A stretch of DNA of 64,000 bases, taken from Antedon mediterranea. Lineage: Eukaryota > Echinodermata > Crinoidea > Comatulida > Antedonidae. The notes under the pieces were generated by a model. The model was not told the origin of the DNA, searched no databases, and saw nothing but the letters and a program-made list of their open reading frames with translations. Shown here in pieces: positions 1 to 64,000 of the stretch; position 1 is the stretch's first letter, and each line of letters opens with the position of its first letter. Both the position numbers and the translations under genes were made by a program. Location: assembly GCF_964355755.1 (NCBI RefSeq), contig NC_092677.1, positions 6,019,001-6,083,000 of the forward strand, given 5' to 3'.

Positions 1-468
1 TAGCATGTCCTAAACATGCGTCAGGAACTAAGGCATTATATGTAAAACTGTGTCCGGTCTTCATGATTGGCCAAGGTGTCAATACAGTGGCGGCAGTGCA
101 AGCCGCATCAATAAAACCAGCAGAGGTTCAACGCTCTCCTTGATCATAGTTCTAGTAGTAGAACAAGTCTCTTCAGATAAAAACTTAAAACTAGTCCAGT
201 GTCTTGTTATGTGTGAACACAGTGCATCTACTGGAAGAGTAGGGTTCATCTCAGTTATTCAGTGTCATGGGTTCATAGAAGACCTAATCTGAATTTGCTC
301 AAATTGAGAATGAATATTACCAAGCACAAACAAACGCTCAGCCCGTAGAAGTTGTTTCATGGTGAAAAAAAGCAGGTTTAGAAAAATTCAAATTGTCCAA
401 TCAAGTTAACAGCGGGACTATTTACAGATATGTCGCGGTATTGACTGGTAAAAAAATATTTGTTTTCT

Positions 469-3400
469 TTAAGATCTTCCAGCCAAAATGTTTCTCACCT
501 TAAAAAAAAATATATGAAAGAAATATGTTATATGAAAAGTATAATTTTGTTTAATATACATCGCCACAAAATCATTGTATCAGGCTAAACAAAGTCTGCT
601 TAAAGATGTAATGTCCCCCAAAAACACGACAACTGAAGATTAATTAAAAAAAGACTGAATAGGCCATCTCACAGTTTTAATAATGTTAATCACTTAACCT
701 ATGACATTAAACATGACTTACAAGTAAATGATTTCGTGGATTTAGCCCAATAGCCTTTTCCTTCTCAACATTCTCCTTGCTGACATCAGCGCCATTTCTC
801 ATCAGTCGTCGAACAATTTCCACAATCAAGGCCTCATCAGTTTTGAGACCAACAGCAAGATGAAGGGGCGTGCATTGGCTAAACGTTCCCTTATTCACGC
901 ACTCCGACGTTTGGTCGTGTTCTAAAATAAGGTCGATGAGGTCAAGTTTGAGATTCTCTACTGCATAGTGGAGTGGAGTTTTGCCACTTTTGCCATCCTA
1001 TTAACATAAAAAAACAAGTAAATTAATTACGGTAATACATGTACAGATAATTTTAATATTTTTTGTTGTAAGTTCATAGGCCTACCCATAAATAATTTAG
1101 TACACATAATACAATATATGCAAGGCCTTAGGTTTACAAAAAGTACTAGTTTTATGGTTTATGTTGACCTCTGACCTTACCTGTCCTGTGGTTGACGCAT
1201 TCATAAAGAAGAGCAGCTCAACTAATTCTTTATTCCAAACCTGCACCTGAGATGCACACTGAGAATCTGCTGTGAACACCGTCTCTGTTTTCCCATGATG
1301 CTCAATAGCATAGTGGAGTGCTGTTTTTCCTAAAATATTCAACATTCATAATAACCAAAATGAGAAATCACACTTTTGTAGTATTTTGTTTCTAGCTTCT
1401 TAGAGGGCAGTATAATACATTGTAACATACATAATGAATTTACACTATCGTCTAATCCAATGGAATGTTTCCTGTACTTTCAACATCTAGTTAACTATCA
1501 ATTAATTCTAAATTTTTCTCTATATTGTACAGTGGCCCATTTCAAAACTATAAGGGCGTGTGACGCAGTGTGTTGGTCATTTGACTACTGATCGTGAGAT
1601 CTAGGTTCAAATCCAACTCTTGCTGCATTGCTTGTATCCTTAGGCAAGACACTTTACTTGTGTTTTCCTCTCTCCACCCAGGTGTATAAATGGGTACCCA
1701 GTTAGATCAATGTATGTTTCCATATGTGTTTGAAAAAAAAAATGACTGGGGTAAAGTAATAATGTTCAGTGCTTAGCGGTTTCACAACATTAGGCGCTAA
1801 ATAAATCCAGGATATTATTATTAATCCTTCAAGATTAGACCTTTAATTTTAACATTCATTATCTTATATAATATACATAATACAGGACCTAGCATAACAG
1901 TCCTAATCTTTCCAGGAAAGCCAGTGTGGACTTCACAGAAAAGTAACATTGTAGAGTAATTTGTCATCAAATAGTGAACATGAAATGTCTTAATACCTTC
2001 ATAATCTTTAAGATCAACATTAAACTCTTGTAACAGGTGCTGGTGTGGTGTGCTCTGTAATCCATAGTAGACATTTGTAACTACTTCTGTAAATCCTTTC
2101 ATTGCAGCATAGTGTAATGGTGTAGAGCCGGAATTGTCCTTGATAGACGGATCAGCTCCAAGTTGGATAAGATCTCTTACCAAAAATGGCATGTTTACAA
2201 CTGTTGCTAAAAACACTGGTGTCTGTTGAAAAGAATAAGTGATACATTTAATCATGGACCTAATAATGGTACTGGTACTGGTACTGGTTCAAATAACCGT
2301 CTCACAGTGACATCTGGTAGCCATTGACTTAAAGTTGGCATTTGGATGTGTTACTTTTAAATGTACAGTATGAGAGTGACTACTACCAAATTACACAGTC
2401 ACAAAACAACTTATAAAACAGTTCATATATACAGTTAAAACATTGCTGGGAATTATAAATTTCTGTTGAAGCAGGCTCCAATGAAGTTGCATCTGCACTG
2501 TACTCTCAAATGTTCTTGGAAAATGAACATCTTTCAATTAACATGATGAATTCCAGAGGTTTGGGTTTGTTCATTTAAAGAGAATGGTAGAGAATGTGTA
2601 ATTTACAGTAGCGGAATCAAAGATCTAAAAACCCATTATCGTTACCTGTCCTAATTTGTTTTGGATGTCAAGTGCACCTTTTACTTTTGACAATTTCTTA
2701 GCAATAGCAACAGCGAGGTCACCTCTTCCTTGTGTTACAACAACATGCAAGCATCTAAAATAAAGACAATACAAATAATCAACAATATCATAAACTAACG
2801 GTACAGTTATACTTATCTTAAAGTTAAGAGATTTAGTTTTTGTGTCATCATCATATTACTACTAATACTGTACTCTGCAAGATTTGGTATATATTTGTTA
2901 AGATTTTGTAGAATGTAAGAGAAGACACAAGAAAGCAAAAGTGGAAATTATCGTGCCTTGTGAAGAAGGTTAAAGGAGAAGAACATCATCTTTATTAATA
3001 CAATCAAACACACAACACTTAATATGAAAATGTGTTAGGTCAGAAACATTTGATATTTGAAAAAAAAAAAGAATTATTTTTTTTTTTATCAGGAATACTG
3101 GAGCGACGAGTTACTAGATTATGTATTAAACATGGCAAAAATTGTTGAAGACCATTAAAATTGCTTTATGGATCAGAAATTTCAGTCAAGAACTTACGTG
3201 TCTTTATCCTCTGCATCTTGTTCCATCAAACATTCAATGCTCAGTCGGTTCACCTCTTGTTCCCAATCCATAATAGCGGACACATTAGAAGCGTCAGTGT
3301 GTGGCGACATTTGGGGAGGAGACACAGGCATAGTATCATCCGTGTAACACGATGAAGACACAGACTGTGGAGAATTGACAGCATAACTCTTAGGTGGTTC

Positions 3401-5502
3401 GACTGATGGCGGTGGCGTGTCTGGGAAATTATCAAACACCGGATTGATTGGAGTGTAAGGACTTCCATGTGAACTTGAAGGAGATAAATATGGCGGTGAC
3501 TGAGAATTATCCTGTTTTAAGTATTTAACAATTTCATTGATTGCTTCAGACTTGTGTTCGGGGCTTCTGTTGTATCCGTGGCATGGGCTAAAATGGCTAG
3601 CTAATGGGCTAGGGGGTTCCTCTTTAACGGTCACAGAATTTCCATTAGGCAAAGAAAATGTTGCCTGAGGTGAAAACTGTGGTGGGAAATCTTCAGGCCA
3701 ATTTGTTTCCTCAAATGGTCTAGTAGGGTACATCATGTTGCTCTGGATTTGTTGCTGATTATGCAGCATCCCTGGTTGGTTAAACCTCTGTATCATGTCG
3801 GTCTGTGATGGTTGTTTCAGGTTTGATCCTGGTGGAAGAATTACTCCACCAGGAACATGTATGCGTTTTGGTCTTGGTCCTTCAGTTCTTGTAAACATAG
3901 CTGGCATCTGAATCTGGTCTGGTGAACAGTACAAATTATGTTGTTGAAATTGAGGGTAAGAAGGAGTCCCCTGATGGTCTCGTTTTTGTTCAAGTCCTCT
4001 TGAAACCAAGACAAGGTTTCTTTCCATATTTTTTGCCAAACTATTGACATCTTCATTTTCTTTCAGTTTTCCTCCAAGAACCTGTTTTGTTTGAAAGTTA
4101 TCATCTTTCTCTTGCTTGATGGTGGTTTTTGATTCATTTTTTGGCTTGCTGGTACTTGCATCCAGATGAAGTTGGACAAAACTTTCTGGCGTTGAAGGAT
4201 CATCTCCAACAGATTCAGCTCGGCGCCGAAATTTCTCTACAAGATTTTGTTCAATGGATTGCTCCAATTTATCATTCAATTTCTCGACCTTGCTTTCTTG
4301 ATTGGTTTCTTTTGGTTTAGTATCATTAACCTTCATATTTGGTTTTTTAGTTGATGATATTGGTGATCCGCTGTCACTGTCTAGAGAATTATAACCAGGA
4401 TCCAAGTCAGAAACAGCTTGGAGTTTCAATCCTTTTGTCTTTTGTGTTTTCTCTTCTGAAATAAGTAAAAAGTATGTTTAGTCTTGCAAATATGATGGTG
4501 AATTAATTTTGACTTCTATTTTTTTTTTCAATTGTATTTATACTTACAGTACGTACGTAATAGACAAAGACACCATTACAATATAATTTATTGAGATTTT
4601 AATTTAAGTCTTTGAGGCTTAGAGAGTGGAGTGGAAGAGTTTATAACCCTGACACTATTGCTGGTCAGAATTGAATCCTAGACGTTGAAATGCAAGCACT
4701 AAGCTACATCTTCATTACAGTTATCAATACCTGATATCCTTTGTAGAAAGTACAAGAACAATAATTACTTTTAAATATAAAAACTATTTTATCTATAAAT
4801 ACATCTACAGTACTGTATATAATTTGATGGCATGAGTAATATACATTACCAAACATAATATTATAATCTTTTTATGATAAGATAAGAAGTCTACTGTACC
4901 CTGTAGGTCTATCTGAAACATCATTGAACTAGTTAACAATCAGACCAAAAGCTAAACTTATAGGTTATACTGCTATTTTGAAATGTTCTAAAAATAAACT
5001 AATCAGTAATCTACACATGAATGACGATTATCACATTAGTTAGACAACAGGTGAAATGAAACTATAATTACAAACAATTGTTAATGTTTGTAGTATGATG
5101 TTAGGGAAGGAATTTAAAATTTTGTATATTTTGCAATGAATTGAAATTGTCTTTTATATCCTGGTTCATGACCTTTGTGCTTACTCAACCTTACTATGAT
5201 GAATACTTTAACAAAAATAATAAAAATAATATATTTAAAGTTTTGTTTTAAACAGGAAATTAAAATAATGAATTACTGGTGAGTGGGAAGTTCTAAAAAT
5301 ATCACTGGTGAAGAACAATAGACCTACTTTATTGTTATACAGTACAATAGAGTTGTATAAACTGCCTTGCAATTTATTCTATAAAATAATGCTAACATAT
5401 GTATTTTGTAAATGCACAAGATGGTTTTAATTTATGTAGAAAATTATTAATGCTAATTATACTGCTTTTTAAATAAAATATCACATTTCAGTATCTAATG
5501 TA

Positions 5503-5545
<43 letters not shown>

Positions 5546-5957
5546 CATTATACACAGACAATCATTTATTTACCAATCGCTGTTCTATCATGGAGGTTTA
5601 CCTTATATGAAACTGTATTAGGCCTAATCTGAATATTATTTTTATGCTTGGTGGTTGTGTGCTTTGTTTTAAGTTCATACGCCTACAGAATTAAAACTCA
5701 TAACTAAGGCTAGTACAATCTGGCACGTGCAAACTAGTGTTAACACAGGTAAAAAAATTAATGGTTTTCGTAGCAAAAGATACAACATACGTAGGCCTAT
5801 GATATGATGGCTAGCTACTATATCTGTTGGCCTAATAATACCCCTAGGATAGGCATGGCTAGCAAGGCAAATACTCACGTCCGCTAATAATTTTTTGCTT
5901 AGAAACTTCCGCCTTCACAGCCACATTCAACGTCGAATTCTCATCTGAAGATCTCAT
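469..5957 (-). CDS. NFKBIZ: NF-kappa-B inhibitor zeta-like (nuclear IkappaB) ankyrin protein, complete
   Basis: Seven coding exons on the minus strand: 5879-5957, 3198-4455, 2646-2754, 1997-2222, 1181-1329, 722-997, 469-498. They sum to 2127 nt (708 aa plus stop), close to human IkappaB-zeta (718 aa), and every junction keeps frame with GT-AG ends. Residues 1-445 are a Pro/Ser/Gln-rich, low-complexity, probably disordered region (for example SPPYLSPSSSHGSP). About residues 446-700 are ankyrin repeats, with motifs such as TPLHYAAMKG, KTALHYAIEHHG, KTPLHYAVEN and TPLHLAVG. The last repeat has NVEKEKAIGLNP followed by VRNILAGRS, which parallels the NLENEQPVHLVP...IRRILKGKS ending of vertebrate IkappaB-zeta. 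Atypical IkappaBs of this family act in the nucleus, binding NF-kappaB p50 at promoters. That role is inferred from the family. Bcl-3 or IkappaB-NS are alternatives, but the long N-terminus favours zeta. A kappaB site lies about 210 bp upstream of the start codon. Confidence 0.92.
1553..1828 (+). mobile_element. tRNA-derived SINE, family A (copy 1), in NFKBIZ-like intron 4
   Basis: The tRNA-like head has an A-box-like TGACGCAGTGTGTTGG and a degenerate B box (GGTTCAAATCC). A conserved body follows (CTTAGGCAAGACACTTTACTT, CCACCCAGGTGTATAAATGGGTACC), and a tail TTAGGCGCTAAATAAATCCAGGATATTATTATTA. A near-identical copy lies at 19573-19858. Confidence 0.85.
5505..5542. repeat. (TA)n microsatellite in NFKBIZ-like intron 1
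   Basis: An uninterrupted TA dinucleotide run. The rest of intron 1 (4456-5878) is AT-rich and shows nothing else I can support. Confidence 0.9.
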
Positions 5958-6165
5958 AATTTACGCTAATTTCTCACTGAATTTATACTTTGATATGTAC
6001 TTTACGTTTTAAACTTGTTAAATATATTATAAAATGTTTAAATTTAGAACTAAAACGTGGTCTTTAAAGCGAATTTAGTCCAACGTCAATACTCTCCTCG
6101 CGTCGCTACACTGTTTGGTGGTTTGACCTTCTTGATTGCTTTGGTAGAACAACCTGGAAAATTTA

Positions 6166-6176
6166 GGGGAATTCCC
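6166..6176. promoter_or_regulatory. Perfect palindromic kappaB site upstream of the NFKBIZ-like gene
   Basis: GGGGAATTCCC fits the NF-kappaB consensus GGGRNWYYCC on both strands. It lies about 210 bp upstream of the minus-strand start codon at 5957, in the expected proximal promoter. IkappaB-family genes are classic NF-kappaB targets, so autoregulation is a reasonable inference. The transcription start itself cannot be read from the sequence. Confidence 0.6.
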
Positions 6177-7440
6177 TTTTTGTTAAGTATGACATCATAG
6201 CTATTTCGTCGTCATTGTTTGTAGCAGCGGCTAAAACGGGGAATATTATCGAAATACTAACCAGAACGAAACTGTTTTAATAAATAGATAAACTCAGTTA
6301 GTAGATAACAAATTCACAATTAAAGAAACAGGTATAAGGAAGTAGGCCTAGTTATTATTCGATGTTAAGGCTGCGTGAGGCCTTTGATGAAGTCCAATTG
6401 CGCAACGGTGTTTATGACGTCGTTGGAAATTGAATTGATGAACCAATATAGTGATTTCGTTCTCTTCTTCTGCATATATTAATTAAAGAAGACAATCCAG
6501 TGGTTTTTCACTATAGGCCTAGGCCTGGTCGCCCATGAACACAGTTGACGACTGCCGAGTTAGCCTACTACTACTAGGGCCTATTTTTTTTTTTATTTGA
6601 TATTCAACAAACTAAGTGGTCTAATGGTATAGAATGTCTACTGCCTACTACTAGTAGGACTATTTTTTTTAAATTTCAGTAACAGTATAATGTAAAATTT
6701 GTCAATATCCTGTTTTCACAAATTAAATAGTGGATAAAAGATGATCAACTGAAATTACGATTGATGGGTTAACCCGGATCTACATAATGCTGTAAAAACA
6801 ATGATTTCCAGTTAATTTCAAATTATCTTTTATTGATTTAATCAAGACTATTTCCTGCAACACGTCACGAGGAGATGTGTCTAAGGATAATATGCCAGCA
6901 ATTGTGCTCGATTTAGACTCAAGAGTGTTTGAAACAATAAAACGGTGCTTTTGCATTCTCAAAATAAATGTAGGCCTACACGTGAATATAAACACTTAGA
7001 TGGTTTTATTTACAAAACCAAATCAATTGTATATACCTATTTATAAAGGTCTGTCTGTCTATTAGAATGAATTAGTGAGACATTCACCCACATTTAGGCC
7101 TATTCCTAAATTTCTATAGAATTCGAATTTAACAGGAGAGTTTCAGAAACAAGAATGGCGACATCGAAACACACATACATAAATGAGTAATAATGTAACG
7201 TGTATAATGTAATAATTAATACGATTTATGAATATTGCCATCATTTACATCCAGGTTAGCAGCATATAGTAAAAGTCATCATCACACTGATCAGATTGAT
7301 TGATTATGTTTTAATAATATCATATCATTTTCATTGGCGTGTGTCAATTAAGTACCTATAGCGGACATTTTTATTTATTTATTTATTGTGTTTTACTATT
7401 TCTATCATTTCATTCAATCACCAGAGTCAAAAATTCGGGT

Positions 7441-7585
7441 TTTTTTTTTTTTTTTTTTTTTTGGAATTGGAATTCCCGATAATGTTTTACGATATTCAAC
7501 AAACTTAAGTGGTCTAATTGTGTAGAATGTCTGCTGCCTATATCACAGCAGAAATATTCCGGGTTCGGATCTCTTGGGGCGGTTT
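7441..7585 (+). mobile_element. tRNA-like SINE fragment, family C
   Basis: A long T run precedes AAGTGGTCTAATTGTGTAG (A-box-like), a stem CTGCTG...CAGCAG, and GGGTTCGGATCTC (B-box-like). A related truncated copy is at 6595-6668. There is no full cloverleaf, so I call it a SINE remnant and not a tRNA gene. Confidence 0.5.
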
Positions 7586-8284
7586 TTACAATTCTAGCAG
7601 ATTTTATAATCTTCATCGTTTCTGTACATAAACAAATATAGACATACAATCCATGTTTGCTATAGCATTGTATATATTGTTCACACACAACAAACTATTT
7701 TCATGAGATAAAGCTGATGTGTTGCGGTCTATTGTTCACATAAATTAAACATTTGCTAATATTTTTTTTTTTTTAAATCAATATAATGACTACTGTATAT
7801 TTCTGTATCCTCGTAAATGTCAGGGTACACAAACGCTCATTTCGAGTTTGTACAGTAGGCCTATGTGTTTCCTTTTCATCTCTTTATCGACCTGCTTTTC
7901 TTATTCAGTTAGAGGGAAAATGGCAACATCAACACACTGTAGTCATTTTACAAGAGTTGTGAAAACAATATAGATTATCTGATAAAAATCCTAGAAAGTA
8001 GGAAACCTTTTGCCATTTTTCTCTTAGCTGTATTCTGATAACAACGAATGAATAAAGAATATTTAGGCAAATTTCCAAGGATAACCATAAGTGAATTAAT
8101 TCACTATCCTTTATAAAGGTGACAATCATATTCACAACATCATGCTCTACATAAAGTCTTATTACAAGTCTTGGGGAGTGGAGTTATAAAATGTCATTTA
8201 GAAAAAAATCTTGACATTGATAGAACTTCAAACCATAATCACCAAGGTCACAACTCCAGGATTCATTATCCACCACGGTTGTCA

Positions 8285-9587
8285 TTATGGGAGGCTCTCT
8301 GTTAGCTTAAACTGTTCTTCAAGATAATTCGCAATGTCAACATCACCAACTGCAGACAATGTACCGATGAGCTGAGGCACCGCTTCGTCCGGACATCTCC
8401 ATTTCAAAGCCCTCCACCTCCAACCTTGTAGAGTGGCAAATGTTTGGTCGACAACTTGTGAATGTGTTTGACGGATGATGTCTATGTCTCGCTGTGGTAC
8501 ACCTAATAATGCTGAAAGTGTTTCCCAGTCCCCTCTCATATGCTGGGCAATATACCAAAGTTGAGCATCACTACACAAACCTACAACAATTTAAATGAAT
8601 GATTAATTTTCATCTATCCTACCTGATTGGTGAAATAAGCCACTTTAACTGTGTCGTGTCCCTCGCAGCACGGTTCTCAGCCAAGAAATTCTTAAGTCAA
8701 ATGGCCGGTTCTCCACCCGATATTTAAATTACTTAATTATAAATTCGATAACAGATATCGGAACTTTCTTTCAGATATGTGTATAAAGAATAATACCTAA
8801 TAAGTTTTAATTTTATGTAACTATCTTTTTTTCAGACGAAGATCAACTTTTTTTGTTTATTTTTCTTTTATTATTTATTACTAAAAATATATTCATTTCA
8901 AAATATTCATAAATTAACAAATAATTACAGTACATCTCTTTAAATGTTCTTAACACATTCACTTAGCGTATTAATTTCTTTAGCGTATTAATTTTCTTAA
9001 ACAAGATCAAGTTGTCAAAAGTTCGATAACAGATATTGGAACATACTTTTTCTTTCAGAGATATGCGCGCGTATAAAGAAATACTTTTCTCTAATAAGTT
9101 TTTAATTTATTTATCTTTTTTCAGACGAAGATCGAGTTGTCAAATGGTTGAAGAAAAAAATTTAATTAGCACTTTAAAACTACTTCGCAAAAAGCCTTCA
9201 AAAGTAGAGATTTAATATCGCAACAGTGACAAATATCGAAAGCAGCACAATATGAACTTCAAAGATTTGAGTATGGGGCGGGGGGGGGGGGGGGGTCGAG
9301 GGAGCGGTTATAGGAAAAAGTTCTATCACATCCGAAGTCATCATCCCTATCACATAATTTAACCCCATCAAACATCAATATACATAATAATAATAATCAT
9401 TCGTCTTATTTTCGCTGCATCTTATTATCATAATCGACGTCACTTTCAGATCATCATCATACTTCATTCTTAACTCCATCATTAATTTAAATAACTTTCA
9501 ACAAAACTTACCAATAGGTGACCTGAGCGGTTCTGCTGAATTCAATGGATAGTACGTGGACTGATCCCCGTGTGCAGGCATGGTCAT
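8285..9587 (-). CDS. Small death-domain protein
   Basis: Two coding exons: 9512-9587 and 8285-8580 (372 nt, 123 aa plus stop), joined by a clean GTAAGT donor and TTGTTGTAG acceptor in phase 1. The first 25 residues have no recognised domain. Residues ~29-115 form a death domain: DWETLSALLGV in helix 1-2, RDIDIIRQTH, then the hallmark LQGWRWRALKW and VGDVDIANYLEE. An acceptor-like AG lies just before the start ATG (CCGGAACAG), so a noncoding exon probably lies upstream. Death domains form homotypic assemblies in apoptosis and NF-kappaB signalling, but with no second domain the pathway cannot be named. Its neighbour is the NFKBIZ-like gene on the same strand. Homologies to ankyrin, UNC5 or FADD death domains were considered and could not be separated. 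Confidence 0.85.
8740..9145. repeat. Two-copy direct repeat in the death-domain gene intron
   Basis: The stretch from GTTCGATAACAGATATCGGAAC to TTTTTTTCAGACGAAGATC (8742-8848) recurs with small changes at 9021-9140. Both copies carry a polypyrimidine tract plus CAG that resembles a splice acceptor. Confidence 0.75.
9274..9295. repeat. Poly-G run
   Basis: GGGGCGG followed by 17 consecutive G bases inside the death-domain gene intron. It could form a G-quadruplex or be a sequencing hard spot. Confidence 0.85.
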
Positions 9588-10881
9588 CAAAATAAGCTGT
9601 TCCGGAAAAAGTTATTAGGGCCTATAGAAACAATTCACGATTACCAAAATAACTGTTACAATACAATGAAGTAGGCTTCATCATACTAACAATTAAACAA
9701 AAAAGTAGCTGGGGGAGAGTCCAGTATCCTAAATATAAGGGGGGTGGGCCCAAGCTGCTCCCTCTTAGTATTGTGAAGACGTCGGCCAACCCGGCCTAAC
9801 CGTAATCAGAGACTTCCTGTCGTAACCTTCATCAAACGGTAATCATAATGTTATCATTTAAAATTAGATGTGAGAGGGAAAGATATGTGTCACTAATAAT
9901 AAGCTTAACCCATAGATTTTAAGTACCTTGTTAAAGCAGCAACCGAATACTTACGAGTTCTTTGTTTTAAGCTTCACAAAAAGTCGTATACGTAGGCTTA
10001 ACTCTAAAATCACGGACGAAAAAGGGTTGAATGTTTAAACAAAACACTGCTGTATTTACTCAATATATTATGCGGCATGTTACAAAATACAGTAGTTTGA
10101 ACAGTGGTTGTTGTTCATCGCGATGGTAACAGGGACTTGACCTTCGATTGTTAAAATGTTTAGATCAGAGTAGACTTTTTTTAAATGCATGATTGAATAT
10201 TATTTACTCAGGAACTCATTCAAAGAAAAGTTTATCCTGACATTATTTTGAAATTGAAGTTTGTGTTTTGTAAAGGCTTGTATTATATTATTTGTATATG
10301 GTGCAAAACAATATAATCAAACTGCCTGGTATCTGGACGTTACCACTGGCATATATTGCATTCCAGAAAAAAATGGATGTTTGATTTAGTGTTTTTAAAT
10401 AGATTTTTGGTTTGAGGAAATAGTGTATAAAAAACAAATTTCTGCAATTTTGTTTCCTTTAAATTAAATAGTATAATGCTGTAGAAGCAATACGTGTTTT
10501 AACGGAAGCCGTGAGGTTGCTAAAGCGGAACGAGATTGATTTGATTTATTGCCTCCAAGGAAGAAGATAAAGAAAATACATAAAAAATGTGTTAACAGAT
10601 ACGCAAAAATATTTTCTAGCGACATATTATCTTCCCCGATTTTGCTTTGTTTTGTTTGTCTTTTCTTTTTAATATGGATAAGGATCGTCGTGTCGCGCGC
10701 TGCGGATGATCTGTCCACATATCCGTTATGCGTGAATATTATAGCAGGGAAGAATTTCGAAGAGCGCGTTTGTTCATTGGACCATGGAGAAATACGTTTA
10801 CAAGGAGGAACCTACATTTCAAGATCCATTTTATTCCCATCATGTACGAGTATAGTATGCCTACAACACATTATGAACAAA

Positions 10882-10975
10882 TGACGAAATTAGGTATGTT
10901 GACGAAAATAGGTATGATGACGTAAATTGGGATGTTGACAAAAATAGGTATGATGACGAAAATATGTATTTTGAT
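10882..10975 (+). repeat. 18-bp minisatellite
   Basis: About five imperfect copies of GACGAAAATAGGTATGAT in tandem. Confidence 0.8.
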
Positions 10976-11149
10976 TGTTACTCATTGCTTATTTCAGTAA
11001 TGAATGGAAAGGAATTCCACTCAAATAAATAATATAATAATATAACAGATAAATAAATTCCACAATAAGAGCTGCATTCAAATCAAACATTATTTCAACA
11101 ACTTTTGCAGTATTTTTCTATGACTATGACGCAGGGATATTCTAACCAA

Positions 11150-11275
11150 TCACAATTGACAGTTCAATGATCTATCGCTTGTGATTGGTCAAATAATCTA
11201 TCGCTTATAATTGGTCAAATAATTCATCACTTGTGATTGCTCAAATAATCTTTGTTGCGTCCTAGTGGGAACCAA
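11150..11275 (+). repeat. 27-28 bp tandem repeat, member of the CGCTTGTGATTGGTCAAAT family
   Basis: Three imperfect copies of ATCTATCGCTTGTGATTGGTCAAATA end in TGCGTCCTAGTGGGAACCAAG. The same vocabulary (GTGATTGGTCAAAT, AGTGGGAACCAAGC, GCGTTGCGT) recurs at 36.56-36.95 kb and 38.95-39.06 kb. This is therefore an interspersed element. Confidence 0.75.
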
Positions 11276-11974
11276 GTTTAAGAATTGATGAATTTGAATA
11301 AATTAAGTAGTAAGTAGTAAACACCAACAAATTCTAGAAACTATAATGTTATACTAAAAAAAACATAATAACTACTTGAGTTAATACTGTTATTGTCCCT
11401 TGAACAATTCAAATTATGTAATAAATTAATATATATTGGCCCAAAAACCAAAACAAATAATTATGATTAAAATATACATACATTCTGTTTATGTAACTCA
11501 TGATTTAAACATCTTTAATTTAAAATCTTTAAAAACCTAATATCAAATAGAATGAAAAAGAATGCACTTTTGAACAATTTTGCAGGTAATAAGAACAAAA
11601 GCGAAAAAAAAAACAGAACAATTTGATACAAACTAGGGGTGGATTGAAATGGTAGGGGCGCATGCTTCACCTTTTAAGAGCCAAAATGAAAAAATAAATT
11701 TTCTCATAATTGTTAAATAGAATATTGCAGAATAATTAGTTAATAGGTTTACTGTATAAGCATAATATGTTATTATATGATGGCGTGGAATGTTTATTTG
11801 AAATATTCTCACATTACTTTCCTATGTGTGGCTATTAACACCTTAAAATGGCCGAATTACCACTGCTGAACTTTGACCCTGGGGCCTCCATCTCCTACCC
11901 ATGTTTTCCATATTTTTTAATCCACCCCTGCAAACATACAAATATAGTAACACTAATTTATAAACAAACTCTCA

Positions 11975-14900
11975 TCATAACTCTTCTGCGTGATTTATTT
12001 TTGTTACATCTTCTTGTGGTGCTTCTGTTGTTTCGATTGGTTCTTCAGGTGGAGTTTCCACTTCTGTAAACAAACCATTTTAACGTGTTATAATCAATCT
12101 ATGTAATAAGGCTGTGTGGCAAATAGAAGATATGGTTCTTGTGTGCGAAATTCAGCTCCAAATAAAAATGAAAATCTGGAGATACTTGAAAAGTTCTATC
12201 TACACTATCAAGCTTTATGTCCCAAAAAATGAGATCTGCCCATGTATGGACAGGACGATGTGATATCACTACCACATTTGGGAATATAACATTTTTTGCT
12301 CTTGACAAGTTAGTGAAACAGTGTGGTGATGTGAAGTTCCATTTTTGCACTTTCTTTTTCTGTTGTCTTGGTCAATTTATTCGGTTTTCTAAGGCTATTT
12401 CGTGGTTTATTTTACAACAACATTTTCATTTTCACACTATTTGTATTAGTGTAGACAACACATTCTTATAAACTGTCTTATTGACCCTTAGACTTGATGT
12501 GATGTGTTTGATAAAAGGAGAAAGTTTACTAAAAACATCGCACTGAAAAGTTACAGAAAACCATATACTTTTGTCCTGGTCTAAGACTAATCGAAAATTA
12601 GTAAAGACACTGTAGTTTTGTGGAGGACATGCTTCCGTACTATCTCAGAGTATTCTGTTCAAATCCACTCACGGCTATAACAATGCCACCTATAACCTCA
12701 TAAAAGATCACAAACACTTACCATCAACAACTGGTGCTTCTAATTCTAATATTTCTGGTTGTTCCTCAACAGCTGCCTCTTCTGTAGGCGTCTCGTCTAC
12801 AGGTTCTGGCGGCGTATCCGTCGCTTCAGGTTTTATATTTTCACCATTTTCTACTTTTTCTTCTGCTTTATCTACAGGTTCTTCACCAGTTTTATCATCT
12901 GTAATATGAAACCAATACTAGTCAATTAAAATACTTAACTTAACATTGTTTTTATACTAGACTATTGAAAATATAATATATAATATAATGTATAACGCTA
13001 ATAATACAGGTTTTGTGTAAATGGTCATAAGAAATAATAGAGGTTTCGCAATCTGACGAATACGATAACGAAAACGGATACGTCACGCACAAAATATGAC
13101 TGCGGTAAATTTGAGCGAAGCGCAGGTACGTGTTACTTGGTGCTTGGCTGCCTAGGCCTAGCGTAACATCAAAACGAGTGAGGACTTTAAAAACTGCTAT
13201 TTATCAAAATTGACTTGGCATTTTAGTAAATTACTTTCAATAAATCTATAATTATATTATAATCATGAATCATTCCTGATTCAAATGCAAAATGTGCAAA
13301 AAAGTGCAAAAATAGAACAAAAACTATACTCGTTTTGTAGTTACGAATATGACTTGTGATATTCGTCAACACGAATACGCTTTACGAATATGAAATGGGG
13401 ATCAGCTCAAAAGTTTCACAAATGTATAACGTATCCGTTTTCGTTATCGTATGGTTGCGAAACCTCCCTAATATAGATTCTATAATTACCGTTACTGCTC
13501 ATCTGTGCAAATTGACCTTAAATAATATATTTTTTTTTTATTTATTTTTTTTATTTATTACCATATTTACTGAGGGTAGCCTATCCAGTTCCTAATAGAA
13601 CTGATCATTCAGGGCCCTCGATAAAACAAACATACAGTACAACACATAAAATATTAAATATTCAAATGACATAAAATATATTAAAGGCTTAAAAATTTAC
13701 AATGATTATATAAAATTCATATAAAAGTTAAAATCGTTGACAGATAAAAATATATATATATACATAGTACGAACAATATTAACTGGAAATAAATTGTTTA
13801 AGTTGATATCTATTAGCAGTTACTACTGTATATAATAGATAGTGGGTCTTTCAAAAGCACAAGGCCACCGCAGAAAGTATTACCTACAAGCAGGTCAGCT
13901 AAGTTTTAAAATCATAACTATTTAATACATTAGATAATATTGAAATAGTGTGATAGGTATTAAATATAGATTGGGTTGAGAAGCTTGGATCAAAATAATA
14001 ATTTTCAAGGTGCTGTAAGTAAGTCTATTTTTTTTTCATCTAGACTCAGAAATACCAAACTCATCAACTTACTACTATAATGATATCACACTGCAGTAAT
14101 ACATTAATTTATATACCTGTTTGCTGGGCACCTTCCTCTTCCCCAGTGGATGTTGTGTTAGTTTTTTTAGCTTTCGGCTTCTTTTTCTTGCTTGCCTTTC
14201 GCTTTACTTTGTTAGAAAGGTACCTTAGTTCTCTATCTAAAGAATTTATCTTTTGTATAACATCTTCAATAAGTAATGCTGGTTTTTCCGTTAGAGCCGT
14301 CTTTTTCTGTTCTTTCATTACTTTTGAAAACCAATCCTACAGAAAATACGAAAGGAATTAAAATGAAGCATTTAAATTATAGATATTAAATAATATTGAA
14401 ATAGTGTGCTAGGGTAATAGATTGGGTTTAATGATGTTTCGAAAGATGCGATATTTCTAAACATACTTTGGTTTCGTTGTACACCTTCTCCAAAAGACCA
14501 ATCTCTGTTTCTGTGAAGTATTGATCTTCACCAGTTAAATTCTTTGCGGCTTTTAGAAAATATACCGATGTGTTGAGGGCGTCTTTCAATGCTGCGATGG
14601 CCTCTGGACGCCTTTTCTTCTCTTCAACCCTAAATTCTAAATCTCTTGTCAATTTGCTCAGTTCCTGGAGCTTGTCTTCATATACCTACACAAAAAATAA
14701 TTGGAAAATAATAATCAGACTATTTGTCGCGAGATCGTGAGTTTGATTCAAACATGACCGGGGTAATAATGTAAAGCGCTTATTATTATTATTATTAAAT
14801 TAAATTTCAATTTTTTTTATTTTTCTTGATTTGTTTTTTATATTCTTTGTACCATTTTGCAAGTTTCAAAATGCTATGAAAATAGCTTAATAAAAGAAAT

Positions 14901-17900
14901 TAATACAAAATAGTAAAGTAAAAAAAACTTATATCATATTTGGTCTTCTTTGAAGAAAAAGGTAAATCATTAAATGACTTTGTTCTTTACTAATTATTTA
15001 TACATTTTGAGAGTAAATCTCAAATTTTAAAAATGTGAATGACACCGATCTGTTGGATATGCCACAAGAATTACCTTAGCTGCTGCATCAGGTTCCTGAT
15101 CATACAACCAATCAGATGCTTCGGAAAGTTTTGATGATATTTCTTGTCTCATTTCATCAGTTGAGCAGGCTTCATAATCTTCTTGATATAATCGATCCTG
15201 CATTCCATATATAAATGACTCCAAGCTATTTTGAGCATGTTCCCTTTTAGCCTTTTCTTCATCTTTCTTTTTTAAATCCTTCAATCTGAGAAAAAAATAT
15301 ATATAAATATAAGATTGGCACTGATAAAGGGCTAGTGTTGATCGAAAGCTCTGCAAATTGTCCTGCCCGTTTGACTTTATCGTTTTGATTTAGCTTTTTG
15401 CTTATTTTATTTTGTATAGATTGAGATCCAGCCACTGATACACATAGCATTGTCATTATTGATTTGGATTAATACAATTTATTGGATATTATGGAACACT
15501 TATTTACAAATTAACACTAGTTGAAATAACTGAAAATAAAATAAAACTAACTTTTTTACTGAAGCTTTTTGATTATCTGCCGATGGCTTTGGAGCGTCTA
15601 TAACTTCTATATTAACTGTTAAATTTTCTTTTATTGTTTTTATTGTGGGTTTTGGCTTTTCCTTCACTTTCTGTTCATCTTTTGATTCGGTTTCATTGTC
15701 TTTTTTTGTTTCCTCATTAGCATCTGTTTCTTTAGTTTTCTTATCTTCATCTTTTTTTGGTTCCTGAAAATCAAACTTGGTTGTTAAAACAAAATATTGA
15801 TAAGGATAAGATAAGGAATTTCATATTATAAACACAAACATATGTTTATTTATTGTATGTTTATCTAGCCTAGCACTTTGCAATTATTGGCTTAGGATAG
15901 TCAGTATACTTATCTATCAACATATAAGATATTGGATACACAGCTTACAGGGTTTGGGATTGCATCATGCACAAACAAAATTAAAATGTTAACTCTTGCA
16001 ATGGAACATTTATCATGCTAAACCTGTTGAAAATGTGTTAAAAACACCAACATGCGTCCGATCACAATTAACATTATTTCAAACCAAGATTAAATCAAAT
16101 AATATAAAATGATACACTACAAGGAATTATTTTACTCAACAAAACCAATTTAATAAAGAAATTACCAATAAAAAAAAACACAATATAAAGAAACTTTAGT
16201 AAGATTTCAAGATAAAACAAAAAACTGAAGGGATTATCAACCACCCTTTTTTTCTTTTATTAGAACTCACATCGGTCTCTTCTGCATTTGTCTCTTTTTC
16301 CTCCGTCGTTTCTCCTTCAGGCTTTTTATACGTTGTCTCTTCATCAGTTTCCTTCTCCTCTGCTTCATTTTCATTCAACTTCTCTTCTTTTGGTTCATCT
16401 TCTGTTTCTTCATCTTTTACATCTTTATCCTCATCGTCTTCATTTATGACTTCTTCTTCTTCTTCTTCCTTTACTTCAGGTTCTTCCACAACTTTTTCTG
16501 CTTCTTCTTCATTGTCTGGTTTCTATAGCCAAAATTTAAAATTTTCTAAAACATTCTTCCCCTCAATCATTTTATGATTTTCTCACAAAAATATTAACTG
16601 TAAATCCATTTAACTTAACAAATCAAGATAATTTACATGATTGAAGAGATAAAACAATCTACCTGTGTAATCAATTTTATCATTGACATCTGACATCGAC
16701 ATGGTAAATTGCACATACGCTTTTTTTTTTTCGGTCAAGACAATTCAATTAACCAATGTTTTTTTAACAGATATTTTTAATATCTTCAATAAAAACAAAC
16801 CCAGGAGCAAGTAACACGTTTCACATATAAAGTCTTTATTATTACCCACATGCAAACAATGTAGAAATGATTAATATTACAGTACATGCATACATTACAT
16901 TAATGTACACCATCATGCATACATTTTCACAGTAAAATAATGCAGTTTATGACACATAAACAGGTACAAATAATCAATTTTAAATGAATATATTATGTAA
17001 AGTATTACACTGAATACAAACCACTAAATAAACATTAACAAAACATTAATAGCTCTCTAAATTCACTCATTTAGTAGTATTTCTGACACTTGAATATGCT
17101 TTAATATTTAGTTAATTTGTATGGATGTTTTAAATCTTGAATCTTTAATCACCTTCAATTTTAGGGGAAGGTTTAAATGTTTTTAAGTATTGGCTGCCTT
17201 GCCTATAAAGTTATAAGTGGCCATCTTGTTTTTTAGATACATCAATACAAATTATTATCTAAATCAAAAACTTCTTACCTTTTCAGTTTCTTCGTCTTTT
17301 ACTTCTTCTTCCTCTTTCACTTCTTCTGCATCTTTTGCTTCTTCTCCATCCTTTGCTTCTTCTCCTTCTTTTGTTTCGGCCTCCTTTCCATCTTCATCTG
17401 TCAGCTTCTCTTCTTCTCCAGCCTCCTCAGCATCTTCTGCTTTCTCCTCAACTTTGCCGTCCTCTTCCTCAGCTTTGGAACCACCAAAGAAGTCAATAAT
17501 TTTACTGCCTAATTCTGGGAGCAAAATTAGTATATATTTAGTAATTAGGTTACTGATTTATAAACTAGATGTGTGTGTTTCTTTTCATTGATTGCTCTTA
17601 TTTATCAGTCAAAAAGAATTGCGGTTCTGTGAAATACTTACTAGCAAAGGTAGACTGTGATTCATCCGATTCATTTTCAGCTTTGTCCAATAATTTCTCA
17701 AAAACAGACTCAACCTAAAAAAAAACCAATTTCAAATACTAATAATTAATAAATATTTAAGTCAGACATTTCCACTTGAAAACAAAGCATTGGGAATGGA
17801 AATGTTTTTAAAACATACCTATTTTTAACATTACGGAATTAAGGACCTTTCGATCTTAAGAAAAGTCGTGTATTGGGAGGGTTTCCAGTTGTTAGAAAGT

Positions 17901-20900
17901 TTGGAAATGAAAGAGGTTGACTGTGGTACTATATTGAAAGGTTATCTGTAAAGGGTCTTTCACACCTGTTCTGATGTGAATGTCAATGTTTCGTTTTCAC
18001 GGCTATGCACCAACCGATATACGCATAGACGTCTGGAAACGAAACAATGACTTTCAATTTGATTTGCTGGCACTGGTGTAAAAGACTCTTAAGTCCATTT
18101 AAACTAAACTTGTGGCGCAAAGTGATTACTTACTCTAACAAGATTCAGAAGACCGCTCTCATCCATGTGGAAGTGTGCCTTGATTCCTTTTGATTCAGTT
18201 CCGGCATTTTTTTCCAGCTTCTCAGAAACACCTCCCAATTCCACCTTGCTAAGGTTTGCTGATCCAAAAACACTAAAATAGGAAGAATAAATTAGGATAT
18301 TCAATGCTGGGTTGTTCCACTAATGGTTTGGGTAAAAAATAGTGACAGCTAAAATAATTGAGCCACTGTAGATTGGCGGTTAATGGGTTTCTTATCAATT
18401 CTATGGTGCCGTGCTTAAATAAATAGGCCTAATTGTTAATATAATAATCAAAGTAAGCCTACGATGGAAAAGTGGTTTAGGCAGGGGCGCCATTTACCTA
18501 ATACCTAAAGAGCTAACAATATCGGCATGGTTTCAAGACCGACTCGCTCCTAGTACCGGTGGTGTAACAAGTCTTCTCGGATAAGGACTATAAATCGTAG
18601 GTCCAGTGTACACAGTTATAACCCGTGTACACTTAGAACCCTGTTCATCATTCAAAACGAGTAGGGGAGTTACCCAGGTGAACTATCTGATAGGACAATG
18701 ATTTATTTACTATTGGTAATCCTTGGCCACATGTGCCTAGAGACATAAAATAAATAATTACCTCATGTAATCTGTTGGTAGAACATTCTCAAGATCAACG
18801 TAGTTAACATTAAATGTAAAATCATCCGTCATCCGGTTAAAGGTCATGACCTTTTTCTGCGGATACGGATTGTTGCGGGAGAATAAGGTTCTCTTAACTT
18901 TCTTGGTAGTTGTTACACCGTCATCATCTGTTATCAGTCGCGTAAAGTCAACCTAAGAAAGAAATCAGTATTTCATTTTTTGCACCATAGTTTTAGTACA
19001 GAATATATCAACAATAATATTTGAAAATATACATACCGCAATAGGATAGAGATTAGCATCTTTGACGATAAACTTCTTTACTTTGAAGCCTTTGCTGAGA
19101 TGAGCAGCCTGGTAAACAGCCCCCAGTGCGGCTGCTTCATCTGCGTTTATGTTCTTTCCAAGTTCATCCCTAAATTCAGAAAAAATTGTAAGAAAATATT
19201 AATAGTATAATGATCTGTATACACTATCAAACTAGTTTGAAAAAAAAAAGGTGGTGTGCCCAAATATGTTAGTAACATGATGTCTTCGTGTCCATATATG
19301 GGCACATACATGTTTTTGACAGTATAGACAGATCTTTAAACAAAACATGGATGCATACAACCACACTATGGATCTTTGCACAGGTATTAAAACAAAAGGA
19401 TAAATCACTTACTTTCCTGTAGCCTTCAGCAGCATTTCCTGAACTTTTGGAACTCGTGTTCCACCTCCTACAAGAATCACCTGGCTTATTTCATTCTAAG
19501 AAATAAATTTGGTTATTTTTATGGATTTATAACGATACATGGTGTGGTGATCCCTTGCTCAAATGAAGCTAATGCAAGGGTGTGTGGCGCAGTGTGTTGG
19601 ACTACTGATCGTGGTTCGAATCCAACTCATGCTTGTATCCTTAGGCAAGATACTTTACTTATGTTTGGCGCTCTCCACCCAGGTGTATAAATGGGTACCT
19701 GGTTAGATCAAGACACAACTTTGCACTGATTACTAGCTGCATTATGGGAGTATGTTTCCATACGTGTTTGATGCAAAAAATGACCGGGGTAATAATGTTC
19801 AGCGCTTAGGGGTTTCACAACATTAGGCGCTATATAAATCCAGGATATTATTATTATATTAAAATGATTGGATGTAGGTGGGGGCATGTGGCACAATGAG
19901 TTGGACGTTGGACTATTGATCGAAAGATCGTGAGTTCGAATCCAAAGCTGTTCGCATTGCTTAATATACACTTCTGAGCAGAAAGGTTACTAAGGGATTC
20001 CAGACAGAATAATTAGATTTGATTCGTACCATGCCCATTTCTGCCGACTTCAGCGCCATGTTGATGGGGTCATCAATTCGCTCCCATAAATCACTGCACA
20101 TCTCCTCCAATTCTGCTCTTGTTACCATTGCTCGAAAATCTTTGTCTTCTAGGACTCCTTCAACCTGAATAAAAATGAATTAATTAACATTCTTAACACA
20201 CATTGCTTGCATAAAACCAAGGCAATTTAACAGGACTATAAATCAGTTTAAAAAACAAAGATATTTTATTTAAACTAATGTTATGTATAGCGCCGCTGAT
20301 TATGAGCTTATATAAATGGGCGCTATATAAGTGTTAAAACTAGGACAATTTTTTTTAAGCTATAAAATGTTATTTGTTAATACACACACCTGTGACAAAT
20401 GGTCTATATTCGCACTTAAGCTATAAAATGTTATTTGTTAATACACACACCTGTGACAAATGGTCTATATTCGCACTTAACACTTTCTTCAATCGTTTTG
20501 CTTCTTTTAGTAGCTTTGCCATTGCACGTGGGCTGTCTTGTACTTTCCCTTCAGTTTTTACTTTTTCAGTGAAAAGTTTTACGAGGTGATTCCTTAGCCT
20601 CATGTCTATTTCCAGGCCACCAAGTCCCCTATCGAATCTGAGGTTAAAAACAGTAAATTAAATTTAACTTATATCAAGAATAGTAGATAACTTTAGTAAC
20701 TAAACTAAAAAAGTTTCTATAATCTAACAATCAGTACCACTATCATTCATATCATCAATTTACCCATTTCTACTCCTGGGAGAAAAATGTTAAATTTACT
20801 TTTATGTTTATTAATCTGGTTGTTAAAATGGAAATTACAGGAGAACAGAGGGGAATTATTTTATATAATTTGAAGGGAAAAGCAGTATAAATGTTCAGTT

Positions 20901-23900
20901 TCAAGTGTAGATTAATAAAGTGATAATCAATTTTGTCGAATGACATGGTTGTATTCATGAAACTCAGTCAGTGCGATAACTTACCCAACCCCTTTAACAA
21001 ATAAATGAGGATTGGTTTCTGTAACGCCATGGTCTTTACTCTTGGTTATCTGGTACCCAACGATGGTAGCTGTAGTACTACTAGCACCCATGTCATAAAA
21101 CATTATATGTTGGATTGATTTATCAAACTCTTGACGACGGAACACACCATAATTTAACGCAACTAAATAGAGAAAAAACAAAACATTCAAAAATGTATAT
21201 CATCACAACTATTATTAGACATGTCAGGTTGAGAGAGATGGAGGGTTGGGGAGAGCAATATGGCATAATGGTAAGGAATTTTTAAGAGACTACAGGAGAG
21301 GCATGGGTTCGAGACATATTGTTTGCATCCTTAGGCAAGATACTTTACGCTCATTGCATCGTCCTTCAGATGGAATGTAAAGCATTTGATCACAGTAGGC
21401 TGCCAGGAGTATGTAGAGGGCATATTTCAAATGTCCTGTTAAACTAAGGAAAATTATTAATACATTTAGTATTACTGATAAAAGTTAAGATTTTCTCTTA
21501 CCTGCAGCATTGTCATTTATAAGCTGTAATACATTCAGGCCTGCAAGTTCAGCTGCATACTTGACAGCTCTCCTCTCAGCCTGGTTGAAGTAGGCTGGAA
21601 CTGTTAGTACTACATCTTTAATAGGATGATCTAACATGTAAAAAAAGCACTTATACTTTCTATTTTCAATTGTCATATACGATTGATTGATCATATAGTG
21701 ATACTGTATTACAATTAGATTACTTATTAGATTACTTATTATTAGATTGTAAGGAAATTCTGTAATAAATAAAACATCTATTAATATTTACCAGCATATT
21801 CTTGAGAAAAATCCCTTGCTTTGCTTAGGATCATACTTAAAAGCTCTTCAGGACTGAATGCTATGTCATCATCATGTTGAAACAGAACTGAACCTATGAA
21901 CAATAAATAGAAACAAAATTCATAAATTCATGTTGTTTTTTTCTCCAAAAAAAAAAATAAAAAAATATAATGATTAAAATGCAGTAAAACATTCAAGACT
22001 CAACCTAAATAAAGTGTTTGTGTTTGCGAAAATTAATAAAACTCGCGAAATGCTGCCTTTGGTTAGTTCACCCCTAACAAGTTTTACAATAACAACCTAT
22101 TTTCCTCCTACTAAAATTATTATATAGATGAGATCTGAAGAGGTTACCTCTTGATTGTGTGATTTCGATAAACAAAGTTCAAATAAATAAAAATATAAAA
22201 AAATTCTCAAAGCCATATCGAAATACATATTTCTGAAATCTTAACAGAGGTTTCACTAACCTGTTTCTTTATCTTCAACTATATTGTAGTATGGGAATCT
22301 TTCTTTATATTTTGTAACAATCGAGTTATTAAATGACTTGCCAATGAGGTCTTGTAAATAAATATATGCATTCTTTGGATATCGAACACTCTGAAACAAA
22401 CAAAAGAACACATTGTTAGCGAGAGTAGGCCAACAGCCGCATTCAGTTCATATAAATCAAAACATCTTTAATAAGAACAAAAAACAACAAATTATAATTG
22501 TATAAAAACTAATAAGATAATGGCAAGCGGATAAAGCCCTATACTCAGATTACACCGAGCTAAGGGATTACACCGAGCTGAGGGGTTACACCGAGCTAAG
22601 GGATTACACTGAGCTAAGGAATTACACCAAGCATAGGGGTTACACTGAGCTATGGGATTACATCGAGCTAAGGTGTTACACAGAGCTAAGGAATTACATA
22701 GAGCTAAGGAATTACACCGAGCTAAGGGGTTACACCGAGCTAAGGAATTACACCGAGCTAAGGGGTTACACCGAGCTAAGGGATTACCTCGAGCTAAGGG
22801 ATTACACAAACCTAATGGGTTATACCAAGTTAAGGAATTACAACGAGCTAAGGGATTACACCAAGCTAAGGGATTACACCGAGCATAGGGATTACACTGA
22901 GCTATAGGATTACACCGAGCTAAGGGGTTACACCGAGCTAAGGAATTACACCGAGCTAAGGAATTACACCGAGCTAAGGGGTTACACCGAGCTAAGGGAT
23001 TACATCGAGCGAAGGGATTACACTAGACTTGCCCCAAGTCTGTATTATCTTCTTTTTTAATTTATTTGTTTTTATTTCGAACGCGATTTTTGTCTGAAAA
23101 TACAGACTTGTGAAACACGTATAGAAATCGATTTGCAGACCGTAAACATCCGATAATGACGTAGGTTATCATACCGTATTTGGCTATATGGGGCGGGCGG
23201 TATGTAAATATGGATTTCGAATCAACCAATGATCATTTTGTTTCAAAATGAAAAAGATCGAGACGTACGTACAGTGCTGAATGTACGATCGAGACTGTTG
23301 AAATAATAAAATCGTAATGCCAAGTTGTTTTGTTTATTAATTGTTTAGTCCTTGGCCTAGGCCTCTTTTGTAGGTCCCACTCAACTCGCACGCATGACCT
23401 GCCAAATAAAACGCCAATAAAGTAGCCCTACATACCACCACCGGCACACAACAGGGCTACACCACCACACAGAACAGGACAGGGTCTGGGTGGGAATTAA
23501 ATCAAAATTATCTCCGCGTAATAAATGATCCATTCAATGTTTGATTTGCGGAGAAGCTAGCCTATCATATCAAGACGAGTTTTCATGTTCTTGGGAAAAA
23601 ATCCCATCAAATGTTTACCAGACTACTAGGCATATAAAATAATTTCTAGCCTTCAGAAACTTTCATAAATGTACCCAAGTACACATTGTCTAAACGTAAC
23701 ATAGCGCATGCGCATCATCTTAGTTGTTGAGTCTTTGAAATTCTGAAATATGAATATTAAAACGGTGTACGAGTGAGTAGCCAATCGAATGCAGCTGAAA
23801 CTAGTCAACCGGATAATCGTATGCACCAAGAATTCTTGGTGTCAAACCATGTGACTTGTGCGTGTTTCCCCAGACGGAGTATCCAAAATCAAGTAGTATA

Positions 23901-24513
23901 CGTATGAAACGCCATATGTGCCAAAATATTTATCTTTTTACTAATATTAAGACAAAACTCCGTCTGGAACCCAGACTAGGATTACACCTACTAACCAAGA
24001 AAACATTAACTTACAACTCCCATGGCTGGATCTCCAAAAAGACGTTCACCATCTTTCATAGATACTGTAACCGGGGTTTTCCTTCTTGATTCCCTAAAAT
24101 TGAAAATATATAATAGTTATTTTTTTTACCCCAGAAATAGAAGAAAGTAAATCCACTCAGAATTAATTATAGGACGTCTCAATATTATCTGTTTGCGATT
24201 GAGTCATAGTTGGTAATAGTTTTTTTTTAGTTTTTAACAAAGTTTTGTACTTACTTATTAAGTACTATGTCCATTGGTACACCAGGCTGTAATAAAGAAA
24301 AGGTATTATATAATATTAATAGTATCAATTAATGAAAATATAGACACAATCGGAATTATTCTCAAAATAAATGAAATTATTTACTTTTACGATTGCAACT
24401 TTCATCCATTCACTTCCAAGATCAACTGACATAACAGCAAAACCTTGAATCAGACGAGGCATACATAACGCCACAAACACAGTTGCTAAAAAAGCAACCG
24501 TTGCTCTCCCCAT
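11975..24513 (-). CDS. HYOU1: Hypoxia up-regulated protein 1 (GRP170/ORP150), ER Hsp70-family chaperone, complete
   Basis: Twenty-two coding exons: 24385-24513, 24255-24286, 24015-24093, 22261-22390, 21792-21893, 21502-21630, 20985-21162, 20451-20637, 20030-20164, 19413-19495, 19037-19169, 18762-18952, 18134-18272, 17642-17714, 17279-17514, 16271-16522, 15552-15763, 15075-15285, 14467-14685, 14117-14336, 12722-12898, 11975-12063. Total 3336 nt (1111 aa; human 999), in frame throughout. A signal peptide covers ~1-25. The nucleotide-binding domain has the HYOU1-type phosphate-1 motif [14 protein letters not shown] (~30-43), phosphate-2 FYDMGASST (~222-230) and adenosine motif [13 protein letters not shown] (~374). 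A substrate-binding beta domain follows, then a very long Glu/Lys-rich acidic loop (~575-770), the alpha domain ([16 protein letters not shown]) and a C-terminal HAEEL resembling KDEL retention signals. Family role: nucleotide-exchange factor for BiP and holdase in the ER lumen. The acidic loop and tail account for the extra length. The start is fixed by the signal peptide and by an acceptor 19 nt upstream. Confidence 0.97.
13041..13470. mobile_element. MITE with ~42-bp terminal inverted repeats in HYOU1 intron 20
   Basis: The left end GAGGTTTCGCAATCTGACGA...AACGAAAACGGATACGT is mirrored on the right by TATCCGTTTTCGTTATCGTA..GTTGCGAAACCTC. The ~430-bp element has no coding capacity. The target duplication is not clear. 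Confidence 0.8.
14715..14797 (+). mobile_element. SINE family A fragment in HYOU1 intron 18
   Basis: Contains GCGAGATCGTGAGTTTGATTC, ATGACCGGGGTAATAATGTAAAGCGCTTATTATTATTATT, matching parts of the head and tail of the SINE at 19573. Confidence 0.65.
18470..18752 (+). mobile_element. tRNA-derived SINE, family B (copy 1), in HYOU1 intron 12
   Basis: The tRNA-like head (TATCGGCATGGTTTCAAGACCGACTCGC) is followed by a conserved body (ACAAGTCTTCTCGGATAAG, GTAGGTCCAGTGTACACAG, AACCCTGTTCATCATTC, TACTATTGGTAATCCT). A diverged copy lies in opposite orientation at 40720-41045. The tail reaches within about 10 bp of the splice donor of HYOU1 exon 12 (18756-18761). Confidence 0.85.
19573..19858 (+). mobile_element. 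tRNA-derived SINE, family A (copy 2), in HYOU1 intron 9
   Basis: The head has an A-box-like TGTGGCGCAGTGTGTTGG and an intact B box GGTTCGAATCC. The body is shared with the copy at 1553, and the tail is TTAGGCGCTATATAAATCCAGG followed by (ATT)n. Confidence 0.88.
19880..19968 (+). mobile_element. Second SINE family A head, truncated, immediately after copy 2
   Basis: GGCATGTGGCACAATGAGTTGGAC and GTGAGTTCGAATCCAAAGC form a fresh tRNA-like head. GATCGAAAGATCG gives a hairpin at the anticodon-arm position. The body is missing. Confidence 0.7.
20275..20335 (+). mobile_element. SINE tail fragment in HYOU1 intron 8
   Basis: AGCGCCGCTGATTATGAGC...GGGCGCTATATAAGTG resembles the CGCTATATAAAT tail of family A. 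Confidence 0.5.
20356..20477. repeat. 61-bp tandem duplication across the HYOU1 exon 8 splice donor
   Basis: TAAGCTATAAAATGTTATTTG...TCTATATTCGCACT occurs twice, offset by exactly 61 bp and essentially identical. The right copy holds the last 27 nt of exon 8 and its GTGTGT donor. The left copy is a decoy exon end and donor inside the intron. Confidence 0.95.
21245..21405 (+). mobile_element. Diverged SINE family A fragment in HYOU1 intron 6
   Basis: A tRNA-like head (AATATGGCATAATGGTAAGG, ATGGGTTCGAGAC) is followed by TTGCATCCTTAGGCAAGATACTTTAC, as in the family A body. Confidence 0.65.
22538..23027 (+). repeat. 18-bp minisatellite, about 27 copies, in HYOU1 intron 3
   Basis: Tandem copies of TTACACCGAGCTAAGGGA with point variation. 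Because 18 is a multiple of 3 it opens artefactual repeat-peptide frames on both strands. Confidence 0.95.
23866..23970. mobile_element. Short MITE (copy 1) in HYOU1 intron 3
   Basis: CCCAGACGGAGT at the left is mirrored by ACTCCGTCTGG at the right, about 100 bp apart. The interior (AAGTAGTATACGTATGAAACGCCATATGTG) recurs at 37772-37850. Confidence 0.75.
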
Positions 24514-25234
24514 TTTGTCTCAAGTCAAATCTACATCAAAAATTACAATAAAGTATTTGATCGAATAAAAAGTAAATCAAATATATAATATAAAAATTTA
24601 CAATATTACTATTTATTATGTTAAAACTAATACAGTAATATACTATACACCAAAAGCAACTGATTTTTGTAAACAAAATTGATCAAAAAATCAAAACAAC
24701 CCAAACAAAGAACGCCGTGGTTAGAATTCCGGCACCGGAACTCAACTGCCCACCGTTAAAGAATCCGACACGCTATTGCGCATGCCCAGAGCTATGGGAA
24801 GTGAATTATAGCTTGCACTAATAGTGCCACACCACACCACCACACCACGGAGAGTCGAAGTGTTTATAGGGATTTACTGTAGCCTAGATAGTCGTTGCGG
24901 GAGCGAGAGAGCGATGGATGAAACTTGGCCTATGCCATACAAGAATTAATAATTGAAATACGACTACGCCACGCGTTAAAATAATTTTAATGATATTAAT
25001 AAGTATCAGTATCTATCTAAGAATCGTAATGCTGTTTTTAGCGTTGTGACCCTGACTTCCCGAACAGTTTTTTTCACATCCATGCGTGGTGTACAGTATA
25101 ATGCGTTATGAAAAATCAAAAAACTAGTCATGTAATTATATAATTCATAATGATATGAAGTATATATATGAATGAAGCAACCACTTTTTAATTACAAAAT
25201 CAATAGGCCCACTGGTCACGTCAAAGGATGCTAG

Positions 25235-25440
25235 TCAAGTCGCCCCATCGCAAAGTCGCCCCATACAAAGTCGCCCATTACACAGTCGCCCCATCGCAAA
25301 GTCGCCCCAAAACAAAGTCGCCCCGACACAGTCGCCCCATCGCAAAGTCGCCCCATCGCAAAGTCGCCCCAACGCAAAGTCGCCCCATCGCAAAGTCGCC
25401 CCATCACAAAGTCGCCCTATCGCAAAGTCGCCCCAAAACG
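25235..25440 (+). repeat. 16-bp minisatellite, left array
   Basis: About 13 tandem copies of AAAGTCGCCCCATCGC with minor variants. Confidence 0.95.
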
Positions 25441-26995
25441 TTAAAAAATAGTTTACAAGTGCGTAAAATGTCGCAATGATACACAAAATAACACGGAACG
25501 TGTAGGCATAAAAAGGGGAAGCCCCGCCATGTAGGCCTAGTCTCAGGTCACACGATCGGCACGCACCACCATCATCAGAGAGGAAGCCCCCGACTAATCA
25601 CTCCGCGGTCGCACTAACGTGCTAGCTTTCCAGAGGGAAACCCCCGTAATTACTCCGCCGTTGTCGCGCTACAACGATGGGGAAACCCCGCCGGAGTTTT
25701 ACGATGATATCAGTCGCGTTCGAAATCGGTCGCGTTTAAATTTGGTCGCGATAAAATGATGTTATACGATCTAGATTATTTTTACTTTGGTCGATGAATA
25801 TGTATTATTATTATTAGGCCTATATTAATAATTTGTAAACATAGTTTAAGATTATAATATTATCCAGCATATTAATGTCATTTAACAGTACATAATTATT
25901 TAAATGTGAAATATTTTATAGGAAACGTAGGCTACGTCTGTGTCTTTTATTTTATATGCAACAAATTACGTAAAACAATTTATTTATAAACATTCAGTTT
26001 ACTATTAAATACATAGTATTACGTAATGAACATTGATTGTAAGCCTGGAAAGGCAATCCCATCATTATATCCATTATAAAATTGCATCATATCACCACTA
26101 TATGTTGTAAATGATGACGTGCGTCTGTGTATTCGTCGTACGTCCGTGTACGTATTATTCCGTGCCTCTTCACGGTCTTGTTTAATTTAAAATTAAATAA
26201 ATACCCGATATGAGGATATTTATTAGGCATGATAATTAGAATGTTCTAGGCCTAACCAAAAGGGTTGAAAAGAATTTCTTCAGTAAAATGATCATTGTGC
26301 TGTTGAATAAAAGGCGACTCGCCATCTGAAACATTCTCTGAAACCAATCGAAGCTGCGCCGTCTTTCTGCTGACCGTCGGGGATTCCCCTTTTTAAAAAA
26401 CACGCACACGATACTGTACGATGGTTTTTCCATGGTCAAAATGTAGCGTTTTAATTTTACTAAAATACCTGCATGTAAAACAATCATATTGGCGATGAAA
26501 TCCTTTTTTTTTTATTTCTTTATTTTGAAAAGTCATTATAAAATTAAGACACATAACTTGTCAATAAATGCAAAATGATCAATAAGTAGCCTATAACACG
26601 CATTGTCTTACAACACTGTTATTGTTTTAACTACTGTAAATCTATAGGAAGGCCTAGGCTACTACATATTTATACATTTATTATATTATCCTAAAAAATT
26701 AGCTGGTATCCACGCGTAGGTTGAAGAAAGATTCGTAACTCTGGTAACTAATTTTAAAATCATATTAAATTAACATTTTCGAAACTATATATAAATCAGG
26801 GATAATCTTTTTAGAACTTTTAAACAAGGGACTATATTTTTAATGATTTTTAAAAAGCACATCACTCCATTAAAACCTGTAAAATAAAAATTAAAACACA
26901 AATTATGATAGGATAAACATTATACTGTATACGACATTAGCGCGACCAAAGTAACAACGCAATCGATATCAAACGCAACCAATATGATTAAAACC

Positions 26996-27142
26996 GTGGG
27001 CGACTTTGCGATGGGGCGACTTTGCGTTGGGGCGACTTTGCGATGGGGCGAATTTGCGATGGGGCGACTTTGTAATGGGGCGACTTTGCGATGGGGCGAC
27101 TGTGCCGGGGCGACTTTGTTTTGGGGCGACTTTGCGATGTAG
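26996..27142 (-). repeat. 16-bp minisatellite, right array in inverted orientation
   Basis: About nine copies of GCGATGGGGCGACTTT, the reverse complement of the left-array unit, ending about 110 bp from the right terminal repeat. Confidence 0.95.
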
Positions 27143-27863
27143 CCTAGATTAGTGGATCCCGTATTAGTAGGCATCTAGCCTAGGCTAGTTCGCCGTGTGG
27201 CGCAGCTATGAAATGATCCATCGCTGTTGATAAGTATAGAGTCGCCGATTACCTCGCTCTGGGCATGCGCAATAGCGTGTCGGATTCCCTAACGGTGGGC
27301 AGTTGAGTTCCGGAATCCTAACCACGGCGAACAAAGAACTTCTTTTAAAAATGGCTTTTTCCTTTGTTTCAATTCATAATAGATCCTTTGCAGACAATAA
27401 AACATAATACAATATTATTAATATTAAATTATTAATTCATTTTTTTTTGTAGAATACTGTTGTTATTACACTGCAGACTGTATTAATTTTAATTTATTAA
27501 CAATAACATACAGTATTGGCCTCCTACAAATACAATATCAAACGATATATATCGATTGAACCAAACAATGAATGATTTATTATTCTAGGCCCCTAGTAAG
27601 CAGTATAAGTAGAAACTCAAGGCCTAGCCTCCTACCTCCTAGTCGCCCGCTTAGACTAGCGGATCTAGCTAACTACAATTTGCGGTTAGGCCTAGCCTAG
27701 TTGTAGTACTGTAGGACTAGTAGGCTAAACTGCCCGGCTTCTGTCTGGCCTGCCGACCGGTGTGTGGACCAGCCTTTTTCCAATCAAGAAAAATATATAT
27801 CGACTTATACTTATGTTTTATGATAACATATTACGCATATTTAAAATAAAAGATATACCATAC

Positions 27864-27950
27864 CTTCTGTAGAATTCTTAATATTTAATATTCTGTTGCT
27901 GAAACACAAAACACTTGCCGTAAGTCAACGTGTCTTTTTCAACAACCGGC
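27864..27950 (-). other. HYOU1: Candidate noncoding first exon of HYOU1
   Basis: HYOU1's first coding exon is preceded by a TTTTTGATGTAG acceptor 19 nt before its ATG, so an upstream noncoding exon is expected. On the minus strand a good donor (CAGAAG followed by GTATGG) lies at 27863/27864, just downstream of a CCAAT/ER-stress-type motif. The 5' boundary is a guess. Confidence 0.5.
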
Positions 27951-27979
27951 AAGTTTTAAAATAGCGCCCTCTTGGCGAA

Positions 27980-27998
27980 TGTGGCGAAATTTCATTGG
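27980..27998 (-). promoter_or_regulatory. ER-stress-response-element-like motif in the HYOU1 promoter
   Basis: Minus strand: CCAAT, then exactly nine bases (GAAATTTCG), then CCACA. The ERSE consensus is CCAAT-N9-CCACG, bound by NF-Y and ATF6, so only the last base differs. It sits just upstream of the candidate first exon of HYOU1, a known unfolded-protein-response target in vertebrates. Confidence 0.6.
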
Positions 27999-28019
27999 CT
28001 ATTAAATTTTGTCTTCGAA

Positions 28020-29044
28020 AATTATTAGGCAACACACAGGGAAATTAATAATAAATTAGCTACTACTAGGCCTATAAATCATATTTCATACTTAGATAAA
28101 AGAAATTGCTGGACTATAACATAAAATAATAATAAAATTTAAAATGAAGAGCAATTATCAAATTACCAAACAAACCACTTTATGCATAAACAAAAATTTA
28201 CAAACTTTACTGATCCTTAAAAATAAAAGTTAGCACAGCTCCTTATTTGATTGGGCACAGCATTTGTTAACGCTGGCGTAGACTACATAATGATGCAATT
28301 GATGTCATAGTTTATAATAACCACTAACTTTTTATAAGGCTGATTGGAAACATTTACCAGGAAGTGACCTCTTTTGAAGGGTACGGTATGTGAACACAAT
28401 AACATAGAAAAATCACTGAGTTTTTTCAATATACAGTACATCCACAGAAAAATAAGACATTTAAAATAGAAGAACTGATCCGATCTATTCTAGACACACA
28501 TAACAAAAATTGGAACATAAAATCTATATTTTTTATTTCCACCAATCCAATTATTTTTTACCTTATTATAATATAATCAAATTATATCAACTTTATTGAC
28601 AATTTATATTACAGTAGATATCATTGTTAGTATTATCGTTAATATTTATGCATTATTTTGCTTTTATACTATAAATATAATACCCATTTCATCCCATGCT
28701 TCATTCCATTCAATTCTCCCTTCCATTCCATCTCTCCATCCCACACCCTATAATAATATGCTATATTGTGTGAACAATAGAATTTGTTTTCTGTTTTCAT
28801 ATTTCAACTCATGAAATTATTTGTACTATTTCATAAACATAAAATAATCTACCACAGGCTCCAATATGTTTTCAGTCCCTTCTGTCTGGCTATCCATATA
28901 TATCTTCATGCTTTTACACCAAACCAAACACATCTGGATCTGGAGAGCGCTATAAAATGGTAAAACTTCACTCTTTTTGTATCACAAAACTACGTATTTG
29001 TGTGAGTCTGTTCTTATAGAGGAATTGCAATGTACACTTTAACA
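28020..29044. other. Intergenic, nothing seen
   Basis: AT-rich sequence between the HYOU1 promoter and the BAG1 stop codon. It probably includes the BAG1 3' UTR at its right end. No gene or repeat stands out. Confidence 0.6.
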
Positions 29045-31547
29045 TCAAGGTTGTGTTAAGTCTATAATTTTCTTTTCTAATGAATCGTTAAAGTCTAATC
29101 TTTGTTGAATCTTCTGTACTGTCGTCTTCCTTTTAGTTCTGATCACAATCAGACTTTCCCCTATACTCTGAAAAAATAAAAATAAAAGTGGCCTAATGAT
29201 AAAAATGTCTGACTATTGAGTGTGAGTTTGAGTCTCACTCTCAGTCTATACTTAAATATATAGTTTGCAGTTTTTTAGTCAGACCGACTTTGCAGTCTCA
29301 GTCAGGCCGACTTTACAGTTTTAGTAAGGTTGACTTCGCAGTTTTAGTCAGGCCGACTTTGCAGTCTCAGTCAGGTTGACTTTGCAGTCTCAGTCAGGCC
29401 GACTTCACAGTTTCAGTCAGGCCGACTTTACAGTTTTAGTAAGGTAGACTTCGCAGTTTTAGTCAGGCTGACTTTGCGGTCTCAGTCAAGCGGACATTCC
29501 AGTCTCAGCCAGGCCGACTTTGCAGATAATTAATTATTATTATCTTTTATAGACTATGCTTTAATTTAAAGGGTGGAAGTATAGTTATTGGATGTCATAC
29601 CAGTTTGTCCAGCTGTTCCAATAATCGCATTAACTCCTCCTGACTAACTAATAACCTTTTTTGTAATCTTTTCAATGCTTCTTCAACCAAGTCCTTCTGT
29701 AAAAATCCCTAAAAACCATTGAAAATACAAGTTAATGTCAGTACAATTTCATATAACTACTATTTTTCATCTAAAATTTAGTAGGTTTTCCTTGATCATT
29801 GTCTATGGCAATTAAAACCATTTTACAAGAAATGCCTTTTTTTTTGCATTTGTCTATACTGTACTACTAACATCTAATTGTTCATAAATAAAAATAATGA
29901 AAATGTATATAAGCGCTGGTATCCTCCACTCAAGTGTTGCTCAGCATATAGTGTTTGCTTTTTTTAATGTAAATTTGTAGCAGTCCATAGACAGGATGTG
30001 ACCACTGATTATGTTACCTTTTGTATGCCATCTATTTCTTCTTGTATTTCGTGTTGTTTCTTCTCAACGTCATCAGTTCTTTTCTCAACATCCTTGATTG
30101 TTTTATAGCTAGCGTCAGCCTCAATATCAACCTGAAAATGTATTTTTAAAAGTACTATTAAACTATACAATATTAATAATACTTGTCAGAAGAGTTTTGA
30201 ATTTGAATTTAATTCATTGCATGTCAAGATGTTCTCTTTAAAATAAAGAGTTGTGGTATTCTAATTCTTTCCTCTGTATTTATTGGATTAAATGCATAAA
30301 AGTGCAACCAAACCATAGAAGGTGCTATACTTTTTTAAATACATCCAAACATAGAGGGTGCTATTCAAAAAAAATCTCAGGCATTAGCAGTATCTAAGCC
30401 TATAATGATGAATGGGTATGCTAGGCACTTCCCAAGCATGGCATATGTGCATTGTGTGAAAGGGGTTGCCAATGCATTTTTAAAAAGTGTAACATGTTGA
30501 GGATTTTATTTTTGTATCACCAAAACAATCGGTAGAAATTTTAACTTTAGCAGGATGAATCACAAAAATGTGGGAAAGTAACTCCCAGGATTATTAGGAG
30601 ACTTTGGGGGTCTGTAAAAGTTTACAAATATACTTGTGCAATACCTTTTTGCCTATTAACATAACTTTGCAGCCATTCTTGATACCAACATCTTTGAGGA
30701 GCATGCTTTGATCATTGAGTGACTTACCTATTTTAACAAAAATTCTCATAATTTTTAGTTTTCGAAGCAGTATTAGGAGAGGCAACTGACTGACCATGCA
30801 ATTGTGGCATTTATAAGCTTAATATATTATAAGTAAACTGACTGACCATGCCAATTGGCAATAAGTGAACTGACTGACCACACCCGTTGGCATTTGTAAG
30901 ATTCTTAATATCCTTAGCTTAGTTCGCACTTGGGCGCAACACAAGTATGTGATTTGATACCACAAACTTTACCCCAGTTTAAGTAAAGTACAAATAGTAT
31001 ACCTTTAAATATCAGTTTCTGAGATTCAACTGGAACATCTGTAGCTGTTGATGCAGCATTTTTTAGATCGAGCACGCTCAGTTCAGAGCTGTCAAGTGAT
31101 AACTTGTGTTTACTAGAACCTGAATCAGTTTGAATAAGTAAACAGGTTAAAAATGTTGTTACAAAATATGTATCTGTTTGTACTATTTATGTGTTTCGTT
31201 ATGAATAAATACCTATATATATATATATATATATATGTATAATGTCTGTCCTGGAAAAAAGAGGTTGCAATTTCATTCATAATGTGAATTCTCTTTATCA
31301 AGGTGCTTTAAACAGTCCTGGCTTTGTTTGTATCAAACCTGTTAGTGGCGGTAATTATCGCTGTTGGTTTCGATTGAATAAAATAAAATAAATAAATTTA
31401 CACTTTTATTTACTGAAGACAGATAACTTGCCGTTAGAAAACATGTCAACTGCGTTGTGATTGGCCAGCCTATTTTCCATTAAATAAAATGTTAGCAGAA
31501 AAATCAAACAAATCCTTACCATGCAGAATTGTAATTTTCAACTCCAT
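29045..31547 (-). CDS. BAG1: BAG1-like Hsp70 co-chaperone, complete
   Basis: Six coding exons: 31520-31547, 31003-31119, 30645-30727, 30018-30131, 29601-29708, 29045-29167 (573 nt, 190 aa plus stop), all in frame. Residues ~1-76 are a ubiquitin-like domain starting MELKITILHG and ending with the BAG1 signature DVGIKNGCKVMLIGKK. Human has ALGIQDGCRVMLIGKK. Residues ~80-185 are a BAG domain: GFLQKDLVEEALKRL (human GFLPKDLQAEALCKL) and a final helix with TKRKTTVQKIQQRLD. In the family, the BAG domain binds the Hsp70 ATPase domain and releases nucleotide, and the UBL links to the proteasome. It matches the short cytosolic isoform, without the N-terminal extension of BAG1L. HYOU1, itself an exchange factor for an Hsp70, is the neighbour, but their compartments differ and coincidence is likely. 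Confidence 0.93.
29272..29527 (+). repeat. 23-bp minisatellite in BAG1 intron 5
   Basis: About 11 copies of GTCAGGCCGACTTTGCAGTCTCA. Variants alternate between TTTGCAGTCTCA and TTACAGTTTTA, hinting at a higher-order unit. Confidence 0.93.
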
Positions 31548-31744
31548 TCTCCTTTGTTTTAAGAAGATTATCACTAGTCACTAGGCCCAGGCCTTAGTTG
31601 TAAATTATTTCTGTGGGTAAAACACACAAGATTATATTAATTCAATTCAAAATATATTATGTTTATGAAGGTGCTGTATGTACATTTAGAAAGCTTGCCT
31701 AAACTAAAGAAATCACTTTGCCTTAAGAAAGGCAAATTTGTGAT

Positions 31745-32230
31745 CCTGCTCTAGCTACCCGCCCGGCCCTCCTAGCTAGGCTAAGCCTAGCCTAGTTTAG
31801 TTAAGAAAAAAATACAATTTGGAACAGGCCTAGGCCTAGTTTAAGTTAAGGCCTACGTACGCCTACCTACGTTTACGTAGCCCGGGCCTAGCCCTAGCTA
31901 GCCTAGCTAGGCCCCTAGGTCTGGGTAGGCATTATGGAGGCCAGACATAGGCCTCTAGGCCTATCTAGAGGCTAGCTAGTAGGGGAGGCCTGCCTATTAT
32001 AGATAGGCCTACCTAGCTAGGCCTAGCTAGGGCTAGGCCTACTAGCCTAGGCCTACCTAGCCAGGCTATTATAGGCTAGCCTGACACGACATGTGTTCAG
32101 CCTAGCTAGAGTCTACATTAGGCCTAGCCTCTAGGCCTAGGCTAGATCTAGTAGGCCCATCCGGCCCTCTATTATCAAGCTATAGCTATATCGGTCTAGG
32201 ACAGCCCTAAAATATAGGCCTAGGCCTACC
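31745..32230. repeat. CCTAGG/AGGCCT-rich low-complexity block
   Basis: About 480 bp composed mostly of overlapping TAGGCCTA, CTAGCTAGG and GGCCTAGG words, far richer in G+C than its surroundings. A second block lies at 57835-58560. Isolated TAGGCCTA words are scattered through the whole window. Confidence 0.85.
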
Positions 32231-32394
32231 CTTCTTTTTCTTTCCTCCGGCCGGCCGGTCTCGCAGGCAGGAGCGTCAGATCATTATTCTGACGATCGAT
32301 GGAGCATTCTACTTCTCTACGGAGCGCCATTTATGCCTTTATTTACTTCCGAAATAGAAATAGTACTAGGCCTACTAGTAACCAGTCCAGTGGA

Positions 32395-32762
32395 TTTGGC
32401 ACCGGGTGGAGCGAGCACAGTGGTATAGAATAGAAATAAGTCACTATTTTTTAAATATATTTTCATATGTTAATACACTGTGCTCAAGTGAACCAAATTT
32501 GGCACCAGTCAGTGGAGCACAGTGATATAAAATAAAAAATAAGTCACTGAATTTTAATATAATATGTATGTTAAATACACTGTGCTCAGTGAACCCATTG
32601 GCGCGCCAGTGGAGCACAGTGATATAAAATACAAATAAAGTCACTTAAATTAGTATCTTTTTGTATGTTAATACACTGTGCTTAATTCAACCCAATTTGC
32701 CACCAGGGGAGCACAGTGGTATATAAAAATAAAGTCACTACATTTTTAATAAATGTAAGGAG
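32395..32762. repeat. About four tandem ~100-bp units with fold-back arms
   Basis: Units start near 32396, 32498, 32599 and 32696. Each reads roughly TTGGCACC-AGTGGAGCACAGTG...AATACACTGTGCTCA. GAGCACAGTG and CACTGTGCTC are inverted, so every unit can form its own hairpin. Confidence 0.85.
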
Positions 32763-33004
32763 CGACAATATCCTTTGTGTTCCCTTAGCAGAGTCAATGT
32801 TCTTAAAAATGGTTACATCAGTAGATTAAGTTTATCCTATAATAGTTTATTCCAGGCCCATCCCCATATCGACATTTTTAATTCCAATCTTTATCTGTTT
32901 CGTCGTGTTTCTGAGTTGTTGTAATTGTCTTTGTATCTGTTAAACTAAGCTGTAAGTGGCGGAGTTGTTTCTGCTTTAAAAAAATATAATATATATAATA
33001 TAAA

Positions 33005-34345
33005 AGAGCTAATAATGAAATAGAGCCCAGAATTTCACTTATACTTATTACTATACATAATCACCTATGATAATTATTTTAAAATTTCAACTATACGGAC
33101 GCGACTTCAACATTTTAGGAGGGGTTTTCTACTTTAAAAAACTCGCCTTCGCCCGGTGGCGGTTTATTCTGTTGTAAATGTTAGGCCTAAAAAAGTGGAC
33201 CTTTTTTGAAATCAGAAACAAAGTTGCATGGCATTATTTTCCATTATTAAATAGACTGCCATAAAACCTCGAAAAGAAGCCCATGTGCTCCTTCATTTTT
33301 AGTTCTTTTCGAAATTACTTTTGCAAACTAAAAGAGAAGAGCTGCTAGGTTCCCGCCTGGAAAATGTTTTATTTACATGATCTGAATGAACAATCTTCTA
33401 ATGTAAAGGTTAACAACATCAAAATTTAACAGTGTGGCGAATGACTAACATACCTTCTTCCCAATAATACACCTGCATAAACTCATTTGCATAACAACGC
33501 ACGGCATACCAAACTGTTTAAAATAGAGCTGTAAGGTTCTCGGAAATGACATCTGTTATTTTTTTCAAACAACATTTATAAGAATTTTTAGTACCCCACC
33601 ATGCTTAGGGCTGAGCAAAGGCAATTTTGAAAAATAGGCTGCATAGGTTCCTGCTGCCCGAAAAAATGGCACTTTACATGATTTTAAATTATATGAAACA
33701 AACTATATAAGAATCACACCAGGACAATAGAGCTTGTCCACGGAAAGTGCACCTATTCATTGAAATATAAAATTGAATATTAAGTCTCCAGGCAGTATAT
33801 ACTATCCCACCATGTTTGGGGGGCAGAGCTAATAATGAAAATAGAGCCCAGAATTACACTTATACTTATTACTATATATAATCACCTATGATAATTATGA
33901 TAATGTTAAAATTTCAACTATCCAGATGCTACTTCAACATTTTAGGTTGGGTTTTCTACTTAAAACTCGACTTCGTATATGATGCCTAAGGCCTAGCCCG
34001 GTGGCGAAATTAGTCTAAGTTTCGAAATTGGTCTAGAAATCGGCATCTTTGCAAATGTTCTAAATTTTATCTTATTTCACTCTCCATTAACCCCATACAA
34101 ATACTATCGGAGACAAACTATCTGTTTAAAACATGTTTATTCTGGGACGGTGCGGCCATACACACCAACTATCATAAACGTGTATTCATAACATATTACA
34201 ATACCAATGTAGCAACATTGATTAACAAAATCAAAATTTAACAGCGTGGCATGTTGACCGCGAATGACTAACACTACCGTCTTTTTTCACTACACCTGCA
34301 CAACCTTTGCATAACAACGCACGGCATTCCAAACCGTTTCGTACA
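33005..34345. repeat. Two-copy direct duplication, about 520 bp each
   Basis: The stretch at 33005-33530 (GAGCTAATAATGAAATAGAGCCCAGAATT ... CATAACAACGCACGGCATACC) recurs diverged at 33828-34345. The word AAGTGGACCTTTTTT at 33193 recurs again at 34973. No gene is seen in this stretch. Confidence 0.75.
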
Positions 34346-34434
34346 CCTGCGATAAAAATAAATTCAATTTCTTTTAAAATTGAGGGCGACAAACATAAAA
34401 TTGACGAGATCGAATACAGGTTTAAAAAAAAAAA

Positions 34435-34700
34435 TTAAATAACAAAAAAGGTGTTACATGTGCTCTTCCTGCCTCAGCACTAAGGCCCTGCCACAGCCTT
34501 TTGGGGTCGTTTCCAGCACATCACCAGATGCATAGATGTTGTCGCCTCATGATGTGTGGTGGAAAGGGGGACGTATAATCTGTGAACCCCAAACACAGTG
34601 GTCGCATACCTTTAACTCTATTCCACCGACCAGCGTGGGAATCGAACCCACGACCTACGTGTTGTCACCACGACGCTCAGGCGACTGAGCCAACTGGTCA
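34435..34700 (-). mobile_element. tRNA-derived SINE, family D, apparently full length
   Basis: Minus strand: a complete tRNA-like head (34627-34699) is followed by a ~190-bp tail (GGTGGAATAGAGTTAAAGGTATGCG ... GCCTTAGTGCTGAGGCAGGAAGAGC) that ends in an A-rich stretch. Confidence 0.8.
34627..34699 (-). tRNA. tRNA-Val(GAC)-like cloverleaf heading the family D SINE
   Basis: 73 nt fold as a tRNA. The acceptor is GACCAGT with GCTGGTC, and the D arm is GCTC-AGTCGCCT-GAGC. The anticodon stem is CGTG/CACG, with one T-T mismatch at its base. The loop GTGACAA has U33 and anticodon GAC. The T arm is GTGGG-TTCGATT-CCCAC, and G is the discriminator. Because a SINE body follows directly, it is more likely a SINE promoter head than a working tRNA gene. 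Confidence 0.55.
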
Positions 34701-34799
34701 TTTTGGTTTTAACAAGGTTAATAGGATATTTATTACGTAATGATGAATTACGTAATACACGTATAAATAGACTATTATCAGCTATTCAGTCATGTACTG

Positions 34800-34893
34800 C
34801 TTTGTGGCGTAACGGGTAATGCTCAGGTTTAGATGCTCTCAGCTCTAGTAGATTGGGTTCGAACCTCTACGGATCTTTTTTTTTTTTTTTTTT
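34800..34893 (+). mobile_element. tRNA-like remnant ending in a T run
   Basis: TTGTGGCGTAACGGGTAATGC resembles an A box and GGGTTCGAACC is a perfect B box, followed by T20. The acceptor ends do not pair, so it is not a functional tRNA. Confidence 0.45.
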
Positions 34894-34899
34894 TGGAAT

Positions 34900-36214
34900 T
34901 AAAAATAAATATTGTTTTTCTTTGATTTTAAAAGAGAGATATTTTAAGCGTTATAAATGTCAGGCCTAAATAAGTGGACCTTTTTTAAAATCAGAAACAA
35001 ATTTGCGCTGTCTAGATTTGGTCACTCGGCACAAACGTCATCAATAACTGATCACAATGTAGACTAAGTATAGTCCAGGGTCTAGTCCTAAACAATGTTA
35101 CTTAAAAAACCATTGTAAAACAAATAGATAAATTAAAAACATCATGATATCATAGTATAATTTTAATACCATTATTACATAATATTATTATGAATTTAAC
35201 TGCGAATACATTTCGTTTTTATTTCTCTCTTCTAGGGAGTTAATTAGGCAACTCCCTGCTCATACAAACTGAAATAAATATTTTCTCACAATATTTCATA
35301 AAACAAATTTACCTTTCACAACTACTTTTATTTCCAGCGCTCAATTGAATTCCCTCTCTCCCTCTCGTATTCCTTTTTTCCACCCTACCTCTTATTTACA
35401 TTCAGATAATAAGAATTGCACAATATGTATTAATCTATTATTATTTATTTAAGCCCTATTAGTAATTGAATGAATTCGATTGAAAAATGTATACAGCTAG
35501 CATTGAATATATTTTTGCCTGTAAAATAATAATTACTACCGGTTAAGTAATCGGACTTAAAACATAGACCTTATAAAATTAACTGCGGTTACAATAATGC
35601 GTACAGGTATTGTTTTGTAAAGCCTACCATTTCTTCACAATAAGCCTCTAGTGCTAAATAATAATCCTATTGACCGTAAAGAAGAGGTAGTCATAACTAA
35701 TTAATAACTATAAAACATAGACCTAGAAAATTAGCTGACGCGTTACATTATTTTAAACATACTAATAATTACACTTTATTCGCAATAAGACAGGACGCGT
35801 TTAGTGTTCTCTACATGCGGAATTTACTCTAACAACAAGATGCCGAGCTTCGTCAGATCAAAGGTTTTATGTGTGGTTGCGACACGATCAGTTCCACAGA
35901 AACCGGAGTGTAATTGGTATAAACCGCAACTATAGTGTGAATTTTGTCAGCCAATTATTACAAAATCAAAAGATTATTAGTTCCTATTCTTCGCAATGAG
36001 GCGAGCTCAGCTTCTTGATGATGATTGCCTTGCTAAAACATGAAAATATTGAATATGCTACTGTATTATCATATTAATATTGATTATCAAAACTCAGTCA
36101 AACATTCTATACAAAAGTACAGTTTCAAACTATATTGCAAACATATTACATTCCGAAATGTACAAGTGTTAGTTGTTGTTATATAGTTAGAACGTGTTGC
36201 TACTGGGCCATATT
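34900..36214. other. Intergenic, nothing seen
   Basis: AT-rich sequence between the repeat cluster and the MOXD1-like stop codon. No gene or ordered repeat is evident. Confidence 0.55.
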
Positions 36215-39200
36215 CTAAAACAATATTGAAATGACAAAAGCTGCTAGAATTACGGTGGCCGTTAATGTTCCCATCGTCTTGCTACTCCCACTGAAAACGG
36301 TCATTGCGCATGCCTCGTGCTTAACGATACGTCTATCATCTTTAAACCACTTTGGAGGAAACTCTCGTACGCCATGCTGTATGAAATCAAAACAAGTTTG
36401 TTATTAAGAGATGTAGACTTACACAATTTTTTATAAACGGATTAAATTAGCCAATTTATAGTCATTGAATTTGCGGACAGATTTCTCCATCATCGGACCG
36501 ACAGGAGGAATAGGCAACGTCGAGGCCGGTAAGCATCGTGTTTAAATAGTTCCCATTGAACTGACTTGCGTTGCATCTATGTACTTGCGTTGCGTCTCTA
36601 GTGAGAACCAAGCGACGTGGCTGTACTTAAGCCTACTTAAATACTTCCTACTTAAGCGTGGTTCCCACTAGCGACGTAACACAAGGACATAACGCAACGC
36701 AAGTGAATTGACCAATCACTAGCGATGGCTTATTCGCTTGTGATTGCTAACTGTCTATAACTTCGCTTGTCATTGGTTAAAACGCTTGCGTTGCGTTTAC
36801 GTCCTTGCGTTACGTTCTAGTGGGAACCAAGCTTTAGAGACGCAACACAAGGACGCGTAGGCGCAACGCAAGTGATAATTTGACCAATCACAAGCGTGGA
36901 TTATTCGATCTGTTGCTTGCGTTGCGTTTACCAAGCTTTGTTTATTATACATACACTGACAAATCCGCAAACTTCATAACGTGCCCCATGGTACGCTACT
37001 TCTTTCAAACTATCCTTTAGTTCTTTTCCATCTAAGTCTGTTATATCTGTTATATTGCTGACAATAAGAGTTCTGTAAAATCAAATAAATTTATTTTAAC
37101 TATTGTAGAAGTATAAAAAGTAGCACAAGATGTCTTTAAAACACGTATTGAAAGTATATAGCTAAATCTGATGTTAAAATTTGACAAACCCGAACACTGA
37201 TTCTTTTATGATTTATAAATTGGCGTCTAATTTTCATAATTTGTCATTTTGTAAGTTCGTTTTTCTTAGTTTAGTTTAGTTTAGTTTAGTTATAATGGGA
37301 AAGTTTAGGCGAATGCCTTTTTAACCCCATATCAACTACATTTTGTCGATGCGATTCTTGAAGGTGTTAGTGGTCTCAGAATTAACAACGTCAGCTGGTA
37401 AACTGTTCCAATGGTTTATTACTCGTTGCGAGAAGGTATGTCTTCTACAGTTCAATCCTTTATGGAAAATAGGCTTGAAAAATCTCAGGTGATGTCCTCG
37501 AGTAATTCGGCTAATGTTATTTCTCATTTGGAAAAAGTCATCCTTGGCTTACCCGTTGTTAGTGTTAATTCCAAATTCGTTGCTGATACTATCCCATGTA
37601 GGATTAGATATACAGAAAGTGAAGTTAGCTCTCCGCGGATAGTAGTATATAAATGCTAAACACATCTCTTCGTGGGTTCCTATACCACCCTGAAACGAAG
37701 ATGTAGCGGTTTATTGCATATGACGTAGACTTTACCCAAGGCTGTACGGTTATAGTTATTATGATTTTTTTTTAAACTCAAGTAGTATGTATATGAAACG
37801 CCATATGTGTAAAAATAATTATCTTTTTATTAATATTACGTAAAACCAGGGAAGAGTGAAATTACAATAATAAATAAATATAATAACATTGAATTATTAT
37901 TGTCTTGAAAATACTTACAAATGTAATGTTTTCTCTGTCCATTGTATCGTAAGAACATGTCACTACAAAATCATCTCCCTACAAAAAAAATGTTTATTGA
38001 ATATAAAAATATCATGGAGTGAAAATTGATATTCACACTTGATTGTTTAGGGCAACTGATGTGTCGCAACCACACGTAAATCCTTTGATCTCCTAACGGA
38101 GCTCAGCGTCCTGTTGTTAGATTGCATTGATAGGTCTACGAATACAGTACCATGCTGTTCTACCACACACAGTGATATGCTTGATGATTAACTGTTTTCA
38201 GAAATAAATTGGTGAACATGTTGAAAATTATCATAATATGCATACCGGTTTGTATATAATTTCGGGTGTATTTCGGGTTTCTTGCAGATTAAAATCATAA
38301 TTATCGTCACGCACTTCACTAATAAGTGTACCATTTCGATATTGTTGAAGATTGATTTGTCGAACTGAAAAAAAAGAGGAGATTGTGAATGTTTATTTTT
38401 TCTAAGAATTGTAGTATTTCAACCACCGATATAAGTGGCGTCATCATGTCTGCGAAAATGTACTGTAATATAATTATTATGCACCATCCCCTTCTGACGC
38501 AGCAACCTTCATCCGGGACACTGTATTAGCCTCTCAAGATACTGTGCCTTCAGGAGGACGATGTTCATGATGTATTTTCTCTATGATACCATACGAGAAT
38601 TAGCTGGATACTTACGTGCAAGATGACCATGAAGTAAAACTGCGAATACTTTGACATCTTCTTTCATACTCTTTAAAAAAATATTTCATCACTCAATCAA
38701 TTAATCAAAAATAACATTTATTCTATTTGCTAAAAAATAAAACACAACAATTTATAAGGAAAAAACACTTTAAAAATTAGTTGGGATAGGGTACGTTTTC
38801 TAATAACTATAGGCCGGATGTGGCCTTATTACTTTGGAAAGTCTATCTAGATCGATCTTGCACCATTAAGCGGAACTTAAACAGATTACGTAACAGGAAA
38901 GGTGTATTTTACCGGAAGTATATCCAGCTTTAAAACTGTCAATTATTATAGAAACCTTGGTTTGCACTATAACGCGTAAGCGCAACGCAAGCTAAGCAAC
39001 CAATGACAAGCGTCTGTTCGAAAAATTCATCTCTTATGATTGGTCAAATTGCTAATTTATATTTTTACTTCATCTGTTATGGAAAAGTAATTGTATAATT
39101 AATACTTACTGCCTGTGTACACTCTCCAGAACAATAACCAAACGTTTTAAAAGAAGTTTCTTTTGGTGGAATCATATGTGCTTTTGTTTCAAATGCCTCT

Positions 39201-42200
39201 CCGACCATCCATACATCAAGATCGTACTCGCGTCTTGCAGGTATATAATGGAGTCGAAGTCCAGAACTATCCACGAAATCTTAAATATGAAATTTAGAGT
39301 GATTAACTATTTTAGGAACGGTCGTCCTTAAAAATGCCATTTCTATGTATTGTTAAACATTTGTTTTTTAACTTATGGATTTAATTTTTTGTGAAAAAAA
39401 AACTTACAATTAAAGGATTTTTAAGTTACCAAAAACTAGTATTGAAATGAATATATATTTTATTTTATTACGTATATTAATAGTACAGGGATTTGTTTTT
39501 TCGAGCTTTCTCAGTTACAAACTGTTTTCAGACCAAGCAAATAAATGCGAATGTCGACAATACCTACCTGATCTACGTTCAGGATTATCATAATGCATTT
39601 CGATATACATGAACGTTGGGTCGTTTGCTCCACCAAGTGATAGGCCAACATGTTCCGGAAATTCAAACGGCTGAATGGGTAAAAGAATACTGTATATTTA
39701 TTTCATTTCCATTTGTATATTACTGTAAAAAGCTACAGCACTACATGGAGTATACGGTAAAACATGCATAGTTCCTTCTTAAACCAAATCCTCTAAATTA
39801 GTGTTTTGTGAAAAAATTAGAGTTTCTTTTGTAGGCCCTAATCATAATGTCTTTCTTCAGACTGGATATCATAAGCATGATACAAACTTACCCCAGCACC
39901 GACTGCCCATGCGTAAATCACTCTTACGCATTTTTCAAGTTCGGGTGGCATATTTTTTCTTATGCACAAATCTGCCCAATGAGAGACAGAGTCGTAGTCG
40001 CCAGTGCAGCCGTAAATAATCATGTGATGAACAAGAGCCTCATGACCTTTTTGAACTATGGTGTCAAACTAAACACAAATACATAATATAAGCAAGTTTT
40101 AAATTTATACACGAATACATGTAAAATATGTAAAAGCGAGTAAAACAAACACCCTTTAAAATGTTCGCCGTATTCGAGATATGATGTCATTTTCAAAAGG
40201 GGCTTATAGGCATAGCTTAGCCTCGACTCCGGATCCAGCAGATGCTCAGCTCCGGAAACAAGTAAACTTATTTTATAATCCTTTTTTTGGAAGGCATTGA
40301 CGTTTTGACAAGAACATATCTACACTTACACGAAATACCTGCACAGGTTTATCAAACTTTGGCACTAGAAATGGAGAACACCAATACGTCGTGTCGTCAT
40401 TCGGTACCGACACCTACAAATATAGTATTATGTAATTCATAATTGTAAAAATTAGAATGTTATCATCGATATACTTTCATCAAACTCTTCCTTCTCGTGT
40501 TTCTTGAAACACGAGGTCTCTAATAGGTCTAACATGCTTTCTTCTATCACAAACAACAATAATGAATTACTACTTTATTATAATCCAGTTATACAATGAG
40601 GTCATTAATCGTTATTACCATTTTTATTAGTATTGAATAATAATTCATTGTCATAATAATTGTTAAAAAATAAGCATTCTTATCATCGAACATACTTCTT
40701 CAAACTTTAATTTTGATGTTATGTCTTTAGGCGCAAGTGACCGAGGATTACCAATAGTAAATTATTAATCACTGTCCTATCACACATCACAAAGATGGTA
40801 ATCCCCCTGATACATGTGCTATTTATTTTGTGAACCAGTTCACCGGGTAAATCCCCATACTCGTCTAGAATGATGAACAGGGGTTATATCTGTGTACACT
40901 GGACCTACGGTGTAACACTGGACCTACGGTGTATGTTCTTATCCGAGAAGACTTGTTCCACCACCAGAACAAGAAGCGAGTCGGTCTCGAATCCATGCCG
41001 TTATTGTTGGCTAGTTAACCACTCGGCAATTTGACTCGCTCCTTCCATCTTGAAACTTTGTATGTTTCTATTATGTTATATTGCATTAAAAATAAAGTCA
41101 AACACAGACTAGGACTTGTTAAAAAATGTCCATGGTTAATGTTCACTGCGGAGTTAGAAGATATAATCAATTGTGAGTTTTTAATAAATAAAGAAAAGGC
41201 AAAAAAAATGTGGTCAGATATGGACCGTAACAATTTAGCAAGGTATAAAATTAACGTTTATAAAATTGATATTTAGGTAAAGTAAAATATAACTTGCCTG
41301 AAAGAGATAAAAAGAGTTATAAAATTAAGAATTCTGTGGTAAATTATACGTACATTGTTAAGGATTGAAAAACGTGTAAAGAGTGTATAACATAGAGGAA
41401 TTTTTTTGTACTGAAAGTTAGTTAATGTCAATTATATTGTATTGTATCATTACATTACTCATGTGCTCAATGTACTCATTGTAAACGAACATTTTATTGA
41501 TGAAGAAATAAAAGTGGGTCGATCCTACATAAGACAAAAAATGTTATATTGCATTAAACATCATCCGTAGGCCTATATTGTTATCCTCAACATTGTAATA
41601 ATAATTATTAGGTACAATACCAATACAACTCACATTTGGCATTAACATATCAAAATACTTTCCATCCTCTGGCAGTTCACGTAGCTTGAAGGTGGAGTCT
41701 AGAATTACAACAGATCGAACACCTCTGGCCGTTCTATGGTACTGCAGATCGTCTGATTTGTCAGGATCATTATCATTGATAGCCCAAATTATTCTTGATG
41801 TGTCACCCTAAATGAAGCAATCGAAACAATAGGAAACTCACTCATAATTATACAAATGTAATACATCAATATTCATGAGATAGTTTGCTCCTATGGAATT
41901 AATATCTTACTTTTTCTTTTGATACTCAACTAAAAATTTAGAAATTATTCTTATGTTTTACCATGTACAATGTAATTTCATTTGGAAACTCAGCCTTAAA
42001 GACCTTTTTGGCTTACTTGAGTATACATAAATATAATGAATTTAAAAAAAAAAATATGTTTTCTTACAATTTATTATGTGGAAAAATAAAACGAAACGAA
42101 AAACATGGCATTTTAACGTCTTTGTGGCCTAATATTATTGATAACCAAGCATTAGTATGTTTTGTTGTAGTTTCCGCTTTCATGCTCATGCCTTTATTAT

Positions 42201-44805
42201 GGATTGTGGTGGTGGAGTACCAGGTTGCAAGGTTGTTGCAACGAATCTCCTTGAGAGACTATAGACATGTTTAAGGTTGATGAAAAAAAACCCGATATAA
42301 ATGATGAAACTAGATAATTTGAAGCAATTCAAAACAGAGTATTTTATACTACTTGGGTAATTACTATCAACATTTTAGATACGAGTTTAAAGTTGTTCTT
42401 ATTAAAGAATGTATAGGTCTACATACAGTAAATAATTATTTAAACAAAAAACCGCAGTTTGCCTTTGAGAAAACTACTTTTTTGATAGAAACATTAGAAA
42501 ACATCAAAATTCGTTTATGCAAAATGTTCTGTATTTAGTTTGAAAGAGTATAGGACCATTAATGTTTCCAATTACCACAGATTCGTTCACAGTCAAGTTT
42601 TTGTCAACCCTTGTTTTACTTTTATGTGAACCCCGGAGTTTCTTTCTAGGCGATTTGAAACGTACCAAAAGTGTAAATTAGTTACATGATTGTATAACTT
42701 ACTGTAATGGTGTAATCTTTCGGGTCACATGTATGCAACTTCCTTGTGAATCCAATAGTTGTTTTACCATTTTTTTCATATCCGTAAAGGAGTTCATAGT
42801 CTTGAGACGAATCAGCTTCAGGCTTTTTGAAGTCATTTGCGTATCGGTCCTTTTATGGAAACAATAGCATTAATTAACAAATACTGGTCTGAAACAGTTT
42901 AATTTTGTTTTTTAGATTCTTGGGAAACAGGTCTAGATGCAGTTTTTATATTGACATTTCCTTTTATTGTTATTAACATTTTTGGAGAGTTTAATTAAAC
43001 TTTCATAAGCCATGTTATGTGCGAACATTATGAATCCGTAACCAAGTCGGCTCTTTTGAAGACGTCAAATGTGAAAATTACATATATTAGCTATTATACA
43101 AACATGAAATATGAGAACATGAAATATGAAATATGAAAGCAATACAAACAGTGTTTATATAACATTTTATTATTATTAACTTACATTGTATACTATGCAG
43201 TACCGTATAGAATTTTTAAAAATTGAGCACAAATCAGAAAGAGTCATGTCATCTACATTTTACATAAGCCTCTCCAGATGTGTGGTTTCCAATATGTTTC
43301 ATTGATTGTAAGTAAGTGGAAGTTATGGTCTATACAGTATATACTGTATTACCAAATGTGAAACAAATGCCGAGTGTTTTTCTATTATTTAGTTGTAATG
43401 TATTACCAAATAAGGAATTTTTAATTTAATATTCTGTCTATCTTTACTCTTAAAAACAACTGTACTTGACTGTTTTTTTGCCGCCGGCTAAATAAAAAAG
43501 AAAAGTAAAACAATAAAGCTCTGTATTTTCTTCCAATAGTATGCAAATAAGGAAGCTTTAAAGTTTACAATTATGGTATAAATCTGCTTCGAAGAATTAA
43601 AAATAGTCATAGGCCTATGGATCAGATTTCATGTCTGGATCGGCACTGTTATGAAAACAGAAACCCATTTAAAACTGCTCAATAGTGTGTTCTAAAGTGT
43701 TCTAAACTGTTGGGAAATCAACAATAGGCCTACGAAACACTTATTATGACTCCTCTAATTTCTAATAATTCTGGGCTTCAATCACCGTAATCGTTGTAAT
43801 GATTGCCGATTAAGTTTTTTTACAGTCCCACTGCAGATTTGCTTCTTGACAATTCAAACAACTGCCTTCAATCATTTTGTGCCACCAAACACCTCTGTGG
43901 AATGCTTATCCGAATATACTGTATGTATCTACTTGTCCCTGTACCCTAGGCTACTGTTTAGGTGCTAGTGTTCCTTCAACAACAATTTACCTTAATTGCT
44001 TGGTCATCGTCAATATCTTATATTCATTAAAAGTGTATTAAGTAATAACTTTTGATGATTTAATTGTTAATAAAACAGTCCGACGGACACATATATATAC
44101 ATTTTGTGTCCATTACAGGTTGCCACCAAAATAACACACTCTTTAATATGTAGTCATTTAAATCGGTAAAAGGTTGCCATTTTAAAATTATGACAAATTG
44201 TTTGCCATGGATACCATACATAATTAAAAACCGGTTTACTTCTTCCATAGTTAGTATAACCTCAAGCTAAAAACTCATTCAATCATTTCAGTACTACAGT
44301 AAATTCTCCAAACTTATACTCTCGGTTCTGGCAAAATAAAAAAATCTAGCTATGTTTCCAAAAGGTTAGGCCTGGTTAGAATTGGTGTCAAACTAAACTT
44401 ATACTATGACTTATTTTAGTACCGGTGTCTAATTACAAAATGTCTGTCTATATATACCATTTTCACATTATAGTATACTGTATTAGTATTTTACCAGCTT
44501 AAATCACCTCTCTATAGGCTTTAAAAAAAGAAACTTACAGATACGAATGCTTTGCCGTTGTTCACCCATCCAACTACAATATCAGAACCAGGCATTCCAC
44601 CATTAGGAGAAAACCCAACGGCTACATAACCACGAGTTACAGCACTCATCTCAAAGAGAATGTCTTCTCCGTCAACTCTCCACTTCAGGTTAACACCATG
44701 CTCTACGTTTAGGACAACTTCATGTTTTTCATCGATAGTTTTAAGAGCTTCGACAAAGCAAATACAAAGAATTGCAGAAAATATATTTACTTGTATTCTA
44801 GCCAT
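36215..44805 (-). CDS. MOXD1: DBH-like monooxygenase (MOXD1-type), complete
   Basis: Thirteen coding exons: 44539-44805, 42703-42849, 41634-41807, 40330-40413, 39892-40068, 39568-39670, 39110-39279, 38616-38670, 38246-38364, 37919-37978, 37553-37689, 36955-37072, 36215-36376. Total 1773 nt (590 aa; human 613). A signal peptide (MARIQVNIFSAILCICFVEA) is followed by a DOMON domain (~30-165) and the two copper monooxygenase domains. All copper ligands known in PHM/DBH are visible: HH at ~238-239 (ALVHHMIIYGC) and H309 (EMHYDNP) for one copper, then H388/H390 (LLHGHLA) and M461 (EEMCLAFIYYYP) for the other. The C-terminus is hydrophobic (TATVILAAFVISILF), suggesting a membrane or GPI anchor. The family hydroxylates small substrates in the secretory pathway using copper and ascorbate. 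The substrate of MOXD1 is not known. An in-frame ATG 22 codons upstream was passed over because it would precede the signal peptide. An alternative exon 4 donor three codons earlier fits the family alignment less well. Confidence 0.95.
36555..36945. repeat. Palindromic interspersed repeat cluster in MOXD1 intron 12
   Basis: Several inverted copies of GTGGGAACCAAGC, CTTGCGTTGCGT and GCTTGTGATTGGTCAAAT, for example GCGTGGTTCCCACTAGCGACG against GTTCTAGTGGGAACCAAGC. Related copies lie at 11150-11275 and 38950-39060. Confidence 0.8.
37262..37545 (-). pseudogene. 5'-truncated LINE (reverse transcriptase C-terminus) in MOXD1 intron 11
   Basis: An open frame ending at 37336 encodes the typical C-terminal end of a non-LTR retrotransposon ORF2: FSQRVINHWNSLPADVVN followed by TNTFKNRID. 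A 3' tail of about four AACTA units follows. Only the last ~70 residues survive. The reading frame starts within about 10 bp of the MOXD1 exon 11 donor. Confidence 0.85.
37765..37852. mobile_element. Short MITE (copy 2, partial) in MOXD1 intron 10
   Basis: AAGTAGTATGTATATGAAACGCCATATGTG and ATCTTTTTATTAATATTA match the interior of the element at 23866-23970. The terminal repeats are degraded. Confidence 0.65.
38950..39060. repeat. Copy of the CGCAACGCAAG / TGATTGGTCAAAT repeat in MOXD1 intron 7
   Basis: GTAAGCGCAACGCAAGC, CAACCAATGACAAGCG and TCTTATGATTGGTCAAATT match the elements at 11.2 and 36.6-36.9 kb. Confidence 0.7.
40720..41045 (-). mobile_element. tRNA-derived SINE, family B (copy 2), in MOXD1 intron 3
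   Basis: Minus strand: head TTGCCGAGTGGTTAAC (A box), GGCATGGATTCGAGACC (B box). The body has ACAAGTCTTCTCGGATAAG and GTAGGTCCAGTG (twice, an internal 21-bp duplication), and then CTATTGGTAATCCTCGG. It matches the copy at 18470-18752. Confidence 0.85.
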
Positions 44806-46071
44806 TTTATTGCGTAAAAAATGTTGGAAATGATTTTCCAAGTCGTCATCCGGATTATAAAGGGCAATCACTGACAGGAAAAGCTGCTAGACATCGTCAT
44901 AACTTCGTAGCATTCTTCAACGTTCAATACTTCCGAACATGGGCACTCCTTTTCTATCCTCTCTTACGTGGATAAGCCTTTAATCACAAGTTAATTAGTA
45001 GAGATATTACCATTTTAATATTATGTCACGGCTGTTCTTTAGGTTAACAAACTTTTAAGCACAGTGCTAATTTTTGGTTGCAACGTGTAGGCCTATTAAA
45101 CTTTTAAATAAGCGTTTAGCGTTTGACAAAAAGGCCTACATTGCATAACCTGTCATTATGCTACAAGACATTTTCTATCGATGCCATCACCACAGAACGA
45201 TGTACGTATATCGAAACTACATACAGTAATAGCTGAGATGCCCAATTGCACTCACGGGAGTAGGTGTAACGAATTGTTTTCCGTCACATCACTACAACTT
45301 TCATTTGGACATCCAATTATATATAATGCTACCATTGCCTCTCGTAAAACCCGTACGATACCTTGCCGGGCAGTAAAATAATTGTTACGTCTAGGCTATA
45401 AGAACGAAAACGATTTGTAATTATCGTCCGGTTTTAAAGGAACATTGTAGCCATTATTAATATAAATAGTCTAACTTATTTGACATCTTATTCTAAAATC
45501 GCATGTTTAACTGACCATATCGATTTAAACGGTGTTTAGACAATTTATACGGACCGACAGTTATAATAGCTTTACAACAAAAATCAAAGTGTTTCATTCC
45601 GATTGCAGTACGCTACCAATTGGTTGATCAGTTTTTATACTGTACTTATATTTTACAAAAGTTATACAAAATACAACAATATATTAAAGCGGTTTATTGA
45701 CAAGCAAAATCCGAAACTTAATCAAAGTGCACATACAAACGTTCATCGCATTGTGAGAGGTGGTGACGCGTGATGATCTCTACTTAAACTTTTAAAAATA
45801 GATCGTTTCGCATACTACAGAGGGCGCATGTAAACTTTTTACGATTCAACTCCGCGTACGTTACCATGCGCGCTCTGTCATTGACGCGATTATTTGTCCA
45901 TTGGTAAACACATTTTTATGTACTGTATTATTATTCTGAAAATAATTGAACTGTAAACATAATTCTTTTGAGTATTTGTTTATTTACATATCATTCCATC
46001 AGATCAACTATTTTTTATTTCCATTACATCCAACCAAACATGTAAAAAATGTAGTTAAAATATCGTACTAT

Positions 46072-46097
46072 CTACCGCGTACGACCATACGCGGTAG
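46072..46097. repeat. Perfect 10-bp inverted repeat
   Basis: CTACCGCGTA, six-base spacer CGACCA, then TACGCGGTAG. It is conspicuously GC-rich for its surroundings. Confidence 0.85.
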
Positions 46098-46149
46098 ATT
46101 GTTTACTCAAAAATCATCGAACGGTCCTTACACTATACTATTCAACCTT

Positions 46150-46406
46150 GTTTTTGTAGTTGAGCCTCTCGTGACCTGGGATTTGTTTGTCTTCCTACGC
46201 CAAGATAATATAGTTCTACAAGCCATGTGCTTTTTTCTCTGAGAAATATTTATTATAAGTGCCAAAAAAATGTTTTTTTCTCGATATGAAGCCTTTATTA
46301 TTCAAATCTTTTAAAGAAAAATCACACATACCATAAAGAAGGTTCATTTATTTCATTTTTGAAACAATATTTGTGAAAAGTACGTGAGGCTCAACTACAA
46401 AACCAC
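46150..46406. mobile_element. MITE-like element with ~22-bp inverted ends
   Basis: GTTTTTGTAGTTGAGCCTCTCGTG at the left is mirrored by ACGTGAGGCTCAACTACAAAACC at the right, about 255 bp overall. No clear target duplication. Confidence 0.6.
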
Positions 46407-47837
46407 CATTTTGTGATATGATGTCATCGTAAGCCAATCAAAGCTGAGCTTTCCCGCGATCAGCAGAGCTCACGGTCGAATGATTTTGGATTCTGGCTAT
46501 TTTGGATTGGTGGACGCGAATCACCCACAGCGGAATGTTTTCTCTCGCGTGTACCAAGAAGTCACGTGATCTCTCTGTACTGAACGGTACTCTACACACA
46601 TTTAGAGCAATGAATTTGTACGAATTCCGTTAAATAAACAACTCTATATATTTTATAAACATTTAATAACATATTTTATTGATATTTCCAATGTTGATAT
46701 ATAAAAGAAATTACTATTAAATGTAATTATATGTAATTATTTTAGCGAAAAATGGCGCAATTTGTTTACAACGTTCGTGGCTAAAAACGATCATTTTCGG
46801 CAATGTTTTAGACCCTATATTTCGAAAACTACAAGTCAGATTTTCGTAATTCTTTCTTTATTGGAATATTGAAACAAAATACCAACAGATAATGTTTAAA
46901 TTGGTTGAAAAATAACAACTTTTAATTTTGCATCGTTATCCCTGCTAATAAAGTGTCATTTCCGGCGAACTAGAAAGGTGCCATTTATCATGGATTTTGC
47001 GTGCGAGAGTGCCATTTCCGGCCATCTAAGTGTGTCCTGGGGGGCTGTGGCTCAAATACTCAATATCTGATGTGCCCTTTTTATCGGCGGACCACCCCCC
47101 CCCCCTCCCTTCTCAAAAATGTCTGGATCCGCTCCAGGTCCTAGTATAAAAACATACCTTTAACCATATATACAGTATAATAAGGCTCTTTTAATGCTTG
47201 AAGTTTAGCACAAATTATAGTTAAATTCGCCCCAGCAAATTCTCAACGGACGCTCCTACCCCGAAAACCTTCCTAATATTGGCTATTTGTCAATAATCCA
47301 AGATGATACAGCAGTCACGTTCCAGCAAGAATTTGAGTTGCTTTTAGCAAACCAATAAAATAAAAATGATTCATAACATAGACGATATCTATATACAAAA
47401 TATATATTAATTATTTTAAAATTACTATATTATAAACGCTCTACCATACCATATATAAACTTTATTCTTTAAAAAATTGTAAATAATTAATATTGTAATT
47501 AATAATAATTATCATAATGTATTCTATTCAAACGTTTGTATAAGACAGAGATAAGAAAAACAAGAGACACTGTATACATACATACAGTACTCTTCACCAC
47601 ATTCGTTAAATAATTTAAACAATACATCGTCATATTTGTGATTTATTATCAGCCAGGGAACATATATTCGCCAGAAAAATTTAAAAAATCCTAAAAAACT
47701 AAACTATCATATTGCAAAACATTCATAACATGGAGTAGGAAAACTATGTTTTCTACACCAAATTCTGAATTTTATTATCGTGGTAATAATGTTCCATTTA
47801 AATAAATAACTTTTATGGCGAATTTGTTTTAAATTAA

Positions 47838-50800
47838 TCATTTGGAATGATGGTGAGTTATGCTGCAGTACAATGTAGTATCTTCTGTGTGTATTATGCG
47901 ATCTTTTGAGCTACTGGAGTGACGTGCATGCCGTGTAAAATCCAGGTCAGCATAATGTAAGCCTTCTATATTCTGAAACATATTATTCAAAACATTCGAG
48001 ATTGCAATAAATGTGTATATGAATGGCAACATATTCTTTTTCAAATACAATTTAAGCAGGTGAAATATTAGTTTAATTTGTGGTTCAAGATTTAGATTCT
48101 TTTTTTTATTAAAGATGTATTGTCCCTTTGTCAAATTCCAAAAAAATTAAAATAAAAAGATTTCGAAAAAAAGTGAGTCATTTTGAAGTATCATAATAGT
48201 TATTAACTTTCACCAAAAATTTGTCAAAAAAAAAAATCATTTAACTGAAATACAGACGTTTTTTGGTTCAAAAAATAACTTTGACTTCCAGTCAAAGTTT
48301 TCGATCAAAACATATCCCATATGCAATGCGCTTATTTGGCTACTCTGTATGCATAATCATAAAACTTCCTCGCGATCTGTGTGAAAACAACTTTCAACCG
48401 TGACGAGTTGTAAACAATAAATTAGCATCATGCATAATGTATACTCATGGTTTGAAATCTTTGTTTACTTTTGCTCGCTATTTTCCAGACAAAATGTAAT
48501 CAAATTAGTTTAGCTATTAATTACGTAAAATTGTTGTTTTTGGCTCGAATTTTCGACTTAAAGTGAATAACTTTAATATTACTTTGATATGGCCAATTAA
48601 AATTTAGTATATTTTGACCTTAATTTTTTTGTGTTTCAAGGGACAATAAAGAATCAAGTAAAACAAAAATATAATAAATAATAAACTGAAATAAAACTAA
48701 AAGCAACAGAAAACATCAATATCATAATACAAGTAACAATGCTGAAAAATATTTCATAACTTAAAATAAACATCAGTTTTTAGTTTTTACACACAACAAC
48801 TTGCAAAAAATTAACTCATTTTTAAAAGTATTCTACAATTTTGCCATTAAAACAAGTTAATAGTAAGTTAATTTTTAAAATAAAGTTTCTTAATAGAGGT
48901 TTTGAATGAGAGATAATAATGAGAAAATAACATAATTCAACATACATTTTAAATTTAATAAACATTGTCTCTGGAAAGTGTGATGTGATATCTTGTCTTA
49001 GCTCCGACGCGTTAGATCGTTCACCCTCCCCAAAGTCCGGACACAACGCACAAAAAACTTCATTACTTTCCACGGAGTTTTCAATGATTGGTGAATGATC
49101 AGTAACTGAGTTATGATAAGCAAATTGTGAACCTCTATTGGTTTGTGTTACTGGATGTACTATGATGGCCATTGAAAGACTGATTTGTGGACTATGATAT
49201 ATTTTAGTATTACTTGTTTGGACTGTGTTATACTATGTGTTTACATATTTACTATTATATTTATGTCAACTTCATCACTGCTTACTTGATGCAATAAAGG
49301 AAATAAATAATAATAATAATAATAGTAATTATGCCTTACGATGTTCATAATAAGCATTATCAATGAATCATAGATGTGACAACGAAGTGTTGATGGTGAC
49401 AACGAGGTTGAGGATAAAATTAGAAGACTTTAGAATTTAAGATTTAAGCTCAAAACCTTATAGCCTGGAAAATAAATGCTTTTAACATTGCATTGAAGTT
49501 GCTTAATAAACGAAATGCAAAACTGATAAAGAAAAGAAAATAGAAATTCAATATTGAATCAAAATGAATGCAGATTACAGTTCTCATTATCTTTCTGTAT
49601 GAAATGTAAAAAAAATCAAATCAATAAATTACACTTTGTACTATGACATATGTTTTAGTGTGGAAATTAAATTGAAATGGAACTTCCATTAACAAGGAAA
49701 TGCAACTTTGTTTAGTACATTGTTAGCTGCATTGTTTTAACAAGTTTGAAAGGTTTAGCTTGTTATGGACATGTTGATTGTACTTACAAGGCTTTTCTGT
49801 GGGTAATGTTCAACTTTGTTTAAATGTCTTTCATGGTAGTTCTTTTTAGTCATTGCAACATTATCTTGACTTTGTTGTCTCTTTTTATCTATTTCGTTCT
49901 TACGGAAGGAACCTCTACTACAAACCGGTAAATTATGGTTTAAGCATAGTCTACACTAGCAAACTCCAAGTTTGTTACTGTTTGGAGAGGGTTGTGGTTA
50001 CTGGTGGATGTCCATTTGAGGTTAGCCGGAAACCTTTTTGGATTTAGAGGACTATATCCCTGGTACCATACAAATGATTGCATTTTTTGTATTTGTTAAC
50101 TTTGTATGATATCAAAATAAAATCAAAGCCATGTTATCTTCAGATGGACAACCTCAAGTAGCACATCCTTCTACAAACAGTGGCAAACTTTGTTTGCAAA
50201 CAAAAGTTAGCTAGTGTAGACAATTCTTCAGGCATTATAATTACTTATAATAATTAGGAACATTTCTAAATTATTTTGTACAGTAACTTCTATGGTTCTA
50301 AAAAATGGAAAACAAATGACAGTTATTTCACCCACTAATGTAAATCAATAAACATCTAACAGTAACCAAATCACAAAATCAAACACTTTTTTTTAGTGTT
50401 TAATCAAGTTTGGTATGTTGGTTCAGCTGGATTTTTACATTAAAACAATTTTTTTTTAAATTAAACTGAACCATTGTTAATACCAATACACAATTCACTA
50501 GCTTTTATGTTGGTTTGGTGGTTTGCTATGTTTTTTTGGAGGTTGAGCAATTATTTTTAACCACAAAATGATGTTTTACCTCTAAAATCAGTAAGTAGTT
50601 AACAACAAAAATGTATTTTTTTTTTGACATATCAAGTGTGTAGTAAACTACTCGATTCAGTAACTTTTATGTTGGTTCGATGGGGTTTGCTATGTTTTTT
50701 TTTAGAGGTTTGCGGTGTTTAGCAAGAACCTGCCAAACTGTTCTAATAATTGTATTTTATTACTGTATATTATAAATTGTAATTGTATGTAATTGATAGT

Positions 50801-53800
50801 TATGTTAATTTTAATGTTAAATTTTATTATTGTGTTTATCCAACTTTTACTATTTTTATAAATTGTAACAATTGTTGTAATTCTGCTTTTTTAACTGCAA
50901 GAACGATTGAAATAAATAAACCCTTAATTGAACCCCTTGATTAAAAATATAAATTTTTATCTTTCACTTCATGAAATTATTTGCACCATTGCACTCATAA
51001 ACATTCCTTCTTTGTATATTATAATACTAAGTGACAAAATGTACTTTTTTAAACACAGTTGACAACATATATACCAATACTTACAGAGCGTCTCTACTTG
51101 TTTTACTTTCCACGCTACCATTTGAATTCCTAAACAAAATTATAGTAAATATAAATAAATGTAAACATACAAAAGCTACAAAAAACTTAAGATGTGCATT
51201 TTGAGTTAAAAATCCCCTTTTGGTATATCAATAACCACTAAATCCTCATGGAAGGACAGGAAGAACAAAGAATCCATAAAATTAAGATATTACCATAACA
51301 GAGATGATGGCGCACCATTGTAAATACCCTTGAGTGCACTGCATCTAACACACTCTGACTTGTGCGTTATTTGTATACTGCTGTAGTAGGCCTACAGAAG
51401 TTCAATGTGTTTACAAAAGGAAATATTAAATGCATACTTACAAAACATTTTCCCCAATACTATCATCACTTGAGCATGGAGTCGTAATTTCTTGATTTGA
51501 GCTATCAGAAAATAGTAAAATAAATCTAAAAATGTACAAAGGGTTTATGGAAATTGGAAGTTGTTTTGTTGTGAGCATAGACAAGAATTCACCCCTAATT
51601 TTTCAAAGATTTTCTAAGATTAAATCAATTACAACATATGATAGGACAGTTTAAAACTAACCCAGGTTTTGAACCTTTTTAATAATTATAAACAAAATGT
51701 GTTTTTTACGCTTTACTGTATAATTTGCTTTCCCATGCACATCATTTTCAATGTGAAAAATCTTTTGTTTTGTCTGCTTTAAATGTTATAAAACCAATTT
51801 TGCATGTTTTGCATCAAACATTTCCAAAATTGATACTAAGTAACTGTTCTCCCGAAGCAGGTTTTGTCAGCAAGATTTGCCAGACTAAATTGTCTCCAAT
51901 CGGTATTAAAAATGGTGTAAGAAAATTATATAGAAAACACTTATCTAATAGTGGTAGGTTAGGTCTAGCTATTAAAAGCATAGACCAAGAGCAATCAAAT
52001 GCTACATTTTGTCAATTGGATAGACGAAATACAATATTATTTGACTTTTTTGTATATAGTAGATTAGTTACATGTATTATCAATATTTCGGTACTTTACT
52101 TAATTTTTAAAATTTGACTTTTATATTAGAACAAGGAAAGTTTAAACCTTTCCCAGGACCATTGTGGTCATGATGTATACCCCATATGTATAGATGCACA
52201 CAATATCAAACATTTGTATTAACAACAAAAATGCTCTCTCTTATAATATAGATTATCAAAATAGTTAAAAGTGAATCCTTACCGAAATGCTTTAATCCGT
52301 ATATATCCACCTATTTTTTTAATGAAGAAAAATGAAAAATAGATATATAATAACATGCTATTTTTTTTATAATCATTCATCTTTTCATTTCGGATGACAT
52401 AATAATATATCCATAGCAAAAAAAAATTGATTTATTCATACTCTACTTTAAAAGCATGTTTCTTTTACTTGTAAATTAATTTTGAAGAACACTACCTTTA
52501 TTCACCTCATTTTTACCTAGTATTGGTTCCCCATTAATATCTGCTGTCATTTTAGTATTATAATCTGACAGGCTTTTGTCAAAAAGCCCAGTCTTTATAT
52601 TGCCTAAACCAGGCAATTGATTATGAATGAGAGCAAATACTCATGAAACATGAATTTGAAATCCCAATGATAATGAAAGTCTATGAAAACTACTGATATA
52701 AAGTGGTATTAATAATACAAGTGTACAAGGGTATTGTTAATTGCAGGTAACAGACAACCATTTCTGTCATTATTTTATAAATAATTTAATAATTAATTTT
52801 AAAATCAATTCACTGCTGTAAAAAATTCATTGCCGTCTTTAAAGATTATTAACAAAGCCTCTGAGTGTATGAAAATGGATACGATACTTACATTTCTTTA
52901 GGATGATAACAACAACGACGATAATCATTACAAGGACAAGTATTAACATAATGACCATGAAAATGGGGACTTCCCCACCTGCAAAAAAAATATTAGTATG
53001 TGGTTAAATTAAAAACATAAAAATGATACTGTAGTAATACTTTTATTCATTAAAAAAATCAGGTTGGAAAGGTATTGCACAACTTTGTCATTCAGTAGGT
53101 TAAATTGTACCACATATTATGTACACCTGAGAATACTATTACAAAATTGGAAGTTAATGGATGGGACTTGAACTGAAGACTGTGGGTTTGAAGTTTGAAT
53201 ACTATCCAAAAACAACTTTTTCTGTATTTTTAAATTACAATTGTTCAAAACATATTTAGAGGATTTTAATTCAGTATTATTACCCTGGTCATCAACTGGA
53301 TCACCTTCATAGGCACTGGTATTGGTAACCTTTCCTATAAAAGCAAACCATAAAAATAATAATTTCTACATTACAACTGAGCATTCATTCATGTGGCTAG
53401 GGATCTCACTCTTCCATGATTTAAGCTTGAAGCAATTTGACCAATCACAACATGATGGGTCATCAACCATCGCATCATGATTGATCAAATTACTTGCAGT
53501 GTGATTACGTCATTGTGTTCAAAGCAGTTTCACAGCAGTAAAATGTTCATTTTTGTATTAAAACAAGACAGACAAGATAAGCGAAAATTTATAATGGGGC
53601 ATGTGCAATATAAGTAGGCAGCGCTTAGTGTGAAGTGTTATGTAAACTGTAGTTTATATAATAAATAAATATAAATAGAATAATAAATTCTAACTGCACA
53701 TAGTTTTGATTTTTTTTTTTTACATTTTAATTGTGTCAAATTTGATCATGAGAAGGGCTCTATTAGTATAACAATCTGGTAAAAAACAATAATTAGGTTA

Positions 53801-55300
53801 TATGCATGATATGCATATATAACCTCTTGATTCTGTCAAAATCTTTATTTATTTATTTATTTATTTATTTATTCTTTCCTTAGTACTATTTTGTCCGTGA
53901 ATTATCTTGGCATCAGTTTCATCTAGCTAAGTCAAGTTTTCAGAGTATATTCCTTATGGCCAGGAATCGATGTGGTTATATTTTCACGATGCGCAATCAA
54001 AAATGACGCGGTCTACGCGCGATTTTACGAAATCACGTTTGTAATCATATCTTCACAAGCATGAATCACAATTAAACAAAATTTGGTACTCATAAATTTC
54101 AGGTAATATTTCATCATATGGCAATACAATTACGTGCGTAGCGCATATAACGCTTGCGTACGCGCGCTTAAAATGTTCAAAATTAATTTTCGATGAAATT
54201 AGAGTACGTTTCAGGCAATTTTAAGCGTTTAAAAAATTGCCATGAGTGCGCAGATTTTTGCACGCCCACTGCGCGTTAAACATTAATGCGCATTCTTTTT
54301 GCCCGATTTCTGTTTTACAATCTTTCTTTAATAATATCATCATATTTGATTCAGGTTTCAACTCGAAATTGCGTTATACGAGCACGTCAAAAGTGACTGG
54401 CTACGCACGTATAAGTTAACAAAATGGTGAAAATATGCTAAATTTTAAAATTAATATATATCGTCAGAATGATTTATTATCAAATTAAGAGAACAAAAGT
54501 TGATTAAGTCATCATTAATTGCATATTAAATTTTAAAAAAATAATTTTGACAATCAAACAAATTATGACATTTTCTTAGGCCAAAATAACAAACTTAACA
54601 TTAACTTTCTTCCTTCAAAAGTTCATATATTAAAGTTAAAAGTATGTAGTTTGACAGTGCATCATTTGTTTACATTTTAAAGATCTCATTATAGTAAAAA
54701 ATTATAATTCATTTCGGTATGTAATAATCTATTTTCACCAAAGTGGTTACTGCATAGTAAATACACGGAGGAATTTTTCTACAACTTTTAGTCAGTTGTG
54801 TATGGCTCGATGGTCTGTGCTCGTGTCTATGGCATTCAAGGTACCGAGATCGAGTCTCACCTTGGGAAACGAAATAAGATTTTTTTTTATTATCCGTATT
54901 GTTTTTTCTAATTTATTTCTTAGTGTATAGATTATACACATGATTTCTAATGAAATCTAGATAAAAATTAATTTGTGTCTTTATTATTATGTAACAACAA
55001 ATGTGGTTTATGACATTATACGCATATGGATCTTTGATCGGATTGTGATACCGGCTATGGTGTTCGCGTTAGCAAGGTCCTATCATATATTATAAATAAT
55101 TAAAGATTCTGAGAAAATCAATCAATCAATATATCTTTTAAAAATCAATTATCTTTATTTAAATCAATGCATATAACCTATAATTCGTCATAGTGACGAA
55201 TTAAATCTAGTTTTATAATTAATTTTGTTAGTATTTTGTATTATTAAAAAAATACATTAAATACACGTACCATCCTCCACAGATGGTGAGACGCTTGAAC
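47838..55300 (-). CDS. Single-pass membrane protein with ITIM and ITSM-like tail, 5' end missing
   Basis: Exons in transcript order: 55271-55300, 53284-53334, 52892-52978, 52283-52310, 51442-51501 (or to 51525), 51085-51129, one beginning at 49179, and last 47838-47972. A short Ser/Thr-rich extracellular stalk (SSVSPSVEDGKVTNTSAYEG) leads to a strong transmembrane helix (IFMVIMLILVLVMIIVVVVIIL) and a juxtamembrane KKC, a possible palmitoylation site. The hydrophilic cytoplasmic tail ends with LHYADLDF (ITIM, L-x-Y-x-x-L) and TLYCSI (ITSM-like, T-x-Y-x-x-I), a pairing like that in Siglec-type receptors. Junctions up to the 49.2 kb exon keep frame. The donor of that exon is unresolved because the best one (near 48944) does not match the last exon's phase. 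No ATG exon or ectodomain was found, so it is either a tiny-ectodomain adaptor (LAT/SIT/PAG style) or a receptor whose 5' exons lie elsewhere. I do not recognise an orthologue. Confidence 0.6.
48100..48656. mobile_element. MITE with inverted ends in the last intron of the ITIM gene
   Basis: Left AAAGATGTATTGTCCCTTTG...AAAAAAATTAA is mirrored by TTAATTTTTTTGTGTTTCAAGGGACAATAAAGAATC on the right. A related word (TTAAAGATGTAATGTCCC) occurs at 600-617. Confidence 0.75.
49945..50224. mobile_element. Fold-back MITE in an intron of the ITIM gene
   Basis: AGTCTACACTAGCAAACT at the left and AGTTAGCTAGTGTAGACAAT at the right are inverted. Internal GCAAACTTTGTTTGC is itself palindromic. Confidence 0.75.
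50500..50715 (+). repeat. Two-copy ~50-bp direct repeat
   Basis: CTTTTATGTTGGTTTGGTGG-TTTGCTATGTTTTTTTGGAGG near 50501 recurs as CTTTTATGTTGGTTCGATGGGGTTTGCTATGTTTTTTTTTAGAGG near 50668. Confidence 0.7.
53795..55179. mobile_element. Candidate DNA transposon remnant, 1.4 kb, in an intron of the ITIM gene
   Basis: A perfect 13-bp inverted end AGGTTATATGCAT / ATGCATATAACCT is flanked on both sides by ATAATT (53789-53794 and 55180-55185). The interior is CpG-richer than its surroundings (GACGCGGTCTACGCGCG, GCGTAGCGCATATAACGC) and contains a tRNA-like segment near 54795-54868. The AT-rich flanks make the 6-bp duplication weak evidence. Confidence 0.55.
54790..54872 (+). mobile_element. tRNA-like SINE remnant
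   Basis: GTATGGCTCGATGGTCTG resembles an A box and GAGATCGAGTCTC a degenerate B box, followed at some distance by T8. No complete cloverleaf. Confidence 0.4.
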
Positions 55301-56019
55301 CTAGAGGAAAAATAATTACATGAGTATGTCCCTTAGTAAAAGCATAGAACTACATTTATAGCTCCATTGTCAATTTTTTTAATTACCTGTAAATGACCGT
55401 ATAGTATTTGTTAGTTGTGTTTTTATAAATTATTCATTAGCCAGTATTCAATTCTATTCAATGGTGAATACCTCAATGCATGCAGTAGGAATGTTTTGTA
55501 TTCATTTGATTTGAGCATGGATTAAAGAATAGAAGGATATGCATCGACGTGAGATCAAGGGTTCCTTGACTCTCGCCGACAGACCGCGGACCGCCCACAA
55601 TGTTACAGTTTAATTAACCGCATGGTAACAACGAAACGGTCGCGTGCCTAATATATTGTTTACTGCACATGTGCAACGACATTTAACCTTGTTGGCTACT
55701 ACGCTTCTTTCGCGCGTTCTTTGGTGGCATGATGTTTGTAGATGGTCAACTATTGACTATGTTGGTTTCTGCCGCGATTGATCTACGCTAATGATTTTTT
55801 TATGATGATTAAAGTAGCATTTTATGACCTGTAGTAGCCCTACATCTGAGACAATAACTATTAGTTGTCTCATTTGTTGTAAAATTACAAAATCAGCAAG
55901 AATGCTAGCCTAGCTAGGCCCAGGCCTTGTACTAACTAGGCTAAACTGGGCTAGTAAACCCTATGATTTGCCGACATTGATACTGCCTAGGTAGGCCTAG
56001 GCTAATCTTAAATACTCAC

Positions 56020-56150
56020 CGTTGTCTTACTTCTTGTGTGAATAATAATAGGTAGGCCTACTTCGTTTGTTCGTGATCAAGTTTGCCCTGCGTGTACTTT
56101 TCAAAACGACCGCTAGGTAACGAATCGCAACTATACATAGCCAGCCAATC
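56020..56150 (-). other. Candidate noncoding first exon and promoter for the ITIM gene
   Basis: On the minus strand ACAACG is followed by a strong donor GTGAGTATTT at 56019/56020. Upstream are two CCAAT-type boxes (CCAATCACCGG, GGATTGGCTGG). Its phase would fit the exon at 55271-55300, but TAA lies in frame a few codons back and there is no ATG, so if it belongs to this gene it is noncoding. The upstream boundary is a guess. Confidence 0.4.
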
Positions 56151-57099
56151 CCGGATCAGGGATCGCTGTTTTCATTCAATTAGGCCCGGTGATTGGATGT
56201 GATGTGGATGACATAACCACTAGCCAATCACCAGGCACTACAGTTTAAATATAATCACATCGATAATTAAGGAGATTTATGAAGAAACCACTGCTTAGCC
56301 ATATATTAAAAAACACGATTGTTGTATGTCTGAACACCGGCCACGCTAACAACATACATGGTCAAATGCATAATTTAATATTCTATAGATTAACGCAATT
56401 TTTAATGACAGAAGATGGCAGGCAAATAATGATAATTCAAATATAAAAATGGCATATTTTATTAATATTACCAACTACCTAAAATTACCAGTCGTAAGAA
56501 AGTGAACTTTTCGTAGTCCGATTGTGATGAAACTAAAACAGAATTATTCAGCAATATATGTTTGTTATCAATTAATCATCGACGCAGACATGTCAATAGA
56601 ACATTCAGACTGCGCATACGATTTCTACATGGTTACGTTTTGGTCTAAAAAAATGTAACAGTTGATTCGCAGCGTTTTACAGAGGGCCGCGGTTAGAGAC
56701 ACGGAGTTCAATGAACGTGTTTGTTTGATTGGCAGCAGTGCTTTAGTATAGGCAAGCGCGTTGTAAAATCGTTTGATGTCACCGTCGATGCATATCCTTC
56801 TATTCTTTAATCCATGATTTGAGGCAATCATTTTATTTGACTGGCTGTTCTATTCAATTTCATAAACCTTTTTCTCACAGGGTGATGGAACAGACAGGGA
56901 TACCATTACCATGTCAGTATGGTCACTGTCACGCAATGCGAAATTATCGCCACTGTATTTGATCAAGATGAAGCAAATTTGATGGAGTCATTTGGAATCT
57001 TTCCACCAATAGAAAGTGGCCGATAAGTACAGTATGAAGCCTATGCATACATGGTAAGCCTAGGTTTTTCATTTCTAGTTGTTTTAAACTAAACAGAAA

Positions 57100-57101
<2 letters not shown>

Positions 57102-57145
<44 letters not shown>
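57102..57145. repeat. (TA)n microsatellite
   Basis: Uninterrupted TA run of about 21 units. Confidence 0.9.
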
Positions 57146-57149
<4 letters not shown>

Positions 57150-57599
57150 ATTAATTATACACTTGGGAGACAATTTGGCGTTTCAATCTGATACTTGGGA
57201 GACAAATACTTTTGGGAGACATTTTGATGTCTCCCTAATGTTAACATACCGTAAAAAACACCGTCTGCTGTTGTAACTTAAGATTTGAAGCAGTCTTTCT
57301 ATTCAAGTACATGTCTAAACACTTAGAATAGTTGATTTTAGTCGTAGGGGTGTTTATTAATAAAATTAAACCCTATAAGAATAAAGGGGGTTATATGTCG
57401 TGTTGTATGTATATGACATTTGGTAGACATTCAGTATTTCTTGAATTTTCAACAAAAAACGGATTATATGTTTAGCAAATTAGTTTAGTAATGTTTCCTT
57501 AATGATTCTAAATCTGGAAAATTTGCTATACCTGAAATTTAAAATAAACATTGTATTTATTGAAGTTTAATTAAAACAACACCATCATCAGGCGAATTA

Positions 57600-57735
57600 A
57601 AACTTTGAATTCAAAGATCCCACTCCTCCACGCATGCGCAGTGTGCATGCATCGGGCGGCGCGCGAAGCGAGAAGAGGATCGGCGGGAAGCGAGCCGTGG
57701 GGTGGTAGTGAAAAACTTTTTTGATGCTTGGTATG
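57600..57735 (+). promoter_or_regulatory. CpG-rich probable promoter of the plus-strand gene
   Basis: A sharp CpG-rich island in AT-rich DNA contains ACGCATGCGCAG, an NRF-1-type site, then GGGCGGCGCGCGAAGCG. A possible noncoding exon ends at GCTTG followed by GTATGC (about 57730). The first coding exon at 59046 is preceded by an acceptor (AAACTCTAG), so a noncoding upstream exon is expected. Confidence 0.5.
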
Positions 57736-57834
57736 CATAAATTAACTACTAATATTTACTAGGCTAGTTTGAATAAAATAAAACAACTAACAACCAATAA
57801 TATACAGGTCTATTAAGGCTAGTGAGGCTAGGCC

Positions 57835-58560
57835 CGGGCCAGCGAGAGGGTCCCCTACAAACAAGTACCCTTATTCTATACGATACGTCGTCTAGGCCTA
57901 GCTAGAGGGCTAGGTAGGCCTAGGCCTAGCCTATTATGCCAAGTAGGCCTAGGGGAAGGTAGGTAGGCTAAGCCTAGGCTACTAGATAGGTAGGCCTATA
58001 GGGCTACTACTAGCTAGCGGGAGGGGCCTTATTAGTTAGGCCTTGCCCTGGCCTAGTCTAGCCTAAAAAGAGAGTAGCCTAGCCTAAGGCCTAGCTAGGC
58101 CTAGCCCTACTACTACGTTCTAGGCTAGGCCTAGCCTAGCTAGGCCTAGGCTGTATAATAATAAGCTTAGAAGGTTAGTTAAGGCATAGAGATATTATAG
58201 TTCACTATAATATCTCTATGGTTAAGGCCTCCTATGCCTACTAAAGGTTATAATATTATAGGCCCTCTAGGCCTAAACCTACAAAAATGTTGACATTTAC
58301 AATGTCAAATTCAAAAGGATGCCTAGCTCTAGGCCTAGGCTAGGCCTAGGAAGAGTTATAAAATACAACTCACTCTACTAAGAGCTAGGCCTACCTAGGT
58401 AGACCCATAGCCTACTAAGCCTAGAGTAGGCCTACCCTATGCCTAGGCTACTTTCTACTTCTACAGGCCTAAAGTAGCCTAGTAGTAGGTACTAGTCTAG
58501 GTTAACTTTTAGAGGGTTAGCCTATTTTTTAGGTAGCTATGCTTAGTACTCTAGTAGAAG
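57835..58560. repeat. CCTAGG/AGGCCT-rich low-complexity block (second)
   Basis: Same word composition as 31745-32230. It lies in the probable 5' UTR intron of the plus-strand gene. A perfect hairpin, CATAGAGATATTATAGTTCACTATAATATCTCTATG, sits at about 58185-58220. Confidence 0.85.
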
Positions 58561-59045
58561 TGGTAGGATATGAGCCAGGTTTTTCTGTGACTTTTTTTTA
58601 TGATTCTCATTCATATGGGATTATGGGGGCTATGAAGGCAGTACATAGGCAAGTACAGCACTTTGAAGTGCTGTAGGTCTTGTTTGTCTGTTAAAGATAG
58701 TCTTTAGGTTTACCATCTCATAAGTCATACCCTCTAAAAACTGATGTGCTTAGTAACCTATACTAGTACTACACAGACAAGCATATTATAAACTGTATAA
58801 ACTAAGTAAGCCTAAATCTACTTTAACCTTACGTTAAAATGACAGTCAATTCTCAGCTGTATCACAAATTTCATTTTCAATTTCAAATAATTTTCCCTCA
58901 AAACAGAAGTAATGTTATTAGCAAGTGTACTCACTCAATACTTGTGGTATACATTGTGTACAGTAAATAAGTGCATTTTGATTTTATAGCTATTCAAATT
59001 CTAGTTTTTTTTTAAACTCTAGGAAGGTAATCAATCCTGAAACCG

Positions 59046-61262
59046 ATGGCACTCTCTTTTGAAGATGTGTTTAGAGATTTAAAGAAATCGTAAGTACACA
59101 TAATATGAATTATATACACATAGGGTTGATACGAGGCCTAATTCAATTATTTCCATTAAGCTTATTGATTACGTTTGACTATCATCAAATCGTTGACTTT
59201 AATTGAACTTGACTCAAATTAATAAAACCCATGTCTGTCTGTCTGTCCGGGTTTATTGAAAGACTAGGGGTTGCACGATCTTCAAACTAATAAGTAACCC
59301 TGAGGATATAGGTGAGTATGAATCTGATAAATGATGTTTTAAATTACATTTGAAACTTGCTCTGGGGTAGGTATACTTACTGGTAGATAAAAAACATTAT
59401 TACTGTATTATTATACATTCCAGATGTGGCCAATTAAAAAAGTAGAGTTAGTTAATGTTTAAAAGTGACATTCAAAATGGTAAGGTTGCAAATCTACAAA
59501 TGCAAATATTTTCTGTACAATTAAATTCGGCTGACCTATGAATATATTAATCTAGTAATTTAGTTGAATGAGAATTTTACAACCATTTTCTGACTTGTAT
59601 ATTCTTTTTATTTCAGAGGTAGAATAAGGGATGACGACTCATCAAGTGATGAAGAAACGGCTACTATCTTGACTACCACGGAAATGTAAATATTTACCAA
59701 ATTGAATTGCTCAGTTTGTAATTTTTAATTTGCATTTCATTGTATAGCCCATTTTTCTAAAAAGTTAAGCTCTTTTTCAATGTTGAATTATAAGAATTTT
59801 CTTGATTTTTGATTGTAAACACTAGGAAGACATGATGATCGTTGTTCTTCCAAACCGCTTTCAGAAAATGATTATCAAAGTTATTAGAAATACTTATATT
59901 TTTAAATAAGCAATAGAACGAAAAGTTATTGTAGTAGACTAAACACCTTTGTTAGCAATGTTGAGTACAAAATTGTGTAGTATTTTGATAAGTATTTTCT
60001 GTTAATTTCAGTGGTACAATAAGGAGTGGCAACTCATACAGTGAAGATAATTCAAACAAAACTACTTTCTTACCAACAAAAAAAATGTAAATATTTGCCA
60101 AATTAAATTGCTATTTAACATGATGCACTTGTAATTTTTAATCATGTATCTTGGAATAGTCTATTTTTCAAAAGGGACTAGGAATATTTATATTTTTTAA
60201 TAAGCAATAGAACGAAGAGTTATTGTAGTAGACTAAACACTTTTGTCAGCAATTGAAAATTGTCTAGTATTAATTATAAATTTTTTTGTTTCAGTGCTAC
60301 TGACTGTAACAAAACGTTGTTCACCAAAAAAACGTAAATATTTATTTAATTGAATGTCCATAATAAAACTGCTGATACTTTTGTTAATTGTAAACTCAGA
60401 TTGGTGGTACATAATGTTGGATGTCACTATCTCTAATAGTTTATGAGTATATTTCACTATATGTTATTTGTAAATGTTGCTACCATCCTACTGTATACTG
60501 TCATTGGGTTTAAAAATGTATATTTTTATATTATAAATTGCTAATTTTTTATTTAGATTGCGACCAGTAAAGACAGCATATGACATATTAGATGGTCTTA
60601 CATTCTGTGGTCTAAGAATTGTACGTATTTATTAACTCTTATCAAAATTAAATTATTACAGAAAACTACTGTATTTATATATATGCATAAGCAGAAATTC
60701 ATAAACGATGCCATTGTCATAAATGTCCTGATTTATTCATTTTTTTAGCCAAGATCAGATACTAAGAATAATGGTATGCAATCTGAAATTTGTATTTCAT
60801 TTTTCAATTTAGGTTCAGTTTTGTTTTCATGTCCAAAATGTTTTAAATGTTTTTTTTTTTGTGTTGATATGTTGATATTTAATAGTAACTTGAATAGTGT
60901 ATTTTTTCTTTATGATGTTAATTAAAAATAAGTATTGTTTGACTATTTTGACATCATTGGGAAATAAGATATAATTTTAAATATTGAATTTTGGTGTTTT
61001 CTTAGACATTGGTACAAACTATGGGGAAGAAGAAGAAGAAGGAACTGTAAGTATTATACCAGCATAGACTAAAATGCTTTGAAAGCTAACCTCGCCCAAA
61101 TTTTTATATGAAAAGTGTGTATCATTGTAACTGTGAAACATCCCTCAACGTCTTTTCTAATTAGTATAAAAATAGTATTTTTATGTCTTTTTTTTTTAAT
61201 AGGTATCTTATGTGGACACTTCCTATAGGCCAGATGATTCAATATCTGAAACTAGTGATGAA
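59046..61262 (+). CDS. Unrecognised Ser/Asp-rich protein with triplicated exons, 3' end beyond the model
   Basis: Eight in-frame exons: 59046-59089 (starts MALSFEDVFRDLKK), 59617-59685, 60012-60086, 60295-60333, 60557-60620, 60749-60773, 61006-61046, 61203-61262 (417 nt, 139 aa so far). All have GT-AG ends and consistent phases. The product is hydrophilic and acidic with no signal peptide or membrane segment. Motifs are SSSDEETATI (possible CK2-type sites), an uncharged block KTAYDILDGLTFCGLRIP, a run of five Glu, and RPDDSISETSDE. Exons 2, 3 and 4 are homologous to one another (GRIR../GTIR../ATD..), are all phase 2-2, and share the flanking intron word GTAAATATTT. I know no family with this architecture. 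The continuation past 61262 (GTAGGTG donor) was not found before the window end. Confidence 0.68.
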
Positions 61263-61317
61263 GTAGGTGTTATACTTTTAATGTTAATTTTGAAATCGTA
61301 TTTTGAAACTTTTAATG

Positions 61318-61467
61318 TTATAAAACAAATATTTACTGGGCTTTCATCGGGTAACGGTTACAAATATAGCCCTCGACTTCGTCTCAGGATATAGCATAGT
61401 CTCCAGATCACCTTGGTCTATATTTTTAACCATGCCCCTCAGTCCAGTAAATATTTGTATAACATAC
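61318..61467. mobile_element. Palindromic ~150-bp MITE
   Basis: AAAACAAATATTTACTGGGC at the left is mirrored by CAGTCCAGTAAATATTTGTATAAC at the right. The interior has GGGTAACGGTTACAAATATAG and TCTATATTTTTAACC, a second inverted pair. It immediately follows exon 8 of the plus-strand gene. Confidence 0.75.
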
Positions 61468-64000
61468 AACGTAATGTATTGCCTAGGCCAAAACTACTAC
61501 TTATCTATCTAGCGAACCATTTGTAAGAAGCGAAATACCCCCTATCCCAATATTCTCATATTATAACGCCTTATAAAATACTGTATTGTTATGAATATTA
61601 TACCAGCATAGACCTAGTGGGTTTAAAATGTTTCTAAAATGCTTTGAAAACTAGGCATGCTATGGCTGCTAAGCTAGTCCCTGCCTAAAAGAATAGTAAC
61701 TGACGGCAGTGCCAAATAATAATTTTAATACTACGTATGTTGGTTAAAACTTAGTATTATTAGGTATCCCAATGAAAAAATTCAGATTAATTTTTTTAAA
61801 TTTCCTTTAAGTTAACCATAAAGAACTTAATGTAATTAGCATTTTGCAATTTAAATGATTGAAATCCGATTACCCGTTCTAAAGTTATGGTTATTTAAAG
61901 TGGTAAAAAAATATACGATTTTTTGCCTAAAAATGGTGTTTTTTGCAGTTGAAATTGGAAGCATTTTTAAAAGGTTATAACTTTTACAATAATTAGTTAA
62001 AAGTTTTGAATTTTGTTAAACCTATAGATATCACAGAGTTGTACAACTCTATTTTTTTTGGAGCCTCAACGAAACCTATTTTTTAAATTATTGGTCCGCA
62101 AAGTGGTAGGAAAGCATTTAACGCCCATTTTTGCTGGAATTCCCTAAAAAATGAAAAAACTGCAATTTTTCAATGATCTGTAACTTTTGAACTACGGTAC
62201 TAATTCATTTAATTTTTTTTGTACTTGTTAGAATGTAGTGTATATTTCATTAATAAATATATTTTAGATGTGTATTTGAAAAAAAAAAATTTTTAATGGT
62301 AAAATTTAAAATTATAAAAAAAAAAAAATGAAAAAGTATGTTAAAAACGGTGTGTACTGTTTCCTTTCTTTTACACTAATTTTCGGTAAGTATAATTATT
62401 AGAATATTTTAATATACTTTATATTTATAATTTCAATCATAAATACTATTATATATAACTTTTGAATACGTAAAACAAGATTTTAGGCCCATATGATTAT
62501 GACACCAAATCTAAGCCGGGCTGCTAAGTAAGATATGCTCTTTTAAGGCAAACGCACAATATGGGTCAAAATAAACTCATTTAAACTAATCAATGTTAAG
62601 TAAAACAATTAATTGTTTACCTGAATAGTATATATAACATTATAAAAATTGTTTTCTTTTCGTATTATTACGTTATTAAATTGAAATACGGAGCTAAAGT
62701 TTAGGCCAAGTCACGGCTTACTCGCGATCAGTAGTCGCTCCCGTTAAAGTATTTCGGTCGCAGTTAATGACTTTCGGCCGCCGTATACAGAGTCAAATGT
62801 AACGTTGGTAAATTAGCTTAATAAATTTTCTCGGTACATTTTAACCTAACGCATTTGCATTGTATACTTGCATAATAAATCTTCCGCACATTACATCAAT
62901 TTTAAGTTGTTAAATTAATGTGTAAAACCAGATATTCTACGACGGAAAAGGACATGTCAATCTCCGACATCGCTGCTGTCACACATCTCGCGTCGAGCCG
63001 ATCGAACTCGAGCGAGGAAAACTAAACAACGTGTTCAAAATATGGAACGTACCATTCGCTGATAGGGTGCATTAATGTATTTAACAGAAAACGCCACAAC
63101 AAACACGCGCGTATTTTAGAGTACAATATTTTACTCACTACAATATTCACCGGATTATAATGGTTGGATCTTTAAAATTTTTGAACGGGATTTACGCCTC
63201 ATGCACCATTTTAAAATGTAGTTCGCACAATTACCATGCACAATACGTTTGTAAACTATGTTTTATCAATTTCAATGTAGATTTAGCTATAATTTAATAC
63301 CAAAATCCATAATATTTTTCCATAAACGGTGAATCAAAATTGGATTTTTGTCACAAAAATTGACTTTTCGTTACAAAAAACCTATTTATAGAAGACGATT
63401 TTCGTATCAAATTAAAGCTTATTTAAAGCCTGATAACATACAACAAAAATTAATCCGCTAGCTCCAATGGTAATCGTGCGATCGTGTTTTGAAAACTGAT
63501 GGGGATTTTCCGATGAGGTTTTCAACGCGCGGAAATCGGCTCGACGGGATTTTAGAACCGTTTTAAAATCGCATTTTCTCGGCAACTAATTCATTAATTT
63601 TAATTATAAACACACTTATACATAGATTAAAACAAGTACTTTCAAACAATATAAATTTTGTAAGTATTAATTAAGATTGAATACGATTTATTTAACATCA
63701 AAGTCATACTACTTTTTCGAATTTCGTCAATATTTCAAAAGTGATATAGGCTATGGGGCATGGCCTTCTATCGTTTCATTTCGTGATCCCCTATCGGGGG
63801 GGAGAATAAAATTGCTATGACAATTATAACAAAAATATAGATAATCTTAAACTGGCCGGTCCCGGTTGTAAATTTTACGCGTCAACGAAATATGTTTGTT
63901 TTTATATGTATTTTATTGTGATATAGAAGATTTTTGTAGGTCAGTACAGGTCGCACAATTGACCAATCAAAAAATTTGTCTTTTAACTCATGAAGCTGTG
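61468..64000. other. No supported feature
   Basis: AT-rich DNA, probably intron of the plus-strand gene. A stretch at 61.9-62.3 kb has several A/T homopolymers. 62.7-63.1 kb and 63.46-63.56 kb are locally CpG-richer (ATCGAACTCGAGCG, GATCGTGTTTTG) without an identifiable exon. Confidence 0.5.

Follow-up and report, generated by a model that had tools for sequence, protein, structure and literature searches.

Nine exons were read from the DNA on the minus strand between positions 55300 and 47838 of the window, i.e., the whole stretch of 64,000 nucleotides of Antedon mediterranea DNA that was analysed (C8:6019001-6083000). These exons have GT-AG splice sites and matching phases and form a single open frame of 216 amino acids that ends with a TGA stop codon at 47838. 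The features are given below by window position.

55271-55300, minus strand: stalk exon Ea, 30 nt, phase 1-1, (G)SSVSPSVED(G)
53284-53334, minus strand: stalk exon Eb, phase 1-1, KVTNTSAYEGDPVDDQ, with a GC content above that of its flanks
52892-52978, minus strand: transmembrane (TM) exon, phase 1-1, GEVPIFMVIMLILVLVMIIVVVVIILKK(C)
52517-52603, minus strand: cytoplasmic exon Ed, phase 1-1, NIKTGLFDKSLSDYNTKMTADINGEPIL
52283-52310, minus strand: micro-exon Ed2, 28 nt, phase 1-2, GYIRIKAF(R)
51442-51501, minus strand: tail exon Ee, phase 2-2, SNQEITTPCSSDDSIGENV
51085-51129, minus strand: tail exon Ef, phase 2-2, NSNGSVESKTSRDA
49788-49914, minus strand: tail exon Eg, phase 2-0, GSFRKNEIDKKRQQSQDNVAMTKKNYHERHLNKVEHYPQKSL
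48109-48648, minus strand: high-copy repeat of ~540 bp, non-coding, in the intron preceding the last exon
47838-47972, minus strand: last coding exon, phase 0 to stop, NIEGLHYADLDFTRHARHSSSSKDRIIHTEDTTLYCSITHHHSK followed by the stop codon

This chain contained, in one 216-aa frame, all the elements that a preliminary description of this DNA had placed in consistent phases, namely, a stalk, a TM helix, a juxtamembrane Cys, a tail, and a last exon carrying LHYADL and TLYCSI. The helix, encoded by the one TM exon of the gene model, has a mean hydropathy of 3.85 over 21 residues and is followed by a juxtamembrane KKC, containing the single Cys of KKCNIKTG, the codon for which is split over the next exon junction. 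The cytoplasmic tail has a length of ~160 aa. Most exons have a GC content well above that of the flanking introns (0.33 to 0.53 versus 0.23 to 0.32), the exceptions being Ee (0.35 versus 0.32) and Eg (0.33 versus 0.32), which are near the level of their flanks. Exons Ed, Ee, and Ef are predicted from splice sites and frame only. No paralog support was found for Ed, for which there is an alternative possible donor 21 nt further on, and a start at 49917 is also possible for Eg due to a tandem AG acceptor. Genomic copies of the ~540-bp repeat are 92 to 97% identical. An open frame at 49.2 kb (48822-49232), previously proposed as an exon with a junction from 49.2 to 47.97 kb, was rejected, as its phases are incompatible with those of the exon before it and of the last exon, both of which are phase 0 at the junction. 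The phase-0 end of exon Eg (49914-49788) joins directly to 47972-47838, from where the frame is open to the TGA and includes both tyrosine motifs. A search of the genome (354 Mb, 18 contigs) detected no full-length paralog of this 216-aa half of the gene, a PDB search with the same query gave no significant match, and the Pfam models TMEM154, SIT, and DUF4578 all scored under the cut-off.

The LHYADL sequence of the last exon fits the ITIM pattern, [ILVS]xYxx[ILV], and TLYCSI fits the ITSM pattern, TxYxx[VI], and is referred to as ITSM-like; the spacing between the two Tyr residues is 28 residues. Shuffling with the composition kept constant gave an ITIM followed by an ITSM at a distance of 15 to 40 residues in 0.14% of cases for the tail and in 0.015% for the last exon. 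Matches to the last exon elsewhere in the genome were few in number, all located on the contig of the window, C8 (0.553, 0.721, and 1.075 Mb), and weak by E-value (about 0.3 to 1 genome-wide); each of these few matches is nevertheless a genuine last exon, either of an Ig gene or of a relative of one. Alignment of the four last exons identified 10 invariant columns, with N, E, L, Y, A, L, and D in the ITIM half and T, Y, and S in the ITSM half. In the related exons, the ITIM is present as LQYADL or LAYAEL and the ITSM as TTYASI or TQYSSV. The resulting cassette is a phase-0 last exon with the pattern N-x-E-x-L-x-Y-A-x-L-D...T-x-Y-x-S-[IV], which is also found in the window gene. A phase-0 acceptor was read from the DNA for the exons of the window and of 0.553 and 1.075 Mb, and the exon at 0.721 Mb has a similar beginning.

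Ig V exons were detected near cassette last exons at C8:0.557 and 0.729 Mb, and three Ig domains were present in the cassette gene at C8:1.075-1.080 Mb (the 1.07 Mb gene); the cassette is, accordingly, found in both 1-Ig and 3-Ig genes. The latter gene, with three Ig domains, has a stalk exon (phase 1-1), a TM exon (1-1), a micro-exon ending in KAFR (1-2), a tail exon that ends in phase 0 at CT/GTAAGT, and a last exon. The order and phases are the same as those in the window gene, KAFR is common to both at the micro-exon, and the window gene has three additional tail exons. The tail encoded in the window is, therefore, an IgSF tail.

The absence of an ectodomain, as reported in the preliminary description, is very probably an incorrect reading, as phase-compatible Ig V and Ig C2 exons are located upstream on the same strand, 19 to 22 kb past the right edge of the window (C8:6104917-6102039). 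Three exons were found in this region.

C8:6104917 (or 6104908) to 6104896, minus strand: start exon beginning at the ATG, MENMILT(G), with the best donor in that stretch
C8:6103149-6102775, minus strand: Ig V exon, 375 nt, phase 1-1
C8:6102275-6102039, minus strand: Ig C2 exon, 237 nt, phase 1-1, ending in phase 1

Joining of these 3 exons to the 9 exons of the window produced a 12-exon frame encoding 427 aa and a stop codon. Searches of Pfam with this protein gave matches to Ig_3 (1.1e-11) and V-set (1.4e-9), with C2-set_2 just over the cut-off, and the start exon together with the Ig V exon encodes a putative signal peptide, MENMILTGFSILVYIILISCTKA, as judged from the sequence. The C2 exon and the first window exon (55300) are separated by an intron of 27,738 bp (27.7 kb). 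This intron is rich in mobile-element remnants, and a plus-strand gene with small exons seemingly lies inside it (window 59-61.3 kb). Scans with generic splice matrices, using thresholds set by the analyst, covered C8:6101.9-6066.0 kb, where the TM exon of the window proved to be the sole phase-1 exon with a TM and usable sites, and the 27.7 kb intron, which yielded no start exon resembling one for a signal peptide. From 55300 to C8:6093000, the minus strand showed no Ig exon. Within the window, no candidate start exon combined a usable donor with a signal peptide. A frame with a TM and LHYSI at C8:6097.6 kb was considered as the TM exon of the Ig gene and rejected, since it is situated within an inverted-repeat element and did not pass the scan for splice sites. 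We infer the 27.7 kb junction because the phases are compatible and alternatives are absent. On these sequence grounds, the ectodomain belonging to the window exons is very probably encoded by the Ig V and Ig C2 exons outside the window, and position 55300 is very probably not the 5′ end of the gene, the coding exons of which would continue to C8:6104917.

A neighbouring paralog is present on the same strand at C8:6.149 Mb. This gene spans ~5 kb and consists of a start exon, an Ig V exon, two Ig C2 exons, a stalk exon, a TM exon, and a phase 1-2 micro-exon, with the same phases as those of the window gene. Its stalk exon (33 nt, CDSPKVNDD) directly follows the Ig exons and resembles exon Ea (SPSVED). 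A match of 53% was observed between its Ig V domain and the window-linked Ig V domain, and an alignment from start to TM, from which one of the two Ig C2 copies of the paralog was left out, exhibited 48% identity with the window gene.

These observations are consistent with the window exons being, most likely, the 3′ half of one minus-strand gene, C8:6104917-6066838, which would encode a 427-aa type I inhibitory-type IgSF receptor. The predicted receptor would consist of a signal peptide, an Ig V domain, an Ig C2-like domain, a short stalk, a TM helix, and the ~160-aa tail. Binding of a ligand by the V domain may lead to phosphorylation of the Tyr residues of LHYADL and TLYCSI by a Src-family kinase and then to docking of an SHP-2-like phosphatase through its tandem SH2 domains; activating signals nearby would be dephosphorylated locally, giving an inhibitory output, presumably in blood cells. 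An SH2-SH2-PTP gene was found at C3:14.0976-14.1055 Mb, for which searches with pieces of the gene gave PTPN11 as the best PDB match (1.2e-151), so that the genome, as judged from this match, encodes the expected SHP-2-like effector. The phosphatase-recruiting layout noted previously is thus upheld at the level of prediction, with an ITIM and an ITSM-like motif in a predicted type I membrane protein and an SHP-2-like gene in the same genome. The tail of the C8:6.149 Mb gene, the nearest Ig paralog, is without an ITIM, which counts against this reading.

The preliminary description had favoured an adaptor in the style of LAT, SIT, PAG, or LAX, with a gene beginning just upstream of 55300 and a short stalk as its entire extracellular part. 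LAT, SIT1, PAG1, and LAX1 are similar to the window gene in having a single TM and a long, tyrosine-bearing tail, and the tail of the window gene is also hydrophilic. The minus strand from 55300 to the window edge is devoid of Ig exons, and the head of the plus-strand gene at ~59.05 kb (MALSFEDVFRDLKK) could mark a gene boundary. However, neither the upstream part of the window nor the 27.7 kb gap has a convincing candidate for a start exon with a phase-1 end, no in-frame ATG precedes the TM, and the upstream Ig exons match in phase and have no TM exon to serve them other than that of the window. The known adaptors have tiny ectodomains, whereas the window gene very probably has two Ig domains before the stalk; its tail exons are common to IgSF genes, the Pfam SIT model reached only 14.8 bits against a cut-off of 27.6, and the CxxC palmitoylation motif is absent after the TM. 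An adaptor lacking an ectodomain is, hence, very unlikely. When a window ends within a gene that has an intron of 27.7 kb, an ordinary receptor can have the appearance of such an adaptor.

As the intron is long and filled with remnants and has a plus-strand gene inside it, the Ig exons could specify a separate secreted or GPI-anchored product, with the window exons serving as an occasional alternative 3′ end or persisting as the relic of an older receptor; the gene-to-gene variation of tails in this family would also suit this division into two genes or isoforms. Against this, none of the window exons is disrupted, all of them keep the frame and have normal splice sites, both motifs are retained in the last exon, and most exons have a GC content above that of their flanks. 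A relic is unlikely because DNA this AT-rich would soon acquire stops, and we regard the division as a whole as highly improbable. The tyrosine motifs might also have arisen by chance in an IgSF protein with an ordinary adhesion function that does not signal through phosphatases, given that YxxL is common and is carried by many Ig adhesion proteins, but the ITIM-plus-ITSM pair is present in just 0.14% of shuffled tails, and both the pair and its spacing recur in related last exons. Chance is accordingly an unlikely source of the motifs.

The tails of Siglecs, CEACAM1, and PD-1 have a membrane-proximal ITIM followed, ~20 to 28 residues on, by an ITSM-like T-x-Y-x-x-V/I near the C terminus, and the tail of the window gene has the same arrangement of an ITIM and then an ITSM-like motif, which in vertebrates serves to turn immune signalling off. 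These are vertebrate-specific families, whereas the window-linked Ig exons match general Ig models only and no specific vertebrate family. The best reading of the sequence is that the putative receptor most resembles lamprey NICIP or Botryllus FcoR. NICIP, which has an Ig V domain, an Ig C2 domain, a TM, and two ITIMs and binds SHP-1/2 (PMC5071834), comes nearest in layout among tested proteins, sharing with the window gene one Ig V domain, one Ig C2 domain, one TM, and two tail tyrosine motifs. The NICIP motifs are both classical ITIMs with YxxL/I signatures 17 residues apart, in contrast to the ITIM and ITSM-like motif of the window gene with Tyr residues 28 apart. The FcoR proteins of Botryllus, the genes for which form a cluster, are type I IgSF receptors that combine Ig V and Ig C2 domains with an ITIM-bearing tail (PMC12065747). 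Invertebrate origin, type I IgSF structure, these two domains, the ITIM tail, and clustering are common to FcoR and the window gene, but FcoR has a sushi domain, which the window gene lacks, and belongs to the fuhc allorecognition locus. The Alr family of the cnidarian Hydractinia, as far as it is described where cited (PMC11999971, PMC12065747), is a large invertebrate IgSF complex with ITIM/ITAM-type motifs and unusual V-set/I-set Ig domains; on that description, the C8 array is larger, and the domains tested from it fit ordinary V, I, and C2 models. FcoR and Alr show that IgSF receptors with ITIM-type motifs and clustered genes are already known as a kind among invertebrates, and this gene is a further member of that kind. 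It is not read as a novel adaptor lacking an ectodomain.

On its own, the gene adds a further Ig receptor with an inhibitory-type tail to those known from invertebrates. Together with its surroundings, it points to a single-chromosome array in which IgSF receptor genes are densely packed and several have a common ITIM/ITSM cassette, in a genome that contains an SHP-2-like gene. With two Ig domains from the 1.07 Mb gene as the query, scoring of the best candidates gave at least ~150 Ig exons, nearly all of which were in C8 1.05-1.67 and 4.70-5.78 Mb. We suggest tentatively, as a possibility of less than even likelihood, that the gene is part of a very large IgSF complex extending over C8 ~0.4-1.7, 4.7-5.8, and 6.07-6.15 Mb of this single chromosome, in an invertebrate lineage from which no complex of this type is known to have been described, and that inhibitory members with an ITIM/ITSM and neighbours with similar Ig ectodomains but different tails (6.149 Mb) represent paired receptors of an NK- or allorecognition-like system. 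The array and the SHP-2 gene make the age of paired inhibitory/activating Ig receptors directly testable in Antedon mediterranea. Tails differ between genes of this family, and the gene at C8:5.775 Mb ends with IQYADLDL...TPYMEV.

Beyond the window, on the same contig (C8), two stretches of one chromosome, 1.05-1.67 Mb and 4.70-5.78 Mb, hold a very dense array of receptor-type Ig exons, with at least about 150 scored matches. Some tails of this array carry a YADLDL motif together with TxYxxV/I. An Ig paralog at C8:6149661-6144368 has an IgV/IgC2 ectodomain similar to that of the proposed receptor gene and a short tail, ALYTYFEDEY, without an ITIM. This paralog is a possible activating partner in a receptor pair, or a decoy.

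Other features were detected within the window:
48822-49232, minus strand, open frame of 136 codons, SMAIIVHPVTQTNRGSQFAYHNSV...PDFGEGERSNASELRQ
8590-710, minus strand, death-domain exon, then long Ser/Pro-rich exon, then ankyrin repeats (gene order)
22495-23022, open in both directions, minisatellite-like tandem repeat
59045-61265, plus strand, repeated acidic exons of a gene with small exons, or of what is left of one

The 136-codon frame was considered as the receptor exon preceding the last, ITIM-bearing exon, and no phase matches; it might be an alternative exon.

The death-domain exon of the minus-strand ankyrin locus matched Pfam Death (1.7e-8). If this locus is a single gene, its domain order differs from that of NF-kB p105, and its product may be of the IkB/Bcl3 type, with the death domain at the N-terminus; alternatively, two genes may be present.

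The plus-strand small-exon gene or remnant, for which a Pfam search returned no match, would sit within the inferred 27.7 kb intron of the receptor gene. Its acidic exons read MALSFEDVFRDLKK..., ...SSSDEETATILTTTEM and ...YVDTSYRPDDSISETSDE, and the final unit was found again at C8:6086790 and 6087513.
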